Source of the DNA: Verrucomicrobiaceae bacterium
Lineage (GTDB): Bacteria; Verrucomicrobiota; Verrucomicrobiia; Verrucomicrobiales; Verrucomicrobiaceae
Assembly: GCA_015075365.1 (NCBI GenBank)
Contig: JABTUN010000001.1
Coordinates: forward strand, 1,178,001 to 1,242,000
Length of the DNA stretch: 64,000 nt
Direction: 5' to 3'
Part shown: positions 1 to 64,000 of the stretch, in pieces
Layout: each line of letters begins with the position of its first letter
How positions within the stretch are numbered: the stretch's first letter is position 1
Made by a program: the position numbers and the translations under genes
Notes under the pieces: model-generated
Seen by the model: the letters and a program-made list of their open reading frames with translations, nothing else
The model's database searches: none
What the model was told of the DNA's origin: nothing

Positions 1-814
1 AGATGATGAAGGAGATGAAGGAAGCGCGCGGCGCCGCGGCGCGGATGACGGTACGCAGGTATTCACCAAGGTTTTTGTCGTAACGGGCGATCTCGTGGGC
101 CTCGTTGCGGAAGGCCTTCACGCTGATGATGCTTTGCAGCGTCTCATCGACGACAACCTGTGTGGCGGCGAGGTTGTCCTGGGCTTTGCGAGTCAGTTTG
201 CGGATGCGTGCGCCAAAGACGGCGATGAGCACGATGACGACCGGGATGGTGCCGACCATGAAGAGCGAGAGCTTCACACTCATCTGCAAAATAAGCACGA
301 GGCAGATGGAAAGCATGACCGTGTGCCGGATGAGCATCGGGATGGTGACGACGAGCGTCTCGCGCATGGCCTCCACGTCGTTGGCGAGGCGGGAGGCCAG
401 CTCGCCGACGCGGCGCGCGTTCAAGATGCCCATCGGCAGGCGGATGATCTTGCCGAAGGTGTCGAGCCGGAGCGCCGCGAGCGCGCGTTCGGATGCCTTG
501 GCGAACAACAGGATGCGCCAGAAGGCGATGAAGGCCTGCGTGCCGACAAGCGCGACGAGGAACCAGCAGGTGTCGTGCAGTTCGGTCATCCATTCCGGCC
601 CGGAGGCTCCGCCGATGCCCTTCCCGGCCAGCGCGGTGAGCTCCTTGATGAAAAAGACCGTGAGCCCGCCGGTGATCGCGAGCGCGATGAGCGCGGGGAT
701 GAAGACATTGAAGTGAGGCCGCAGGTAATGGAGGAAAAAACCGGCGTCACGCCAGGCGGCGCTGTCCCAAAGTTTTTTGCTCGCGCGTTCTTCAGTCTTG
801 GGGCGTTCGGACAT
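1..814 (-). CDS. ABC-type exporter, transmembrane N-terminal part (partial)
   Basis: Translating the minus strand from the ATG at 814 gives 271 residues that run off the left edge. The visible part is a type I ABC exporter membrane domain. It has a cytoplasmic start (MSERPKTEERASKK), then hydrophobic segments around residues 30-55, 80-100, 155-175 and 180-200. The intracellular-loop signature RRVGELASRLANDVEAMRE follows the second pair, and TLQSIISVKAFRNE lies further on; both are typical of MsbA/LmrA-type lipid or drug exporters. The nucleotide-binding domain would lie outside the window, so substrate and half-transporter status are unknown. A secreted SGNH-like gene ends 79 bp upstream on the same strand. 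Confidence 0.88.
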   Translation of the reverse strand, partial: MSERPKTEERASKKLWDSAAWRDAGFFLHYLRPHFNVFIPALIALAITGGLTVFFIKELTALAGKGIGGASGPEWMTELHDTCWFLVALVGTQAFIAFWRILLFAKASERALAALRLDTFGKIIRLPMGILNARRVGELASRLANDVEAMRETLVVTIPMLIRHTVMLSICLVLILQMSVKLSLFMVGTIPVVIVLIAVFGARIRKLTRKAQDNLAATQVVVDETLQSIISVKAFRNEAHEIARYDKNLGEYLRTVIRAAAPRASFISFII

Positions 815-893
815 GCAGGAAAATGGGAATACGTTCGAGTGGCTTTTTCGGGCTGAACGTGTTTTGGACGGTGGGAAGCCTGTTCTACTTTGC

Positions 894-3032
894 CTACTCC
901 ACCCGCACCGTCGCACGCAGCGTGGGTTTGTCCGTGAGTTCGAGAACGGCGAGGGACTCGGCGTCGTCGGGGTGGCGGTTGGAATGCGTGAGCGAGAGGC
1001 GGCGGCCGGCGGCGCGGAGGGTGAAGTTCACGCCGAGCTGGCTGTTGCCGTTCCCTAGCGCCCATTCGTGATCATAGAGGTAGGCACGCGGGAGGGAGAT
1101 GGTGAGGTGGCGTTTGCCATCGGGCATGCTGGCGAGCCTGGCGGTGATCTCTTTTTCGTCGTAGTTCGCCGCGTAGCCGGTGCCGAAGGCCCAGACGGCG
1201 AGCTTTTCGACTGTGGCGTCGCCATCGGCGGCTTTGCCATGAATGCGGATGCCAGCGGTGGCACCGGGCGTGAGGCGCTGGCCGTAACGGCGTGCGTCGA
1301 GGTTCAAGGTGGCGTCAAAGGCGCGGCCGGTGTCATCGTCCACGAGGTCGAGGCCGTTCAGGTCGCAGATGAGGAAGAGCTTCTGGCTGTCCGCCTCGAA
1401 GCGGATCGTCACAGCGGATTCACCACCATCCGCGGTGCTGAGCGGCACAGGCTGCTTGAGGCCCAAATTGCGCACGATCTCCATCTGGCGGGTGAAGTCG
1501 CGTTTCTGGCCTCCGAGGTCGATTTGGAGCTTCAGGGCGAGATTTTGACGATAGGGCGCGTCCGCCTTCAGCCCGAGGTCGAGCTTCAGATCCGGCGACT
1601 CGTGCGAGTCGGCGGCCAGATCGAGCTTTCCGGTGAATTTCCGTCCCTGAAAGTCGAGCGTCCAGGCACAGACGGCCCTGTCCTTGTCCGCGTTGATGAT
1701 GTCAAAGCCGGGATTGAAGACGCCCTCGTGGTTGAAGGTGGTCCGGGAAGTGATGGCGACGCTCAAGGGCACCACAGGCACGGTCACATCCTGGATGCGG
1801 GCCTGGCTGCCTGAAATGACGAGCAGCGGCAGCCGCAACACGGTGTCATCTGGTGCTTGCGGGAGCGTGTAGGTGACGGAGAGGTTTTCGCCGCCGCCTG
1901 GCGGGAGCTGCAGTTCCGGGCTGGCGTCCTGCGGCTTGCAGGTGGTCGTGAGCAGCGGCAGCACGTTGAGCACGAGCGGTGTTTGGCCCGTGTTTTTCAA
2001 GGCGGCGGTGAGCTGGTGCTTGTCCGCGCCTGTGGACCGGCCGGCAGCCTGGGTGATCTCCCATGGCACAGAGGGCGCGCCGTCCATGATGTCCTCAAAA
2101 AGAATGGCCCCCATGGCTTGATGCAGTCCGTTGGTCGCCAGGGAGATGGAATCCCCCGGCTCGACATGCAGCAGCGTCTGATACTGGCGCGCAATCACGG
2201 GAAAGCTGCGATGCGCCTCCGACAGCCCCTCCGGCGGCGCGATGAGACGTGAAAGGTCTCCGAGATCGGCGAAGAGCACCTTTTCATCGGCAGAAACCTC
2301 CTGCAACAGGCTGGAGACGCCACGTGTCAGCGCCAGACTGGCCTCCGCAGGCTCCGCTGCCTGAAGCATCGGCCCGGCGACGACGACCTCGATCCTTTTT
2401 GCGCGCGCCGCGCCGATGACGCCACGCAGGCCGCTCTCGACATCCGCCAGCGGCGTGCCGGATAGACCGTCCTCGAACCCGAGCGCCACCAGCACGAGGT
2501 CCGGCATGCCCTGGAAGCCCTCGCTCGTGAGCGCGGCCGTGGCCTGCACCATGCTGGCGGCGGCGACGGGCTGCAGGACGATCTCCGGTCCGATCACGGC
2601 GCGCTCCTTGGGCGCGAAGGTGGAGCCGGGGCGTGCCACACGGACGCCGCCAGTGAAGTAAAACTGGTTTGCGAGATATTTCGCGAACACGCCGGGAAAG
2701 GCGGCCAGGAGCGGATCCGCACCGCCCTCCGCCTGCGCGCCGCCGAGCATGCTGTCGCCGAGCACGACGATGTGGACACGCTCCCGCCGCTCGAGCTTCA
2801 GAAGCGTGCGGGGCAGGAACTGCGTGAGGCGCTCGCGCCGTGCGTCGCTGAGATCAAAGTAGCCCTTCGGGTCGGATTTCGCCTCGGGCAGCCTCGTCTC
2901 GGCCTCGATCGCGGCGGCCTTGAGCTGGTCGAGCGTGGGCTTGCCCGGCGGATTCACGAGTTCCGACGCCGGCTGCGCCGCCGCGAACGTGGCGGCAAGG
3001 ACGGACAGCGGGATGAGGCGGGAAAAAGGCAT
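894..3032 (-). CDS. Secreted SGNH/GDSL-like hydrolase family protein
   Basis: The 712-residue protein starts with a signal peptide (MPFSRLIPLSVLAATFAAAQ), so it should act in the periplasm or outside. Residues about 86-200 resemble an SGNH hydrolase: HIVVLGDSMLGG carries the nucleophile block with Ser94, and PDLVLVALGFEDG matches a later block. SGNH enzymes remove acetyl or acyl groups from sugars or lipids, but the substrate here cannot be read. The remaining roughly 400 residues look like beta-sandwich domains, including a C-terminal CBM9-like stretch about residues 545-712, as in secreted polysaccharide-processing proteins. Neither catalytic activity nor the domain split is certain. It ends 79 bp before the ABC exporter gene. 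Confidence 0.7.
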   Translation of the reverse strand: MPFSRLIPLSVLAATFAAAQPASELVNPPGKPTLDQLKAAAIEAETRLPEAKSDPKGYFDLSDARRERLTQFLPRTLLKLERRERVHIVVLGDSMLGGAQAEGGADPLLAAFPGVFAKYLANQFYFTGGVRVARPGSTFAPKERAVIGPEIVLQPVAAASMVQATAALTSEGFQGMPDLVLVALGFEDGLSGTPLADVESGLRGVIGAARAKRIEVVVAGPMLQAAEPAEASLALTRGVSSLLQEVSADEKVLFADLGDLSRLIAPPEGLSEAHRSFPVIARQYQTLLHVEPGDSISLATNGLHQAMGAILFEDIMDGAPSVPWEITQAAGRSTGADKHQLTAALKNTGQTPLVLNVLPLLTTTCKPQDASPELQLPPGGGENLSVTYTLPQAPDDTVLRLPLLVISGSQARIQDVTVPVVPLSVAITSRTTFNHEGVFNPGFDIINADKDRAVCAWTLDFQGRKFTGKLDLAADSHESPDLKLDLGLKADAPYRQNLALKLQIDLGGQKRDFTRQMEIVRNLGLKQPVPLSTADGGESAVTIRFEADSQKLFLICDLNGLDLVDDDTGRAFDATLNLDARRYGQRLTPGATAGIRIHGKAADGDATVEKLAVWAFGTGYAANYDEKEITARLASMPDGKRHLTISLPRAYLYDHEWALGNGNSQLGVNFTLRAAGRRLSLTHSNRHPDDAESLAVLELTDKPTLRATVRVE

Positions 3033-3130
3033 GGCCGCCTAAGTGGGCGAGCCGGGGCGGCATTTCCAGTGATAATGCGGCAAGCGAAAGGGGCGTTTAC
3101 GCTGGGAGAGCGGGGTGGTAGGCTCGTGGC

Positions 3131-3613
3131 ATGAAAAAGTGGGGCATCATTCTGATTCTCGTCTGTGCCGCAGGATTTGCAGGTTGGCGGTGGGTTTCAC
3201 CAGTGCCGCGCATTGAGTTTCAGAGGTTTGAAGAAGGTCGCGATGGGCGGGAAGCAGTTTTTAAAATTGTGAATGAGGGGACTCAACCTGCATGTTTCCT
3301 CGGCTACGCCGTTACGAATCCTTTTGTCCAGCTCCGCACTTGGACGGCAAACGGGTGGAAGGAGCATCTTGGTGCTGGGTGCGGTAATGGGGCACGCATG
3401 CAGAAAATCGCACCCGGTGGGAGCGTTGAATTCAGTGTCAAAGTCCCTCGGGACCGGCAAGGCGAGCGGTTCCAAGTGGGGATGCACTTGAGATCTGGAA
3501 CACCTCCGACTTCAGGTTCGGCTTCACTTTTCGAGCAATGGACTTGGGAAATCCGTCATCTGATTGGTCTTGGCGACCCAGACCCTACATGGAGCGACAC
3601 GGTGAGATCGTGA
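3131..3613 (+). CDS. Hypothetical membrane-anchored or secreted protein
   Basis: The 160-residue protein begins MKKWGIILILVCAAGFAGW, a single hydrophobic segment that may be a signal peptide or anchor with the rest outside. The remainder looks like a small beta-rich domain: alternating hydrophobic residues, the phrase FKIVNEGTQPACFLGYAV, and SVEFSVKVPRDRQG. That resembles verrucomicrobial proteins describing cell-surface beta-sandwiches, but I do not recognise a named family. It is divergent from the SGNH gene, about 100 bp away, and converges on the next gene with one base between the stop codons. Confidence 0.6.
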   Translation: MKKWGIILILVCAAGFAGWRWVSPVPRIEFQRFEEGRDGREAVFKIVNEGTQPACFLGYAVTNPFVQLRTWTANGWKEHLGAGCGNGARMQKIAPGGSVEFSVKVPRDRQGERFQVGMHLRSGTPPTSGSASLFEQWTWEIRHLIGLGDPDPTWSDTVRS

Positions 3614-3614
3614 T

Positions 3615-4583
3615 TTACCTCACCACACCACCCGCCCACTCCGGCTGGCGTTTCGCGAGGCAGTCGGAGAGCCAGCGGACCATCTCGGCCACGGGCTCGT
3701 GTTTTTTGCGCAGCGCGGAGAGGGACTGCCAGTCGATCGTGTGGCGCGGGGTGGCGATGGTGATCTTCTGGATGCGCAGGCGGTTGTGGACGTGCTCGAA
3801 GGCATCCGCGGGCATGGCACGGATTTCCTTGGCGGAAGGCAGCGCATCGAGCTGCGCCATGTGAATGCCCAGTGTGCTGATGCCGACGCCGAACTGGTGC
3901 CCCAGGCTGCGCAGCGCATCGACGAGCACCTCGTCCTCCATCGGCTCCGCGATGACGAGCTCGCTCTGCAGCGCCCAGCGCGTGGCGCTAAGCGCCTGGA
4001 AGAATTCCGCGCTGAAGGTGTCGAAGGTGAGGCCGAGCTTGAGCTGCACGCCGGCGAGGCTGACCTCCGGCCCGCCGAGATGGCGGCGCAGATTCATCAT
4101 GCCCTCGTCAAAGCGCGCGCCGTCCTCGGCGGCGGGATCGAGGTCCCACTCCGCCACGACGAGATCGGGCACATCCCACTCGCCCTCCATGCTGGGCGCG
4201 CCGCTGCTGTTGCGGTTCAGCAGGAAAGGATAGCGCCCGCGCAGCATGCACAGCCGCTCATAAATCGCCACGAGCCGCAGGTAGCGCGACCACGCCTGGT
4301 CGCCCTCGCTCGCGTCATCGAAGAAGCTCTGGCGCGTCGCGCCGTTCGCGCCCGCGCCTTTTTTCTGCCGCTGATAGTAGCCCTGGCCCTGGTCCACCTT
4401 CGCAATGGGCGAGGTGGGATCGTAGCTGAGGATCGAGAAATGGTAGCGCAGCGTGGCGTCGCTGTAGCCCTCGCCGAGGCGCAGACGCACGAGACGGATG
4501 AGCTCCGTGCCCTTGATGGAGTCCGCCGGATCATCCGGAAGGATTTCAGGTAAAATGTTTCGGAGCTGTTCGCGGAGATTCAT
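3615..4583 (-). CDS. Hypothetical protein with winged-helix-like N-terminus
   Basis: About 322 residues from the ATG at 4583 (MNLREQLRN). A start 24 bp earlier is possible but less likely. Residues about 20-80 (GTELIRLVRLRLGEGYSD, then a second helix and a beta-turn ending in QGYYQR) read like a small winged-helix DNA-binding fold. The rest is a globular domain rich in Trp, Glu and Leu with no motif I recognise, ending in a basic segment. No membrane segment is seen. It could be a regulator; that is inference from the N-terminus only. Confidence 0.62.
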   Translation of the reverse strand: MNLREQLRNILPEILPDDPADSIKGTELIRLVRLRLGEGYSDATLRYHFSILSYDPTSPIAKVDQGQGYYQRQKKGAGANGATRQSFFDDASEGDQAWSRYLRLVAIYERLCMLRGRYPFLLNRNSSGAPSMEGEWDVPDLVVAEWDLDPAAEDGARFDEGMMNLRRHLGGPEVSLAGVQLKLGLTFDTFSAEFFQALSATRWALQSELVIAEPMEDEVLVDALRSLGHQFGVGISTLGIHMAQLDALPSAKEIRAMPADAFEHVHNRLRIQKITIATPRHTIDWQSLSALRKKHEPVAEMVRWLSDCLAKRQPEWAGGVVR

Positions 4584-4654
4584 CCGTGGTGACGTGGCGC
4601 GCAGCATGCATGAGCGCGGGCACTTTGGTCAAGATGGAAAAACACCGGGGCATC

Positions 4655-4705
4655 GGAGTGGTGGAGTGCTGGAGTATTGTAGTCCCGGCTTCAGCCGGTT
4701 CTGGG
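4655..4705. repeat. Short octamer repeat and hairpin in intergenic spacer
   Basis: The 140-bp spacer between two minus-strand genes contains three imperfect 8-bp units of the form GGAGTGnT (from about 4660), then a perfect hairpin CCGGC-TTCA-GCCGG at 4685-4698. The same octamer type recurs at 54971-55044, so it looks like a dispersed intergenic repeat rather than a gene-specific signal. The hairpin lacks a following T-run, so it is a weak terminator candidate. Confidence 0.5.
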
Positions 4706-4724
4706 TGGTCCAGAGCCGCAACCT

Positions 4725-5426
4725 TCACGACTCTTTGATCCGATACCGCGTCCGGCGGCTGTTCAGCCAGCGCACGCCGAACATGTCCATCGTGGCACGC
4801 CAGGCGCGGTTGCCGAAGCCGTATTTGCTCACGCCGCTGACGCGCGGGCGGTGGTTCACGGGCATCTCCGTAACGCGCCAGCCCATGTTTCGGATGAGGG
4901 CGGGAATGAAGCGGTGCATGCCGTTGAAAAGCAGCAGCGCCTCACGGCAGTCGCGCCGCATGACCTTCAGCGTGCAGCCGGTGTCACGCACGCCGTCGCC
5001 CACGAAGCGCGCGCGCACGGCGTTGGCGACGCGGCTTTGCAGACGCTTGAAGGCGGTGTCCTTGCGCCGCTGGCGGTAGCCGCAGACGAGGTCCCAGCCT
5101 TGATTGAGCATGGTGAGCATCGCGGGAATGTCCGCGGGGTCGTTTTGCAGGTCGCCATCGAGCGTGGCGATGACATCGCCGCGTGCGTTGTGGATGCCGG
5201 CGTGCATGGCGGCGCTCTGGCCGCTGTTTTTCTCCAGCTGAAGCACGCGCACGCGCGCGCCGCCGGGGATGTTGGCCAGCGTGTTGTCGGTGGAGCCGTC
5301 ATCGACGAGCACGATCTCATAGTCGAGATGTGAGAGCGCGGCCTCAATCTGGCGCTGCAGCTCCGCGACATTGCCTTCCTCATTATAAAGAGGGACGACG
5401 ACGGAAAGGGCGGGGCTGGCGGGCAT
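4725..5426 (-). CDS. Family 2 glycosyltransferase (polyprenyl-phosphate sugar transferase type)
   Basis: 233 residues with the GT-A start LSVVVPLYNEEGNV, the nucleotide-binding IVLVDDGSTDNT and the metal-binding DGDLQNDP (DxD-like) at about residues 90-100. NSGQSAAMHAGIHNARGD and KYGFGNRAW fit the DPM1/ArnC branch, which moves a sugar from a nucleotide donor to undecaprenyl phosphate at the membrane inner face. It lacks the two C-terminal membrane segments of ArnC/GtrB and ends in a basic tail, so it is a short, soluble-type version. It starts 7 bp after the stop of the GT39-like gene and is very likely co-transcribed with it: one enzyme would make the lipid-linked sugar, the other use it. 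Confidence 0.88.
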   Translation of the reverse strand: MPASPALSVVVPLYNEEGNVAELQRQIEAALSHLDYEIVLVDDGSTDNTLANIPGGARVRVLQLEKNSGQSAAMHAGIHNARGDVIATLDGDLQNDPADIPAMLTMLNQGWDLVCGYRQRRKDTAFKRLQSRVANAVRARFVGDGVRDTGCTLKVMRRDCREALLLFNGMHRFIPALIRNMGWRVTEMPVNHRPRVSGVSKYGFGNRAWRATMDMFGVRWLNSRRTRYRIKES

Positions 5427-5433
5427 GGGACAC

Positions 5434-6900
5434 CTAGAGTTCGGGCGGGCGGAAGTCGTGGCAAGAGAAGATTTTCAGCCAGCGCACCTCGTTGCCCGCG
5501 TGCATCACACGCGCCACGGAAAGCAGATTCCAGGACGCAAACCGCCGCGCCAGCTCCGGCGGCGGCGCGGTGGCGGCCGGATCGTCTGTGATGAAAACAG
5601 CGTCACGACCCCGAAAAGCGGCGTCGGAGCCTTGTGAAGCCTGCACGAGATCCCAAACGCGCACGCCGCTTCTCGTGTAAAACTCGAGCGCGGCGGCCAT
5701 TTGGGCGTTGGAGGCCACCGCGAAGGCTTTCGGGGCCTTTTCCAACGCGGCGTCGAAAAGCCGAGCGCTCTCCCGCCAGCCGCGCATGACCGCGGAAGGC
5801 TCCGCGATGAAAAAACGGCTCCATTCCGTGTGTGGCGGCACTTTGCCCGTGAATCGCCACGGCAGGCCCAGTGTGCGCGGCAGATCGCTCTGCATGATAA
5901 AGGCGCTCTGCAGCGCCGCGCACACGATGGCGATGGTGCGCAGGCTGATTTTCTGCTCGCTGGGCAGCGCGCCAAACACCGCGCCCTGATGCGCCAGCAC
6001 AATGGCCGCCGGCAGCAGCCACGCCGCGCCGCCGGTGTCCGGCCAGCCATCCCATGGGCCATAAAAAAGGTCGAGCGCCGCCATCGGCAGCAAAAAGGCC
6101 AGCGGCATCGCCCTAATGCCCACCAGCGCCGCGTTCGGCGCGACAAGGCGCGCCACCAGCACGACCAGCATCAGCAGCACAGGCGATCCCAGCACGATCC
6201 AACGGAACAAATTCGGCACGAAGGCCAGCGCAGGCCTCCAGGCGGGCGTTTCAAACAGCGGCCAGCCGTTTCGATGTTGAAAGACCGCCCAGAGCAGCAC
6301 CGCCGCGCCCCACGCGCTCGCGATGACCATGAAGCCGGGCGCTTTGAGATGATGGCGCAGCCGCCGCGGCCAGGCGAGCGCCGTGAGGATGCCCGCCATC
6401 AGCGCCACCCCCGGCGGAGCCGCGAAGACCGCCCCCGCGGCACACGCGGCGGTGGCAAACCATGCCCCGTGCAACGGATGCGCGTGCAGCAGGGCCGTGC
6501 GCAGGCACAACAGCGCCACCGCCGTGAGGAAAAACAGCAACGTGCCCGGTGTGAGCGTGATGGCGGCCAGGTTGAAGGCCGGCAGCACATTCAAAACGAC
6601 CACCGCCCAGCCCGCGATCATCGGATCAAACAGCCCGCGCGTGAACCGCCACACCGCCAGCGAGGCCAGAAGCGCCAGCAACGGCGCGAAGAAACGCGCG
6701 CCGAACTCGCCCTTGCCAAACATCGCCGTGCCCGCCTTCGCCAGCCACGAGACCAGAGGCGCATCATGCCCGGCCGCCAGCGCTGCAGCGGCCTCACCGG
6801 GCGCGAGTTCCAGCGTCGGCAGCAGCGCCCAGCGCCAGAGCGTGAGCAGGCCGAGGGCGATGAAGAGAAAGCGCTGGCGCCGCATGAAGGATGCGCTCAT
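5434..6900 (-). CDS. Multi-pass GT39/ArnT-like membrane protein
   Basis: I start this at the ATG at 6900 (MSASFMRRQRFLF), giving 488 residues; the open frame extends far upstream but that part is antisense to the next gene. Ten or so hydrophobic segments fill residues 8-330, followed by a soluble C-terminal domain. PLVSWLAKAGTAMFGKGEFG matches the PPLVAWLI..G..LFG..EFG block of ArnT/PMT-type (GT39) enzymes, which transfer sugars from polyprenyl phosphate to lipid A or protein outside the membrane. The acidic pair normally before it (DEAYY) reads GEAAA here, so the usual catalytic Asp seems missing. It is 7 bp upstream of the GT2 gene in one operon. Confidence 0.75.
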   Translation of the reverse strand: MSASFMRRQRFLFIALGLLTLWRWALLPTLELAPGEAAAALAAGHDAPLVSWLAKAGTAMFGKGEFGARFFAPLLALLASLAVWRFTRGLFDPMIAGWAVVVLNVLPAFNLAAITLTPGTLLFFLTAVALLCLRTALLHAHPLHGAWFATAACAAGAVFAAPPGVALMAGILTALAWPRRLRHHLKAPGFMVIASAWGAAVLLWAVFQHRNGWPLFETPAWRPALAFVPNLFRWIVLGSPVLLMLVVLVARLVAPNAALVGIRAMPLAFLLPMAALDLFYGPWDGWPDTGGAAWLLPAAIVLAHQGAVFGALPSEQKISLRTIAIVCAALQSAFIMQSDLPRTLGLPWRFTGKVPPHTEWSRFFIAEPSAVMRGWRESARLFDAALEKAPKAFAVASNAQMAAALEFYTRSGVRVWDLVQASQGSDAAFRGRDAVFITDDPAATAPPPELARRFASWNLLSVARVMHAGNEVRWLKIFSCHDFRPPEL

Positions 6901-6954
6901 TGAATAGAGGAGGCCGCGCGCTGTCAAAGCGTCGCTCCTCATCCATCGCCCCCA

Positions 6955-7656
6955 ATGAAACGACTCACGCTCCTCTGCCTGTTCGCCTCTGCCTGCCTGC
7001 TCCGCGCCGCCGACGCGCAGCCGAAAACCGCCGAGCAGATCCTGCGCATCGTGCGCCTCAGCTACGCGCTGCAAAACCACAAAATGGACGGCGTGCTGCG
7101 CGATGACGCCACGGGGAAAGTCGAGCCGATGGAGCTGAACATGGAAAAGCAGGTCATGCGGTTCCGCTTCAAAAACCAGCCGCCGGAGATCATCCACCTC
7201 GATCTCAACACCACCCCGGCCACACTGTACCAGGTGAAACCCGGCGGCTCCGCCGTGGTGCCCGCCTCCCAGATGGGAAACAAGGTGCGGAACATGGAGC
7301 TGAACTACCAGGACCTCTCGCTGGCCTTTCTCTACTGGCCGCGCCCTCAACACATGGGCGAGGACCGCGTGAGCCTGCAAAAGTGCTGGAAAGTCCGCGT
7401 CACCAATCCCAGCGCGAAGCGCGAAGGCCCCTACTGGACCGTCGATATCTGGGTGCATCAGGAAAGCGGCGGCGCGGCCAAGATGGAGGCCTACGACTTC
7501 AACAGCAAGCTCGTGAAGCGTTTCCAGGTGACCAAGGTGCAGAAGGTGGACGGCGCCACGACGCTCAAGGAGATGAAAATCGAAACCTTCAACCCCTTCG
7601 ATGGCAGCCGCAAAGGCCGCACCTACATGACGATGGGTGACCCCGTCCGGAAATGA
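6955..7656 (+). CDS. Periplasmic LolA-like outer membrane lipoprotein-sorting family protein
   Basis: 233 residues with a signal peptide (MKRLTLLCLFASACLLRAADA) and then a single LolA/LppX-like beta-sheet domain. The best family match is the 'outer membrane lipoprotein-sorting protein' group (PF17131-like). Landmarks are KVEPMELNMEKQVMRFRF, the PPEIIHLD strand, LSLAFLYWPRP and the C-terminal MTMGDPVRK, which is characteristic. Such proteins bind lipid or lipoprotein in the periplasm; a specific client is not visible. It lies head-to-head with the GT39-like gene 54 bp away and just upstream of the acyl ligase gene. Confidence 0.8.
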   Translation: MKRLTLLCLFASACLLRAADAQPKTAEQILRIVRLSYALQNHKMDGVLRDDATGKVEPMELNMEKQVMRFRFKNQPPEIIHLDLNTTPATLYQVKPGGSAVVPASQMGNKVRNMELNYQDLSLAFLYWPRPQHMGEDRVSLQKCWKVRVTNPSAKREGPYWTVDIWVHQESGGAAKMEAYDFNSKLVKRFQVTKVQKVDGATTLKEMKIETFNPFDGSRKGRTYMTMGDPVRK

Positions 7657-7724
7657 CCGCCTGAAAAAGCGACCACGGCAGTTGCGCCCGGAATTCGCGC
7701 CCCTTACCGTTTCCGGCATTGCCC

Positions 7725-9275
7725 ATGCCGACGACGCGCTTTTTGACCCACTCCCTGCCTCCGACCGAGCTCGACGGCCCGCACGCCGCGTGGTGCCTGG
7801 CCGCCTACGTGCGGGAAGGTGCCCGCCAGTGGCCGGAGCGCCTCTACCTGCGCGATGGCACGCTGGAGCTGACCTACGCGGAGACCTGGCGGCGTGTCGC
7901 CAGCATCGCGGCGTGGTTGAACCAGCATGGCGTTGGCCGGGGCGACCGCGTGGTGATGGTCACGGAGAACCGCATCGAGACCGTGCTCATGTTTTTTGCC
8001 GTGGCCCAGGTCGGTGCCATCTCCGTGGTGCTGCATCCACAACTGAAGCCCGAGGGCCTGCGCCGCATTTTGGATCAAACCGAGCCCAGGCTCGGGATGC
8101 TCGAAACCGCCACAGCCGCGCTGAAAGACGAGTTTGGCCAGACACCGCTCGTGTGGGCGGATGGTAAGGGTTTTGCCGAACTGATCGCCGAGCCTGAGCC
8201 AAAGCGCGTACCGTTCCCGGGGCTCGACATTGATCCAGCCTTTCTCGTCTTCACCTCCGGCTCCACCGGCACGCCGCGGGGCGTGATCTTGACCCATGAC
8301 AATGTCCACTTCGTCTCCGCCGCCATCCAGGCGAGGCTGCAATACCGGGCCGAGGACCGCGTGGCGATCTTTCTGCCGCTGAGCTTCGATTACGGCCTCT
8401 ACCAACTCTTCTACGCGGCCATCGCCGGGGCCAGTGTCTTCATCGGCAGGCCGGAAATGGCCGGGCCGGAGCTGCCTCGCATCCTGGCGGCGCAGGAGAT
8501 CAGCGTGCTGCCGGGCGTGCCGACCTTGTTCGGCGGGCTCATCAAGATGCAGCGCTATCGCCCCGTGCCGCTGCCAAAGATGCGTGTCATCACCAACACC
8601 GGCGATCACTTGCCACAAAGCTACATCGCCAGCCTGCGCGAGCTTTTCCCTCAGGCCCGCTTGCATCCCATGTATGGCCTCACCGAGTGCAAACGCGTCT
8701 CCATCCTCCAGCCGGAGGAGCTCGAGGCCAAGCCCGAGTCCGTCGGCCGACCGCTCGATGGCACGGAGGTCTTTGCCATCGACGCAAATGGCAACCGCCT
8801 GCCTCCCGGCGAGACCGGCGAGCTCTGCGTGCGTGGCCGTCATCTGGCGCTCGGCTACTGGCGGGCACCGGAAGAGACGGCGAAACGCTACCGCTTCATC
8901 GGGGAAGGGCACTCGCGTGTGTTGGTGAGCGGCGATTTCGGCAGCGTGGATGCCGAGGGCTTCCTGCACTTCCATGGGCGCAGTGATTTCCTCATCAAAC
9001 ACAAAGGCCATCGCCTCAGCCCGGCCGAGGTCGAGGAGGAAGCCTGCCGGATCCTGGGCATCGTGGCCGCCGGCTGCGTCAAAGACGAGGCGAAGGACCT
9101 GCTCTGCCTGTTTGTGAGTGTCTCCGAGGCCTCGCTCGACGAGCCAAAAATCATCCAGGCCCTCAGTTTGAAGCTCGAACCCGCCAAAGTGCCCAATCGC
9201 GTGTTTTTGCTGCCTGAACTGCCGAAGACCGGAAACCAGAAAGTCGATCGAAAAGCCCTCCGGGCCATGCTTTGA
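7725..9275 (+). CDS. AMP-forming acyl/aminoacyl ligase (ANL superfamily)
   Basis: 516 residues from the ATG at 7725 (a TTG two codons earlier is the alternative). The ANL adenylation signatures are all there: FTSGSTGTPRGVILTH (residues 176-191), YGLTECKR, GELCVRGRHLALGYW, SGDFG, the hinge KHKGHRLSPAEVEE and the C-terminal lysine block TGNQKVDRKAL. It should activate a carboxylic or amino acid as acyl-AMP and pass it to a thiol. The nearby acyl carrier protein is the likely acceptor. It resembles the ligase class found near exosortase A loci and acyl-ACP ligases generally. The decarboxylase gene begins 3 bp after its stop, so they form one operon. Confidence 0.9.
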   Translation: MPTTRFLTHSLPPTELDGPHAAWCLAAYVREGARQWPERLYLRDGTLELTYAETWRRVASIAAWLNQHGVGRGDRVVMVTENRIETVLMFFAVAQVGAISVVLHPQLKPEGLRRILDQTEPRLGMLETATAALKDEFGQTPLVWADGKGFAELIAEPEPKRVPFPGLDIDPAFLVFTSGSTGTPRGVILTHDNVHFVSAAIQARLQYRAEDRVAIFLPLSFDYGLYQLFYAAIAGASVFIGRPEMAGPELPRILAAQEISVLPGVPTLFGGLIKMQRYRPVPLPKMRVITNTGDHLPQSYIASLRELFPQARLHPMYGLTECKRVSILQPEELEAKPESVGRPLDGTEVFAIDANGNRLPPGETGELCVRGRHLALGYWRAPEETAKRYRFIGEGHSRVLVSGDFGSVDAEGFLHFHGRSDFLIKHKGHRLSPAEVEEEACRILGIVAAGCVKDEAKDLLCLFVSVSEASLDEPKIIQALSLKLEPAKVPNRVFLLPELPKTGNQKVDRKALRAML

Positions 9276-9278
9276 GCC

Positions 9279-10502
9279 ATGAATGCCGACCTCGCCCGCC
9301 AACTGATCGAAAAGCACGGCTCGCCGTTGTTTGCCTATGATCTCGATGCCGTGAAGGCGCGGGCCGTGACCTTGAAACGCGAGCTGCCGGAGGGTTCGCG
9401 GCTCTACTACTCGTTCAAAGCCAACCCGCTGCCCGCCATCGCCCGTGAACTGCGTGAGCAGGGCGTGCGGGCGGAGATCACCTCCGACGGCGAATTGCGT
9501 GCGGCGCAGAACGCGGGCTTCACCGATGGCATCGTTTTTGGTGGTCCGGGTAAATCCGAGAAGATGATCGCCCGCATGCTGGAGAACGGCGTGCGACATT
9601 TTTCCTGTGAGAGCTTCACCGACGCAGCGCGACTTTCCCAGATGGCCGTGAAGGCCGGTGTGAATATCACCGCGATGCTCCGCGTGAACCCGCAGCAGGC
9701 TCCTGATGCCCGATTGGCCATGAGCGGCGTCGAGAGCCAGTTCGGCTTCGATGAGGCGCTGCTGCTTGCTGAAGGCGCGGCGGAACGTCTGAAGCTGCCC
9801 AACCTCACCATCAACGGCGTGCATGTCTATTTCGGCACGCAGGTCGCCTCGGTGGAGGCGCTGGCCAGGAACACGCAATGCGCCCTCGATACCGCTTCGC
9901 GAGTCAGCACGGCACTCGGCTTCGAGTGTGAGGTGGCCAATGTCGGCGGCGGCTTTCCCTGGCCTTATGCCAGCGATGCGGCGGGCAGTGATCTGACCGG
10001 TTTGCGCGATGCTTTGGAGGTCGTCTGGAAAGCCTCGCCCCTTCACGGCAAGACGCAGCTCTGTTTTGAGAGTGGACGCTATCTCTGCGCCAGCAGCGGC
10101 ACGCTGCTCACCACCGTGCTCGACGTGAAAAAAGCCGGCTCGAAGACCTTCGTGGTGCTCGACACCGGCATCCATCACCTCGGCGGTATGTCCGGCCTCG
10201 GCCGCATCCCCCGCGCTGCTCTGACCTTGATCAACCTGACTGCCCGAAGAGACGGAGAAATCGTCGCCGATGTCGTCGGGCCGCTGTGCAGCCCGCTCGA
10301 CAGCCTCGCCCGCGGCCAGAAGATGCCACCGGTCGAGGTGGGCGACGTGCTCGCCGTGCCCAACGTCGGCGCTTACGGCCTCACCGCCAGCCTGCTCGGC
10401 TTTTTGAGTCATGAGACGCCTTGGGAAGTGGCCTACCGAGGCAGCCAGGAGACTGAAAAGTGGGTTTTCCAGTGCTGGCACAATTCCCAACGTGCTGTTT
10501 AA
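9279..10502 (+). CDS. PLP-dependent decarboxylase, ODC/DAP-decarboxylase fold (type III)
   Basis: 407 residues of the alanine-racemase-like barrel plus beta-domain. PLP would link to Lys48 in YYSFKANP. The phosphate is held by the glycine loop VGGGFPWP (223-225) and ESGRYL (264-269). CSPLD near 337-341 is the cross-subunit Cys/Asp element and GAYG (365-368) the C-terminal Tyr. The usual HxGSQ reads HVYFGTQ. These enzymes decarboxylate diaminopimelate, ornithine or arginine, but members next to an ACP (BtrK of butirosin synthesis; the exosortase-associated subgroup) act on an amino acid tethered to the carrier. The order ligase-decarboxylase-ACP favours that. True DAP decarboxylase (lysA) is the alternative and less likely. 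Confidence 0.88.
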   Translation: MNADLARQLIEKHGSPLFAYDLDAVKARAVTLKRELPEGSRLYYSFKANPLPAIARELREQGVRAEITSDGELRAAQNAGFTDGIVFGGPGKSEKMIARMLENGVRHFSCESFTDAARLSQMAVKAGVNITAMLRVNPQQAPDARLAMSGVESQFGFDEALLLAEGAAERLKLPNLTINGVHVYFGTQVASVEALARNTQCALDTASRVSTALGFECEVANVGGGFPWPYASDAAGSDLTGLRDALEVVWKASPLHGKTQLCFESGRYLCASSGTLLTTVLDVKKAGSKTFVVLDTGIHHLGGMSGLGRIPRAALTLINLTARRDGEIVADVVGPLCSPLDSLARGQKMPPVEVGDVLAVPNVGAYGLTASLLGFLSHETPWEVAYRGSQETEKWVFQCWHNSQRAV

Positions 10503-10520
10503 TCGCCCCTCCCCCAAAAA

Positions 10521-10769
10521 ATGACCGCCACTGATCTCACCCCGAAACTCCAGGAAATCCTCCGCCCAAAGCTCCGTTTCCTCGCGCCCGGCAGCGACGT
10601 GCCGATGGACGAGGATCTCGGCAAGCTCGGACTCGACTCCATGGCCTCGATTGATCTGCTGATGGAAATCGAGCAGGAACTCGGCGTGCAGATTCCCGAT
10701 GATCTGATGACCGCCGACACGTTCGAAACAGGGAACCACCTCCTCGCGGTGATCGAGAAGCTCGTCTAA
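10521..10769 (+). CDS. Stand-alone acyl carrier protein
   Basis: 82 residues with the carrier-protein fold: an N-terminal helix, then LGLDSMASIDLLMEIEQ, where Ser40 is the phosphopantetheine attachment site (D-S-M rather than the fatty-acid-synthase D-S-L). IPDDLMTADTF follows, as in helix III, and the C-terminal helix ends LAVIEKLV. It sits 18 bp after the decarboxylase and is the probable platform on which the ligase loads and the decarboxylase modifies an amino acid. The stop codon overlaps the stop of the convergent GNAT-like gene by 4 bp. Confidence 0.92.
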   Translation: MTATDLTPKLQEILRPKLRFLAPGSDVPMDEDLGKLGLDSMASIDLLMEIEQELGVQIPDDLMTADTFETGNHLLAVIEKLV

Positions 10770-11737
10770 AGCCCCCAGTCGCCCTCGGCGAGCACGCTGT
10801 GCTTCGAAATCGTCTTCAGCGCGGCAGGGATGGAAAAATGATGCGTGACCTGCTCCTCGCGGCGATGCAGGACCGGCGCGGTGTCCCACGAGGAATCGCC
10901 GGGAAAGCTGGCGAGCGAGAGCAAGTGCTCGCGGCCGAGCAGCGCTGGATCTCGCGCGATCTCGCCGACAAGGGCGTGCAGCTCGGAAGAATCGCCACGC
11001 GTGGTGAAGTGGTCGATTTCCATCCAGCCCGGGATGCCACGGATGGCCTTCGGCGTGACAAAAAGGTAGCTGGTGAGGCATCCCACGCTGTCGATGGCGC
11101 CGATGAACTCGTGACGGCGCATCGGCGAGGCAGCAAACCAGCGCAAATACTCAAGCGTGACCCATTTTTCGATGCGATCCGGCTTTTGGAAGCTCGCAGC
11201 GATGAATCGGACCTCCGCGGGATCGCGCGTGATTTTTTGGCCGGCGGAGAGCCGTGGCCATTTCCCGCGCCAGGGCAGCCCGGCGAGACCGAGGGGTACA
11301 AAACGGCGAGTGATGGAGGTGGCGGGCGTCCAGCCGCTTTTTTGCAGCATGACCTGCACGTCCGGCGTCGGCGTGGTGTCCACTAGTAGCGTGGTGGCGG
11401 CCAGGCGGCGCATTTTCATGAGCATGGACAGACTGGCATTGCGATGCGCCTCGTCCACGCGCCAGGTGGATGCTGCATAGGCTGCCCTGCACTCCCCCTG
11501 CACAGCGTAGCAGGCCGGAATGAGCGCCATGAAGCCGGTGACGCGGCCCTCGTGCCGCATGATCCAGCCACGCAGCGGCGAGATGGCGGCAAAGGGATTC
11601 TCATCCCACCAATGGCGCAGGCGCCTCTCCCACATGGAGGCGGGAAGAGGCCAGATGACGTCGTTGGCGCTCCAGGCGACGAGTTCCTCCCGCAAGAGCT
11701 GCGAATCGTGGTACTCGTCGATCTGGCAGGCAGGCAT
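10766..11737 (-). CDS. GNAT-like acyltransferase family protein
   Basis: 323 residues, cytosolic. The N-terminal half looks like a GNAT fold: WIMRHEGRVTGFMALIPACYAV gives beta strands 2-4, STWRVDEAHRNASLSMLMK is a relaxed acetyl-CoA loop, and LLVDTTPTPDVQVMLQKSGW resembles the C-terminal helix where the substrate pocket lies. The second half may be a duplicated degenerate GNAT domain, as in FemAB-type aminoacyltransferases. Because it faces the ligase-decarboxylase-ACP operon with overlapping stops, it may transfer an acyl or aminoacyl group from that ACP; this is inference. The gene starts 12 bp after tRNA-Val on the same strand. Confidence 0.7.
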   Translation of the reverse strand: MPACQIDEYHDSQLLREELVAWSANDVIWPLPASMWERRLRHWWDENPFAAISPLRGWIMRHEGRVTGFMALIPACYAVQGECRAAYAASTWRVDEAHRNASLSMLMKMRRLAATTLLVDTTPTPDVQVMLQKSGWTPATSITRRFVPLGLAGLPWRGKWPRLSAGQKITRDPAEVRFIAASFQKPDRIEKWVTLEYLRWFAASPMRRHEFIGAIDSVGCLTSYLFVTPKAIRGIPGWMEIDHFTTRGDSSELHALVGEIARDPALLGREHLLSLASFPGDSSWDTAPVLHRREEQVTHHFSIPAALKTISKHSVLAEGDWGL

Positions 11738-11749
11738 GGACCGGAATCA

Positions 11750-11824
11750 TGGTGCGCGGAGAGGGATTCGAACCCCCGACCAACTCGGTGTAAACGAGCC
11801 GCTCTACCACTGAGCTATCCACGC
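11750..11824 (-). tRNA. tRNA-Val (anticodon UAC)
   Basis: Read on the minus strand the 75-nt gene folds as a complete cloverleaf. The acceptor GCGTGGA pairs with TCCGCGC (one G-U), and the D-stem is GCTC/GAGC. The anticodon stem GCTCG/CGAGT closes the loop TTTACAC with anticodon TAC. The T-stem GGGGG/CCCTC holds the loop TTCGAAT. The 3' CCA is encoded. Anticodon UAC reads GUN valine codons. The next gene on the strand starts 12 bp later, so the two may share a transcript. Confidence 0.96.
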
Positions 11825-11874
11825 GCGGGTGGGAAGTGGTAGTATCGCGAAAACGCGTCGGCGCAATGCCGCAG

Positions 11875-12663
11875 TTAGGAAGAGAGCGCAGCCGGGCGGA
11901 TTCGCGGCCTGCCTGCAGAAGGCCTGAAATGCAGCCCGGCCTGGTGGACGAGCGCTCGCAACGTGGGAGCGGAGATTTCCGCCGCCTCGCGCCGGTGCTG
12001 GGCCAGCATGCGGCGCAGATCGCCCACCGTCCAGCGCAGCAGCGTGGCTGGCGGCTGGCCTTGCACGATCTGAAGGATGAGGGGGACGTACTCGTCCCTG
12101 GCATAGACAACGGGGCGGCCCCGGCGCCCGGCATCATTCACGCAGCCGGCCACGCCATGGGTCTGGTAGCGCTCCAGGAGGCGCTCGATGGTGCGCTCAC
12201 TGATGCCGGTGGCCCCGGCCGCGTGTGCCTTGCCATGGCCCTGCTCCAGCAAGAGCAGAGCCCGTGCGCGGCGCGTGCGCCCCTTCTCCGGATCACCGGA
12301 AGAAACGACCTGCTGGCAGAACGCGCGCTCCTCCGCGGTGAGGGTCACCTGACGACAAAACGGCGGCGGCGGCTCCGCCACGGAATGCTCCAGCACCTCC
12401 TGCAGACCGTGCTGCAGATACGTCTGGCGGATCTGCCGCAGCCGGTCCTTTCCAATCCCGGTGCGCGCGGAGCTGAGAGACAGATCCGTGGAGCGCGCCA
12501 TTTCCAGGAGAAGCCGTGCGGTGCGTTTCACCGCCGGAGAGGTCTTGGGCGAAAGCGCGAGCCGCCCGCACAAATCGCGGTCATAGGGCAGCAGCGGGAG
12601 AAGGACAGACGACCGGGACGAGCCGGTGGTGGTGGCATGCTCAGGGTGCGTTTCGGAGATCAT
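11875..12663 (-). CDS. Tandem helix-turn-helix protein derived from IS630-type transposase N-terminus
   Basis: 262 residues from the ATG at 12663, 29 bp after the giant surface gene ends on the same strand. Two helix-turn-helix units are visible. The second region, from LTAEERAFCQQVVSSGD through GISERTIERLLERYQTHG to GRRGRPVVYARD and RWTVGDLRRML, closely follows the DNA-binding half of IS630-family transposases. The DDE catalytic domain that should follow GLHFRPS is absent, and the protein ends soon after in a short basic tail. No terminal repeats or transposition marks were found beside it. It may be a domesticated DNA-binding regulator or a truncated transposase; the intact frame favours the first slightly. 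Confidence 0.75.
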   Translation of the reverse strand: MISETHPEHATTTGSSRSSVLLPLLPYDRDLCGRLALSPKTSPAVKRTARLLLEMARSTDLSLSSARTGIGKDRLRQIRQTYLQHGLQEVLEHSVAEPPPPFCRQVTLTAEERAFCQQVVSSGDPEKGRTRRARALLLLEQGHGKAHAAGATGISERTIERLLERYQTHGVAGCVNDAGRRGRPVVYARDEYVPLILQIVQGQPPATLLRWTVGDLRRMLAQHRREAAEISAPTLRALVHQAGLHFRPSAGRPRIRPAALSS

Positions 12664-12692
12664 GGCGGGAAGGGAGTTGAAGACACCGATGA

Positions 12693-15600
12693 TCAGCGGC
12701 CGCGGCGACGGCGCAGCAGGAGACCGAGGAGGCCGCACAGCAGGAGCAGGGCGCGGGAGGGTTCCGGCACGGCGACGATGATATGACCGGTGGTGTAGAG
12801 GCCGGTGGTGTCCCAGAACAGGCCGGGATCGAGCGTGGGCAGATTGAGGGTGGCGAAGGCCCCCGGCGTGCCGGTGGCGATGCCGCTCCAGTCAAAGAGC
12901 TGCCAGGAGTCTCCATTCTGCCAGGTCAGGGAACTGCTGGTGGTGTCAATCACATTGAGGACGGAACTGCCGCCAAAGATGATATTCGACCAGTCCGCCG
13001 CGCTGATGACAGCGCGGTCATTGGCACTGGCAGGGTTGGCACCTGCGGTGCGGCTGAAGATCTCGAAGCTGGCGGCCGCGTTGAAGGAGATGTTGCCCGA
13101 GCCGCTCACAGCGAGCGAGATGTCCTCGCCGCTGACACCGCCGAGAGAACCTGGGGCAAAGGTGCCGTTGAGCGTGATGCTGTTGTTCGCCGCAGGAGCC
13201 ATGAAGCCTGTGCCACCGAGGGTGGTTCCAGCGTCCACGACAACGGAGCCGAGGCCTGTGCCGGAGCCAGTCGTGTTGCTCACCAGAAGCGTGCCGCCAG
13301 CCACGGTGGTGGTGCCGGTGTAGGTATTGGCCCCGGTAAGAGTCGCCACGCCAGCGTCCACTTTCATCACGGAAAGCACATCACCTGTGACAGGTGTGGC
13401 ATCGGCCTCGCCTATCACACCGCTAAACACGATGCCCGTGCCGCTGGTGGCGGCCACACTGGAGGTGAGGCGGAGGGTGCGCGCCTCAGAGACGCCCGCG
13501 GACAGGTCCTGGAGGCGGATGTTGCCGGAGAAGACGCCCGTGTCCGAGGCACCACTGAGTGCCGTGCTGCCACCCAGCGTGGCCGTGCCAGTGCCGTTCG
13601 TGGCATTGACGTCGATGTTGTTGGCCACCGTGAGGCCCGTGACGTTCACCAAGGCGGCCACATTCGCATTCAACACGTCCGCACGGAAGCGGATCGGCTC
13701 CTGCGTGAGCTCGTTTCGCACCACCACGTTCTCCTCAAACTGGAACATCGTCTGTCCCGCATAGCTGCCGTTGGTCACACCGACCTGGCCGCCATAGAGG
13801 ATCTGGCCGCCGGTCTCGTAGTCTGCCGCACGCACGAGGGTCATCGTGCTGCCGTTGACGGCGGTGATGGTGTAAATGCCATTGCGCTCGGGATTCGCCT
13901 CCTCGCCGGACACCAGGAGGCGCGTGCCCACATCCCCGATGCCATAGGGGTTGCCATCAAAGGTGGTGCTGACTCCCTCGAAGGAGCCAAAACCATTGGT
14001 TCCGCCATTCGGATTGAAGGTGCCGCTGCCAAGGATGCTGGTAAAGGTGGCACGATCGACCGGTGTGGCGATGGTGGAGGTCACATCCCCCAGTTCAATC
14101 GCCTGCGAACCCGCTCCGACGGCATTTTCGAGCAACACGGTGCCTGCGCGGATCACCGTGCCACCATCCACCGCGGTGCCGGATGTCCCGGCGGCCGATC
14201 CAAAGGTATTCGCCGCGGTCAGTCGCAGGCTGCCACCATCCAGCACGGTCACCCGGCCTGTTCCGCTCACGGTGTTCACAAGGCTCAGTTGTGTGGCGTT
14301 GTCCGCGCCGATGAAGGTATCGCGGTTCAAGGTGATGGCACCGTTGATCGTGCTGTCACCACCAGCGGAGGTGATGGAGGCGCTGCCGACTCCGTTCACC
14401 ATGTTCACCACGATGTCGTTGGCGAAAGAAGCGGTGCCTGCCAGATGCAGTCCGGTATAGTCGTCCGCTCCGGAGACTCCGGTGACTCCCAACTGCACCG
14501 CGGTGGTTCCTGCGGAGAGTCTGGCGTTGGCGGCGAGCACCAGCACGCCGTTGGCCACCTCGGTGTTCCAGACCTGAGCCGAGTTGTCCATGGTCGAGAG
14601 CGTCTGCACGGCTCCGTTGCCATTCACACGGAAAATGGAGCTCGTGTTGCCGGTGATCGTGCCGGCATAGACGGCCGTCTGAGTGCCGTCGCCACCCACG
14701 GTGAGCGTGCTGCTGAGAGCGACGGTGGCGTTCGCCTGGGTGGCTCCGGTGGAAGCCAGCGAGCCGATTGCCTGGTCATTGCCGTTCAGTGCCAGCGTGC
14801 CGGAGACCGTGTCCCCGGTGATCACATGGCGGGAATTGGCCGACAGCGTGTTCCCGGAAGCGCCCTGGAGCGTGCCTTCGGCGATGTTGGTGGCACCGCG
14901 GTAGTTGTTCGCAGCGCTGTTGAGCTGAAGGATGCCGCTGCCCGTCTTGGTGAGGCCGCCCACGCCAGAGACAACACCTGCCACCTGGGTGGTGGTCGCC
15001 GCGTCGGTTTCGATGGTGCCGCCAGCGCTGTCGAGCATCACGCCGCGGTTGGCGTGCAGGGTGACACCGGCGGTGGCGCGGAGCGTGCCGCCGGTGAAGC
15101 GCAGATTGTCCGCGTCCACGGCGTTCTGCGTCCATCCGAGGGCGCTGTCCTGCGCGATGGAAAGCTTGCCGCCTTCGAGAATGGTGCCGCCACGGTAGCC
15201 GTTGCCCACCGTGGTGTCGCCCATGGCGTTCACCGGTGTGAAGGAAAGCTCACCGGCACCTTTTTTGTGGACGGTGACGTTGCCCTCGATCGTGCCGCTG
15301 AAAATGGTGCTGCCGGCCTGATTGATGGTCAGCGTGTTGTTATCAAAAGCACCGTTGTTGATGCTGCCGGCGTCGCCACTGAGCGAACCAACCTCCTGGT
15401 TGTAGCCGTTGAGGTCAAACATGCCGCTGCTCGTCTCCAGAACCATAGCGGTGCCGACGGGCAGGGCGTTGTTCCGGCCGATCTGCAGGATGCCATCCTC
15501 GATGATGGTAGCACCGCTGTAAGTGTTGGCACCATTGAGCAGGATGATATCCTGGCCAATTTTAGTCAGGCCGCCCGCGCCCTGGATGACACCGTCAATC

Positions 15601-18600
15601 TGGAGGTAGGAGCCTCGCAGGGCCGGGTCAACGGGGTTGGAGCCGGTGGTGGTGTTGATCTTCCCGATGTCATAAATGCGGCCAAGGTCGAGCTGGCCGT
15701 TGTTGCTGGAGGTGAAAGGCTGCCCGAGGAAGGAGTCGGAGGTCAGGTTGATGGTGATATCGCTGCCCATGGTGTGGATGACCGCCACCTGCTCCCAATC
15801 ACGCGGCAGGTAGCCCATGATGGAACCGCCATCGAGATCAATGGTCCGGGCGCCGGTCTGGTTGTGCATGATCTGGAGGTGCACACCGGCAGGCAGCGTG
15901 TGAGATATGCCGCCACGAGCCCCATCCACCGCCCAGCGCTCAATGGAGCCGGGCTGCTGGACGAGGGAGGCGGAAGGGGTCCAGTTGGCCACGGCGATCT
16001 CCAGCGCGCCGCCCTGCTCGATGTTTCCGGTGTTGCCCGGGCCGCCAAAGGCCCCGTTGTGCAGGACACGCAGCGCACCTTCACCAATGGTGATGGAGCG
16101 GTTGCCCGTGAAGGAGGTGGTGTTGTCTCCCAGCGTCAGCACACCATCGCCCACTTTGCGCAGGTCAAAGAGCCCCTGGTTGTTGAGGCCGCCCGTGCCG
16201 TCTCCAGCCCCGAACTGCACCCCGGTGGTGGAACCTGTGCCGAAAGAACCCGACTCCACATGCACCAGATAGTGGTCATGCAGCGTGACGGTGCCGGTGC
16301 GCACCGTGGAGCGGAAACTGTCCACCTGGAAGAAGAGCGTGCCCTCGTGACCGGTTCCGGCCACCGCGTTCGTGGTGCGCAGATCAATGCCCGGGATCTG
16401 CTGCAGGCGATCACTGGCTGTCGGCACATAGATGCGGTTGACATCGTAGGCGGTGATCTTCCCTCCGCTCCAGACGAACAGGTCGGGTGTGCCGCTGTTG
16501 AAGTTGTAGCGCACCTCCGTGAGGTTCAATGTGTTGTCACGATCGTTCATGCGGCTGCCGTTGAGGATGACTTCGCCGGTGCCTGGCGCTCCTGGGGTGA
16601 GGAACTGCAACCCACCACCGTTGACAACCCAATCGCCCGTGAATTGCGGCTGGGCGCTGCGGATGTTCAGGAAGGCAGTTCCGAACTTGGTCACCTGGCT
16701 GGCGTGAATCTGGCCGTTGATTTGCAGTGTGTTGTTTGAGGCATGGATGAGCGCCTCACCGGTCCCGTCGCCAGCGGCACCGAAGAAGAGATTCGCTTCA
16801 ATGGTTGGCGTGTTGGCCGCCTGGATCAGGCCGCCGCTGCGGATGATGATGTTTTGGAACTGGCCGTCGGCACTGATGTTGATGTCGCGGCTCACTCGAA
16901 GAGCGTAGATGTCGAGATTGGCGCCCAGCGTGGCCGGATTCGCGGTGGCATTGAGGATTTCCGTGCCATCATTGAGGAGGAGCACGGCACCGTCGAGCGT
17001 GGCGGCCGCCGAGTCGATGTAATTGGCCGGCGCGCCGCCCTGGGTGATGGCCTGGAAGCCGAGCGTGGCGTCATACTTGACGAAGTTGTTGTCAAAGCGG
17101 CTCACAATCCATGGATCGACCATGTTGTTGTTCATGAGGCTCAACCCGTTGGCCACGAGGAACAGCGCGCTGTCCACATTGCCGGCCACGGTGCCGAGCA
17201 TGTTGGCCGTGTTGGTGCTGCCCACCATGCCCGCGATCTGCAGCGTGCCGCTGCCGCTGCGGGTGAGGTTGCCAGCAGAGAGTTCGACCCAGTCTCCAGC
17301 GTCGCGCCGGATCACGACCTCGGCTCCACGCGAGATTGTCAGATCCCCGATGATCTCGCGGTTGGCGATGTGGTCGGTATTGTCACCAAACATCTCAAGC
17401 ACCGCACCGTCCAGAGTGATGCCGACGCTGTCCGCCCAACGGCCGCCGCCCCCGAGAGTGCCCGTGGCGCGGTTGCCGGTGGTGCCGCTGCCGGTGAAAG
17501 GCGTGTTGTTGTCGAAACGGATGCGTGAGGCGGGGTGGAAGACCCATGTATTGGCGTTGCTCAGGCCGCCTGTCGTCACAGCCGTGCCGGAGGCACCCTC
17601 GATGCGCACCTCGCCAAACACGTCCACCGTGCCGCTGCCCAGCGGCGTGCGAAAATTGGTGCTGGTGGTGACCGCGCCCCCCTGGACGCTGAGTACAACG
17701 CCCCGGTAGGTGTTGTCCATGTTGCGGGCGCGCGAGACCAGCGTCCCTCCGTCGTAGCTGTTGCTGCCATTCGCTCCAAAGACAATCGTCGCATAACCGA
17801 AGAGGTTGTTGGGTGATCCCAGGATCATACGATTGCCCACGCCGCCAAACTGGTCGCTTCCCGCTGTGGCGGGATTCAGGGTGATCGTGGCGCTGCCGCC
17901 CCCCAGCAGGAACTGCGTGCCGCCCGCTCCCCAGGGTGCCACGGCGTTGGCCGAGAGCGTGCCGCTGCCGCTGTTGGCACCGAGGAACCAGTTACCATTC
18001 TGAAAGCCGGCCATGCCGGGATCGAAGTTCATCGTCTGACCGCCGTCGAGAGCCAGCACGCCGCTGCGGTTCCCGACAGGCACGAGGCTGTCGTAATGAG
18101 CCAGCACGGCGGCAAAGTCAGACGCGAGCCCCACGCCAAGAACCGGCAGGTTTGTGGCGCTGGTGGTGCGGAGTTGCAGCCCGGCTCCCGTGCCCAGATT
18201 GGCCAGGGTGCGGAGGGTGAGCGCGGCCGAAGGGTGCAGGATCACGGAACTGCCGGTGCCTCCCAGGGTGGCCGCGCTCTGTAGCATGCGGATGGTGCCC
18301 GCCTGGAGGTCGAGGACTCCATGCCAGTCCGCATTGGCCGTGTTGTTGTCGAAATAGGTGTACCAGATGCCCGTTCGGGTGAGTCGTCCGCCGCCCACAA
18401 GCTGGTCGCGGAGCCAGACTTCCGTGTTGTCCTGGTACCAAGCGGCGCTGTCGTTCACGATCAGCCTGCTTTCGAGATAATAGTCATCACCGAACGAAGC
18501 GGCATTGAGGCGCAGGTGGGCTCCGTTGATCGTGCGGAGGGTGTTGGTGCCGTTATTGGTGCCGATCGTGTAGTTGGCGGCGCTCGTTCCACCATTGCGG

Positions 18601-21600
18601 TTGGAATTGATGGTGACCGCCCCTGCGAAGACCAAGTCCTGGTCGGCGGCGTTGAAGTATGTGCCCGCGCCGTTGTGGAGGATCTCCAGGGTGCCAAAAT
18701 TCAACGTGTAGTCCCCGGTACCGAAGAAGTTGTTCGTGTTGTTACCCTGTCCGCGAATGGTGCCACGATTCAGGGTGACAGGCACATTGAGGGCCGCGTT
18801 GTCAGCCTGCAGGGTGAAGAGGCCGTCACCGCTCTTGACGATGGGGGCGGTGGAGGAAAGCGCGCCCTGCAAAATGAACGACTGGGACTGCACATGCAGG
18901 CCGAAGGGGGCCGTGCCGCCAATGTCGGTGGCACCACTGACGGCAATGCTGTGGGTGTTGGCGCTGTTGGTGGTGCTGCTGTTGTTGACGATGAGGGAGC
19001 TGCCCTGGAGGGTGGTGCTGCCGCCGATGGTCAGGCCGGGGATGGTCACCGTGGCCCCGCCCGTGGAGGTGCCAGTGTAGCGCTCCGCGAAGAGCCGGGC
19101 ATAAGGCATGTCCGCCGCGAGGATGACAGCGTTGTTGAAGGTGGCGCTGGCGTTGTTGTTGGTGCGCAGGCGGACTTCCGCCATCTGCTGGCCGTCGTTG
19201 TTTTGCAGCCAATTCCCCGCGATGGTAACGGAGGCAGTGCCGAGCGTGCCCGCGCCGTCGGCGAACAAGGTGCCTCCGTTCATCTGAATGTTACCGGTGA
19301 TCTGGTTGCCCGTGTTGGTGAGCTGGAGCTGACCCGCGCCGTGATGCGTCAGATTGTCCGCCGTGACCACACCGCCAATGCGGGTGGTGATCCCGTTCTG
19401 GTCGGAGTAGATGACGCCCTCCACTGGCGTGATCCCGTCGCCGAAATAGACATTCGTGGTGTCAAAGTTCACACGGGCGTTGTCGCGGTTGTCCACGATG
19501 AGGCCGCCGCTGTGGATGTTGATCTGGCCGCCGGTGAGGATCGTGTCATTGCTGGCCGCCTCGTGACTGATGCTCAGGGCCCAGACATTGGCGGTGCCGG
19601 CCAGCGTGGCATCACCCGTGGTGGTGCCATAGGAGGCGATGTCCGTGGCGGTCAGGCCCGCCAGGAAGGCGGCGCCTGCGGCGGCGGTGTTGGTGGACTG
19701 CGTGAACGCGGCGTTCTGCACACCAAAATCCTCGTTATAGGTGAGGAAGGTGTTGCGGCTGGGGTTGATCATCCAGACCGGCAGCAGCCCTTGCGCGTCC
19801 AGCATGCTGGTGCCGTTGTCGATGAAGAATTTCTGGCCCTGCAGGTCAACACGGCCCAGCTCATTGGCGTTTTCGCGCACGTCAAAGGTCGCCTGACCCA
19901 CGCGCGTGATACCGGGCGTGCTCAACACGATCTGCCCGTTGGTGCCATTACGCTCCAGGTAAACGGCGGCACCCTGCTCGACGGTCATGGCACCAATGCG
20001 CTCCTGGTTTTGGCGGCCGCCGCTGCTGATCATGTTCAGCGTGGCACCTCGGAGGGTCATGGGCGTGGTGTCACCCCATTTGTTCTCGTCTGTCTCCAGG
20101 CCAAGGTTCGAGTTGTCGAGGCGGGAGATGAGCATGGCGTCGTTCACGTCCATGCTGTAATCCAGGCGCAGGTGGGAGCCGGGATAGAGGTTCACCGTGT
20201 TGAACTGGCTGCCGTCATCGCGGGTGAAGCGCCCGTCACCACGCGCCTCCAGCCGGCCAAACACATCAAACACCGGCGACTGGCTGTCTCCCAGGATGCT
20301 GAGGAAGTTGTTGGTATTGCCGGTGTTGTCACTGCGGAAGATGGTGGTGTTGCCGGTGTAGCTCTGATCGCCATAGAGGCGCACCTGGGCGAAGCTGTTG
20401 CTCAACACGAACCCATTGTGATGCTGTGGCGCGCCCACCCACAAGCTGGCGCTGCCGGAGAGGGCGTGGGGCATCGTGATTCCGAGGACGCCATTGGTGC
20501 CCATGAAGCGGAAGACGCCGTCCGCGCCCGCACCCATGGTCGGGGCCGTGTAAAAAGTCGTGGTCCACGCCCCGACTCCCCATTTGCCATTACCGAGCTT
20601 CGACTGGTCGATCTCATGGGTAAAAAAGCCGTCGTTGAGGCCGATGTTGAGCGCGCCCCCGCCCAGGGAGCGCAGATTGTAGCTCGTGACCGGCGCGTCC
20701 AGACCAATATCGATGCGGGGCAGATTCCCCTCCAGCGCTCCAAAAACCTGCACTCGCTGGCCCTGGGCGCTGAGGATGTTCGTCGGGGCATTGATGCGAA
20801 TGAGCGTGTTGCGGTTGATGATGATGTCCCCTGTCCCCAGGTTGGCCGTGCCGCTGTACATGAAGTGATTGGTTCCACCCTGATAAAACTCGACGCGCTC
20901 CGGATAGCGGCTGCCGAAGAGGATGACACCATCCGTGGCCACGGTGCCGCCGTTCCACGCGCTGTTGTCCCCGCCGATCTCCAGGTTGCTGCCGCCGGTC
21001 TTCGTCAGCGTGTAGTCACCGGTGATGGTACCGCGGAGAAGCAAGGGCGCATCCGTCTGGATGCGGGAGTTGGTCGTCAGGGTGATCGTGCCGTCGAAAC
21101 GGGGGTAGATGGCGTTTCCGCCAGTCACCAGGAAGTTCTGTTTGTCGAGTGTGAGGTTGCTGAAGACGAGAATCTTGTTGGCCGCGGAACCCTGCCAGCG
21201 GTTGGTGTCCAGCACCGAGTTGCCGCCCTCATGCACGATGCTGTTGCCCAGAGGAATGAGCTGCCAGTTGCTGGTGTTGTCCCCGTTGACGTAGGCCTCA
21301 AACTCGCCTCCGCGCAGAAGAATGGTGGTGTTGGCGGGAATCGAACTGGCAAAGCCGCCCGCCGCGCCCCAGCTCTGGTCATCGACCCGCGACTCGACGA
21401 TGCCTTGGGCAATGTCGAGGATGTCGAGCGAGTTTGGCGTCAAGGGGTCCCAATTGTCGAGCAGCAACTGGCCGCCGCCGATTTTGGTGATCTTGGAGCC
21501 CGCGCCACCGATGATCTGGCCGGAAAAAGTGGTGCTGCTGCCCTGGCGCCCCACCACTAGGGTGGCGGTGCCAAGATCCAGCACACCCGCCGTGTTTTGC

Positions 21601-24600
21601 ACCGGGCTGACCACGGAGGAGCCGGACAAGTTTCCAAACTCCTGGTTGTGATCGTTGAGCAGCACGCTGGCACCGGGCTGGATGATCACCGTGCTTCCGC
21701 TGACCGCGTTCAGATTTTCAAAGGTGGGCATCACGTTGGCGGCGGTGAGGCTCAGAGTGCCCTGGTTGACCTGCACATTGCCCTGGAAGGTGCTGGCACC
21801 GGAGAGCTCCAGTGTGCCGGGACCGTATTTGACGAACCGGACGGCCAGTGTGTTGTTGAGGTTGTTGCGGAAGTTCGCCAAGGGCGAGCTGATGGTGGAA
21901 ACCGCGGCGTCATCCACATAAACGGCCAGCGTGTTGGTGCCGAAATCAAGCGTGCCGCCAGCAATGTCCGCGCCGCTGTTGAGAATGATGCCCGCCTGCC
22001 CGGCCGTCCCGGAATTGGGATCACCCAGGCGCAGCGTGAAGGTGTTAAGCGAGACATTGGCATTGGTGCGGAAGGCATAGACCGACCGGTCCGCGGTGAG
22101 ATTGCCTCCCACTCCGGCCAGATCGAGCAAATCAGCGGCTCCTGCGGCCGTGTCCAGATCGACACCGGACGCTGTGTAGGTGGCGGTCACGATATTGGAG
22201 CCCGAGACGCCCGCGAAGTGCGCCGCATTGCTGCCGGCCCCCTGAATGGCGGCCCAGGTGCCTATTGTGCCGTTCCCCAGGCCAGGAGCCGCGGTAAAGG
22301 CAACAACTTCATTTGTGGCGCCGCCCAGATCGGTTGTGATGCCCTTCAAAGTCAAGGTGGCGTTGTTGGTGCGCGCCAGGGAGCCAAACGTCCAGGTCGT
22401 GGCGTTGCCGCCGGCTCCGGTGCTGTCCAAAAAGAGCGCCGCATTGCCCGTGTCGATGGTGAGGGCCCCCGTGCTGGTAGTGGCGTTGGCCGCGCCGGTG
22501 TTGTTGTTCAGGCGCAGCGTGCCGTTGGCCACGCTGAAGGGGCTGTTGGTCCCAAATGAGTCTCCCGCAGCCTTCGCCTCGCCAACCAGCGTTCCCTGGC
22601 TGACGGTGACTCCACCCGTGTTAAAGGTGTTGCCGCCGGAGGCAGGATTGAGGATCACCGTGCCGTTCCCGACCTTGGTGATGCCGAATCCGCCGCTGAT
22701 CGTGCCGGTGAAGGTGGTGTCCCCGCCCTGGACCGAGGTCAGCGCGATGCCGCGGCTCGTCAGGGCAATGTCGCCCGTGAAGAGCTTCGCGCCCGCGTCC
22801 AGGCCGCCAAGCGTCTGTGTGCTGCCCGTGCCGGTGTTCTCAAAGTTGTTGGCAATGGTGCGCGCGCCGGTGGCGAGGATCTGGCTGAAGGAGTTGTTGC
22901 GGAACACGGCGTTCGCAGGTCCCAGGGCGTTGTCATGCGCCGCCACGAGGTAGCCGTTGCTGATCAGGACCCCGCCGGCAAAAGTGTTGTCGTTGGCCAG
23001 CACAAGGGTGCCTTGCTCAGATTTTTCGAGCACATTGCCCGCCGCGCCTGCCACCACACCGCTGAGGGTGGTCACCGCCCCTCGTGTGCGGAAGACGATG
23101 CTGCGGTTCAGCGTGGTCGTGCCCAGCACCTCGAAACGATACCCATTGAAACCGTCAAAGAAGACAGCGCTGCTGCCAGTGCTGTTGACGGCGTGTGTTC
23201 CCCCATGACCGATCGTCAAAGCGCCATTGAGCTGGACGGTCTGGTTCTGCGTGCTGCCATCGAAGGAACCCACGGTGATGACACGTGTCTCGCCCCCGTC
23301 GTTGCCGGAAGTGACGATGTCATTTTCAAACACAAAGGGGCCTGCCACGCCATCCATGCGGAACTCCACGTCCGCACGGCGGTCGTTTTGCAGGCTCATG
23401 ATGATGTCGGACCCGGGATTGCCCGCCGCGCCGGTGTGGTTGAGCACGAGACGGCCCTGCTGCACCTGGGTGTTGCCGTTGTAGGTGTTGTCATTCTGGA
23501 GGATGAGCACGCCGCCATTGCGTTTTTGCAAGTTCACAGCTCCCGTGCCGGTCTGGCCGATCACCCCGTTGAATGTCAGCAATCCGATGCCGGACTGGAA
23601 GCTGTTGTCATTGCCGATGTCGAAGAAGGCGTTCCGGGCGGCGGTGTTGTTCTCCAGGGTCACCGCGCCCGTGAACGTGGTGTTCATGTAAGTGGTGCCG
23701 ATCGAGTTCACCGAGAACACGCGGTCGGCGTCGTCCATGCGCATGGTCAGTCCATTGAGCATCACCGTGCCGAACATGCCCCCGCTCAGAGCGATGGTGC
23801 GGTAGGTGCCCGTCGTGGTCTTTACCACGAGATTGCGCGCGCCATACTGACCGTCGATGGAGCCGAAGTAAGCGTTGTTCATGTCCACCCCGAGGCGGAT
23901 TTCTCCACCGCGCAGGGAGATGGTGTCGTTGGCGGCGTTGAGCGCGCCGTTCTGGCCGACGACCAAAATGCCGCCCGCGCCAATGAGATTGCCCGCTGTG
24001 ACCGCGGTGCCCACGGTTTGTGTGACCGTCCCCGTGTAGTTCTGGGCGTTGGGAATGTAAACCGTGCCGCCGATATTGGCGCGGCCGGTTTGGTCCGTGG
24101 CACCCACGGTCAGCGGGAACGCGCCGGTCAACACGTCGCTGTTGGCGATGGTGAGAGTGCCTCCGCCCGAGCCGAGGAAGAATCCCTGCCAGGTCGCGCC
24201 CGCCGTTGCCTTGTCCCGGCCGGTGGCGGTGAGGGTGGTGCCGGTGAAGGTGCCATTGCCGGTGTCCGCGCCGAACCAGGCTTGAACATCCGGTGCCACG
24301 GCCTTGATCTGACCGGGAATATCAGTGGAGAAGTCGTGGTTGCCGCTGATCTGCACGGCCACGCGGTTCCGGCGGTCGGTGCCGGTCTGCTGGTTCGCCA
24401 GCGTGATGTCGTAGCCACCTGTCTGCGGCACGGTGGCACCAAGGGCGCTGACGATGCTGTGAAAACGGATGGCGCCACCATCCCCGTACCCTGGCCCGAA
24501 GGTGATGGCGGAGGCGTCGAAGTCACTGCCATTCTCCATGATGATCATCTGGCGGGAGCCGATGCTGGAGGGCGCGTCAATCTTCAAACGCGAGGCCGCT

Positions 24601-27239
24601 CCAACCTGGATGTCATTGCCGATGACGTTGGCACCGGCGACACCGGTGCCGTTACGCAGCCACAGCTCTCCCTCGCGGATGATCGTGCTGCCGGCGTAAG
24701 TCTTGGCGTCATCGAAGAAAAGCATCCCGCCGCCCTGCTTGATGATGCCGCCGTTGGTGACCGCGCCGGAGATCGTGCCCATCACCGCGCGGTTGCCGCC
24801 GGAGGAGTTCCCGTCCAGCCGGATATAGCGCTGCTCGCCGCCGAGATCGAGATTGTTGACCAGGGTGAGCACATGGGTGGCATTGCCGCCGTTGAGAGTG
24901 AAGATGCCCGGATTGAACAACGGATCACCCCATGTCACTGTGGCGCCCGCGCCTCCAAAATTCACGTCAATGGGCGCGCCATAGGCGGAGAAGCCCACAC
25001 TGCCACTACCAAAGCCACCGCCACCCGTGAGCTGCACCTCTCCAGGCCCGGTGCCCAGCGCCCGGGTGAAGTCCTGATCGTTTTCATACGCTCCCTGGGA
25101 ATCCGCATCACCGATCATGTGCAGGTTGCCGGAACCCAGAGCGGTCAGATTCCGCGCGCCAATGATGTCCTGGAACATCCCCTCCACCAGGTAGGTGGTG
25201 CCGGTGTAGGTATTGACACCCAGGTAACGCGTGGTGTTGCCTCCCGCCTTGGTGAGGGACACCGGATTGCCCGCGTTGTCCTGGATCACCGAGCGGATGG
25301 TGTGAAACGACCATGCGATGTCGTACAGCTCGTAGTTGCCGCCCGCTCCCGCCGTCAGGAAGGGCACCGACACCGTGTGACCATCATCCCGGAAGAGCAT
25401 GCCGCCTGACTCGATCTCCAGGATCGTCCCCGCCGCGCCGCCCAAGGTGCGGTCCGTGCCACCCTGGATGTTTAACGACTGAATGGTGCGGTTGGCAGTG
25501 ATGGTGGGGCTGTTGTTGTCCACCTTGATGTTCTGACCGGAGGCCCAGGTGTCCTCGGTGGTGTTGATGGAGTAGTCGGCGGCATCAAGCTGGCTATAGC
25601 CGAAGCCACCCAGCGCCACCGGGTCGTACTCCAGAAACTCCGCACCGTAGAAACCCCAGGGAATCAGGGAAACCGTCGTGGGTCCGGCCTCGAGCGCGCT
25701 GTTGATGATTTGATGCTTCGCAGAGGCCCCCCAGTTCGCCGCGGCACCTCCGACCAAGTTGTCGATCTGCAGTTCCAGCGTCGTGCCGGGATTCGGACGC
25801 AGCAGATCTGTGAACGTGAGCATCACACTGCCCGTGTCCGCCGAACGGGTCGTGATCTTGTTGCCGCCGCCCTCCAGGGTGGTGATGCCAAAGGTCTGCG
25901 CCACCGCGTAGTCGAAGAAAGTGGTGGCAGTGGTGCTGAAAGATGCGTTGTCCACATAGATTTGGCTCGCGCGCATGGAAATGGGCGCGGTTGTCGAGAA
26001 ACGGCTGTTCGCCACGTTCGGCGCGGTGCCCGCCGCGTTGGGAAAATTCAGACGCAGGGCGGAATTGCGCATATTGAACGCGCTGATCGTGTCGTAAGGA
26101 TTGTTGGCCGTTGTCGTGTCTCCCGTGTCAGCGCGTATTTCCCCGAGATTGGAGGTAATGGTGCCGCTGTAGGTGTTGTTGTTGTTCGTCAGCCGGAATC
26201 CAGACAGTCCGTAATGGACGATGTCCGCCGCGCCGGACACCACGCCGCCCAGCGATATGAAACCTGCCGATCCCGTGGCGGTCAGGGTGTGATCGACACC
26301 AAAGGAGCCCGAAAGTGACAGCGTGCCGTAGTCCGCCTGGATGCGCGCCGCGCTGCCCATCGTGATGGCCCCGCCCAGCGTGTCCTGCTCCCGGCCCATG
26401 ATCTTCCGCAACGCGCCCTGGCCCAGATAGCCCTGGCCGTTGATCGTGAAAGGTTCGCTGACCGTCCCCCAGCCGCCTGTCGTCTGCACCCCCGCTCCTG
26501 CGTTGTCCAGGTCGTTGCCCGTCGCAAACGTGGCACCATCATTGATGATCGTGTTCTGCGCCGCGCCAGTGGCCCCGAGCATGTTGAGCGTGTTTCCCTG
26601 CGGCCGTGCCATCGTGATGCCGCCGTTCAGCGTGGTGACTCCGGTGAAGGTATTGGAGGCCCCGCCCGCAAGGATGAGCATCCCGTCCCCTTCCTTGGTA
26701 ATGCCTCCCACGCCGCTGATCACTCCCGCGAGCGCCAGCCGCCCGTCGTCCACGTCGATGGTGACCGTGTCGGCAAGAGTCACCCCTGCGGTGATCACAT
26801 CCGTGCCAATGCCTGTCTTGGTAATCGCCGCCGAGCCACCCCCGTTGAGAGCAAGGGCTCCACCTGTGCCTGCCGCGAGGATGTAGCCCTGCTGGCCGTC
26901 CGTATCCCCGATGTTGAGCGCGCTGAGCGTCACCGCGCCATCAAGGTTGATCACCTGGGCGCCCGCGAGATTCACGAGGTTCAGATTCGCGATGTCCCCG
27001 ATCGTGTTCGGAACCGCCAGCGGTGTCTGGTGAAGCAGGTTCGCGTTCCAGTTGAACAAATGCTGCCATGAATACACTCCTGGCAGCCCGCTCTGCGACA
27101 CACCCCAATCGACCACGGCCGCCTGGACGGGCGATGACAACAAGGGAGTCAGCGCGACCATCACGACGGTGACAGGCAGACGCGCGCGCTGGCGGAGCCA
27201 TGAGATGACTGGGGCATGTTTGGAGATCATGGAATGCAT
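12693..27239 (-). CDS. Giant PEP-CTERM surface protein with autotransporter-associated beta-strand repeats
   Basis: About 4,848 residues from the ATG at 27239 (ATG at 27230 is equally plausible). After a signal peptide (hydrophobic core VTVVMVALTPLLSSPVQA) nearly the whole chain is parallel beta-helix built from autotransporter-associated strand repeats. Clear copies include NTYSGATIIEDGILQIG, NTYNGNTQVQQGRLVL and NTYTGTTTVAGGTLLV. No autotransporter barrel follows. Instead the protein ends with VPEPSRALLLLCG plus LLRRRRGR, a PEP-CTERM sorting signal cut by an exosortase. It is thus probably exported and fixed in the outer envelope or extracellular matrix, as adhesin or structural polymer. 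Two segments of roughly 350 residues (about 20190-19130 and 17530-16490) look like duplicated modules. A sensor operon lies directly upstream on the same strand. Confidence 0.93.
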   Translation of the reverse strand: MHSMISKHAPVISWLRQRARLPVTVVMVALTPLLSSPVQAAVVDWGVSQSGLPGVYSWQHLFNWNANLLHQTPLAVPNTIGDIANLNLVNLAGAQVINLDGAVTLSALNIGDTDGQQGYILAAGTGGALALNGGGSAAITKTGIGTDVITAGVTLADTVTIDVDDGRLALAGVISGVGGITKEGDGMLILAGGASNTFTGVTTLNGGITMARPQGNTLNMLGATGAAQNTIINDGATFATGNDLDNAGAGVQTTGGWGTVSEPFTINGQGYLGQGALRKIMGREQDTLGGAITMGSAARIQADYGTLSLSGSFGVDHTLTATGSAGFISLGGVVSGAADIVHYGLSGFRLTNNNNTYSGTITSNLGEIRADTGDTTTANNPYDTISAFNMRNSALRLNFPNAAGTAPNVANSRFSTTAPISMRASQIYVDNASFSTTATTFFDYAVAQTFGITTLEGGGNKITTRSADTGSVMLTFTDLLRPNPGTTLELQIDNLVGGAAANWGASAKHQIINSALEAGPTTVSLIPWGFYGAEFLEYDPVALGGFGYSQLDAADYSINTTEDTWASGQNIKVDNNSPTITANRTIQSLNIQGGTDRTLGGAAGTILEIESGGMLFRDDGHTVSVPFLTAGAGGNYELYDIAWSFHTIRSVIQDNAGNPVSLTKAGGNTTRYLGVNTYTGTTYLVEGMFQDIIGARNLTALGSGNLHMIGDADSQGAYENDQDFTRALGTGPGEVQLTGGGGFGSGSVGFSAYGAPIDVNFGGAGATVTWGDPLFNPGIFTLNGGNATHVLTLVNNLDLGGEQRYIRLDGNSSGGNRAVMGTISGAVTNGGIIKQGGGMLFFDDAKTYAGSTIIREGELWLRNGTGVAGANVIGNDIQVGAASRLKIDAPSSIGSRQMIIMENGSDFDASAITFGPGYGDGGAIRFHSIVSALGATVPQTGGYDITLANQQTGTDRRNRVAVQISGNHDFSTDIPGQIKAVAPDVQAWFGADTGNGTFTGTTLTATGRDKATAGATWQGFFLGSGGGTLTIANSDVLTGAFPLTVGATDQTGRANIGGTVYIPNAQNYTGTVTQTVGTAVTAGNLIGAGGILVVGQNGALNAANDTISLRGGEIRLGVDMNNAYFGSIDGQYGARNLVVKTTTGTYRTIALSGGMFGTVMLNGLTMRMDDADRVFSVNSIGTTYMNTTFTGAVTLENNTAARNAFFDIGNDNSFQSGIGLLTFNGVIGQTGTGAVNLQKRNGGVLILQNDNTYNGNTQVQQGRLVLNHTGAAGNPGSDIIMSLQNDRRADVEFRMDGVAGPFVFENDIVTSGNDGGETRVITVGSFDGSTQNQTVQLNGALTIGHGGTHAVNSTGSSAVFFDGFNGYRFEVLGTTTLNRSIVFRTRGAVTTLSGVVAGAAGNVLEKSEQGTLVLANDNTFAGGVLISNGYLVAAHDNALGPANAVFRNNSFSQILATGARTIANNFENTGTGSTQTLGGLDAGAKLFTGDIALTSRGIALTSVQGGDTTFTGTISGGFGITKVGNGTVILNPASGGNTFNTGGVTVSQGTLVGEAKAAGDSFGTNSPFSVANGTLRLNNNTGAANATTSTGALTIDTGNAALFLDSTGAGGNATTWTFGSLARTNNATLTLKGITTDLGGATNEVVAFTAAPGLGNGTIGTWAAIQGAGSNAAHFAGVSGSNIVTATYTASGVDLDTAAGAADLLDLAGVGGNLTADRSVYAFRTNANVSLNTFTLRLGDPNSGTAGQAGIILNSGADIAGGTLDFGTNTLAVYVDDAAVSTISSPLANFRNNLNNTLAVRFVKYGPGTLELSGASTFQGNVQVNQGTLSLTAANVMPTFENLNAVSGSTVIIQPGASVLLNDHNQEFGNLSGSSVVSPVQNTAGVLDLGTATLVVGRQGSSTTFSGQIIGGAGSKITKIGGGQLLLDNWDPLTPNSLDILDIAQGIVESRVDDQSWGAAGGFASSIPANTTILLRGGEFEAYVNGDNTSNWQLIPLGNSIVHEGGNSVLDTNRWQGSAANKILVFSNLTLDKQNFLVTGGNAIYPRFDGTITLTTNSRIQTDAPLLLRGTITGDYTLTKTGGSNLEIGGDNSAWNGGTVATDGVILFGSRYPERVEFYQGGTNHFMYSGTANLGTGDIIINRNTLIRINAPTNILSAQGQRVQVFGALEGNLPRIDIGLDAPVTSYNLRSLGGGALNIGLNDGFFTHEIDQSKLGNGKWGVGAWTTTFYTAPTMGAGADGVFRFMGTNGVLGITMPHALSGSASLWVGAPQHHNGFVLSNSFAQVRLYGDQSYTGNTTIFRSDNTGNTNNFLSILGDSQSPVFDVFGRLEARGDGRFTRDDGSQFNTVNLYPGSHLRLDYSMDVNDAMLISRLDNSNLGLETDENKWGDTTPMTLRGATLNMISSGGRQNQERIGAMTVEQGAAVYLERNGTNGQIVLSTPGITRVGQATFDVRENANELGRVDLQGQKFFIDNGTSMLDAQGLLPVWMINPSRNTFLTYNEDFGVQNAAFTQSTNTAAAGAAFLAGLTATDIASYGTTTGDATLAGTANVWALSISHEAASNDTILTGGQINIHSGGLIVDNRDNARVNFDTTNVYFGDGITPVEGVIYSDQNGITTRIGGVVTADNLTHHGAGQLQLTNTGNQITGNIQMNGGTLFADGAGTLGTASVTIAGNWLQNNDGQQMAEVRLRTNNNASATFNNAVILAADMPYARLFAERYTGTSTGGATVTIPGLTIGGSTTLQGSSLIVNNSSTTNSANTHSIAVSGATDIGGTAPFGLHVQSQSFILQGALSSTAPIVKSGDGLFTLQADNAALNVPVTLNRGTIRGQGNNTNNFFGTGDYTLNFGTLEILHNGAGTYFNAADQDLVFAGAVTINSNRNGGTSAANYTIGTNNGTNTLRTINGAHLRLNAASFGDDYYLESRLIVNDSAAWYQDNTEVWLRDQLVGGGRLTRTGIWYTYFDNNTANADWHGVLDLQAGTIRMLQSAATLGGTGSSVILHPSAALTLRTLANLGTGAGLQLRTTSATNLPVLGVGLASDFAAVLAHYDSLVPVGNRSGVLALDGGQTMNFDPGMAGFQNGNWFLGANSGSGTLSANAVAPWGAGGTQFLLGGGSATITLNPATAGSDQFGGVGNRMILGSPNNLFGYATIVFGANGSNSYDGGTLVSRARNMDNTYRGVVLSVQGGAVTTSTNFRTPLGSGTVDVFGEVRIEGASGTAVTTGGLSNANTWVFHPASRIRFDNNTPFTGSGTTGNRATGTLGGGGRWADSVGITLDGAVLEMFGDNTDHIANREIIGDLTISRGAEVVIRRDAGDWVELSAGNLTRSGSGTLQIAGMVGSTNTANMLGTVAGNVDSALFLVANGLSLMNNNMVDPWIVSRFDNNFVKYDATLGFQAITQGGAPANYIDSAAATLDGAVLLLNDGTEILNATANPATLGANLDIYALRVSRDINISADGQFQNIIIRSGGLIQAANTPTIEANLFFGAAGDGTGEALIHASNNTLQINGQIHASQVTKFGTAFLNIRSAQPQFTGDWVVNGGGLQFLTPGAPGTGEVILNGSRMNDRDNTLNLTEVRYNFNSGTPDLFVWSGGKITAYDVNRIYVPTASDRLQQIPGIDLRTTNAVAGTGHEGTLFFQVDSFRSTVRTGTVTLHDHYLVHVESGSFGTGSTTGVQFGAGDGTGGLNNQGLFDLRKVGDGVLTLGDNTTSFTGNRSITIGEGALRVLHNGAFGGPGNTGNIEQGGALEIAVANWTPSASLVQQPGSIERWAVDGARGGISHTLPAGVHLQIMHNQTGARTIDLDGGSIMGYLPRDWEQVAVIHTMGSDITINLTSDSFLGQPFTSSNNGQLDLGRIYDIGKINTTTGSNPVDPALRGSYLQIDGVIQGAGGLTKIGQDIILLNGANTYSGATIIEDGILQIGRNNALPVGTAMVLETSSGMFDLNGYNQEVGSLSGDAGSINNGAFDNNTLTINQAGSTIFSGTIEGNVTVHKKGAGELSFTPVNAMGDTTVGNGYRGGTILEGGKLSIAQDSALGWTQNAVDADNLRFTGGTLRATAGVTLHANRGVMLDSAGGTIETDAATTTQVAGVVSGVGGLTKTGSGILQLNSAANNYRGATNIAEGTLQGASGNTLSANSRHVITGDTVSGTLALNGNDQAIGSLASTGATQANATVALSSTLTVGGDGTQTAVYAGTITGNTSSIFRVNGNGAVQTLSTMDNSAQVWNTEVANGVLVLAANARLSAGTTAVQLGVTGVSGADDYTGLHLAGTASFANDIVVNMVNGVGSASITSAGGDSTINGAITLNRDTFIGADNATQLSLVNTVSGTGRVTVLDGGSLRLTAANTFGSAAGTSGTAVDGGTVIRAGTVLLENAVGAGSQAIELGDVTSTIATPVDRATFTSILGSGTFNPNGGTNGFGSFEGVSTTFDGNPYGIGDVGTRLLVSGEEANPERNGIYTITAVNGSTMTLVRAADYETGGQILYGGQVGVTNGSYAGQTMFQFEENVVVRNELTQEPIRFRADVLNANVAALVNVTGLTVANNIDVNATNGTGTATLGGSTALSGASDTGVFSGNIRLQDLSAGVSEARTLRLTSSVAATSGTGIVFSGVIGEADATPVTGDVLSVMKVDAGVATLTGANTYTGTTTVAGGTLLVSNTTGSGTGLGSVVVDAGTTLGGTGFMAPAANNSITLNGTFAPGSLGGVSGEDISLAVSGSGNISFNAAASFEIFSRTAGANPASANDRAVISAADWSNIIFGGSSVLNVIDTTSSSLTWQNGDSWQLFDWSGIATGTPGAFATLNLPTLDPGLFWDTTGLYTTGHIIVAVPEPSRALLLLCGLLGLLLRRRRGR

Positions 27240-27366
27240 GGGTTGGCAGCCGGGGGAGTTCGTATGGGTCGTTGAAATCCCGCGCCGCCGGGCAGGCATG
27301 CCGCGCCGCGAAATTCAGCGGCATTTGACCGAAACCACGAATCTCCGGCCATTGGCGCGTGGCTTG

Positions 27367-27434
27367 TTCATGCCTCCGCCATTCCTTTGTCGTAGCTAAA
27401 GCAATCCTTTATCCCTGTTGTTTCATGCCTCCGC
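27367..27434. promoter_or_regulatory. Direct repeat in spacer upstream of the giant surface gene
   Basis: The roughly 200-bp spacer between the response regulator stop (27438) and the giant gene start contains an exact 13-mer twice, TTCATGCCTCCGC at 27367-27379 and 27422-27434, 55 bp apart. Paired direct repeats upstream of a target gene can be regulator binding sites, and a LuxR-type regulator is encoded next door. No convincing -35/-10 pair was identified. The second copy lies only 3 bp from the regulator stop, so chance or gene-end duplication remains possible. Confidence 0.3.
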
Positions 27435-27437
27435 GGC

Positions 27438-28121
27438 TCATGCCTTTCCCTGCCCTTCCGCCCAGCGGATGGCGAAGTAGGCCAGCTCACCGGGATCACT
27501 CATGCCCAGCTTCGTGCGGATGTTCATCTTGTGCACATCCACCGTTTTGGTGCTGATCTTCAGCGCGTCCGCCACCTGGGCCGTGTTCTTTCCCTGCCCG
27601 ATGAGCATGAACACTTCAAACTCGCGATCGCTCAGCTCCGCCACGCGGTCCTGGCTCTCCACAGGCGCGCCGGACGAGAACGCCCGCAGGATCTCCTCGG
27701 ACATCTCCTCGCTCACCGCGATCCCGCCTGCCGCGACACGCCGAAGGGCCTGCTCGAGCGTTTTTTGCGGCGCGTTCTTCATCAAGTAGCCGCGCGCGCC
27801 AGCCTTGAGCACCCGCTGCGCATACAGCCGCTCGTCATGCATCGACACGGCCAGCATCGCCATCTTCGGTCTCAGCAAACGCAAGTCTTTGATCAATTCC
27901 AGGCCGGACCGGTCCGGCAGGGAGATGTCCACCACGAGCACGTCGGGCGTGTCCTCGTCCACCTTCCGCACCGCTTCCGCCGCGTTGACCGCCGTCCACG
28001 CGCAGCACATCTCCGGATGAGAATCGAGGAACAGACGCAGCCCCTCGCGCATCATGGTGTGATCATCGACGACAGCCACACGAATCAGGACGTTTTTCTC
28101 CATCGCTTTCATGCCAGCCAT
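27438..28121 (-). CDS. NarL/LuxR-family response regulator
   Basis: 227 residues in the NarL layout. The receiver domain (about 13-130) has the acidic pair VVDD (19-20), phospho-acceptor Asp65 in LVVDISLPD and Lys115 in GYLMKN. A linker leads to a LuxR-type helix-turn-helix (about 163-210) with ELSDREFEVFMLIGQG and ISTKTVDVHKMNIRTKL. It should be phosphorylated by the histidine kinase encoded 37 bp upstream and then bind DNA. ATGs at codons 4 and 7 are alternative starts. It reads towards the giant surface gene about 200 bp downstream, an obvious candidate target. Confidence 0.93.
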   Translation of the reverse strand: MAGMKAMEKNVLIRVAVVDDHTMMREGLRLFLDSHPEMCCAWTAVNAAEAVRKVDEDTPDVLVVDISLPDRSGLELIKDLRLLRPKMAMLAVSMHDERLYAQRVLKAGARGYLMKNAPQKTLEQALRRVAAGGIAVSEEMSEEILRAFSSGAPVESQDRVAELSDREFEVFMLIGQGKNTAQVADALKISTKTVDVHKMNIRTKLGMSDPGELAYFAIRWAEGQGKA

Positions 28122-28158
28122 GAAGCGCTGTCATCCAAAAGCCGTCAACTGATGAAGT

Positions 28159-29541
28159 TCAAACGCGCGGCTTTTTCTGCCGCGGCACGCGTACCGTGAT
28201 GATCGACACGTCTGTCTCCAGCGTTCTTTCCAGCGTGGCATCCAGCGCGCGGAGGCGCTGTGTCATCAAATGCAGTCCCATGCCTGTCGGGCCTGCCGCC
28301 ACAGGCTCCCGAAACGGTTCGCCATCATGCAGCACGCTCAGCACGATGTGATCGTCCTCCAGCCGCGTCGTGATGCTCATGACCGACGGTCTCGAGTGCT
28401 TGCACGCGTTCATCACCAGCTCCTGCGCCACCCGGAAAAACAACTCTCTCGCGCGCGCATCAAGCGCGTCGTCCACATCATCGCCCTCGGCAAAGCACGA
28501 CGTTTGAAACGCGTCACGGGTGAAGCGCGCCAGCTCCTCCAGCGCGTCGCGCACACCATGCGCGTCGAGCCCCACGGGTGAAAGCCCGCGCGCCAGGCCG
28601 CGCGCGATCTCCACCGCCTCCTTCAACTCTTTTACCACCTGGTCGGCCAGCGACGCGGCCTCCGGCTGCCGCCCCTCCTCCAGTCCCAGCATGACCTCCA
28701 TTTTCATTTTCGTCGCGGAGAGACGCTGGCACAGATCATCATGCAGATCGCGGCCAATGCGCCGCCTTTCCTCCTCCGCGGCCTCCAGCAGCAACCGCTC
28801 CGCCTCGCCGAGCCGCTCCACCGCGCCGGCAAACTCACGCGAGATCACCGACAGCTCGTCCTTGCCCTTCAACGGCTCCACCCCGCGGCCGGAGGTCCCC
28901 ACCGCCGAAACCTGGCCCAGCAGCGCCTTCACCCGCCGCACCACCATCTCGTCCATGGCGTACCACAACAGCAGTGTCAGCGCCAGCAGCACGGCTCCAT
29001 GCCTCAATGACTCCAGCCACGCCTCCTCACGAACCTGGCTGAACGAGGCCGCCGGATCATAACGGATCATCACCACCGCCTTGTCAGTCACATCGTAGCT
29101 CTCAAAAAAGGGCGCGATGACCAGCAGCTTCCCTTTTGAGTCTTTCCACTTCAATGACGTTGCCATGCGCTCCATGACAGCCACAGCCTCATTCCACTCC
29201 TCCGCCAGCGGCGAGTCTTCCACATGCACTCCGCGCCATTGCAACTGCGTGGCATGCCGGATCAGGCCGCTTTTGTCACAGACCACGCCCAGCTCCACAT
29301 CCGGCGACAGGGACGCGTAGGCCATCTCCAGTTCTGCAGCCCGGTCCTGCTGCCGCCGGGAAAGATGCTGCAACACACCTGAAAGCCGGCTTCCCGTGTC
29401 CGCCGCCTCCTGCTCCAGGCGTTCCAGCCGCCGCTCCACCAGCCAGCGCTGGTTGCGCCAGTTGTTGAGCAGGATCGTCACCGTGCCAAACAGCAGCACC
29501 ACGACGCTGATACGGCGCTGGATGGAACGCGGGGCCTTCAT
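28159..29541 (-). CDS. Sensor histidine kinase, NarX/DesK (HisKA_3) type
   Basis: 460 residues. A membrane segment (about 11-28) and a second (about 181-198) enclose a periplasmic sensor domain of some 150 residues. A HAMP-like linker follows. The dimerisation helix carries the phospho-acceptor His267 in RRIGRDLHDDLCQRLSATK, with the N-box Asn379 in ELVMNACKHS and the G-box GPTGMGLHLM (417-426) of the ATPase domain. It pairs with the NarL-type regulator downstream. Its start overlaps the stop of the solute-binding protein gene by 4 bp, so the binding protein may present the ligand to this sensor. Confidence 0.92.
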   Translation of the reverse strand: MKAPRSIQRRISVVVLLFGTVTILLNNWRNQRWLVERRLERLEQEAADTGSRLSGVLQHLSRRQQDRAAELEMAYASLSPDVELGVVCDKSGLIRHATQLQWRGVHVEDSPLAEEWNEAVAVMERMATSLKWKDSKGKLLVIAPFFESYDVTDKAVVMIRYDPAASFSQVREEAWLESLRHGAVLLALTLLLWYAMDEMVVRRVKALLGQVSAVGTSGRGVEPLKGKDELSVISREFAGAVERLGEAERLLLEAAEEERRRIGRDLHDDLCQRLSATKMKMEVMLGLEEGRQPEAASLADQVVKELKEAVEIARGLARGLSPVGLDAHGVRDALEELARFTRDAFQTSCFAEGDDVDDALDARARELFFRVAQELVMNACKHSRPSVMSITTRLEDDHIVLSVLHDGEPFREPVAAGPTGMGLHLMTQRLRALDATLERTLETDVSIITVRVPRQKKPRV

Positions 29542-30530
29542 TCGACCACCTCCATGAGCAACGAGTCATCCAGCCACGATGTCTTCGCCGGACCGGCCTT
29601 CATCAATCCTGCCCTTAGCATCAGGGCCGTCGCTTTGGAGGCGAGTTCCTCGATCTTGGGGCTTTCTCCAGCCAGGAGCGCCTTGTTCGCCTCCAGATCC
29701 ACGGGGGCACATCTCCGCACCGCGGCAAAAAACGTCGGTGCTTCGAGCTTTTCGCGCCGTAGCACGATGTCCATGCCTGGAAAGGTTTTTCCTGCGTGTA
29801 GCAATCTCGCCCCCTTCAGTTGCTCGCGAATCAAAGCGTTCAACTGGGGCCTGAACTCCTCACAAGCACGCGGGGACGCCACCATGACGCGCATCACCGG
29901 CACCTCCGGCCTGGGCATGTCCGCCACCTCGCGCACCCGTCCACCATCCCGCAGGCGGCTAGCCCACGGCTCCGAACACGCCACGGCGTCCACCACCTTG
30001 TCAGCCAACGCCTGCTCCATCTCCGCCTGGATCATCGGCACCACCTTCACATCGCCAAATCCCATGCCCGCCTGCTCCAGCACGGCAGCCAGCACATAGC
30101 CGCCAGGGCCGCGCACATCCACACCCATCTTTGCCCCCTTTAGCGACTTCATATCCCGCAGATCTGGCCGTGCCAGGATCACGTCCGCCCCTTGGGACTC
30201 GTCCAGCACCATCACCACACGCAGATCCTGTCCTGCTTCCCGCATCCGGAGCACCGTGTCGAGGGTTGCCACCACCACATCCGCCGCCCCATTGCCCAGC
30301 GCGCGCATCACCGCGGACGACCAGGGCAGCTCGATCATCTGGAACTCATCCGCCGGCAGTTCGCCTCGCGCGTGTGCCAGAACGATCGCCTCCGCCCCCG
30401 GCCACAAGGCCGGGGCCACTCGCAGCCTCTGCCGCCGCTCCTGATCCGGCCACCAAACGACCATCACAAGCAATACCACCGCACCGAGCGGGACGAACAG
30501 GTGCTTTGCTCTGCTTTCTGGCAGGTTCAT
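29538..30530 (-). CDS. NMT1/SsuA-like solute-binding protein linked to a sensor kinase
   Basis: 330 residues from the ATG at 30530. A hydrophobic N-terminus (HLFVPLGAVVLLVMVVWW) serves as anchor or signal without a lipobox. The rest is a two-lobed periplasmic binding protein of the NMT1/nitrate-sulfonate-taurine type: RVAPALWPGAEAIVLA, DVVVATLDTVLRMREAG, SLKGAKMGVDVRGPGGYVL and VDAVACSEPW. These normally feed ABC importers, yet no permease or ATPase gene is nearby. Instead it overlaps the histidine kinase by 4 bp, suggesting a sensing role. The ligand is unknown. Confidence 0.85.
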   Translation of the reverse strand: MNLPESRAKHLFVPLGAVVLLVMVVWWPDQERRQRLRVAPALWPGAEAIVLAHARGELPADEFQMIELPWSSAVMRALGNGAADVVVATLDTVLRMREAGQDLRVVMVLDESQGADVILARPDLRDMKSLKGAKMGVDVRGPGGYVLAAVLEQAGMGFGDVKVVPMIQAEMEQALADKVVDAVACSEPWASRLRDGGRVREVADMPRPEVPVMRVMVASPRACEEFRPQLNALIREQLKGARLLHAGKTFPGMDIVLRREKLEAPTFFAAVRRCAPVDLEANKALLAGESPKIEELASKATALMLRAGLMKAGPAKTSWLDDSLLMEVVE

Positions 30531-30593
30531 ATGAGCAATCTGGCACACGCCGGCACTCCATGCACGGGGTAGATTGCGCTCCGTGAGCGGCCG

Positions 30594-31649
30594 TCATGCG
30601 TGGGCTCTCAGCCACCCGATGCTGCGCTCGAACTCACCCTTCTGGTAGGCGATCTCGGCGTCTTTTTTGCCGGGTCCGTCGGGTGCCTTGAAGCTGTCGA
30701 GCTTCTTGCCCTTCTTTGCGAGGCCGAGCCAGGCTTTGTACATTTCGCTGTCACGATGATACGGGAAGATTTTCCAAAACTCGTCCTTCGCGACCTCGAA
30801 AGGCCGCGCGAAGCCGGAGATGGTCTCCACTTGAAGCGGCACGCCGGGCGCAAGCTCGGCAAAACGCTTCGCATAAGCTTTGAAATCAATGATGCCTTCG
30901 CCAATCGCGGTCCATTGCACAACGACACTGCCGTTCTCTCCCTCCCACAGCATGCTGTCGCGCACGCTGGAGCACACGGTGACAGGGCCGAGCACTTCAA
31001 GGTGTTTCATCGGTTCCTCCAGCGCCCAGACGGCATTTCCAGGGTCGATGTTGGCGCCAACGTAGCCTTTGCCGGCCGCTTCGATGAGCTCCCGCAGTTC
31101 CGTGCTTTGCATGTCACCCGCGTGGTTCTCGATCGCGATTTTGATGCCCTCGGCCTCGGCACGGGTTTGGTTGGCTTTGATGGCCTTGATCGTGTTTTCG
31201 ATGTGTTTCGCAATTCCGCCGTCCGTGGAGCGGTCTTTCTGATTGCCCAGATAACAGCGCGCGACGGGCGAGCCGAGCGCTTTGGCGATCTTGATGGTGA
31301 GGGCGAGATGCTCCGCACCAGTGCCGTTCGCGGGCTTCCAGGTGTTCGAGCTTTCACACACGCTGCCGGTGCCGACATAGATTTTCACGCCCGCGCGGTC
31401 CGCCTGCTCTTTGAGGCCCTTCAAGTAGGCGTCCTCAAGGCTCTCGAAGGGCAGCAGTTCAGAGATGAAAATCGTGTCGAGCTTCAGCGAGGCTGCGTAG
31501 TCGATGTACTGCGGCGCTTTCCAGCCGGTGGCACGCACGGCGAAGTGATCGAGCCCGATCGGAAGCTTCCCTCCCTGGATGGCGGCTTTGGAAATCGAGG
31601 AAGCGGCAGCGGTGGCAATGGTGGACGTAATAAAGGAGCGGCGGTTCAT
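30594..31649 (-). CDS. Exported xylose-isomerase-like TIM-barrel protein (sugar phosphate isomerase/epimerase family)
   Basis: 351 residues from the ATG at 31649. The start MNRRSFITSTIATAAASS is a twin-arginine type signal, so it should be exported folded. The remainder is an AP-endonuclease-2/xylose-isomerase-like barrel. The acidic metal or proton-shuttle residues sit in EGIKIAIENHAGD, VGANIDPGNAVWALEEP and the late LQVETISGF strand. Members epimerise or isomerise sugars and keto-sugars; verrucomicrobial and planctomycete genomes carry many of these Tat-exported copies. The exact substrate is not readable. It precedes the solute-binding gene by 63 bp on the same strand but may be a separate unit. 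Confidence 0.85.
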   Translation of the reverse strand: MNRRSFITSTIATAAASSISKAAIQGGKLPIGLDHFAVRATGWKAPQYIDYAASLKLDTIFISELLPFESLEDAYLKGLKEQADRAGVKIYVGTGSVCESSNTWKPANGTGAEHLALTIKIAKALGSPVARCYLGNQKDRSTDGGIAKHIENTIKAIKANQTRAEAEGIKIAIENHAGDMQSTELRELIEAAGKGYVGANIDPGNAVWALEEPMKHLEVLGPVTVCSSVRDSMLWEGENGSVVVQWTAIGEGIIDFKAYAKRFAELAPGVPLQVETISGFARPFEVAKDEFWKIFPYHRDSEMYKAWLGLAKKGKKLDSFKAPDGPGKKDAEIAYQKGEFERSIGWLRAHA

Positions 31650-31691
31650 ATGTGGGAGGATGGTGAGCAAAAAACCGGTGGTTGGAAATCA

Positions 31692-31717
31692 AAAGGACCG
31701 CGCGGGCGCGGTCCTTT
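31692..31717 (-). terminator. Rho-independent terminator after the Lys/Ala/Pro-rich gene
   Basis: A 12-bp perfect inverted repeat AAAGGACCGCGC...GCGCGGTCCTTT with a 2-base centre (realistically an 11-bp stem with a 4-base loop) sits 36 bp after the stop of the 31753-32403 gene. On the minus strand it ends in TTTT. The flanking A and T runs make it potentially bidirectional. Confidence 0.85.
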
Positions 31718-31752
31718 CGATCAAGATGCGATTTGAGCCGGTGCAAGCATCA

Positions 31753-32403
31753 TCATCGAATGATGATCTTCACCGCGCCCTGGCCTTGGCGGTCGTCGGC
31801 GGAGGAAACGAGGATCTGGGCCAGATGATGACCGCTGCGCCACGGCGCGTTGTTGATCGGACGCACCTGGATCAAGTAAGCGCCGGTGCCCGCGTTGCGG
31901 AAGGAGGTGATGTTGTTGCTGAACGGTGCCTGCTGGCCGGGCACTTCAAAGTACTCCATGATGGTGAAGTGGTCCTTCGTCAGTTCCGTGACGGGCCAGC
32001 CATTGCTGCTCACGAGCACGAGGATGTTTGCCGGGTGCGTGTTGCCGCTGGCAGCAGCACCAGCCGAGGACTGCGCGGCGATGGTGAGCGAGTTCGCGCC
32101 GCCGGAGCCAGGTTTGGGTGCGATCATTTTGACCGCCGGCATCACGGTTGCCACGGGTGCGGGCTTTGGAGCGGGAGTCTCAAAAACAGGCTTCATCACA
32201 GGTTCCGGCTCCGGCTTGCGCACGGCGGCAGGTGCTGGCGCAGGTTTGACAGGCTTCGCCACCTTGGACGGTTTCACCGGCACCTTTTTCTGCACCGTTC
32301 TGGCCGCTGGTTTTTTGGCGGGTGCCGCCTTCTTTTTAGGCGCTGGTTTTTTCGCAGCGGGTTTTTTGGCAGGTGCCTTCTTCGGAGCAGGTTTTTTGGC
32401 CAT
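31753..32403 (-). CDS. Lys/Ala/Pro-rich protein with histone-H1-like tail and a C-terminal globular domain
   Basis: 216 residues. The first 60 or so are almost only Lys, Ala and Pro (MAKKPAPKKAPAKKPAAKK, then KKKAAPAKKPA), like the tails of bacterial histone-H1-like proteins that bind nucleic acid. A Pro/Val linker follows, then a compact domain of about 100 residues (NSLTIAAQSSAG, ILVLVSSNGWPVTELTKDHF, AYLIQVRPINNAPW, GAVKIIIR) resembling an Ig-like or fibronectin-type beta-sandwich. No signal peptide is visible. The combination of a DNA-binding-like tail with a sandwich domain is unusual and I do not recognise a family. A strong terminator follows it. Confidence 0.72.
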   Translation of the reverse strand: MAKKPAPKKAPAKKPAAKKPAPKKKAAPAKKPAARTVQKKVPVKPSKVAKPVKPAPAPAAVRKPEPEPVMKPVFETPAPKPAPVATVMPAVKMIAPKPGSGGANSLTIAAQSSAGAAASGNTHPANILVLVSSNGWPVTELTKDHFTIMEYFEVPGQQAPFSNNITSFRNAGTGAYLIQVRPINNAPWRSGHHLAQILVSSADDRQGQGAVKIIIR

Positions 32404-32973
32404 GGTGCGCGGTGGTTGGTTTGATTTTTACATTTTTTGCAGGCTAACAAGATTTGCTCCCTCCTGTCGAGATTCCTCTTGAGAGAATGCCGAACAAAAT
32501 CCCGGTGCAGCTCCCGCAAACGCGGTGAGGCCTCGAAGCGCTCCCTCTCACCAAAGTGGTGACAGGGCGGACAATGACCGTGGCAATTCAGCGACTCAGG
32601 AAGCGTCTGGGCACCCTTTTTGTTCCCAAATTTATAGAACACTAAATGTGATCACCTGAACAGCATTCTTGCTTTTGGAATTAGAGACGAAAATTCTGAA
32701 AAGTGGATTGCAAAAACTCCCAAACCTCGATTATAAGCATTAATTGAATTTTTAGCTGGATAAGGTGCTTTCGGTGGTTCGGGCGTCCTGTCTGGCCAGT
32801 TCCCTCCCTGTCTCATGATCCCTGTCCTTGCCGCTGACATGGCCTTTCAGCCGCATTTCTGGTGCCCAGCCAGATGGGAGAAGCGCGTCCAGCAGGCGCT
32901 GCGGCGGCGGCTCGTCCAGGTGGGAGAGTTTCTTCAAGTAGGAAGCTGGCCGTGGTTTGGTGCTGCGGATGCG
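32404..32973. other. Intergenic region between the Lys/Ala/Pro-rich gene and the dcw cluster
   Basis: This 570-bp stretch has no gene I can support firmly. Bases about 32630-32770 are much more AT-rich than the surroundings and probably hold the promoters for the divergent units, though I could not fix -35/-10 boxes. A minus-strand frame from 32642 encodes Cys-rich sequence (CHGHCPPCHHF, later LLACKKC) before running into the next gene out of frame; it is discussed as a weak finding. mraZ, often found just before rsmH, is absent. Confidence 0.6.
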
Positions 32974-34008
32974 ATGGACGAAGACCAGCCCTGGGGCCGC
33001 ACTCTGCTCTCATCCCGCCCGGCAGACGGCGGAGGAGGTTCCGCAGGTGGTGAAAACGACCCCTCGGAGCACGCCGGTCGTCAGTTGCCCTTTTATCACC
33101 TCCCTGTCCTGCTTCAGGAGGTGGTGGACCTTCTCCAGCCGGCTCCAGGAAAACTGGTTTTCGACGGTACACTCGGCGGCGGCGGTCATAGTGAAGCGCT
33201 GCTCCAGCATGGAGCCCGTGTGGTGGCGATGGACCAGGATGAGGAGGCGCTCGCCCACGCCAGCGCACGCCTCAAAGGCTACGCGGACCAATTTTGTGCC
33301 CTGCGCGGCAATTTCCGCCACTTTCCGCAGATCGTGGAAGAAGCGGGCATCTCCGGCTTCGACGGCATGCTGGTCGATATCGGCGTGTCCAGCCACCAGC
33401 TCGACGACGGCGCGCGCGGCTTCTCCTTTAACAAAGAGGCGCCGCTCGACATGCGCATGGACACGGATGCGGATCAAACCGCCGCCGACTTGGTGAACAC
33501 CGCCGCGGAGGAGGAACTGGTGCGCATTCTCTTTGAGTATGGTGAAGAGCCGCAGGCACGCCGTATCGCCCGTGCCATCGTCAAGGCGCGCGCCTCCCGC
33601 CTCATCACGACGACCACACAGCTCGCGGAGATCGTCGCCGCCGCGTCACCGAAGCGTGGCAAGCGCCACCCGGCCACGCTCACCTTCCAGGCCCTGCGCA
33701 TCGCGGTAAATGATGAGCTGGCCGCGCTGCGTGACTTCCTGGCCGCCGCTCCCCGGTGGCTGAAGCCGGGCGGACGCCTCGCCGTGATCACTTTTCACTC
33801 TCTGGAAGACCGGATCGTGAAACAGACGCTCGCCCATCTCTCCGCGCCGGAACTGGACCGCCCGGAATGGCCCGCGCCGAGGCCGAACCCGGACTGCGTG
33901 CTCAAATTGATCACTCGCAAGCCAGTCGAGGCCTCCGAGCACGAGATTGATCTCAATCCCCGCGCCCGCAGCGCCCGTCTGCGTGTCGCCGAACGCCTGC
34001 CGTCATGA
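32974..34008 (+). CDS. rsmH: 16S rRNA m4C1402 methyltransferase RsmH (MraW)
   Basis: 344 residues from the ATG at 32974. The open frame extends to 32815, but the extra residues do not resemble the family. Conserved blocks are YHLPVLLQEVV, the SAM-binding FDGTLGGGGHSEALL, VVAMDQDEEAL, LVDIGVSSHQLDDGARGFSF and the C-terminal ITFHSLEDRIVKQ. RsmH methylates N4 of C1402 in the ribosomal P site using SAM. Typical length is about 310, so the 38-residue Gly/Ser-rich N-terminal extension is doubtful. It is the first gene of the dcw cluster; its stop overlaps the ftsL-like start by 4 bp. Confidence 0.93.
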   Translation: MDEDQPWGRTLLSSRPADGGGGSAGGENDPSEHAGRQLPFYHLPVLLQEVVDLLQPAPGKLVFDGTLGGGGHSEALLQHGARVVAMDQDEEALAHASARLKGYADQFCALRGNFRHFPQIVEEAGISGFDGMLVDIGVSSHQLDDGARGFSFNKEAPLDMRMDTDADQTAADLVNTAAEEELVRILFEYGEEPQARRIARAIVKARASRLITTTTQLAEIVAAASPKRGKRHPATLTFQALRIAVNDELAALRDFLAAAPRWLKPGGRLAVITFHSLEDRIVKQTLAHLSAPELDRPEWPAPRPNPDCVLKLITRKPVEASEHEIDLNPRARSARLRVAERLPS

Positions 34009-34424
34009 AATCGCGCCGCACCACCCGCTATCGCAATGCCCTCGGACTGCCCGCCATCACTGTCATCATCGTCGTGGTGGCGTCGCTGGCGCTTGGCGGG
34101 CTCGGCATTGTGATCAGCAAGAACCGCGTCCGCGCCCTCGGCGAGGAGCAGCGCAAGGTCGAGGAGGAGATCCGTCTGCTGCGCTCGGAGATCGTCAAGC
34201 TCGAGCAGCATCGCGAAAAGGTCTTCACCTCCGCGCGCCTCCAGCCCCGCCTGACGAAGGCGGCGACCATGCTCAAGGACCTGGAGGAGGAGCACCTGCT
34301 CTTCCTGCCCTCTCCGCCGCCCTCCCAGGCTCACGACAACACGGCCGCGCCCGTGGCCGAGGCGGTCGTGCCTGCCGCCATCCCCATTGCCCGCGCCGCG
34401 GCTCAGCCCGGCGCCTCCCGATAA
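34005..34424 (+). CDS. FtsL-like small bitopic division protein
   Basis: 139 residues. A basic cytoplasmic start (MKSRRTTRYRN), one membrane helix (about 15-38, ITVIIVVVASLALGGLGIVI) and a periplasmic coiled coil (about 40-105, rich in Glu/Arg/Leu heptads) make the FtsL/DivIC architecture. A Pro/Ala tail follows. Sequence identity in this family is always weak, so the call rests on topology and on the position between rsmH and ftsI, exactly where ftsL lies in other dcw clusters. FtsL joins FtsB and FtsQ to activate septal FtsWI. Confidence 0.8.
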   Translation: MKSRRTTRYRNALGLPAITVIIVVVASLALGGLGIVISKNRVRALGEEQRKVEEEIRLLRSEIVKLEQHREKVFTSARLQPRLTKAATMLKDLEEEHLLFLPSPPPSQAHDNTAAPVAEAVVPAAIPIARAAAQPGASR

Positions 34425-34428
34425 ACCC

Positions 34429-36288
34429 GTGAGCCAGTCCCTGCCCAATCAAGCCCAGCTACGCCGCGACCGCCCTCTGTGCCGCCGCATGCTGGTGCTC
34501 TTGTTTGTGCTGCTCGCCGGCTTTGGCGTGCTCACCTGGCGGCTGGCGGTCGTCCAGATGAAGGAGGCACCCCGCCTGGCGGAGCTCGCCGCCAAAAAGT
34601 ACCAGCGCCACATCGTGCTGCCAGCGCGCCGCGGCACCATCCGGGATGTGAACGACGAGTTCCTCGCCTTCGACGAGTCGGTGAACGAGCTCTACACCGA
34701 CCGCACGCATCTGCGGGAGATCATCACCGTGCGCCACCACCTCGCGGCCATTCGTGGCGTGAAGGCGGCGGATCTGCGCGCGCAGCTCGGCGAGGCGGAA
34801 ACCCTTGCCGCCTATTACGGCCATGTGGCGCGCGTGCTGGCTGCCATCGTGCCCACACCCGAGGCTGAATTGCGCAAAATGCTCGCCTCCGACAAGCCGG
34901 AGATCGTCCTCGCCAGGAAAGTGCCGGATGAGACCGCGCGGCAATGGGAGCTGCTCTTCAAAGCGGAGCACGTCATCGGCGTGCATCTCCGCCCCGCCGT
35001 CGAACGCAGCTTCCCGGCGGAAGACCGGCTCGCGCTCTTCATCGGCGACACGGACAGCGCCAACCACGGCCGCTGGGGCGTCGAAAAACTCATGGATGGC
35101 ATGCTCTCCGGCGTGCCTGGAGAGCAGTTCATCGAGCGCGACCGCGCCGGCCACGAACTGCCTGCCTATCGAGGCCAGGTCGTCGAACCGCGCCACGGCC
35201 ATGACATCCACATCACCATCGACATGCAGCTCCAGGACATCGTCGAGTCCATCTGCGACCGCGCCTTCCTTTCGCACGGGGCGAAACGCGCCATCATCGC
35301 CGTTACGGACGTCCACACCGGCTCCATCCTCGCCGCCGCGGCACGCCCGCACCGCGATTCGTCCAATCCGGACGTGAACACCTGGACGAACCTCGTCATC
35401 GCCGGCAATTACGAGCCCGGCTCCACCTTCAAGGTCGTCACCCTCGCCGCCGCTCTCGACAAACGGAAGGTCACGCCAACCGACATCATCGATTGCGAGC
35501 AGATGTTCTACTCCGAGCCTTCTCTGAAGGTCAAGCTCAGCGATGACGAGCCTCTCGGGCGCCAGACGGTCAGAGGTGTGCTTGTCCACTCCAGCAACAT
35601 CGGCACCTACAAGATCAGCAAGCGGGTTGGACGCGAGGGCATCCTCGAATACGCCCAGCGCTTCGGCTTTGGCAGCCGCACCGGCGTCGGCCTCACTGGC
35701 GAAAGCCCCGGCAGCATCAACACCGGCCGGTGGAGCAACACCACCTACTCACGCATGCCCATCGGCTACGAGGTCAATGCCACCGTGCTGCAGGTCTGCA
35801 TGGCCTATGGCGCCATCGCCAATGGCGGCACGCTCATGCAGGCGCGCATCATCGACCGCATCACCGGCCCGGATGGCAAAACGGAGGTCGTCCCGCCGCA
35901 GCCCGTCGGCCAGGCCTGCTCCGCCGCCACCGCCGCGCATCTGCGCGATTTTCTCGAAGGCGTCGTGCTTGAGGGCACCGGCAGCCGCGCCGTCGTGCCG
36001 GGCATCCGCGTCGCCGGCAAGACAGGCACCTCCCGCCGCTACGATCCCGAGAAGAAAAAGTACATCGACGACCACTTCATCACCTCCTTCGCCGGCTTCG
36101 CGCCCGTGGAGAAGCCGCAGATCGCCTGCGTCGTCATGATCGACGACCCTGTCGGTGCTGAGCGTGACCTGCGCGGCGGAAAAATCGCCGCCCCCATTTT
36201 TGCCGAGGTCGTGCGCGAGGCGCTGCACCACCTCACCACCCGCCACCAGAAGCGCATGAACCTCGCGCAGAAAGGAGGCCAGCAGTAA
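34429..36288 (+). CDS. ftsI: Division transpeptidase FtsI/PBP3 (class B penicillin-binding protein)
   Basis: 619 residues from a GTG at 34429, 4 bp after the ftsL-like stop. A single membrane anchor (about 20-42) is followed by the class B dimerisation domain and the transpeptidase domain. Catalytic motifs are all present: SxxK as STFK (Ser332-Lys335), SxN as SSN (388-390) and KTG (531-533). It cross-links septal peptidoglycan in the periplasm with FtsW. No PASTA domains are seen at the C-terminus, which ends in a short basic tail. The next gene, murE, begins 1 bp later. Confidence 0.95.
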   Translation: MSQSLPNQAQLRRDRPLCRRMLVLLFVLLAGFGVLTWRLAVVQMKEAPRLAELAAKKYQRHIVLPARRGTIRDVNDEFLAFDESVNELYTDRTHLREIITVRHHLAAIRGVKAADLRAQLGEAETLAAYYGHVARVLAAIVPTPEAELRKMLASDKPEIVLARKVPDETARQWELLFKAEHVIGVHLRPAVERSFPAEDRLALFIGDTDSANHGRWGVEKLMDGMLSGVPGEQFIERDRAGHELPAYRGQVVEPRHGHDIHITIDMQLQDIVESICDRAFLSHGAKRAIIAVTDVHTGSILAAAARPHRDSSNPDVNTWTNLVIAGNYEPGSTFKVVTLAAALDKRKVTPTDIIDCEQMFYSEPSLKVKLSDDEPLGRQTVRGVLVHSSNIGTYKISKRVGREGILEYAQRFGFGSRTGVGLTGESPGSINTGRWSNTTYSRMPIGYEVNATVLQVCMAYGAIANGGTLMQARIIDRITGPDGKTEVVPPQPVGQACSAATAAHLRDFLEGVVLEGTGSRAVVPGIRVAGKTGTSRRYDPEKKKYIDDHFITSFAGFAPVEKPQIACVVMIDDPVGAERDLRGGKIAAPIFAEVVREALHHLTTRHQKRMNLAQKGGQQ

Positions 36289-36289
36289 C

Positions 36290-37846
36290 ATGACCCTTCG
36301 CGAATTACTTCCCCACCTCGACAACCCGGTCGCCAGCGGCACGCTCGACACCGAATTCACCGGCTTCGCCTATGACTCACGCCAGGCTGGCCCCGGCATC
36401 ATCTTTGTCGCCCTGCGCGGCAGCAGCGTGGACGGCCACACCTTCATCCGGAAGGCCATCGAGGCCGGTTGCGCGGCCATCATCGCGGAGCAGGCGCCGC
36501 CGGACGGTTGCGCCGCGCCGTGGATTCACGTGCGCCATTCGCGCATCGCTCTCGCGGATGCCGCCGCGGCCTTCCACGGCCATCCGGGCAAGAGCATGAC
36601 GCTCCTCGGCGTCACCGGCACGAATGGAAAGACGACCACCGCCTTCCTCGCCCACCATTTGATGAACCTGGGCCAGATCCGTTGCGGATTGCTCGGCACC
36701 ATCTTCTACGATCTCGGCGGCCAGCAGGTGCCCGCCACGCACACCACGCCCGAGAGCCTCGAAATCCAGTCCCTGCTCGCCCAGATGCGCGGGAATGGCT
36801 GCCGTGCCTGCGCCATGGAGGTCTCCTCGCACGCGCTCGACCAGCACCGTGCGCACGGCTTGCCGTTTGCCTCCGCCATCTTCACCAACCTCACGCAGGA
36901 CCACCTCGACTACCACGGCACGATGGAGAAGTACTTCGAGGCCAAGGTGAGGCTCTTCCAGATCGCCGCCGACACGCCGCGTGCGAGCCTTGTCATCAAC
37001 GCGGACGACCTTTGGGGCCGCAAACTCATCGAGCGCTTCGCCAGCACAGGCCGTGTCATCAAATACGGTTTCGGCGTCGGCTGTGACTTCCGCGCAAACA
37101 ACGTCCGCTACGACATGGCTGGCACGCAGTTCGAGCTCGATGCAAAAGGCCGCAGCTTCCTCGTACGCACGCCGCTCATTGGCGACTTCAACGTGTACAA
37201 CACGCTCGCCGCCCTCGCCGCGGTCAGCACCACCGGCCTCAACCTGCGCGAGGCCATCGCCAACATGCAGAAGGTGCCACAAGTGCCCGGCAGGCTGGAG
37301 CGTGTCACTGACAAAACCACCCGGTTCCAGATCTTCGTGGACTACGCGCACACACCGGACGGCATTGTGAACGCCCTCAAAACAGTCCGCGCCCTGCGCC
37401 CCGGCCGCATCATCACCGTCTTTGGCTGCGGCGGTGACCGCGACCGCACCAAGCGTCCGAAAATGGCCGCCGCCGCCGAGGAGGGCAGCGACATCTGCGT
37501 GCTCACCTCCGACAACCCGCGCACCGAGGATCCGCAAAGCATCTTGAACGACGCCAGGGCCGGATTCGCCCGCCCAAACAGCCACGCCATCATCGCCGAC
37601 CGTCGCGAGGCAATCAAAGTCGCCATCGAGAACGCGCGTGCCGGCGACATCATCGTCATCGCAGGCAAAGGCCACGAGGACTACCAGGACATCCAGGGCA
37701 AGAAGCATCCCTTCGACGACCGCAAGGTCGCGCGCCAGCTCCTCCAGCAGGTCAAAACCACCCGCGCCATCGAACGCGAGGAAAAAGAAGCCGAACGCGA
37801 GGCCATGCGCGGCGGCTTTGACCGCCCGCCTGACCGCCGCTTCTAA
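36290..37846 (+). CDS. murE: UDP-MurNAc-tripeptide synthetase MurE (meso-diaminopimelate adding)
   Basis: 518 residues. The Mur-ligase ATP loop is GVTGTNGKTT (107-116). THTTPES and SSHALDQHR hold the substrate, and VDYAHTPDG and TVFGCGGDRDRTKR form the central and C-terminal blocks. The motif DNPRTED is the signature for meso-diaminopimelate rather than lysine, so the peptidoglycan should be A1-gamma type. It adds the third stem residue in the cytoplasm. A charged C-terminal extension of about 40 residues (EREEKEAEREAMRGG) goes beyond the usual end. Confidence 0.96.
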   Translation: MTLRELLPHLDNPVASGTLDTEFTGFAYDSRQAGPGIIFVALRGSSVDGHTFIRKAIEAGCAAIIAEQAPPDGCAAPWIHVRHSRIALADAAAAFHGHPGKSMTLLGVTGTNGKTTTAFLAHHLMNLGQIRCGLLGTIFYDLGGQQVPATHTTPESLEIQSLLAQMRGNGCRACAMEVSSHALDQHRAHGLPFASAIFTNLTQDHLDYHGTMEKYFEAKVRLFQIAADTPRASLVINADDLWGRKLIERFASTGRVIKYGFGVGCDFRANNVRYDMAGTQFELDAKGRSFLVRTPLIGDFNVYNTLAALAAVSTTGLNLREAIANMQKVPQVPGRLERVTDKTTRFQIFVDYAHTPDGIVNALKTVRALRPGRIITVFGCGGDRDRTKRPKMAAAAEEGSDICVLTSDNPRTEDPQSILNDARAGFARPNSHAIIADRREAIKVAIENARAGDIIVIAGKGHEDYQDIQGKKHPFDDRKVARQLLQQVKTTRAIEREEKEAEREAMRGGFDRPPDRRF

Positions 37847-37867
37847 GAATCCAACATCTTCCATTCA

Positions 37868-39229
37868 GTGTCTCCCATCGCCCTCACCTCGCTCGCAGCC
37901 TTCGCGCACGCCACCGTGCACGGAGATGCCTCGCGCTTGGTGACGAGCGTGAGCACGGACACGCGTAAAGTGGCCGCGGGAGATGTGTTCGTGGCCTTGA
38001 TCGGCGAAAAATTCGACGCGCACACGTTTGTGCCGCAAGCGGCCGCCGCGGGCGCTTCCGCGGTCGTCGTCAGCAAGGTCGATCCCGCGTGGAAATCGCT
38101 CCCGTGCGCCATTTTGGAGGTCACGGACACTTTGGTGGCACTTCAGCAGATGGCGCGCGGTTATCGTCAGCAGCACGCACCGCTCATCATCGGCCTCACC
38201 GGCTCGAACGGCAAAACTTCCACCAAAGACCTCACCGCCGTCGTGATGAGCAAAAAGTTCGTCACGCGCGCCACTTTCGGAAACCTCAACAACCACATCG
38301 GCGTGCCTTTGACGCTCCTCGCGCTCCAGGAGGGCGAGCAATGCTGCGTCACCGAGATGGGCATGAACCATCCCGGAGAGATCAAAGTGCTCACGGACAT
38401 CGCCGATCCCGATGCAGGCATCGTCACGAATGTCGGCATGGCCCACATCGAATACATGGGCACGCAGGACGCCATCGCGTGGGAAAAAGCCACGCTGCCC
38501 GCGCAGGTGAAACGCGGCGGCATCGTCGTGCTGAATGCGAACGACAAATACACGCCCGTCATCGCCCGGCACTGCCAGGCCGCCGTTTCCACCGCCGGCG
38601 TGAATGCAGGCGATGTCAGCGCCACCAACCTCCGCGCGGATGGCACCGGCACCACCTTCACGCTCGACTTCAGCGGCGAGAAGGTCGAAACGCGCCTCCC
38701 CATCCTTGGTGAGCACATGGTCGGCAATGCGGCCCTCGCCGCGTGCATGGGCTGGCGTCACGGCATCTCGCCCGCCGACATCGCCGATGCTCTGAGCAAT
38801 GCGAAACTCACCGGAGGCCGCGTGGAGCCAAAAATCGTCCACGGCGTCCGTTTCATCGACGACAGCTACAACGCGAATCCGGACAGCATGATCGCCGGAT
38901 TGCGCACGCTGGCCACGTTGGAGGCCAAAGGCCGCCGCGTGGCCGTTTTGGGCCGCATGGGCGAGCTTGGCGACCTCGCCGAGGCCGAGCACAAGCGCGT
39001 GGGCAAATTCGCCGCGTCACTCGATCTCGACGCGCTCTGCACCGTCGGCGGAAACGAGGCCGAATGGATCTCCTCGGCCGCCGAGGGCCTGCACACCCGC
39101 CATTTTCCCGATCACGCCGCCTGCGCCGCGCATCTGCGCGAGGTCCTGCGTGAGGGCGACCTCGTGCTGCTCAAAGGCAGCCGCAGCGCCGGCATGGAAA
39201 AGGTCCTCGTCCACTTTCAAGCGTCATGA
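37868..39229 (+). CDS. murF: UDP-MurNAc-tripeptide:D-Ala-D-Ala ligase MurF
   Basis: 453 residues from a GTG at 37868, 21 bp after murE. STDTRKVAAGDVFVAL is the N-terminal uridine-site block, GLTGSNGKTSTKDL (109-122) the ATP loop, NNHIGVPLTLL and EMGMNHPGEI the central domain, and FIDDSYNANPDSM the C-terminal domain. It adds D-Ala-D-Ala to complete the pentapeptide precursor. Its stop overlaps the mraY start by 4 bp, so translation is probably coupled. Confidence 0.95.
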   Translation: MSPIALTSLAAFAHATVHGDASRLVTSVSTDTRKVAAGDVFVALIGEKFDAHTFVPQAAAAGASAVVVSKVDPAWKSLPCAILEVTDTLVALQQMARGYRQQHAPLIIGLTGSNGKTSTKDLTAVVMSKKFVTRATFGNLNNHIGVPLTLLALQEGEQCCVTEMGMNHPGEIKVLTDIADPDAGIVTNVGMAHIEYMGTQDAIAWEKATLPAQVKRGGIVVLNANDKYTPVIARHCQAAVSTAGVNAGDVSATNLRADGTGTTFTLDFSGEKVETRLPILGEHMVGNAALAACMGWRHGISPADIADALSNAKLTGGRVEPKIVHGVRFIDDSYNANPDSMIAGLRTLATLEAKGRRVAVLGRMGELGDLAEAEHKRVGKFAASLDLDALCTVGGNEAEWISSAAEGLHTRHFPDHAACAAHLREVLREGDLVLLKGSRSAGMEKVLVHFQAS

Positions 39230-40386
39230 TGTACTGGCTTTACGAACTGCGTGAATGGATGCTCGCCCATAACTGGATGAGCGACGACGCCGCGCTCTAC
39301 AAGATCCTCAACCTCTTCAAGTACCACACCTTCCGCGCCGGCGGGGCCGCCATCACGGCCTTTGTGCTCTCGCTGATGTATGGCGACAGGCTCATCCGGC
39401 GGCTCATCTCCCTCAAAATCGGCCAGCCCATCCGCACTGCGGAGGAAGTACACAAACTAGCCGAGTTGCATGGCAAAAAAGCCGGCACGCCGACCATGGG
39501 CGGCATCCTGATGCTCGGCTCCATCGTGTTCTCCACGCTGCTCTGGGCGAAATGGGACAACATCATGGTGTGGATCATCCTGTTCACCACCATCGGCCTC
39601 GGCGCGCTCGGCTTCCGGGACGACTACCTCAAGATCAGCAAAAAAAACTCCAAGGGTGTCTCCGCGCGCACGAAACTCATCTGGCAGACCGGCGTGGCTG
39701 TCATCGCGGGCTTCGCCTTTGCCTACCTCGTGCCAGAGGACAGCGGCCACACGCTGAGGGCGCTTTACATTCCCTTCGTGAAGGACGCGGTCATCACTGA
39801 CATGGGCATTTTCGCGGTCGCCATGTTCTCGCTGATCATCGTTGGCGCCTCGAACGCCGTGAACCTCACTGATGGCCTTGATGGTCTCGCCACCGGCTGC
39901 TCGCTCACCACCGCGCTGGCCTACACCGGCTTTGGCTACATCTGCGGCAACGCGAAGTACTCCGACTACCTCGGCGTGGCGCACCACAGCCTCGCCAATG
40001 AGCTGCCGATCATCGCCATGGCGCTCGCGGGAGCCTGCCTGGGATTCCTGTGGTTCAATGCGCATCCGGCGAAGATGTTCATGGGCGACACCGGCTCCCT
40101 CGCGCTCGGCGGCTGCATCGCGGCGCTCGCCATCGGCTGCAAACAGGAGATCGTGCTGGCCCTCGTCGGCGGCGTCTTCGTCATGGAGGCGATGAGCGTC
40201 ATCATCCAGGTCTGGAGCTTCAAGACCCGAGGCAAGCGGGTCTTCCGCATGGCCCCGATCCACCACCACTTCGAGCTCGAAGACTCCAAGGGGCAGAAGT
40301 GGCACGAGAACCAGGTCATCGTGCGCTTCTGGATCATGAGCCTTCTCTTCGCCCTGCTCGGCCTCGCCACGCTCAAACTTCGCTAA
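39226..40386 (+). CDS. mraY: Phospho-MurNAc-pentapeptide translocase MraY
   Basis: 386 residues, polytopic, with about ten membrane helices. It has every MraY landmark: GTPTMGGIL, the catalytic FRDDYLK, NLTDGLDGLA (the Mg-binding Asp cluster), MFMGDTGSLALGG and the loop APIHHHFE. It moves phospho-MurNAc-pentapeptide to undecaprenyl phosphate, making lipid I at the inner face of the membrane. It is the only gene of the cluster followed by a sizeable spacer, which holds a 70-bp palindrome. Confidence 0.97.
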   Translation: MMYWLYELREWMLAHNWMSDDAALYKILNLFKYHTFRAGGAAITAFVLSLMYGDRLIRRLISLKIGQPIRTAEEVHKLAELHGKKAGTPTMGGILMLGSIVFSTLLWAKWDNIMVWIILFTTIGLGALGFRDDYLKISKKNSKGVSARTKLIWQTGVAVIAGFAFAYLVPEDSGHTLRALYIPFVKDAVITDMGIFAVAMFSLIIVGASNAVNLTDGLDGLATGCSLTTALAYTGFGYICGNAKYSDYLGVAHHSLANELPIIAMALAGACLGFLWFNAHPAKMFMGDTGSLALGGCIAALAIGCKQEIVLALVGGVFVMEAMSVIIQVWSFKTRGKRVFRMAPIHHHFELEDSKGQKWHENQVIVRFWIMSLLFALLGLATLKLR

Positions 40387-40400
40387 ACACCAATGCCTTC

Positions 40401-40470
40401 AACCACGAATGCTCACGAATGCTCACGAATGGTTCAATCCATTCGTGAAAATTCGTGCCCCTTCGTGGTT
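40401..40470. repeat. 70-bp imperfect palindrome between mraY and murD
   Basis: The outer arms AACCACGAAT (40401-40410) and CTTCGTGGTT (40461-40470) are near-complementary. Inside, GCTCACGAAT occurs twice on the left and ATTCGTG twice on the right, so several pairings of CACGAAT with ATTCGTG are possible. The transcript would fold into a long hairpin directly before murD. There is no following T-run. It looks like a dispersed REP-type repeat that has landed in the dcw operon; effects on murD expression are inference. Confidence 0.75.
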
Positions 40471-40490
40471 CACCCAATCTTTTAGTCTCC

Positions 40491-41792
40491 ATGTATCGCA
40501 ACCAACGTCTCGCCATCCTCGGTGCCGGCCGCAGCGGCCTCGGTGCCGCGCGTCTGGCGCGCCTGCACGGCGCGGAGGTGACCGTTTTCGATGAGGGCGA
40601 CAAGGCGCGGCAGGTGGAAGACTTCCAATGCGTGCTCGGACAGGCGGCGCGTGATCTCGTGGTGAGGCCGGGTGATTTTGATCTCGTTGTCATCAGCCCG
40701 GGTCTCGATGAAAAATGGCCTCTTCCAGTCAAATTCACCTCCGTGGGCGTGCCTCTGGTCGGTGAGACGGAGTTTGGCTTCAATCTGACCGACATGCCGA
40801 TGGTGGCCATCACCGGAACCAACGGAAAGAGCACCTGCACGGAGCTCATCGCGGCGCTTTTCAACGGCTGCGGCCTCAAATCCATCCCCTGCGGCAATCA
40901 CGGCATGTCGCTGAGCGAAGTCGTCGCCAGCGGCGTGCGCTATGACGTGCTGGCGCTCGAGATCAGCAGCTTCCAACTGGAGACGATCCGGAACTTCCGC
41001 GCGAAAGCCAGCCTGTGGCTCAACTTCGCGCCGGACCACCTCGACCGCTATCCAGGCATGTTCGAGTATTTCGCCGCCAAGGCCCGCATCTTCGAAAACT
41101 GCACCGAAAGCGATGTGGCCATCGTGCGGGCCGGTGAGAGCGTTTCGAGCGGCAAGGCGCGGCGCTGGACTTTTTCCGCTTACGGCGCGGAGGCCGACTA
41201 CAGCTACGCCAACGGCAAGTTTTATCATTCCGGCCACGAGATCGGCAGCGCCGCGAATCTCAAGGTGCGCGGCAAACACAACATGGAGAACGTTTTGGCC
41301 GCTTTGATGGCCGGAAAGGTCTTCGGGCTCGAATTCGACGCCATGCTGACGGCCTTGGCCGGCTACGAGGTGCCGCGCCATCGCTGCGAGCTCATCCGCA
41401 CGCTGCACGAGCGCGAATACATCAACGATTCGAAGGCCACCAACCTCCACGCGCTCGAAGCCTGCCTGCGCTCGCAAGAGCGGCCCATCGTGCTCATCGC
41501 CGGCGGCAAGGACAAGCAGCTCGACTACACGCCGCTGCGTGCCGGGCTGAAGGGCCAGGTGCGCGCGATGGTCTTCATCGGCGAGATCGCGCAACAGCTT
41601 GAGCAGACCTTTGGCGACCTGCTGCCCTGCAAACGCGGCAAGGACATGGCGGAGGCTGTTTCGCTCGCCACGCGGCTCTCCCAGCCCGGCGACGCCATCA
41701 TCCTGAGCCCCGGCACCTCCTCTTTCGACATGTACACCGGCTACGGCCAGCGCGGCGACGCCTTCCGTGATGCCGTGCTCTCCCTGAACTGA
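40491..41792 (+). CDS. murD: UDP-MurNAc-L-alanine:D-glutamate ligase MurD
   Basis: 433 residues from the ATG at 40491. LAILGAGRSGLGAARLA is the N-terminal Rossmann start, AITGTNGKSTCTEL (107-120) the ATP loop, LEISSFQLE and NFAPDHLDRYPGM the central signature, and YINDSKATNLHA and IAGGKDKQLDYTPL the C-terminal domain. It adds the second stem residue, D-Glu, in the cytoplasm. A GTG start 36 bp upstream lies inside the palindrome and is unlikely. Confidence 0.95.
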   Translation: MYRNQRLAILGAGRSGLGAARLARLHGAEVTVFDEGDKARQVEDFQCVLGQAARDLVVRPGDFDLVVISPGLDEKWPLPVKFTSVGVPLVGETEFGFNLTDMPMVAITGTNGKSTCTELIAALFNGCGLKSIPCGNHGMSLSEVVASGVRYDVLALEISSFQLETIRNFRAKASLWLNFAPDHLDRYPGMFEYFAAKARIFENCTESDVAIVRAGESVSSGKARRWTFSAYGAEADYSYANGKFYHSGHEIGSAANLKVRGKHNMENVLAALMAGKVFGLEFDAMLTALAGYEVPRHRCELIRTLHEREYINDSKATNLHALEACLRSQERPIVLIAGGKDKQLDYTPLRAGLKGQVRAMVFIGEIAQQLEQTFGDLLPCKRGKDMAEAVSLATRLSQPGDAIILSPGTSSFDMYTGYGQRGDAFRDAVLSLN

Positions 41793-41837
41793 TTTTTCTC
41801 AACGCAACCAACCAACAACCCGAACCCAGCGCCCACC

Positions 41838-43079
41838 ATGAAAACCAAAAGGAGCAAAAAGGACTCGCTGATCCTCAAACTCATCGACGGCGACCGCCAC
41901 AAGCACCGCGTGGCCCTCGTCACCGAGGAGGGGGAGTGGAACCAGCACGAACCCAACACCGGCATGGCCCGCATGTTTGTGGTCATGCTGCTCATTCATG
42001 TCGTACTCATCGGCGGCATCATCGTCTATGACTTCATGGGCGAGGAGGAGGCCCCCGCGCAGACGGTGACCCAGGCCGCGCGCGCGCAGAGCGCCCTCAG
42101 CGGTCTGCCGCAGGCCAGCGAGGAGGTGCTCAACGCGCAGGCAAACGCCGTGGCGAACGGAAACGTGGGCGGGGAGCACGAGGTGTATGAGATGCGCAGC
42201 GGCGACTCGCTGCCCGGCCTGGCCGCGCGCTTCAACACAACGGAGAAAGTGCTCACGGAGCTGAACCTGCTCGACAAGGGCATCACCATCGGCCCCGGCA
42301 CGCGCCTGCGCATTCCCAAGCAGCCGGTGACCGCCGCCATCCCGGTCGATCCCACCACGCTCAAACCCGTCGGCGGCGATGCCGAGGTGCCCAAGGCGGT
42401 GCCTTTTGTCCTGGGTGGCGCACCTGCGGCGCAGGGCGAGCCCGTGCGTCCCGAGGATGCACCGGCGAGCATTGCCGCCGCGTCATCGCCATCATCACCG
42501 ATGTCCCTGCTGGCGCCTGGTGAGGTTTCCACAGCAGCAGGCGGCTCCTTGCTGGCCGCGGCCGAGTTCCCGGCAACGACGCCCGCGCCGGTCGAAAACA
42601 CCGAGCTGATCTCCGGCGCGCCGAACCCGCAGTCCGTGGCGGTGCTGGCCGCCGCCGCCGAGGAGAACGAGAAGGTGCTCGCCGCCGCCGCCAAGGCGGA
42701 GGCCATTGAGGAGCAGCCGAAGATCGAGACACGTTCCGAGCCTCCGCCGCCGCCAAAGGTTGAGGAACCGAAGAAGGTCATCAAAGAGGAACCCAAACCC
42801 CTTGTGAAGCCCAATCCGGTGCCCACGCCGAGCCAGATGACGAAACGCATCGCCGACACGCCAAAAGCCGCGCCGAAAAAGACCGTCACCAAAGAGTCGC
42901 CGCCAAAGTCCGCCCCGGCCAAAGCCACCGCCAAAACACACACCCTGGCCCAGGGCGAGACGCTTTACCGCCTCTCCACCAAATATGGCGTCTCCGTCGA
43001 TGCCCTGATCAAGGCGAACAACATCAAGAACCCCAACACGATGCGCCCGGGCACCAAGCTCGTCATCCCGGCGAAGTAA
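41838..43079 (+). CDS. Membrane-anchored double-LysM protein in the dcw cluster
   Basis: 413 residues. A charged cytoplasmic N-terminus of about 45 residues is followed by one membrane helix (FVVMLLIHVVLIGGIIVY). Outside are a first LysM (YEMRSGDSLPGLAARFNTTE to RLRIPK), a long Ala/Pro/Glu linker and a second LysM at the C-terminus (HTLAQGETLYRLSTKYGVS to GTKLVIPAK). LysM binds GlcNAc in peptidoglycan. Position between murD and ftsW suggests a scaffold linking the division machinery to the wall; no catalytic domain is present. The linker is repetitive and is probably disordered. Confidence 0.88.
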   Translation: MKTKRSKKDSLILKLIDGDRHKHRVALVTEEGEWNQHEPNTGMARMFVVMLLIHVVLIGGIIVYDFMGEEEAPAQTVTQAARAQSALSGLPQASEEVLNAQANAVANGNVGGEHEVYEMRSGDSLPGLAARFNTTEKVLTELNLLDKGITIGPGTRLRIPKQPVTAAIPVDPTTLKPVGGDAEVPKAVPFVLGGAPAAQGEPVRPEDAPASIAAASSPSSPMSLLAPGEVSTAAGGSLLAAAEFPATTPAPVENTELISGAPNPQSVAVLAAAAEENEKVLAAAAKAEAIEEQPKIETRSEPPPPPKVEEPKKVIKEEPKPLVKPNPVPTPSQMTKRIADTPKAAPKKTVTKESPPKSAPAKATAKTHTLAQGETLYRLSTKYGVSVDALIKANNIKNPNTMRPGTKLVIPAK

Positions 43080-43101
43080 GTTCACAGCCCGGGCTACAAA
43101 C

Positions 43102-44250
43102 ATGTCCCGCCACTCCATCATCCTGTTGCTTGCCTCGGTCGTCGGCCTCCTCGCGCTGGGGATCACGATGCTGGCGAGCACGACATTTGAGGTGGCCCAT
43201 GAGGGCGGGGAGGACTATGTGACGCTGTGGCGGCAGTTGATCTGGCTTGGGCTGGGTGTGCTGGCCTGCGCAATCATGGCGCTGCTCGACTTCAACAGGC
43301 TCATGCGCTGGCGCTGGCACCTGCTCATCGGCGCGGCGCTGCTGCTGGCGCTGTGCTACGTGCCCGGTGTCGGCGTGAAGATCAACGGATCACGCCGCTG
43401 GATCGGCATGGCGGGCGCGCTGCGTATCCAGCCGTCCGAGTTTGCCAAGATCGTGCTGATCATCGCGCTCGCAGCGTGGTTCGCCACGCATGAGGGCTGT
43501 GAGCGCACGTTTCGGAAGGGTTTTCTTCTGCCGGGCCTCATTCTCACCGGCGTGGTGGGCCTGATCGGCTGTGAGTTTGACCTGGGCAACGCGGTGCTGG
43601 CCTCCGTGATCGGCGGCGGCATCATGTTCCTCGCCGGGACGAAGCTGCGCTACCTGGGAGTGATCGTGCTGCTCTTCGGCGGCGCGCTGGCGGCGGGCAT
43701 CAAGTACCTGCCCAACCGCTTTGAGCGCGTCATCGTCATCTTTGACCTCGAAAAGCACAAGGAAGGGCTCGGCCTCCAGCAGTGGGTGTCCAAGCTGGCC
43801 TTTGGCTCCGGCGGCATCGAGGGCCGCGGACTGGGAGAGGGGCGCATGAAGCTGTCCTACCTGCCGGAGGCGCACACCGACTTCATTTTCCCGATGATTG
43901 GCGAGGAGTTGGGCCTGCGCGGCACGGCGGCCACCGTGCTGGCCTTTGGCGTGCTGGTGATGAGCGGGTTCATCGTGGCGGCCTACGCGCCAAACCGCTT
44001 CGGAAAGCTGCTGGGCGGCGGGCTGACCTTCCTGCTGGGCATGGAGGCTCTGCTGAACATGGGCGTCACCACCGCGCTGCTGCCCAACAAGGGCCTGCCC
44101 CTGCCCTTCGTGAGCTACGGCGGCTCCAGCCTGCTGGCGGCGATGACCGCCATCGGCATCCTCATCAACATCCACCGCCAGGGGGTCCATCTCCGCCGCG
44201 AGGATCTGCCCGTGATCCGGAGGAAGCACCGCTGGACGCCGCAGTTGTGA
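43102..44250 (+). CDS. ftsW: Septal peptidoglycan glycosyltransferase FtsW (SEDS)
   Basis: 382 residues with about ten membrane helices. SEDS-family markers are GSRRWIGMAG, IQPSEFAKI, the periplasmic EAHTDFIFPMIGEELG carrying the catalytic Asp region, and the late GLPLPFVSYGGSSLL. It polymerises lipid II into septal glycan together with FtsI. RodA is the main alternative; the place in the dcw cluster favours FtsW. It is the last gene before the inserted toxin-antitoxin module on the opposite strand. Confidence 0.94.
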   Translation: MSRHSIILLLASVVGLLALGITMLASTTFEVAHEGGEDYVTLWRQLIWLGLGVLACAIMALLDFNRLMRWRWHLLIGAALLLALCYVPGVGVKINGSRRWIGMAGALRIQPSEFAKIVLIIALAAWFATHEGCERTFRKGFLLPGLILTGVVGLIGCEFDLGNAVLASVIGGGIMFLAGTKLRYLGVIVLLFGGALAAGIKYLPNRFERVIVIFDLEKHKEGLGLQQWVSKLAFGSGGIEGRGLGEGRMKLSYLPEAHTDFIFPMIGEELGLRGTAATVLAFGVLVMSGFIVAAYAPNRFGKLLGGGLTFLLGMEALLNMGVTTALLPNKGLPLPFVSYGGSSLLAAMTAIGILINIHRQGVHLRREDLPVIRRKHRWTPQL

Positions 44251-44258
44251 GCCAGGTA

Positions 44259-44594
44259 TTAGCCCGCCGCCGCCAGAATCTCAGGCTTCTGACGCACGAG
44301 GCTGAGCAGCTTCAAGGCGGCTCCGCTCGGTTTGCGGACACCGTTTTCCCACGAGATGGCCGTGTTGCGCGGGACGTTCAGCAGCGCGGCGAAGGTGGCC
44401 TGGCTGACGCCGAGATGCGTGCGGATGCGCTTGATGTCCGCCGCAGGCAACGGCTTGAGCTTTGGCGGCACGGCGACCTGGGTGATGCGCACGTTGGGCA
44501 TGGGCTTTCGGCTTTTTGCGTGGGCGGCAAAGGCCTTCACGCGCTCCACGAGCGCCTGGGGGTCGAATTCCACTTCCTGGGTTTTCTTCTTCAT
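44259..44594 (-). CDS. HigA-like antitoxin, XRE helix-turn-helix
   Basis: 111 residues from the ATG at 44594 (MKKKTQEVEF). The C-terminal half is a clear XRE helix-turn-helix: IKRIRTHLGVSQATFAALLNV then NTAISWENGVRKPSG. The N-terminal half is basic and proline-rich and should wrap the toxin. It overlaps the upstream toxin gene by 4 bp (toxin first, antitoxin second, the HigBA order). Antitoxins of this type bind their own promoter and repress it. It stops 8 bp after ftsW, convergently. Confidence 0.85.
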   Translation of the reverse strand: MKKKTQEVEFDPQALVERVKAFAAHAKSRKPMPNVRITQVAVPPKLKPLPAADIKRIRTHLGVSQATFAALLNVPRNTAISWENGVRKPSGAALKLLSLVRQKPEILAAAG

Positions 44595-44944
44595 GGCTGG
44601 TAGCATTCTTTGATGATCTGGACGGCTTCCCTGAGCGCTTTTTTATCGCCCGCGCTGAGATCGGCCTTGGTTTGCTTGGTGTAAAAGTGAAACAGCACAA
44701 TGCAGCGCGCATGTGGCAGCCAGAGGTAAATCACGCGGGCTGACCCGCTTTTGCCGCGACCTGCGAGTTTGAATCTCGTTTTTCGCAAACCGCCGGTTCC
44801 CTGAATGATGTCACCGCTGTCGGGCATGGCCGCCAGCTCGTTCTGGAAGCTCCGGAACTCCTCGTCGGAGGCCGTCCTGAGGCACTCCGCCGTGAAACCT
44901 GGCAGCTCGGCAAAAAATAAATTCACGCGAAAGTCTATCACCAT
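44591..44944 (-). CDS. HigB-like toxin of the RelE superfamily
   Basis: 117 residues from the ATG at 44944. The RelE/HigB-2 fold is shown by GDIIQGTGGLRKTRFKLAG, GKSGSARVIYLWLPH and LFHFYTKQTKADL, followed by the C-terminal helix. These toxins cut mRNA in the ribosome and are blocked by the partner encoded 4 bp overlapping downstream. The module lies on the strand opposite the dcw genes and separates ftsW from murG; its promoter must lie in the 115 bp between 44944 and 45060, back-to-back with murG. Confidence 0.86.
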   Translation of the reverse strand: MVIDFRVNLFFAELPGFTAECLRTASDEEFRSFQNELAAMPDSGDIIQGTGGLRKTRFKLAGRGKSGSARVIYLWLPHARCIVLFHFYTKQTKADLSAGDKKALREAVQIIKECYQP

Positions 44945-45059
44945 GTCATACAACCGGGCAACAGGTGATTTTTGCCCGTCGTGTGAACGGCGGCAGGACT
45001 TTCGCCAACTGGCCGGTTGCGTGCCGCGCCGATCTTCCTAAAGGCCGGGCGTCCCAACC

Positions 45060-46166
45060 TTGAAATCGAAAAAATCCAACATCCATGTCCTCATCGCGTG
45101 CGGAGGCACGGGGGGGCATTTGTTTCCCGGCATCGCCGTGGGCGAGGTGCTCGCCCGGCGCGGCCATGATGTGACCCTCCTCATCAGCGAGAAGAAGATC
45201 GACACCCTGGCCGCCAGCGGGCACAAGGAGCTGCGCTTCGAGAAAATGCCCTTTCTGGCCATGCCGAAACCGTGGTCGCCGAAGATGTTCGGATTCCTCA
45301 AAGGACTGTGGCAGGGCACGAAGCGCTGCCGCCAGATCATCCGCGAGCACGAGGTCAGCGTCGTGCTGGGCATGGGTGGCTTCACCTCCTTCGCGCCGCT
45401 CTATGCCGGGCGGAAGGAAAAGTGCCGCACGCTCATCCACGAGAGCAACGCCATCCCCGGCAAGGCCAACAAGCTCAACGCACGCTACTCCGACATCGTG
45501 CTGTGCGGCCTGGAGGCCTGCAAGCCGCTCTTCCCGAAGCATCCGGACGTGCGCGTGATCGGCACGCCGATCCGCAGCACCATGCGGGAGAAAAACACCG
45601 ACGATCCGCACGCCTTCTTCAAGCTCGACAAGAACCGGCGCACACTCCTCATCATGGGCGGCAGCCAGGGCGCGCGCGGCATCAACCGGGCCGTGGGCAT
45701 GGCGCTGGAGCAGTTCGAGAAAATGGACATCCAGGTGCTGCACATTGCCGGCACCACCGATTATGAAGAGGTGCGTGATGTCTATGCGAAGCACCCGCTG
45801 CTCAAGCAGCACGTCGCCGCCTTCTGCCACCGCATGGACCTCGCCTACCGCGTCGCGGACCTCGCCATCGCCCGCAGCGGCGCCTCCAGCATGACGGAGC
45901 TGGCTTACTTTGGCGTTCCAAGCATCCTCGTGCCCTATCCGTATGCCGCGGAGGACCATCAGACGCGCAATGCCGAGATCTTTGATCGTGCCGGTGCGGC
46001 GAAGATGATGCCGGAATCCACCCTGAACGCCGACACGCTCACCGAGGCCGTGCGCGGCATCCTCATGGACAGCAAGGCCGCCAACAAAATGAAGCAGGCC
46101 GCGCAGAAGCAGGCGGTGAAGGACGCCGCGGAAAAAATCGCCACGCTGATCGAGAAGGAAGGGTAA
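45060..46166 (+). CDS. murG: UDP-GlcNAc:lipid I GlcNAc transferase MurG
   Basis: 368 residues from a TTG at 45060. The GT-B enzyme shows the lipid-binding loop ACGGTGGHLFPGIAVGEVL, the second glycine loop VVLGMGGFTSFAP, HESNAIPGKANK and the donor-site blocks MGGSQGARGIN and SGASSMTEL plus PYPYAAEDHQTRNA. It adds GlcNAc to lipid I to make lipid II at the inner membrane face. Because of the inserted TA pair it probably has its own promoter in the 115-bp divergent region. murC and other usual followers are absent; VapBC comes next. Confidence 0.95.
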   Translation: MKSKKSNIHVLIACGGTGGHLFPGIAVGEVLARRGHDVTLLISEKKIDTLAASGHKELRFEKMPFLAMPKPWSPKMFGFLKGLWQGTKRCRQIIREHEVSVVLGMGGFTSFAPLYAGRKEKCRTLIHESNAIPGKANKLNARYSDIVLCGLEACKPLFPKHPDVRVIGTPIRSTMREKNTDDPHAFFKLDKNRRTLLIMGGSQGARGINRAVGMALEQFEKMDIQVLHIAGTTDYEEVRDVYAKHPLLKQHVAAFCHRMDLAYRVADLAIARSGASSMTELAYFGVPSILVPYPYAAEDHQTRNAEIFDRAGAAKMMPESTLNADTLTEAVRGILMDSKAANKMKQAAQKQAVKDAAEKIATLIEKEG

Positions 46167-46212
46167 ATTTGGGGACTCGACGACCTTCGCCCGTTGTGGC
46201 ATGCTCGGTGGC

Positions 46213-46515
46213 ATGAAAGGCATCCTCATCCTTGATGAAACACGCCGCGTCACGCTGCCCAAACAGCTTTGTGACAAGCTGAGCCTGCGCACGGGAGACT
46301 CACTCGCGGTAATCGAGGAGCAAGGAGGGATTCTTTTGAAGCCAAAAACAGCCAGACGCAGGGTCAAGCTGGTCAAGCGAGGCGGCCTGCTCGTCGCAAC
46401 TGGCTTTCCCAAGGGCGTCAGCATCGCCGAAGCCATCGAAGCGGAACGCGAGGAAAGCGACCTTCGTCTGCAGAAGGCACTCACACGGAGGCAACACAAA
46501 GCCCGCAGCGCATGA
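46213..46515 (+). CDS. VapB/AbrB-type antitoxin
   Basis: 100 residues from the ATG at 46213 (the upstream ATG at 46201 is possible). A SpoVT/AbrB swapped-hairpin DNA-binding domain fills the first half: ILILDETRRVTLPKQLCDKL and LRTGDSLAVIEEQGGILLKP. A charged helical tail, which would mask the toxin, fills the second. It overlaps vapC by 4 bp (ATGA). It lies 46 bp after murG and may be read through from it. Confidence 0.82.
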   Translation: MKGILILDETRRVTLPKQLCDKLSLRTGDSLAVIEEQGGILLKPKTARRRVKLVKRGGLLVATGFPKGVSIAEAIEAEREESDLRLQKALTRRQHKARSA

Positions 46516-46937
46516 GATACTACCTCGACGCCTCGATCTTGGTGGCCGCGGTCGTTGACATCGAGCCTGAGCATTCGGCCTGTGCCACCTTGTTGAAAGG
46601 CACGGTGCCTCTGGTTGTGAGAAGTCATGCCTTCTCAGAGGCATTTGCCACGCTCACCGGCGGCAGGCTGGCAATCCAGGTTCCTGCGGACATCGCGATT
46701 CAGTTGATCGAGTTCAACATTGTCCCGCGCGTGCAAATCCTCGACATGAATCCGGCGGATTACCTGCGCGCGATGAGGCAGGCCAAAGCACGAGGAGTAC
46801 GCGGGACAGGCATCCATGACTACCTGCATCTCGCCACGGCAAAACGATTTAAGGCCACGCACCTGCAAACACTGAACCTGCGCCACTTCAGGCATTTTCA
46901 CCGCGCAGGTGATCCCGAAATCGTCAAACCGGCTTGA
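46512..46937 (+). CDS. VapC-like PIN-domain toxin
   Basis: 141 residues with a PIN nuclease fold. MRYYLDASILVAAV gives the first acidic residue (Asp6), SHAFSEAFATLTGG the Glu at about 43, and GIHDYLHLATAKR the later Asp, together the metal-binding set. VapC toxins cleave tRNA or rRNA. It is paired with the AbrB-type antitoxin by a 4-bp overlap and converges with psd 3 bp away. Confidence 0.85.
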   Translation: MRYYLDASILVAAVVDIEPEHSACATLLKGTVPLVVRSHAFSEAFATLTGGRLAIQVPADIAIQLIEFNIVPRVQILDMNPADYLRAMRQAKARGVRGTGIHDYLHLATAKRFKATHLQTLNLRHFRHFHRAGDPEIVKPA

Positions 46938-46940
46938 TCC

Positions 46941-47843
46941 TCACCCGCACGCCCGCGCCGCCACATCCCCCATCTTCGCATACACCTCCCGGCCTGCGGC
47001 GCTGTGCTCGATCAAATCACCGGCAAAGCGCGCGCGCCCCGGCTCGAAAATCGTGATGCAGCAGGAGCCGCCAAAGCGGAAGTAACCCTTCTCACCGCCC
47101 TTCGACACCTTTTCACCCGGCGTGAAGCTCTGCACGATGGAGCCGACACACGTCGCGCCGATTTCGAGCAGCAGCACATCCCCGGGCGTTTCCGTGCGCA
47201 GCATCGTGATCTCCCGCTGGTTCTCCCACAAAATGGACGGACGCCGGCGCAGCGCGATGGGACTCACCGAGTAAAACGGTCCCGTCACCACCCGGGAGGC
47301 CTGCGGCACGCCGCCAAAGGGAAAATGAAAGCGATGATAGTCCACCGGGCACAGCCGGGAGATGAGCATGCTCCCGTGCGCGAAGCGCGCGGCGAGTGCG
47401 TCGTCCCGCAGCAGCGCGGCGAGGTCAAACCGCACGCCTTTGACGAAAAACGCCCCGCACGCGGCGATGTCCGGCAGCACGAGATGACGGCCGTCCGCCG
47501 GAAAGACGATCTCATCCGCACCAGGGGCGATGGGACGCGCCTCCGGCCTCAGCCTCCGATAAAAGAATTCGTTGAAGGTGCGGAAGCTCTCCGGCGCGTC
47601 CGCCAGCTCGCCCACATCCGTGCCGAACGTCTCGATGAAGGGCATCACCTTCGCCCGGCTGGCCGCGGCGTCCATGCGGCGGCCGTACCACGCGGAAAAG
47701 AGCCGCCGCTTCACCAGCGCATGCAGCGGCAGCGCGCCCAGCGGATGCTCATACACAAAGCGCAGAAAGCCCTCCCCGTACACCTGCTCGGTTTCGAGGC
47801 GTCCGGTGACGCGGTTATGAAACTGGATGGGCTGCGCGGGCAT
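46941..47843 (-). CDS. psd: Phosphatidylserine decarboxylase
   Basis: 300 residues. FNEFFYRRLRPEARPI, PADGRHLV and LCPVDYHRFHFPFGG are family blocks; FYSVSPIAL precedes the core. The autocleavage site, LGST in the E. coli enzyme, reads FGGSC here, as in the type II subgroup with GGS; cleavage before Ser should create the pyruvoyl group. The enzyme turns phosphatidylserine into phosphatidylethanolamine at the membrane. No phosphatidylserine synthase gene is nearby. It faces away from the RGG-rich gene, with a shared divergent region of about 108 bp. Confidence 0.92.
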   Translation of the reverse strand: MPAQPIQFHNRVTGRLETEQVYGEGFLRFVYEHPLGALPLHALVKRRLFSAWYGRRMDAAASRAKVMPFIETFGTDVGELADAPESFRTFNEFFYRRLRPEARPIAPGADEIVFPADGRHLVLPDIAACGAFFVKGVRFDLAALLRDDALAARFAHGSMLISRLCPVDYHRFHFPFGGVPQASRVVTGPFYSVSPIALRRRPSILWENQREITMLRTETPGDVLLLEIGATCVGSIVQSFTPGEKVSKGGEKGYFRFGGSCCITIFEPGRARFAGDLIEHSAAGREVYAKMGDVAARACG

Positions 47844-47951
47844 GGGGCCGCCATTCTGGCGGTTTGCGGCGCATTTGCCACCTGAACAAAGTAGGCGACA
47901 AGCGCGTTGTTCTGCCCATCATCGCCGCCCTTGCCGCCCCAGACCGAGCTT

Positions 47952-49592
47952 ATGAGCGAATCCGAATCCAGCACCCCCGACCAGCCCCAGGACGATCTTC
48001 TCGATCTGTCCAGCCTGCGCATGATGCCCGCCTGGGTCGCGGATTTCGGCAAGGAGGAAAAAATCATCGAACGCTTCGCCGGTCGTGAGGACCGCCCCCA
48101 GCGTGGCGACCGCCGTGGCGGCGGTGGTTTCGGTGAGCGCCGTCCTGGAGGAGGAGGCGGTGGCGGCGGTGAGCGCCGTTTCGGCAGTGGCGGCCCAGGA
48201 CCCCGTCGTGACGGCCCTGGCGGCCCTCCACGCGGAGACCGCCGCGATGGACCGCCGCGCGGAGATCGTCGTGATGGCCCAGGCGCAGGCCCGCGCCGTT
48301 TTGGCGATCGCGGCCCCCGCCGCGATGGAGGGGACAACCGCCCCCAGCGCGAGTGGGTGCCCATCCCGCAGGACATCCAGGTCACCATCTATCCTCAGGA
48401 CGAGACCCTCGACACCCTCGCCCAGCACGTCCGCAACACCGGCCACGCCTTCAGCATGTTTGATGCCGCGCGCATCGTCCTCGCCGGCGGTGAGCGCTTC
48501 CACGTCCGCTACCAGTGCGCCGACACGCGCCCCGCGCCCCTCTTCAAGAGCATGATCGACGGCGGCCTCTTCCTCACGCGCGACGAGGCCGTCTCCCACG
48601 TCCTCCACAGCCCCGCCATCGAGGAGTACTACCGCGCGGAGGACATCGAGCTGGAGGCCCCCAAGGGCGACTTCAAATCCGTCGCCATCTGCGGCATGTG
48701 CGGCGAGTTCCTCGGCCCGCCCAGCCACCACAGCTACCAGACCAGCCTCATCCGCCTGCACCGCGAGCGTTTTGCGAACATGCCCTTCGAGGACTTCAAG
48801 CGCCGCGTCCGCGTGGACAGCACGCCCGAGGCCGTCGAAAAATGGAAGGCGCAGGCCAGCAAGGGCCGCCGCTGGGTTTATCTCAAAGGCGAGGTGGCCG
48901 AGGGCGCGGAGCCGCAGACCTTCTCCACCCGCGCCGAGATGGAGACCCACTTCCGCCGCACCCATGCCGCCGACTCCGTCGTCGAGCTGCGGGATGTGAA
49001 CGTCCCCGGCAACATCGACAAGGGCAAACTCACGCATGTGCTCTTCATCCTGCTGCGCAATGCCGTGGAAAACGCCCGCAAGCACCTCTTCGACATCTCC
49101 CAAAAACTCGCCGCCGGCCTCGAGCGCCGCGGCCTCAAGATGTTCAAGCGCCGCGGCGGCAAGATGTTCGTCAGCCGCGTCCGCCCCCGCGCCGTCGATC
49201 CCTCCGTCGTCTTCTCCGCCCCGCTCGCCAAGCTCGTCGAGCTGCTCAAGCAGAACTCCGGCGGCATGCACCTCCACGCCCTGGTCGAGGCCATCGCCCC
49301 CTCACCACCTCGCGATGAGGACGCCCCGCCCCTCGCCCCCGGCGAGACGCCCAAGCCCACGCAGCAGCAGATCGAGGTGCTCAAGGACATCCGCTGGCTC
49401 ACCAACGAAGGCTACGTCATCGAATACAGCGACGGCATGATCTTCCTCGGCGTCCAGGGAGAGCCCCAGCCCGCCAAAAAAGACGAAGCAGCCGCCCCCA
49501 AGGCCGAAAAAGCCGGCAAGCCCGCCAAAGAGCCCAAACCCCGCCGCGCCCGCGTCCCCGTCATCGAGGTGCTCGAGGACGTGTTTGAGTAA
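47952..49592 (+). CDS. RGG-rich probable RNA-binding protein with CxxC motif
   Basis: 546 residues from the ATG at 47952 (MSESESSTPDQ). Residues about 46-134 are a low-complexity tract of Arg, Gly, Asp and Pro (FGERRPGGGGG, then RRDGPPRGDRRDGPG), like eukaryotic RGG boxes. The rest is folded: WVPIPQDIQVTIYPQDE, FHVRYQCADTRPAPLF, a possible zinc site CGMCGEFLGPPSHHSY (247-262) and a C-terminal helical domain with KPTQQQIEVLKDIRWLTNEG. I recognise the layout as recurring in Verrucomicrobia but know no function. The basic tail after EPQPAKK supports nucleic acid binding. The last 45 bp recur 1.1 kb downstream. Confidence 0.8.
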   Translation: MSESESSTPDQPQDDLLDLSSLRMMPAWVADFGKEEKIIERFAGREDRPQRGDRRGGGGFGERRPGGGGGGGGERRFGSGGPGPRRDGPGGPPRGDRRDGPPRGDRRDGPGAGPRRFGDRGPRRDGGDNRPQREWVPIPQDIQVTIYPQDETLDTLAQHVRNTGHAFSMFDAARIVLAGGERFHVRYQCADTRPAPLFKSMIDGGLFLTRDEAVSHVLHSPAIEEYYRAEDIELEAPKGDFKSVAICGMCGEFLGPPSHHSYQTSLIRLHRERFANMPFEDFKRRVRVDSTPEAVEKWKAQASKGRRWVYLKGEVAEGAEPQTFSTRAEMETHFRRTHAADSVVELRDVNVPGNIDKGKLTHVLFILLRNAVENARKHLFDISQKLAAGLERRGLKMFKRRGGKMFVSRVRPRAVDPSVVFSAPLAKLVELLKQNSGGMHLHALVEAIAPSPPRDEDAPPLAPGETPKPTQQQIEVLKDIRWLTNEGYVIEYSDGMIFLGVQGEPQPAKKDEAAAPKAEKAGKPAKEPKPRRARVPVIEVLEDVFE

Positions 49593-49613
49593 GGTTCCAG
49601 GGACGCGTTTCAC

Positions 49614-49704
49614 GGTTCAGGTTTCAGGTTTCAGGTTTCAGGTTTCAGGTTTCAGGTTTCACGTTCCAAGTTCCAAGTTCCAAGTTCCAAGTTCCAAGTT
49701 TCAG
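49614..49704. repeat. Heptamer tandem repeat (GTTTCAG / GTTCCAA), 13 units
   Basis: Thirteen 7-bp units follow each other without gaps: seven of the GTTTCAG kind (first slightly altered, last ending C), five of GTTCCAA, and one more GTTTCAG. The two sub-arrays differ by fixed changes, so each has expanded on its own. It begins 22 bp after the RGG gene stop. A degraded, inverted relative lies at 56805-56890 next to the second hairpin element. Confidence 0.92.
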
Positions 49705-49766
49705 GAGATGGGACGCTGAGCCGGTTCGCCGGAGGCATGACATGGCTTCGTTGTGGCGGTGATCCT

Positions 49767-49933
49767 TAGACCGTTTCTCAAAAAGAATGTCTGAAATGAC
49801 CGGCGGGCGCGGCGGCTTCAGTGGCAAGGAAAGAGCGAGGAGGCTATTGGAACAATAGCTGACGAGCGAATGACGCCGCCAATGGGGCTGCCCCGCCGCC
49901 GGGAATCTGACAGACATTTTGAGAACCGGTCTA
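49767..49933. mobile_element. Inverted-repeat element with triloop hairpin, copy 1 (MITE-like)
   Basis: 167 bp bounded by inverted repeats: left TAGACCGTTTCTCAAAA with TGTCTG close behind, right (reverse complement) TAGACCGGTTCTCAAAA plus TGTCTG. No gene is inside. The interior contains hairpin GCTATTG-GAA-CAATAGC at 49843-49859 with a three-base loop, GGGG-CTG-CCCC further right, and larger GC arms (GGCGGC with GCCGCC). Flanking bases are ATCCT and GACCT, so a target duplication is at best degenerate. The ends match the element at 56891-57171, the interior does not. Confidence 0.78.
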
Positions 49934-49955
49934 GACCTTCGGGCAGCGGCAGCCA

Positions 49956-50297
49956 TCACGAGTTCGGATGCGCCGTCACCAGCCGGGGCGGTTTGTCACC
50001 CTCCACGATCCAGGCCGTCAGGATGCACGGGTTTCGACCGTCCGGCGTCACGAGCTGGCATTCCACGATGAACTTCCTGCCAAAGCGCGTCGTGCTTTCC
50101 TCCGTCACCGGCTGGGTGCGGCCATGCTCCCGCAGCGCCTCCGCCATGCCCTGCCATGCCAGCGCGGTGAAGCCACGGTTGAGAAAAAACTTCGCTTTTG
50201 GCCCGCCTTGCTCGTGCCCCAGGTTCAGGAGGTAATCGACCACCTTCGCCTGTTCGACGATCAGCTCGGCATTCCGTGGCAGCTTTCGTGTCTCCAT
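49956..50297 (-). CDS. DUF6883-like small protein
   Basis: 113 residues. From memory of the family the pattern fits DUF6883: KLPRNAELIVEQAKVVDYLL, then GGPKAKFFLNRGFTALAW, an HG..QPVTEES turn, GRKFIVECQLVTPDG and the close EGDKPPRLVTAHP. Function of DUF6883 is not established; members often sit in two-gene operons with DUF4926-type proteins and look like toxin-antitoxin or immunity pairs, which is inference. Here it is 6 bp downstream of just such a partner. Confidence 0.72.
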   Translation of the reverse strand: METRKLPRNAELIVEQAKVVDYLLNLGHEQGGPKAKFFLNRGFTALAWQGMAEALREHGRTQPVTEESTTRFGRKFIVECQLVTPDGRNPCILTAWIVEGDKPPRLVTAHPNS

Positions 50298-50303
50298 TCC
50301 GCG

Positions 50304-50612
50304 CTACTCCGCCAGTTCGATGTCCGCAGGCTCCAGCGTCACCAGTTTGGGCCGTTCCCCGGCCTTCGCAAATTCCACCTCGTAGCCCGCGCCGCCTTCA
50401 TAGACATGGACGATGGTGCCCTTGGCACCAGCGGCCAGCCCGTCCGCCTCCAGCGCACGCCGCAGGCGCACCACCGCATGCTCCGGCAGCACCACCCCAT
50501 CCTCCAGCGGCTCCACATGGGCCTTCACCCGGAAACGCCCCGGCGACCACGGCCCCGGCAGGTGCAGCGTGCCGTCTGGCGAGGCCTCAAGAATGGCGGT
50601 GATGGTACTCAT
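50304..50612 (-). CDS. DUF4926-like small protein, partner of the DUF6883-like gene
   Basis: 102 residues. The C-terminal half LAAGAKGTIVHVYEGGAGYEVEF plus KLVTLEPADIELAE is the DUF4926 SH3-like barrel. The N-terminal half (MSTITAILEASPDGTLHLP) resembles the start of AbrB-like or UPF0175-type antitoxins. It lies 6 bp upstream of the DUF6883-like gene on the same strand and both sit inside the 1.1-kb segment bounded by the two copies of the RGG gene end. Confidence 0.72.
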   Translation of the reverse strand: MSTITAILEASPDGTLHLPGPWSPGRFRVKAHVEPLEDGVVLPEHAVVRLRRALEADGLAAGAKGTIVHVYEGGAGYEVEFAKAGERPKLVTLEPADIELAE

Positions 50613-50689
50613 GCCGGAATATTATTTCCTGGCAGGGTCAAAATCAATCTTGGAGCCGGATCGTCCGCCGCAGGGACTCCGAATGTCAG

Positions 50690-50734
50690 GCGCGCGTGCC
50701 GGTCATCGAGGTGCTGGAGGACGTGTTTGAGTAA
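50690..50734 (+). pseudogene. Duplicate of the last 15 codons of the RGG-rich gene
   Basis: These 45 bp encode ARVPVIEVLEDVFE and a TAA stop, identical at protein level to the end of the RGG-rich gene at 49548-49592. All four base differences fall at third codon positions and are silent (GCG/GCC, GTG/GTC, CCG/CCC, CTG/CTC). Homology stops abruptly upstream, apart from a chance base or two, and continues downstream only for AAGG. It is not part of a gene here; it marks the edge of an inserted or exchanged segment. Confidence 0.85.
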
Positions 50735-50835
50735 GGCTGAATTCAGCAAACTGGTTGCCTGTGTGGCAAAAGGAATCAGGCGGTGCCTGGCCGGAGGCTT
50801 TCTTGATCGCCGCCTGCACCCTTCTTACGTCCCCA

Positions 50836-52203
50836 TCACTCTTTCAATGTAAGCACGGCCTTCTCCTCCCCCTCCTCAATCGCCACTTCCACGGCGCGTT
50901 TGGCTTTCGCAAGCAGGGACTGAGCTTCTTGGCGGGAGTGGTGGGCTTGGCGGATTTGGGTGATGATCGTTTGGGCGGCTTTCTCGGGGATTTTGGGGAT
51001 GGGGAGCTTGAGGAGGTCGCGTTCGGAGATGGCGGGGTAGAGGCTGGCGCTGGTGTGCAGGTCCATCAGTTCGCAGACGATGGGCAGGCGCAGGTAGGTG
51101 AGCAGGACTTCGGGGGGGATGGCCTTGGGCTCCAGCACGACGAAGCCGGAGGAGCAGACGTGCTCGTGCTGGTCCGGGCCGATGATGGCGCTGAGGCGGC
51201 GGATGGGGCGGACGGTGGAGGTGATGATGTCTCCCTTGTGAACCTTCTGGCTGGCACGGCTGGGGGCTTCATCGGTGGGCGTGGGTTCGCTGGTGGCGGT
51301 GCCGTCGCTGCGCAGGCCGCTGATCTCGATGTAGTGGAAGCTGTCGGCGTGGTGCTTGCTGGCATCAAAGGCGTCGTGACGAGCCGGGGCGACATCATGG
51401 ATGGTCAGGCCGTCGGCGCTGAGTTTGGCGAGCAGTTGGGCGACTCGGGGTGCGAAGTATTCGGCATCGAAGCGGGCGGCGGCGAGGGCTTCGGAGGCGC
51501 GGCGGGTGTAGGTCAGCGGCTCCGGAGGCTCCCAGCCTTCCAAGCCCAGCGCTCGCAGCAGGGTTTGTTCGGCTTGGGTTTGGTGGTGATCAGCTTGTTG
51601 GAGCTTTGCGATGTTCGCGAACATCAACTTCTCAATCGCTGATTGAAATTTAGGTGTAGGAACAAAAACAAGCAGTTCACGGACTCTTTCCAGCGTGAGC
51701 TGATACTGGATGGTTTGTTCTCGCTGGCGTAGCAACTGATTGAAGCCATAGCGGCAGCGAAGGAATGCAGTGAGGTAATAGGGATTGATGCCCGTGATCT
51801 GAACAAGGCCCATCACGGTTCGCGACAGTGCAATCTCGTCATAGTCATGCACCACACTGGCAAAACATGGTGTTCCAACCTTGCTGAGGATAATTTCACC
51901 ACGCCGCGCCGTGCTGATCTGCCCACATTGCTCAATGAACCAGCGAGGCAGACGCTCAAACTCGGCGTCTTGAATGGTCGAGATGACAGGATAGTTGACG
52001 CAGTCCACGCAGCGAGCGAACGGCACATCACCCGATTCGTAGAGATGAGTTGCGGCTGGGTAGAAAGCGCTCGCTGCCATTGTGCAGAACTCGGACAAAG
52101 GTCGTGCATCGTGATCACGAAGACTCCGTTCGATCTCGATATTCTCTTTGGAGTAAAATTCAGCATCGGCACGATCACCGAGATGAACCTCGGCTAGTTG
52201 CAT
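50836..52203 (-). CDS. Restriction-modification specificity subunit (HsdS-like, two target recognition domains)
   Basis: 455 residues from the ATG at 52203. The chain is two similar halves, each a target-recognition domain followed by a helical spacer. Half one ends RERTIQ-like QREQTIQYQLTLERVREL and FQSAIEKLMFANIAKLQQA; half two ends SASLYPAISERDLLKLPIP and AAQTIITQIRQAHHSRQEA. This is the HsdS layout that recognises a bipartite DNA site. It follows the nuclease-methylase fusion gene by about 60 bp on the same strand and should set the specificity for both activities. Confidence 0.9.
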   Translation of the reverse strand: MQLAEVHLGDRADAEFYSKENIEIERSLRDHDARPLSEFCTMAASAFYPAATHLYESGDVPFARCVDCVNYPVISTIQDAEFERLPRWFIEQCGQISTARRGEIILSKVGTPCFASVVHDYDEIALSRTVMGLVQITGINPYYLTAFLRCRYGFNQLLRQREQTIQYQLTLERVRELLVFVPTPKFQSAIEKLMFANIAKLQQADHHQTQAEQTLLRALGLEGWEPPEPLTYTRRASEALAAARFDAEYFAPRVAQLLAKLSADGLTIHDVAPARHDAFDASKHHADSFHYIEISGLRSDGTATSEPTPTDEAPSRASQKVHKGDIITSTVRPIRRLSAIIGPDQHEHVCSSGFVVLEPKAIPPEVLLTYLRLPIVCELMDLHTSASLYPAISERDLLKLPIPKIPEKAAQTIITQIRQAHHSRQEAQSLLAKAKRAVEVAIEEGEEKAVLTLKE

Positions 52204-52262
52204 TACTGTTACTTCCAGCCCCTCCAACAACTTCGCGTAGCGCTTGGCGTTGAAGGGGCGGG

Positions 52263-54281
52263 TTAGAAAAAACTTAGCTTTTCCTTCGCCGCGAACTCCT
52301 CGAAGGCCTCGACGATGCCGTCCTGGGTGAGGCCGTCGTGATTGAAGAAGTCATGCTGCACAACCCAATGGCCGTGGGTGTCACGCAGGCGCTCGCCTTC
52401 CGCATCCTTGACGTAGATTTTGTCGCCGCTGTTGTCCTTGCTGGGCAGGCGTTGGGTGGCGAAGAAGATGGGGTAGTCGTCCACCTTCGGACAAAGCGGG
52501 CCGGCGGAGGCGTCGTCATTCCATTTCTGCACGAAGAGCACGCTGGTCTTGGTGCCGGTGTGGGGCTTGAAGGTGTTTCCGTGGATGCCGACGACGGCGA
52601 GGATGCGGCAGCGCTCGGCCACATACTCCCGCACGCGCTGGTCGCTGCTGTTGTTGAAGCGGCCCTGTGGCAGCACGACGGCCATGCGGCCGCCGGGTTT
52701 GAGGAAGTCGAGATTGCGCTCGATGAAGAGCAGATCGCGGCCCACGGCGGACTCCAGCTTGCCTTGGCCGCCGTCCTTGGCCTTCTTGTGCGCCAGCTCG
52801 TAGGGGCTGAGCATGTCCGTCTGTTTGATATCGCCCGCGAAAGGTGGATTTGCCATGAGCACGTCGAACTCAAAGGCGCGGTAGTCGTTCTTCTCCGCCA
52901 TGAGCTTGCGGAGCTTCTTCCAGCCTTCGTTGTAGATGTCGATCCAGTCGGGCTGCTTGGTGGTCTCTTCCCAGCGTTTGAAGTCGAGGGTGTTGAGGTG
53001 GAGAACGTTCGTCTGGCCGTCTCCGGCGATGAGGTTCAGGCAGCGGGAGACGCGAACGGACTTTTCGTCGAAGTCGATGGCGAAGACTTTGTTTTGCACG
53101 TAGTCGGCGCAGCGCTTGGGCTTCTTCTCCATCGTGAAGAGATGGGAGGCGGGCTTGCCCATGTCCTCAAAGATGCTTTTCCAAACGTGGAAGATGCTGT
53201 GGACGGTGAAGCCCGCACTGCCGCAGGCAGTATCGATGATCGTTTCCGTCTCCTTCGGGTTCAGCATCTTCACGCAGAGGTCGATGACCCAGCGCGGGGT
53301 GAAGTATTGCCCCTTCTCGCCCTTGGAGGATTTGTTGACGAGGTATTCAAAGGCCTCGTCCACGACGTCGAGATTGGAATTGAAGAGCTTCCATTGCTCC
53401 AGTGAGCCGACGCAGACCTGCAAATGCTCGGGCGTGAGGCGAATCTTGTCATCGGGCGGGAAGACGCCTTCCCATTTCTCCTTTGCCTCATCGAAGAGTT
53501 CCTGAATGGCTTTCTTCGTTTGCGCGGCCGTGTTCACGTTTCGGAACCGCAGATGCTCGCCCTCATACGAGTAGGTATGCAACTCGTCGTAGAGCTTCGT
53601 GAAGATGAGCTTGAAGACCTCTTCAAAGACATCAACGCCGGCATTGGCGAGTACTTCGTCTTCGAGGTCTTCGATGAGCTGCCGGAGGCTCACCGCCTTG
53701 CTTCCCTGCGCGTCGCGCTCTTTTTCAAACTCAATAAGCTTGTCGATCGTCCACGGCTGACCGGCGATCATCTCGATGGTCTCGTTCGCGCGAGGAAGCG
53801 CGGGGATGATCTCGAAGTAATTGGGATTCTTCCGGTGCCAGACGACATACGAGGTGCCGTCGCTCCACACCGCGAGCGGTGCGCCGGTGGCGTGGGTGTA
53901 GCTCTTGAGCTGCTCCTTGCCGTCCTTCATCTTCGCCTGCTTCACCTCGATGATGGCGTAGGGCACGGTGGCACGGTCGGCATCCATGATGACGATGTCG
54001 GCACGTTTGGACGTGTCTCGCCCAAAGGTAACGGGCATCTCCACCTGAAGGCGGCCCACGGGGTATTTGTACTTCGTGGTCAGTGTGTGCAGCCAGAGCT
54101 GGCGCACCACCTCTTCCGGCTTTGCCAGCACATCCTTTCCTCGCACAAGGCACTTCACATAGCGCTTGCCGTTCTTTTCGGTGACGGTCTTTTCCACCGC
54201 TTCGATGGCGACTTCGGAAAACTGGGTGGTCTCGGTGAAGGGCGCAAAGAGATCGGGGAACAGGTCGGCAGTGACAGCCAT
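52263..54281 (-). CDS. Nuclease-methyltransferase fusion of a type I-like / BcgI-like R-M system
   Basis: 672 residues. The N-terminal domain is an HSDR_N-type PD-(D/E)xK nuclease: Asp95 in KRADIVIMD and Glu112-Val-Lys114 in YAIIEVKQAK. A helical linker leads to an N6-adenine methylase of HsdM type with GQYFTPRWVIDLCVKML, the SAM motif DTACGSAGF and catalytic NPPF. FLKPGGRMAVVLPQGRF and a C-terminal helix follow. No helicase/translocase domain is present and no HsdR gene is nearby, so cutting would not need ATP-driven translocation. Separate S subunit plus fused R-M chain is the BcgI (type IIB) arrangement, though the nuclease domain here is of the HsdR kind. Confidence 0.88.
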   Translation of the reverse strand: MAVTADLFPDLFAPFTETTQFSEVAIEAVEKTVTEKNGKRYVKCLVRGKDVLAKPEEVVRQLWLHTLTTKYKYPVGRLQVEMPVTFGRDTSKRADIVIMDADRATVPYAIIEVKQAKMKDGKEQLKSYTHATGAPLAVWSDGTSYVVWHRKNPNYFEIIPALPRANETIEMIAGQPWTIDKLIEFEKERDAQGSKAVSLRQLIEDLEDEVLANAGVDVFEEVFKLIFTKLYDELHTYSYEGEHLRFRNVNTAAQTKKAIQELFDEAKEKWEGVFPPDDKIRLTPEHLQVCVGSLEQWKLFNSNLDVVDEAFEYLVNKSSKGEKGQYFTPRWVIDLCVKMLNPKETETIIDTACGSAGFTVHSIFHVWKSIFEDMGKPASHLFTMEKKPKRCADYVQNKVFAIDFDEKSVRVSRCLNLIAGDGQTNVLHLNTLDFKRWEETTKQPDWIDIYNEGWKKLRKLMAEKNDYRAFEFDVLMANPPFAGDIKQTDMLSPYELAHKKAKDGGQGKLESAVGRDLLFIERNLDFLKPGGRMAVVLPQGRFNNSSDQRVREYVAERCRILAVVGIHGNTFKPHTGTKTSVLFVQKWNDDASAGPLCPKVDDYPIFFATQRLPSKDNSGDKIYVKDAEGERLRDTHGHWVVQHDFFNHDGLTQDGIVEAFEEFAAKEKLSFF

Positions 54282-54422
54282 GATCAGCGTGGGCCCTCCG
54301 GCTGAAGGTTCAACGCGGCGGACTTGCCAGCATGTCGGGTTTGGCTAGAAATCGGGCTCCAGCCATGAACGCGCCATGGGCTCCGGTCCGAACTTCGGTT
54401 GACAACCGAAGCTACGTTATTT

Positions 54423-54534
54423 GCGATCCGCGATCCGCGATCCGCGATCCGCGATCCGCGATCCGCGATCCGCGATCCGCGATCCGCGATCCGCGATCCG
54501 CGATCCGCGATCCGCGATCCGCGATCCGCGATCC
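54423..54534. repeat. GCGATCC heptamer array, 16 perfect copies
   Basis: 112 bp made of 16 identical 7-bp units with no variant, each containing GATC. Perfect identity points to recent slippage. Because 7 is not a multiple of 3 both strands stay open in all frames, which creates artefactual AIRDPRS repeats in translation. The array lies 140 bp upstream of the nuclease-methylase gene start, between it and a divergent XRE-type gene. The remaining spacer bases (54282-54422, 54535-54658) show nothing I can name. Confidence 0.95.
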
Positions 54535-54658
54535 GCGGTGCTAGCGGGGGACTGTTGAGCGAGACAAGAGAAGGGCGGCATGAGGGCCGCGCATGGTGGG
54601 AGTTTGCGCCGCAAAAGGCAACCGCATTTGAGGACGGAAAGCAGGGCGCACGGGTCCT

Positions 54659-54964
54659 ATGCCTCCCAACCCATCGAACCCCGACATCGCCGGCCTCCCG
54701 GCCGGCTCATCCCACCACGACCACCCCGCGCATGGCGACTGGCTGGCGCGGCGCCTCGGCGCGGAGCTGCGGCGGCTGCGGGCGGAACTGGGGATGAGCG
54801 CGTATGAGCTGGCCGTTCCCGGTGTCCTCTCCGATCAAGCGATCCTGAACAACGAGCGCGGCCAGCAGAACGCCGGGATCAAAACCCTCGTGCGCCACTG
54901 CCAGCGCCTGGGCACCACGCTCCATGCCGTGCTGGATGCTGCGATGGGCGGCGGGCGGCCATGA
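54659..54964 (+). CDS. Small XRE-like helix-turn-helix protein
   Basis: 101 residues. After a Pro/His-rich start the domain runs LGAELRRLRAELGMSAYELAV, DQAILNNERGQQNAGIKTL and LVRHCQRLGTTLHAVLDAA, a five-helix XRE/Cro-type fold. It is divergent from the R-M operon with the GCGATCC array between them, so it could be the controller (C) protein of that system; the array or bases near it would then be the operator. That is inference. A start further in, at the first helix, is possible. Confidence 0.68.
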   Translation: MPPNPSNPDIAGLPAGSSHHDHPAHGDWLARRLGAELRRLRAELGMSAYELAVPGVLSDQAILNNERGQQNAGIKTLVRHCQRLGTTLHAVLDAAMGGGRP

Positions 54965-54970
54965 CCGGAA

Positions 54971-55044
54971 TGGAGAGGTGGAGTCATGGAGTGATGGAGT
55001 TTTGTGAATCCCATCATTCCGCTGCTCCACCACTCCATCACTCC
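54971..55044. repeat. Octamer-repeat palindrome
   Basis: Left arm 54978-55000 carries TGGAGTCA-TGGAGTGA-TGGAGT; the right arm 55024-55044 is its near reverse complement (about 18 of 21 bases), separated by some 20 bases. It begins 7 bp after the XRE-like stop, so it might end that transcript, though there is no T-run. The same octamer type occurs at 4655-4684. Confidence 0.7.
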
Positions 55045-55115
55045 GCCCCCCCGCCGCGCATGCCAACGATAATTGGCTAACCGCCTGGCGCGCGGGTCTG
55101 CTGGAATCCGCGCCC

Positions 55116-55694
55116 ATGCCGCAGCCGCTCACATGGTCGTCTGGATTGGTGTGGAACGCACCGTCCGCCGTGTGGAATGGCTTCGCGGTCCCAGCCACCC
55201 CGCACACCATGACGAACGACAACAAAATCAGCGCCGCCATCGCGGCCCAGGCAAAGACGGACATCCTGGCCGCCTTTGCCACCATCCGCACGAACCTGCC
55301 CTTCCTCATCAACCTCACGCCGGAGGAGATCCGCCGCATGCCCACGATCGGCACGGCACGCGGCGGCATGAGCACCACCTTCCAGCAGGAGATGGCCGCC
55401 CACCCGGATCTGGTGCCCTCCTATGTCGATATGACGGAGGTGGAAAAGGACCTGGTGCTGCTGGAAGACCTGGACGAGCTGGCCAGCCACGCCCGCGAGC
55501 TGTGCGAAGCCATCGAGGAGACCCGCCACGCCGTGGGCTCCGACCTGTATCTGGCCTTCCTGTCCTTCTACAACAACGTGGCCCAGGCGGCGAAGCGCGG
55601 CGTGGCCGGCATCAACGCCGTGTATGAAAATCTGCGCCGCTACTTCCGCCGTGGTGGCAATACGCCGCCGCCCGCCCCGCCGCCAAATCCGTAA
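55116..55694 (+). CDS. Hypothetical protein with Trp-Ser-Gly N-terminal motif
   Basis: 192 residues. The start reads MPQPLTWSSGLVWNAPSAVW, echoing the repeated TW.SG..W motif seen in structural proteins next to tail-like genes in this phylum (from general recollection, not checked). An ATG at 55209 (MTNDNKISAA) is an alternative start. The body is helical and acidic with no known domain; TPEEIRRMPTIGTARGGM and VGSDLYLAFLSFYNNVAQAAK are its most distinctive stretches. A Pro-rich tail ends it. It precedes the collagen-like gene by 500 bp and may be functionally linked. Confidence 0.6.
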   Translation: MPQPLTWSSGLVWNAPSAVWNGFAVPATPHTMTNDNKISAAIAAQAKTDILAAFATIRTNLPFLINLTPEEIRRMPTIGTARGGMSTTFQQEMAAHPDLVPSYVDMTEVEKDLVLLEDLDELASHARELCEAIEETRHAVGSDLYLAFLSFYNNVAQAAKRGVAGINAVYENLRRYFRRGGNTPPPAPPPNP

Positions 55695-55750
55695 CCCGGG
55701 CGAAGAGCGGGCCAAACCCTCTGCAAGCCTCAAATCATGCCAATTTGGCC

Positions 55751-56011
55751 TCATTTCTCAAAAATGAGCGGATCGATGACCAAAAACACGTCAACACCGG
55801 CCTGTTTGACATCAATTCCGACCTCCAACAGGTCGGGCCTGGCGCAAAAAGTGTCACGCCCGACCCTCCGCAGGCCGGACGTGATGTCCTGGAGGTCGGG
55901 CGTGATGTGCCGGAGGCCGGGCTTCACCTTCCACACGTCGGGAACGACGGGTTGGAGGTCGGGCGCGCTGTGTGAAACGTCAGCCTTCACGTCCAGAAGG
56001 CCGGCATTCAC
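55751..56011. repeat. 21-bp imperfect repeats encoding twelve heptads on the minus strand
   Basis: The stretch between two plus-strand genes is built from about 21-bp units around GACCTCCAxnnnGTC-like cores. Read on the minus strand from a GTG at 56011 it is an 86-residue open frame made wholly of heptads: AGLLDVK, ADVSHSA, PDLQPVV, PDVWKVK, PGLRHIT, PDLQDIT, SGLRRVG and so on, with Leu/Val at position 3 and Val/Ile near 6. The plus strand is also open (55745-55975). Either is possible; I call it a repeat, not a gene. The rest of the spacer (56012-56194) shows nothing nameable. Confidence 0.55.
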
Positions 56012-56194
56012 CTTTCACACATCAGCTCCCGCGGCGTGCCGCCGGGTTTTCAGCCTGGGCGGGCAAGCCGCCGGCTGAGCCGGAACGACCAGGGAACTCT
56101 GCGGGGCTCCTTCACCCTGACCTCTGACCTCTCACGTCTCCCTTCCATCTTCTTCACCACCAACCCGCCGCGACAGGAGTCGTGGACGACGACC

Positions 56195-56782
56195 ATGCCC
56201 TTTGATCCCAACCTGCCCCAAGAAAACACGCCCGTGGATGCCGTGCAGATGCGCGGCCAGCTCAACGGCCTGAAAGACCTCATCGATGCCGTGGGCTCCA
56301 TCACCGCCGTGGTGGTGGATGCGGTGATCTCCCTGCCGCCGGGAGATCCGGCGACGGTTTCCATTTCCCTCACCGGCACGACGCTGCATTTCACCTTTGG
56401 CATTCCAGAAGGCCAGACAGGCCCGCAGGGCATGCCGGGCAATGATGGCGGGCCGGGCCCGGTGGGGCCGCAGGGGCCGCCCTTTGCGCAGGCGGTGGTG
56501 GACGCGGTGAACACCCTGCCGCCCGGCTCCCCGGCATCCGTGGGCGTGAACTTTGACGGGACGCATGTGCGCTTCACCTTCGAGATCCCGCAGGGTTACG
56601 AAGGCCCCGCTGGCGCGCAGGGAGAGCCCGGGGAGGTGAGCCAGGCGCAGCTCGACACCGCCATCAGCGGCACGAGCCCGAACACAAACAACGTGGGCAC
56701 GCTGGACACGCCCTTTGGCGATCCGGACATGGAGGCGCTGCGCCAGAAGCTCAATGAGCTGATCCTGAACGGGCGGCGGTGA
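56195..56782 (+). CDS. Collagen-like, tail-fibre-type protein
   Basis: 195 residues from the ATG at 56195. Two copies of one unit are visible: VVVDAVISLPPGDPATVSIS with TTLHFTFGIPEGQTGPQG, and AVVDAVNTLPPGSPASVGVN with THVRFTFEIPQGYEGPAG. Each pairs a small beta domain with a short collagen-like G-x-y run, the first extended (GPQGMPGNDGGPGPVGPQG). Such designs trimerise and occur in phage tail fibres and bacterial surface filaments. There is no signal peptide, which suits a tail-like particle or contractile system. The C-terminus is helical (DPDMEALRQKLNELIL). Confidence 0.75.
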   Translation: MPFDPNLPQENTPVDAVQMRGQLNGLKDLIDAVGSITAVVVDAVISLPPGDPATVSISLTGTTLHFTFGIPEGQTGPQGMPGNDGGPGPVGPQGPPFAQAVVDAVNTLPPGSPASVGVNFDGTHVRFTFEIPQGYEGPAGAQGEPGEVSQAQLDTAISGTSPNTNNVGTLDTPFGDPDMEALRQKLNELILNGRR

Positions 56783-56804
56783 GCGGGGAAGCGCGGCGCG
56801 CGTT

Positions 56805-56890
56805 TCACGTTTCAAGTTTACTGTTTCACGAAACCTGAACCGGTCCCCCGCCACAGGCGAAGCCCAACTTGGAACCTGAAACCTGAAACT
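56805..56890. repeat. Degenerate GTTTCA-type repeat beside the hairpin element
   Basis: Short scattered units CGTTTCA, CGTTTCA, GTTTACT, GTTTCAC on the left and, inverted, GGAACCTGAAACCTGAAACT on the right surround a central GC stretch, giving a loose palindrome. These are the same heptamer kinds as the array at 49614-49704, which also stands just before a hairpin element. The last five bases, AAACT, are repeated right after that element. Confidence 0.6.
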
Positions 56891-57171
56891 TAGACCGGTT
56901 CTCGAAAAGAATGTCTGATTCGAAGGAGGCTGAAAGCCTCCAGGAATCCAGCCCAGGGTTGGAGTGGCGAAGCCACGCAAACCCTGGGTGTGCCACGAGT
57001 AAAACCCGGCGCTCTGACAGAGCGCAGGAGAAGCTGCGAACGTTCTCCCGCACTCTTTCAGAGTGCTGCGATCCTTCCTGACACGAACCCAGGCTCTACG
57101 AGCCTGGGCTGGACTCCCAAGGGCCTTTCAGGCCCGTAGGGTAAATGACAAACATTCTGAGAACCGGTCTA
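56891..57171. mobile_element. Inverted-repeat element made of seven mini-hairpins, copy 2 (MITE-like)
   Basis: 281 bp with ends TAGACCGGTTCTC...GAGAACCGGTCTA as terminal inverted repeats (13 bp perfect, more with gaps) and a perfect 5-bp direct repeat AAACT on both sides (56886-56890, 57172-57176). No gene inside. The interior is a chain of hairpins: GGAGGCT-GAA-AGCCTCC, CCCAGGGTT...AACCCTGGG enclosing GTGGC-GAA-GCCAC, GCGCTCT-GAC-AGAGCGC, GGAGAA...TTCTCC, GCACTCT-TTC-AGAGTGC, CCCAGGCTC-TAC-GAGCCTGGG and GGGCCT-TTC-AGGCCC. Nearly all loops are three bases, with GAA on the plus strand in the left half and on the minus strand in the right half. Confidence 0.85.
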
Positions 57172-57184
57172 AAACTCCCCTCCC

Positions 57185-58021
57185 CTACCCCGTCACCGCC
57201 CAGAGCATCTTCACCGCCTGCACGGCGGCTTTGACGTGGTGGACGCGGAAGATCTGCGCGCCGCGGGTCATGCCGGCGGCGATGCAGGCGATGGTGCCGG
57301 GGTCGCGTTCCACGGCGGGGACGCCCAGGACATCGCCGATGACGGTTTTGCGGGAGACGGGGAGCAGGATGGGCCGCCCGAAGCGGTGGAGGCGCTCCAG
57401 ATCGCGGTAGATGGTGAGGTTGTCCTCCCGCTGCTTGGCGAAGTCGATGCCGGGATCGAGGATGATGCTCTCACGCGGCAGGCCGACGCTTTCGGCCATG
57501 ACGAGGCGCTGCTCAAAGAAATGATCGAGCGTGTCCATGATGTTTTCATAGCTCACATGTGTGTGGGGCACCTTGGGGCGGCCGACGCTGTGCATGATGA
57601 GGAGGGCGGCGCCGTGCTCGGCGCAGAGCTTCGCATTGAAGGCGTCCGGCAGGCCGCTGATGTCATTGATGATGTCCCCGCCCAGCGGCAGCACCCCGGC
57701 GATGACATCGCTGCGCCAGGTGTTGATGGAGAGCAGCGGCGCGTTGAAGCGCGCCTTCAACTCCGGCCATTTTTCAAGGAAGGGCCGCAGGCGGTCGATC
57801 TCCTCGTCCACGCCGATGGCCTCCCGGTTCGTGCGGGCGCTCTCCGCGCCGATGTCGATGATGTCCGCGCCTTCGCGGAGCTGCTGCTCCGCCTGGGCGA
57901 GCGCGGCGGCGGGATCGAGCGTGCCATCGCCGCAAAAGGAGTCGTCATTGATGTTCACGATGCCCATGACCAGCGGGCGGCGGGGAAATTCGACGGTTTG
58001 CTGACGGGCGCGGAGGAGCAT
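57185..58021 (-). CDS. folP: Dihydropteroate synthase
   Basis: 278 residues from the ATG at 58021 (MLLRARQQTVEFPRRP); the open frame runs further upstream but without family similarity. LVMGIVNINDDSFCGDG is the first substrate loop, IIDIGAESART the second, GGDIINDISGLPD the pterin-pocket strand, DPGIDFAKQREDN the fourth block and PILLPVSRKTVIG the late SRK loop. It joins p-aminobenzoate to dihydropterin pyrophosphate in folate synthesis. NINDDSF differs from the common NVTPDSF but keeps the Asn and Asp-Ser-Phe. It stands alone, 13 bp from the hairpin element. Confidence 0.92.
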   Translation of the reverse strand: MLLRARQQTVEFPRRPLVMGIVNINDDSFCGDGTLDPAAALAQAEQQLREGADIIDIGAESARTNREAIGVDEEIDRLRPFLEKWPELKARFNAPLLSINTWRSDVIAGVLPLGGDIINDISGLPDAFNAKLCAEHGAALLIMHSVGRPKVPHTHVSYENIMDTLDHFFEQRLVMAESVGLPRESIILDPGIDFAKQREDNLTIYRDLERLHRFGRPILLPVSRKTVIGDVLGVPAVERDPGTIACIAAGMTRGAQIFRVHHVKAAVQAVKMLWAVTG

Positions 58022-58161
58022 GATGGATGGCGGGCATGTACCGCGTGCCGGTGCGCTGTCCAGTCCGCCGTTGCACCCCGCGTGCGCAGGCCGCGCCGGG
58101 GCAGTGGATTTCACAGGTGACAGGGCGCGCCCGCGTCTGGTAATATTCAATCCATCGCGCC

Positions 58162-60441
58162 ATGAAAACGCCTGCCTTCCCTTCCGTGTATGCACGAGGC
58201 TCCGGCCGCGTGTTTGTGATGGCTCTCAGCATGCTGGTGATGCTGTGCCCCTGGATGAAGACCCCGGCGGCGGAGGTCTTTGCGGCGAGCAGTCATGGCG
58301 ACCTGTTTGCCTTTGATGGCTCCACCGGGCAGACGTTGATGTTCCTGCCGTTTGACAACAGCCTCGCCAAGGCCGCCGGCATCGGCTTCCGCACACGCGA
58401 CAATTTCTGGGTGGTGGACACGCAGGACCCGGCCGGGCAGCGGAAGGTGGCCTCGTATGGCTACACGGCGGAGGATGGCTGGGGCAAGCGGCTGGAGGAT
58501 GCCCGCTCCGGCCCGGCGCCGAACATCACAAACCCCTACGGCGCGGCGATCTGGCAGGGGATCTTTTGGACCGTCGGGTATGGCAGCCACAGCCTGTGGG
58601 CCTATTCGCATGTGGGCGAGGTGGCCGCCGGTGGTGGCCTCTATTTGCCACGCATCTTTGGCGGGCAGGCGAAGAACCTGGGCGTTGACGACAGCTTCTC
58701 CCTTCCCGCCTACATCGCCTTCAGCGCGCTGGACGGGCGGCGCGCGATCACGCGCTTTGGCGATGGCTTGCTCATCGCGGTGGGCGGGACGACGGAGAGG
58801 CGCATCAACTACGGTTTCGGCATTCCGCAGCCGGGCGTGGCCTTTGACTACACCGGCAGTGATCCAGTGGAGACGGGCACGCGCCACTCGCTGGTCTATG
58901 TCGTGGACTCGCGGTCGTCCGCGCAGCGGGTGATCCGCTATGATGCGGTGACGGGCCTGCCCTTTGGGGCCAATCCGGCCAACCGCGCCGATCCCACCTT
59001 CATCCCGGCGGGCACCGGGGGCATGACCGCCTTCACCGGGCCGATCGTCATCGACCCGCTGACCGGCGACATCTTTGTGACCGGCTCCAACACCAATGGC
59101 GGCGGCTTTGGCGGCGCGCTGTGCCGCTTTGACAAGGACGGGAACCCCAAGGGCCTCGGCAACAGCAACACCAGCGCCTTCATCGCCGCGCTGGGGCAGC
59201 CCTGCCAGCATCTGGCGATCCGCCCGTATGTGGACCCGAAGCCCTTCGCCGGCGGCGGCACCTGGCAGCACAGCCTGACGCCGAGCAGCGCGGGCTGGGC
59301 GGTGGCGGTGCAGGAATTCGTCGGCACCGGGCCGCTGGACGGCGCGATCGTGCAGGTGAGGCCGGCCACGATCACGGAGGAGATCAACATCGGCGGCGCG
59401 GGCAGCCGCACGATCACGCTGCAAACAAGGACCGCCGTCAACGTGGGTGACCCGAACGTGTACAACCTCGGCCCCATCGTGGCGAAGGAGGGCGGCACGC
59501 TGCTGGTCGATCCCTCGGTGACGCTGTCGGTCGCCGGCGATGTGGTCGCCTCCATCGGGGGCAAGATCGAACTCAGCCCCGCCAGCAGCATCGAGCTCCC
59601 GCTTGCATCTCTGACCGCGGCGGCAGGAGGAGTGGTCAAGGGCATGGGCTCCATCCTCGCCAAGGCGACCAAGGCCCTCAGCGGCGGCACGCTGGCGCCC
59701 GGTGCCTCGCCCGGGCAGCTCACGCTGCAAAGTGATCTGCACATGGACGCCGGCTCGCACCTGGAGATCGAGCTCGCCGGCCTCACGCAGGGTACGGGGC
59801 ATGATTTCCTCGATGTGCAGAACTCCGCCAGCGGCCAGTGCGTGCTGCTCGGCTCCCTGGATGTGAAGGTGCTGCCGCCGCTCGCCAGCAGCATCACGGC
59901 CGCGAACACCTTCACGATCCTGTCCGCCGACTCGGCGGTGGTGCTGCAGTGCTCGAACCTGCAATCCGGCCGCGTCACGACGGTGGATGGCATGGGCAGC
60001 TTCGCCGTCCAACTGGCCAACAGCGATCATGATGTCGTCCTGGGTGACTACCAGTCGCTGCCGCATCCATGTCCCGCGTGGGCCACCAGTTTCGGCCTCA
60101 GCGGCGGGGACACCGCGCTGGACGCGGACGCGGATGGTGATGGACGAAAAAACCTGGAGGAGTTCGCCTTTAACACGAACCCCGCCACGGGCGCGCAGGG
60201 GACGGTCTTTGCCAGCACGCGCCAGGGGAATGACGTGGTCGTCAGCTTCACCCGCCGCCGCACCGGGACCAGCCGCCTCAGCTATGTCATCGAAACCTCG
60301 ACCAGCCTCACCGGCTGGGCGCCGCTGGCCGCGCCCTGGGCCATGCAGGTCACGCCCGTGGACGCAAGCTTCGAGACCGTCACCCTCACCGCGCCCGCCA
60401 GCGGGCAGCACTTTGTGCGCGTGCAGGTGACCGGAGAGTGA
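58162..60441 (+). CDS. Large secreted protein with type-3-like Asp repeat near the C-terminus
   Basis: 759 residues with a signal peptide (hydrophobic VFVMALSMLVMLCPW, cleavage near PAAEVFA). The first 390 residues look like a beta-propeller (SSHGDLFAFDGSTGQTL, FWVVDTQDPAGQ, VYVVDSRSSAQRVIRYDAVTG). The middle (about 390-640) is beta-helix material, with GTLAPGASPGQLTLQSD as in autotransporter-repeat proteins. Next comes LDADADGDGRKNLEEFAFNT, the calcium-type Asp motif common before the C-terminal domain of verrucomicrobial secreted proteins. No PEP-CTERM tail is present. Function unknown, probably extracellular. Confidence 0.75.
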   Translation: MKTPAFPSVYARGSGRVFVMALSMLVMLCPWMKTPAAEVFAASSHGDLFAFDGSTGQTLMFLPFDNSLAKAAGIGFRTRDNFWVVDTQDPAGQRKVASYGYTAEDGWGKRLEDARSGPAPNITNPYGAAIWQGIFWTVGYGSHSLWAYSHVGEVAAGGGLYLPRIFGGQAKNLGVDDSFSLPAYIAFSALDGRRAITRFGDGLLIAVGGTTERRINYGFGIPQPGVAFDYTGSDPVETGTRHSLVYVVDSRSSAQRVIRYDAVTGLPFGANPANRADPTFIPAGTGGMTAFTGPIVIDPLTGDIFVTGSNTNGGGFGGALCRFDKDGNPKGLGNSNTSAFIAALGQPCQHLAIRPYVDPKPFAGGGTWQHSLTPSSAGWAVAVQEFVGTGPLDGAIVQVRPATITEEINIGGAGSRTITLQTRTAVNVGDPNVYNLGPIVAKEGGTLLVDPSVTLSVAGDVVASIGGKIELSPASSIELPLASLTAAAGGVVKGMGSILAKATKALSGGTLAPGASPGQLTLQSDLHMDAGSHLEIELAGLTQGTGHDFLDVQNSASGQCVLLGSLDVKVLPPLASSITAANTFTILSADSAVVLQCSNLQSGRVTTVDGMGSFAVQLANSDHDVVLGDYQSLPHPCPAWATSFGLSGGDTALDADADGDGRKNLEEFAFNTNPATGAQGTVFASTRQGNDVVVSFTRRRTGTSRLSYVIETSTSLTGWAPLAAPWAMQVTPVDASFETVTLTAPASGQHFVRVQVTGE

Positions 60442-60459
60442 GCGCGATGTGTGAAGCCC

Positions 60460-63309
60460 TCACTCGGCGCCTTTCTCCGCGGCAAGGCGGCGCACGATGG
60501 CTTCGAGTGATTCGAGGCGGGATTTGAGGGCGTCGTTTTCTTTTTTGAGCCCGGCATTTTCCGCATCGCGGCGCTGGAGCTCGTCCTGCATCTTTTGATG
60601 CAGGCCCTGGATGGCGGCGAGGGCCACGCCGTCGGCATCGACCATGGAGATGTGCTTTTCATCGACACCCACGGCAAAGGCGGCATGGAAATCCTGCGCC
60701 ACGGGGCCGATGTGGGACGTGGCGGGCTCGCCGATGTAGTTCCAGCGCTGCACGGGCATGGCGGCGACTTTTTCGAGCACCTCGCGCGGGTTCACCGGAG
60801 CGAAGTTTTCCTTCACATGGCGGTCGCTGGAACCGGTGATGGTGCCGGTAGCGACGATGTTGCCGACGACATCGAGAGCCTGGGTGGGATTGTTTTTGCC
60901 GATGCCCACGCCTCCAGCGGCGCGGATGAGGAATTGATTGTCCGCGGTGGAGGAGAAGTCGGCGGCCGTCGAGTCCGCCCAAACGAATGCTCCGGTGTTC
61001 ACGGCCTTGGCCCGCGTCCCTGCGGCAAAGGCACGCTGGGCGGCGCTGTTGGAGTCGCCGCCGGGAATGGTGGCATGCAAGCCGGTGGCTTGATTGCTGG
61101 TGCCGCCGCTCACGGTGGAGGTCTCTCCCGTGGCTTGATTGCCAGCGCCGCCGCCCACGAAGGACTTGGTGCCGAACGCGCTGTTGAACTCACCGCCGCC
61201 GACGGCCGCAAGACTGCCCGCGGCCGAGTTGCCCGAGCCTCCCTGGATGGCGCTCGTGGCACCCGATGCCTCGTTATCCTTGCCTCCACCGATGAAGGCA
61301 TGCGCGGCACCGGTGGTGTTGTTGAAGCCGCCGACGATGACACCGTAACCGCCGGTGAGGTCGTTGCTCCATCCGCCGCCGATCATCGAGTAGCTGGAGC
61401 CGGTGTTGATGGTGTTTTCCTCGCCGGCGATGATGGTGTTCGAGGTGCCGTCTGTGATGCTGTTGAGCCTGCCGCCGCCGATGAAACGCACCGAGCCGTC
61501 TCCCAGCAGCACGTTGGCGGAGCCGCCAGTGATGACGGAGGCGGCTTCCACCTGCGTCACGCGGTTGCCGCGTCCGCCGCCGATGAAGCAGTCGCCATCG
61601 GCATTCGGCGCGTTGTTGATGAAAGGCAGCACCGGCGTGGCATCGCCGATGCGGTTGGAGGTGCCGCCGACGATGGTGCAGGAGGGGGCGTTCACGCCGA
61701 TGCGGTTGGACCAGCCGCCACCGACGAAGCTGTTGCCCGGCGCGGCCTCGTTGAGGAAGACCGTGTTGGAGGTGCCATCGGTGATTTCTTGGGAAATGGT
61801 TGCCGCCACTGGCCGCGTGTCACCGCCGATGTAGTTTTGCCAGCCGCCCGTGACGACGGAGCGCACCGAGCCATCGCCGAGCACTACCTGGGTGCCGCCG
61901 CCGATGAAGGCACCGGAGCTGTGCTGGCCCACGCTGTTTCCCCAACCGCCGTGAATGCCGGCGGCTCCACTGTCGGCGCCCACCTCGTTGTCACGTCCGC
62001 CGACGATGACGGTGTTGGAGCTGCCGTCGCCGATTTGATTGCTGACGCCCGAGCCGATGAAGCGCACGGAGCCGTCGCCAAAGATAAAGTTTTGATCGCC
62101 ACCGACGATCACGTTCGAGGGCGCGGCCTCCTCGATCACGTTGCCGCGCCCTCCGCCGATGAAGCAACCGCCGGGCTCGGTCGCGGGAAAGGGCAGGGTG
62201 TTGGAGGTGCCATCGCCGATGCGGTTGAAGACACCGCCGGTGATGGAGCAGGAGGGCGCGTTCACTCCCACACGATTCGACCAGCCGCCGCCGATGAAGC
62301 TGTTTCCGGGCGGGATTTCACCGACAAAGACCGTGTTGGAGGTGCCGTCGGTGATGTCCTGCGAGACAGGCTGCGCGTCGCCACGCGTGTCACCGCCGAT
62401 GAAATTGGACCAGCCGCCGGTGACGACGGAGCGCACGGAGCCGTCCCCGAGGACGATTTGTGTGCCGCCGCCGATGAAGGAGCCGGCGGAATTGGGTCCG
62501 ATCACATTCGAGCTGCCGCCGGTGACGACCGATGAGCTGGACGATGTCGAGATGCCATTGCCTTTGCCGCCGGTCACCGAGCTGGCGGTCACGCCGGCCA
62601 CGATGTAGTTGTCCGCCGAGCCGCTCACGAGGTTGGGCCAGTTTTGCGTGGTGGGCAGCACTTTGAGAGCAGGGGAATTGTTCACCCGCAGTTCGATGGG
62701 CTGGAGGTCGGTGGTGCCGATGTAGCGGTTTGCAGCCACGCCGGTGTTGCCGCCAATGCGCCAGTAGGTGTTCGCCGCTTCGGGGGTGAGCGCCGTGGCG
62801 GTCACGTTCGTCAGCGCGGAGCCGTCTCCAGCGAGGACATTGCCGCCGTTGCTGAGGTTCACCGCGCTGGAGTAGGTGCCGGAGAGAGCGCCAGATGACA
62901 GCGCTCCCACCACGCCGGTCGCTGGCACGGATGCGGCGCGGATGGCATACGGCGTGGCCGTGAGGCGGTGCCGCGGTGTGAGGGCGGTGTAAGTACCCGC
63001 CCCCTGCGGACTCACGGACACCTCCAGCCAGCGGGCAGCTCCAGTGAAAGGAGCAGCGCCATAGTCGAGGCTGGCGGAGAACAAGCCGTTGCTCACGGAT
63101 ACCGACGGCCGGGTCAGCAGCGCGAGCGACGTGCCCGCGCTTTCACTGTCGAACAGTTCAAAGCGAAGATCGTACACCCCGCTCGCGGGTGTTCCGTTGT
63201 TTTGCAGGCGGCCTTGGTAGGTGAAGCTGGTGTCCTGGGCTTGAACCAGACTGGCGCACAGCAGGGCGAGCGCCAGCAGCGGGATGTGAAGAGCAGTATT
63301 CGTGTTCAT
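60460..63309 (-). CDS. Surface protein with YadA-like head repeats and S74 (endosialidase-type) chaperone domain
   Basis: 949 residues. A signal peptide (about 1-24, ALLCASLVQA) and a small beta domain (FTYQGRLQNNGTPASGVYDL) lead into about 550 residues of head repeats with VxGGxxNxAxG-like turns (SFVGGGAGNQATGETSTVSG). C-terminal residues about 830-925 are a Peptidase_S74 intramolecular chaperone: SSDRHVKENFAPVNPREVLE, GPVAQDFHAAF and the SMVDADGVALAAIQGLHQKM helix, then a coiled coil. Such domains trimerise the protein and cut themselves off. A planctomycete-like pair, GDGSVRFIG and ITDGTSNT, recurs inside the head. The small secreted gene upstream is probably in its operon. Confidence 0.88.
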   Translation of the reverse strand: MNTNTALHIPLLALALLCASLVQAQDTSFTYQGRLQNNGTPASGVYDLRFELFDSESAGTSLALLTRPSVSVSNGLFSASLDYGAAPFTGAARWLEVSVSPQGAGTYTALTPRHRLTATPYAIRAASVPATGVVGALSSGALSGTYSSAVNLSNGGNVLAGDGSALTNVTATALTPEAANTYWRIGGNTGVAANRYIGTTDLQPIELRVNNSPALKVLPTTQNWPNLVSGSADNYIVAGVTASSVTGGKGNGISTSSSSSVVTGGSSNVIGPNSAGSFIGGGTQIVLGDGSVRSVVTGGWSNFIGGDTRGDAQPVSQDITDGTSNTVFVGEIPPGNSFIGGGWSNRVGVNAPSCSITGGVFNRIGDGTSNTLPFPATEPGGCFIGGGRGNVIEEAAPSNVIVGGDQNFIFGDGSVRFIGSGVSNQIGDGSSNTVIVGGRDNEVGADSGAAGIHGGWGNSVGQHSSGAFIGGGTQVVLGDGSVRSVVTGGWQNYIGGDTRPVAATISQEITDGTSNTVFLNEAAPGNSFVGGGWSNRIGVNAPSCTIVGGTSNRIGDATPVLPFINNAPNADGDCFIGGGRGNRVTQVEAASVITGGSANVLLGDGSVRFIGGGRLNSITDGTSNTIIAGEENTINTGSSYSMIGGGWSNDLTGGYGVIVGGFNNTTGAAHAFIGGGKDNEASGATSAIQGGSGNSAAGSLAAVGGGEFNSAFGTKSFVGGGAGNQATGETSTVSGGTSNQATGLHATIPGGDSNSAAQRAFAAGTRAKAVNTGAFVWADSTAADFSSTADNQFLIRAAGGVGIGKNNPTQALDVVGNIVATGTITGSSDRHVKENFAPVNPREVLEKVAAMPVQRWNYIGEPATSHIGPVAQDFHAAFAVGVDEKHISMVDADGVALAAIQGLHQKMQDELQRRDAENAGLKKENDALKSRLESLEAIVRRLAAEKGAE

Positions 63310-63333
63310 GATGAAAAAATGGGTGGTAGTGGG

Positions 63334-63822
63334 TCAGGGCTTGTACAGGCGGAAAAACGTGTTCGTGCCGCCACGCGGCAGCACCACGGGATTTTCCGGC
63401 GCGGCGGAGATGGTGCTCCAGGAGGCCGGCAGCAGTGTGAGGCTTTGCTGCAGTGAAAAACCGGGGGGTTCCGGATGCCAGGAAAGCAGCACGTCGGACA
63501 CGCCGCTGAGCTGCAGGCGCAGCGTGGGCACCGCGCTGCCCGGATCAGTGAAATCGAAGGCCCAGAAGCCGCTTTTGATCATCTGCGATCCCGCGGCCAG
63601 CGTGACGCGTCCAGTGTCCGCCTGGCCCGTGGTCCCATGCAGCGTGAAATCCCCGCCGCTCATCAACACGCCGCCGCCATCCACCGTGAACCAGTCGAGC
63701 GTGAAAACATCGTCAGCCCTGGCGGAGGAAAAAGGGAGCCAGCAGCACACAACAAACATCACCCACCCTGCATGGCCCGCGATCACGCTTTTAAGTCCGC
63801 ATGGGTGAGGTAAGTCCTTCAT
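63334..63822 (-). CDS. Small secreted protein upstream of the S74 surface protein
   Basis: 162 residues with an N-terminal export signal (hydrophobic VMFVVCCWLPFSSARA). The mature part (LDWFTVDGGGVLMSGGDFTL, GQADTGRVTLAAGSQMIKSGFW and the closing GGTNTFFRLYKP) is a short beta-rich domain that I have seen as a recurring verrucomicrobial secreted family, function unknown. It ends 24 bp before the S74 protein gene starts on the same strand, so the two are probably co-transcribed. Confidence 0.72.
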   Translation of the reverse strand: MKDLPHPCGLKSVIAGHAGWVMFVVCCWLPFSSARADDVFTLDWFTVDGGGVLMSGGDFTLHGTTGQADTGRVTLAAGSQMIKSGFWAFDFTDPGSAVPTLRLQLSGVSDVLLSWHPEPPGFSLQQSLTLLPASWSTISAAPENPVVLPRGGTNTFFRLYKP

Positions 63823-63870
63823 GGGCGCATCTTAGTGCGCCCCTCCTTTCCTGAACAGCTTTTTCGCCCC

Positions 63871-64000
63871 TCACGGCAGCGGCATGATCTTGCGCGTCCG
63901 TTTTTCAAACCGCACCGTCGTCGTGTAGCCGACGCTGCGGACAAGATCGAGGGCCTTGTCGAAGTCCACGCCGACATCCGTTGGCACGTGCGCGTCCGAA
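63871..64000 (-). CDS. PHP-family phosphoesterase, C-terminal end (partial)
   Basis: The 43 visible codons (stop at 63871) read SDAHVPTDVGVDFDKALDLV, then RSVGYTTTVRFEKRTRKI and MPLP. The SDAH motif supplies the last metal ligands of the PHP fold, and the following helix and strand match histidinol-phosphatase HisK-type and related PHP hydrolases. The rest lies beyond the right edge, so histidinol phosphatase cannot be told from other PHP phosphoesterases. Confidence 0.78.
   Translation of the reverse strand, partial: SDAHVPTDVGVDFDKALDLVRSVGYTTTVRFEKRTRKIMPLP

Follow-up and report, generated by a model that had tools for sequence, protein, structure and literature searches.

A probable composite miniature transposon in Verrucomicrobiaceae: IS630-type ends around a REPIN-like pair of three-hairpin units

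The 281-bp element and its neighbours

The window, that is, the whole stretch of 64,000 nucleotides of a Verrucomicrobiaceae genome analysed here, contains a 281-bp element that is bounded by terminal inverted repeats and comprises seven hairpins with the loops, in order, GAA, GAA, GAC, 10 nt, TTC, TAC and TTC. The element is located between the 3' ends of two convergent genes, one encoding a collagen-like protein (56036-56782; 18.8 bits to Collagen, under the cut-off of 27.2) and the other, on the minus strand, a pterin-binding enzyme (57185-58195; PF00809, 205.2 bits) that, by reading, is of the folP type. The arms at 56890-56915 and 57147-57172 are 81% complementary, and AAACT flanks the element on both sides. 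No dedicated gene lies within the 281 bp, which mechanical open reading frames traverse. A preliminary description of this DNA had reported the inverted-repeat element with its seven hairpins and their loops, the lack of coding content, AAACT on both flanks and a GCGAAGC mini-hairpin in one unit, all of which is borne out by the sequence, with GCGAAGC residing in hairpin B. The features of the element, along with a second element that has similar ends, are as follows.

56891-57171, no strand: the whole element, 281 bp, probably composite, an inverted pair of three-hairpin units enclosed by IS630-type ends
56891-56915, plus: left terminal inverted repeat, TAGACCGGTTCTCGAAAAGAATGTC, starting with the presumed TA target copy
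57147-57171, minus: right terminal inverted repeat, closed by the presumed second copy of TA
56886-56890, no strand: left copy of AAACT, probably an accidental 5-bp flanking repeat; the right copy is at 57172-57176
56925-57038, plus: left unit of three hairpins, A-B-C, scoring 100.4 bits against the covariance model R1, which was partly built from it
57037-57136, minus: right three-hairpin unit, A'-B'-C' in the minus-strand reading, 84.3 bits to R1, likewise partly built from it
56925-56941, plus: hairpin A, loop GAA, followed by AGGA on the 3' side (sequence, RNA fold, alignment)
56952-56988, plus: hairpin B, CCCAGGGTT...AACCCTGGG, with the inner GCGAAGC (sequence, RNA fold)
57009-57025, plus: hairpin C, loop GAC, followed by AGGAG on the 3' side (sequence, DNA fold, alignment)
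57027-57048, no strand: central stem GGAGAA / TTCTCC with a 10-nt loop (RNA and DNA folds)
57050-57066, minus: hairpin C', loop TTC (sequence, DNA fold)
57088-57108, minus: hairpin B', loop TAC (sequence, RNA fold)
57121-57135, minus: hairpin A', loop TTC (sequence; the RNA fold pairs the inner six base pairs)
49767-49933, no strand: 167-bp MITE with like ends and an unrelated interior, outside the 281-bp element (end pattern)

The element carries far more structure than expected by chance, with a predicted folding energy of -149.9 kcal/mol as RNA (z -10.2) and -77.3 as DNA (z -8.8), values that none of the 200 shuffles equalled in either case. Hairpins C and C' are also able to pair across the central stem as a single long stem.

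The three-hairpin unit and its link to Y1 transposase genes

The left half of the element and the reverse complement of the right half represent one and the same unit of about 110 nt, arranged as an inverted pair. From the outside in, the unit consists of hairpin A, (A/G)GGA, hairpin B, hairpin C and (A/G)GGAG, and the long hairpin B is framed by CAGCCCAGG...CCTGGG. The GT[AG]G foot is absent, and AGGAG / CTCCT stands beside the small hairpins instead; in some units, CTGA adjoins hairpin B on the opposite strand, but it is absent from the feet of A and C.

Nine half-units from the genome of the window and from G011 and G013 align, with compensatory change in 5 of the 6 pairs of stem A, and R1 was built on this alignment. 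In the window's own genome, R1 yields 14 strong matches (at least 48.5 bits), arranged as seven inverted pairs; another three matches are weak (20.0-27.9 bits). At E <= 0.001, there are matches in 37 of 56 genomes, the window's own included (28 of the 43 good-quality ones), and none in the remaining 19; the maximum is 54 matches per genome, with 64 candidates scored in each. When 92 units from 43 chosen sources are fitted to the R1 structure, in an alignment that includes the sequences from which R1 was built, 98.2% of the cells pair and 10 of the 18 pairs change two-sidedly, with a covariation score of 0.347 (0.134 in shuffles). None of 500 shuffles reaches the observed value for pairing, for two-sided change or for the covariation score, and when the partners are offset by one to three columns, pairing falls to 19-54%.

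The strong fold and the preservation of the stems through compensatory change would also be compatible with an RNA or DNA element under selection for a function, such as a terminator, an mRNA stabiliser or a binding site for a nucleoid protein, that is spread by transposons to the benefit of the host. The copies in the window and at C1:1718458 both lie between converging 3' ends of genes (judged, for the latter, by open reading frames only), which counts in favour of such a function; the copy on C4, however, is situated between divergent genes (again by open reading frames only), Rfam at the gathering score recognises only tRNA in the whole window and no family at the element, and covariation is equally predicted for the hairpin-recognised substrate of a Y1 protein. 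We regard a selected function of this kind as an improbable explanation.

Y1_Tnp (PF01797) was sought in 16 genomes picked for their R1 matches, with 247 matches, and in the window's own genome, with 8; the 38 loci scanned for R1 units comprise the best one or two per genome from the 16 genomes (30 of the 247) and all 8 of the own genome. Inverted R1 units bracket the Y1_Tnp gene in 12 of these 38 loci (E <= 0.001), always with a plus-strand unit before the gene and a minus-strand unit after it, another 6 loci have a unit on one side only, and 20 have no R1 unit at E <= 0.001 beside the gene. Both units reach at least 49 bits in 7 of the 12 bracketed loci and 25-39 bits in the other five, the weaker units beside Y1 genes (21-39 bits) having been found at a looser threshold than that used for the genome-wide counts. 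Bracketing was also seen for two further genes, one of which is broken, in regions chosen because R1 and Y1 coordinates coincided (L207, L210). Under random placement, in a calculation that ignores the clustering of units, about 0.7 of the 247 genes would be expected to have a unit no more than 300 bp away, and about 0.0002 to be bracketed. Given the inverted bracketing, such a REPtron-like locus looks like a pair that has been split open by a gene.

The spread of R1, the compensatory changes in the stems and the bracketing of Y1 (IS200/IS605/RAYT-like) genes jointly identify the hairpin chain as REPIN-like. The Y1 protein would recognise the unit through a CTCCT-like foot and the adjacent hairpin, in the reading of the other strand. 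As in the REPINs and BIMEs of RAYT (TnpA-REP) described in the relevant passages of PMC3116915 and PMC6006769, there are two inverted REP-like units and, in relatives, a flanked Y1 gene (REPtron). The differences lie in the three hairpins per unit of about 110 nt, in AGGAG / CTCCT in place of GT[AG]G, which, as defined in a passage of PMC6006769, is the foot at the hairpin of canonical REPs (those of subclass 2 TnpA-REP), and in the copy number: canonical REPs usually exceed 100 copies per genome, according to a passage of PMC2817692, in contrast to the 14 strong units in the window's genome and the maximum of 54 in any of the 56 genomes (64 candidates scored in each). 

The three Y1 proteins that were tested all score 63.5-66.0 bits against NF033573 (IS200/IS605 TnpA; NCBI cut-off 55) and at most 21 bits against NF047646 (REP transposases; cut-off 80), and one Y1 protein compared with solved structures matches transposases including that of ISHp608. 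The class 3 Y1 proteins, which have atypical flanking structures and resemble both the IS200/IS605 and the REP types, as outlined in a section of PMC6006769, are similar in this respect, and the unit-flanked Y1 proteins may belong near this class. However, the account of class 3 in that section gives a CnGA foot and a distribution mainly in Planctomycetes, Acidobacteria and Proteobacteria.

None of the 8 Y1 matches in the window's own genome has a strong unit beside it, and a single weak unit (27.9 bits) stands by a Y1 gene, beside C1:1692146. Another Y1 gene of this genome, at C2:1321993 (L087), has, by eye, inverted three-hairpin modules on both sides that belong to another sequence family; R1 gives no match to these modules.

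The IS630-type ends and the copies that carry them

Ends of the TAGACCGGTTCTC type occur four times in the window with at most 2 mismatches (0.57 expected), two of them terminating the 281-bp element and the other two the 167-bp element at 49767-49933. The preliminary description had proposed a search for further copies, and these exist: the 13-base TAGACCGGTTCTC, with at most 1 mismatch, is found 38 times in the own genome (3 times for the reversed-pattern control), and there are two further full copies of the element. Among the 30 loci retrieved from this genome, there are 19 distinct copies with paired ends, namely, 16 short ones with another interior (14 of 167 bp, one of 166 bp and one of 136 bp) and the three of 281 bp. 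Relatives of the 167-bp MITE, of 166-170 bp, are present in several other genomes.

Elements of other genomes with the same ends encode a DDE_3 transposase. A 1,129-bp element in G022:C16 is bounded by TAGACCGGTTCTC without mismatch and contains an unbroken frame of 346 aa that matches DDE_3; the Verrucomicrobiaceae MAG P8_D7_6 has 1,129-bp elements at two loci, and the one examined (L239) encodes a 344-aa DDE_3 protein (102.1 bits); and a copy of 839 bp in G010:C50 has a disrupted gene, the pieces of which match DDE_3 and HTH_23. A pattern scan of the named genomes locates these ends at 8 loci in three Verrucomicrobiaceae MAGs. This sharing of ends with DDE_3 elements in relatives suggests the IS630 group, so that the ends of the 281-bp element, judged by sequence, match those of an IS630-type insertion sequence. 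In the own assembly (6.9 Mb, 94.9% complete), the first piece of the G010 transposase has no match at E <= 1e-10, and the three DDE_3 matches have no such ends paired around them.

Target duplication of TA is established for the IS630 group, the DDE transposases of which act on double-stranded ends. TA is present at both ends in two of the three full copies, and the duplicated target is, most likely, TA. The preliminary description had taken AAACT for a target duplication, which the other copies do not support: a flush flanking repeat of 5 bp is found in one of the 19 paired-end copies of the own genome, that in the window, and the repeat amounts to 0-2 bp in the other 18. Because no copy but that in the window has a flush repeat of more than 2 bp, AAACT is probably an accident, to which an AAAC-rich flank perhaps contributed. 

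The distinction between ends and interior bears on two further suggestions made in that description. The proposal that the element folds as a single strand during its mobility agrees with the interior, which is built to fold and fits a substrate of the Y1/RAYT type, whereas the ends go with the DDE type. As for the anticipated transposase or RAYT with these ends, there is one of the IS630 type in relatives, whereas the RAYT-like one goes with the interior and not with the ends.

The three full copies in the own genome have unrelated flanks. The copy at C4:249839-250119 is identical to that in the window, and the copy at C1:1718458-1718738 differs solely in base 2, so that its left end reads TC instead of TA; a fourth copy, at C3:994167-994420, retains 93% identity over 6-265 of a 291-base query and has lost the right end. 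The near-identity of the 281-bp copies favours recent movement. Segmental duplication was considered as the source of the near-identical copies and is ruled out, given that the similarity between the window and C1 loci stops before the element; the flanks adjoining these two copies do not match despite the presence of paralogous genes nearby. When an empty site was sought, for the C4 locus alone, there was no relative with both flanks on one contig, and fragmented assemblies could hide such a site.

Two observations concern the neighbourhoods of these copies. Paralogous collagen-like genes (56036-56782 and L213:6415-7146; 60% amino acid identity) each have a 281-bp copy downstream, and a tyrosine recombinase (Phage_integrase and Phage_int_SAM_4; L214:1987-3000), possibly an integron-type integrase, is encoded beside the C3 copy.

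Like the bacterial MITEs of the IS630/Tc1-mariner type, the element is short, lacks a transposase gene, has the ends of DDE_3 elements with TA at both ends in two of the three full copies, and is present in three full copies at unrelated sites. Unlike such MITEs, it encloses a repeat unit of another kind that has its own link to a transposase, and the search of the own assembly yielded no autonomous element to match it. Bacterial MITEs commonly have palindromic interiors, and the element might accordingly be an ordinary IS630-type MITE whose interior became palindromic by chance or by a duplication within it and is unrelated to REP-type repeats. This explanation is very hard to reconcile with the homology of the interior to units that are present in dozens of genomes, where their ends are different or not recognisable, and that stand beside Y1 genes, and we assign it hardly any probability. 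The view of the preliminary description that this is no simple MITE thus holds, the ends and the hairpin chain being two things joined together.

One pair of units in several frames

All seven strong pairs of the own genome reside in transposon-like frames, four of them of the IS630 type, one of these without the right end, and three with GGTTCATCCG ends, which are unrelated to those of the IS630 type. The latter three form an element of about 360 bp:

C1:1713581, C1:2703125 and C4:339338 (L095, L097, L100): element of about 360 bp with GGTTCATCCGKGAAGT-like ends and the same core

The core of these copies is 82-83% identical to that in the window, and the homology between the two versions is clear from about hairpin A to hairpin A'; over the whole frame, the three copies are 97.8-98.9% identical to one another. 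Their flanks show a flush 8-bp direct repeat in one case, an out-of-register T run in another and nothing in the third. For single GGTTCATCCG ends in the own genome, no clear partner lies within about 1.5 kb, and the transposase was not found.

A further frame is represented in G017 (L219-L223), where six repeats of about 490 bp have both TAATACC...GGTATTA-like ends with the pair inside, and three longer partial copies of the frame also reach over the pair. In the 5 genomes that were scanned for it, the TAATACC frame has no match without the REPIN-like pair; sequence from outside the pair recurs only as short pieces. In 17 other pairs, from G001, G002, G011, G012, G013, G015, G027, G031 and G034, inspection by eye of the outer 75 bp revealed no such inverted ends; a G011 pair has a GGTTCATCCG-like end, with 3 mismatches, on one side only. 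Since the hairpin chain occurs with other ends or with no recognisable ones, the chain and the IS630-type ends are separate things.

A 169-bp element with IS630-type ends was also observed, at C4:523617-523785 (L117:1238-1406) and in G028 (L085:1504-1672). The two versions, from two species, are about 95% identical (8 mismatches), and they contain GTAG-footed hairpins as an inverted pair that, by its foot, looks like a canonical REPIN, which would make it a second REPIN in an IS630-type frame.

Taken together, these findings are best explained by a composite miniature transposon, in which IS630-type ends surround a REPIN-like pair that was captured by MITEs and is likely spread in trans, and we consider this explanation probable. 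The REPIN-like pair would have come to lie between IS630-type ends through Y1 transposition or by chance capture; an IS630-type transposase, supplied in trans, would then cut at the ends of the whole element, and the cut element would be pasted at TA dinucleotides with duplication of the TA. The hairpin pair is likely to ride within the MITE as a passenger. Both the movement itself and the capture of the pair by a MITE, as opposed to its construction inside one, are what we infer from this arrangement; no REPIN-less copy of the IS630-type frame was found that would show insertion into a pre-existing MITE. Because no Y1 gene with a strong unit beside it was found in the own assembly (94.9% complete), the pair may persist in this genome now only through its carriers.

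The roles of the two systems could also be reversed, with a Y1 transposase moving the pair and the IS630-type ends being bystanders, the pair having landed several times in resident MITEs. The pairs of several relatives that, by eye, share no inverted ends within 75 bp would be expected in that case, as would the units that bracket Y1 genes and the cores in two different frames of one genome. Yet the three 281-bp copies agree over their full length, both ends included, save for one base, and the three copies of about 360 bp are nearly identical across the frame as well; this full-length agreement suggests that frame and pair move together in the own genome, and movement of the pair by Y1 is accordingly unlikely, albeit less so than the other alternatives considered above.

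REPINs (PMC3116915) and GTAG repeats in PVC bacteria (PMC3733652) have already been described in passages of those papers, and REPs are known as targets of insertion sequences from parts of PMC1525189 and PMC8450116. ISPpu9-like insertion sequences that target REPs, treated in the same parts, resemble the present element in that IS elements and REP sequences are physically associated; there, however, the IS lies inside the REP, whereas here the REPIN-like pair lies inside transposon ends. Those passages of open-licence PMC papers that a literature search returned contain no recognised description of a REPIN inside a MITE. According to PMC6006769, a REP type usually has a single full-length transposase gene, and the loci do not seem to move as units.

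How REPs and REPINs persist and move is an open question on which the composite element bears. If the proposed composite is real, a REPIN-like pair carried by transposons of different chemistry, in more than one frame, has a second route of spreading, and REP populations without a cognate transposase are predicted. A broader proposition, which we advance tentatively and which could well prove wrong, is that REPIN-like repeats free themselves from their own Y1 transposase by entering, time and again, unrelated miniature transposons of the DDE type, as might be illustrated by at least three frames in two species and by the second, GTAG-footed pair in an IS630-type frame, and that such dual-system elements keep REP populations alive after the loss of the cognate transposase. 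The analysis further brings to light REPtron-like loci, probably of Verrucomicrobiaceae, in which the unit has an unusual build of three hairpins, and R1 can be used to find more of them.

A minor observation concerns the surroundings of the two window elements with IS630-type ends, both of which have short intergenic runs of ttcaggt / ttccaag-like repeats (49600-49710 and 56805-56890) close upstream.
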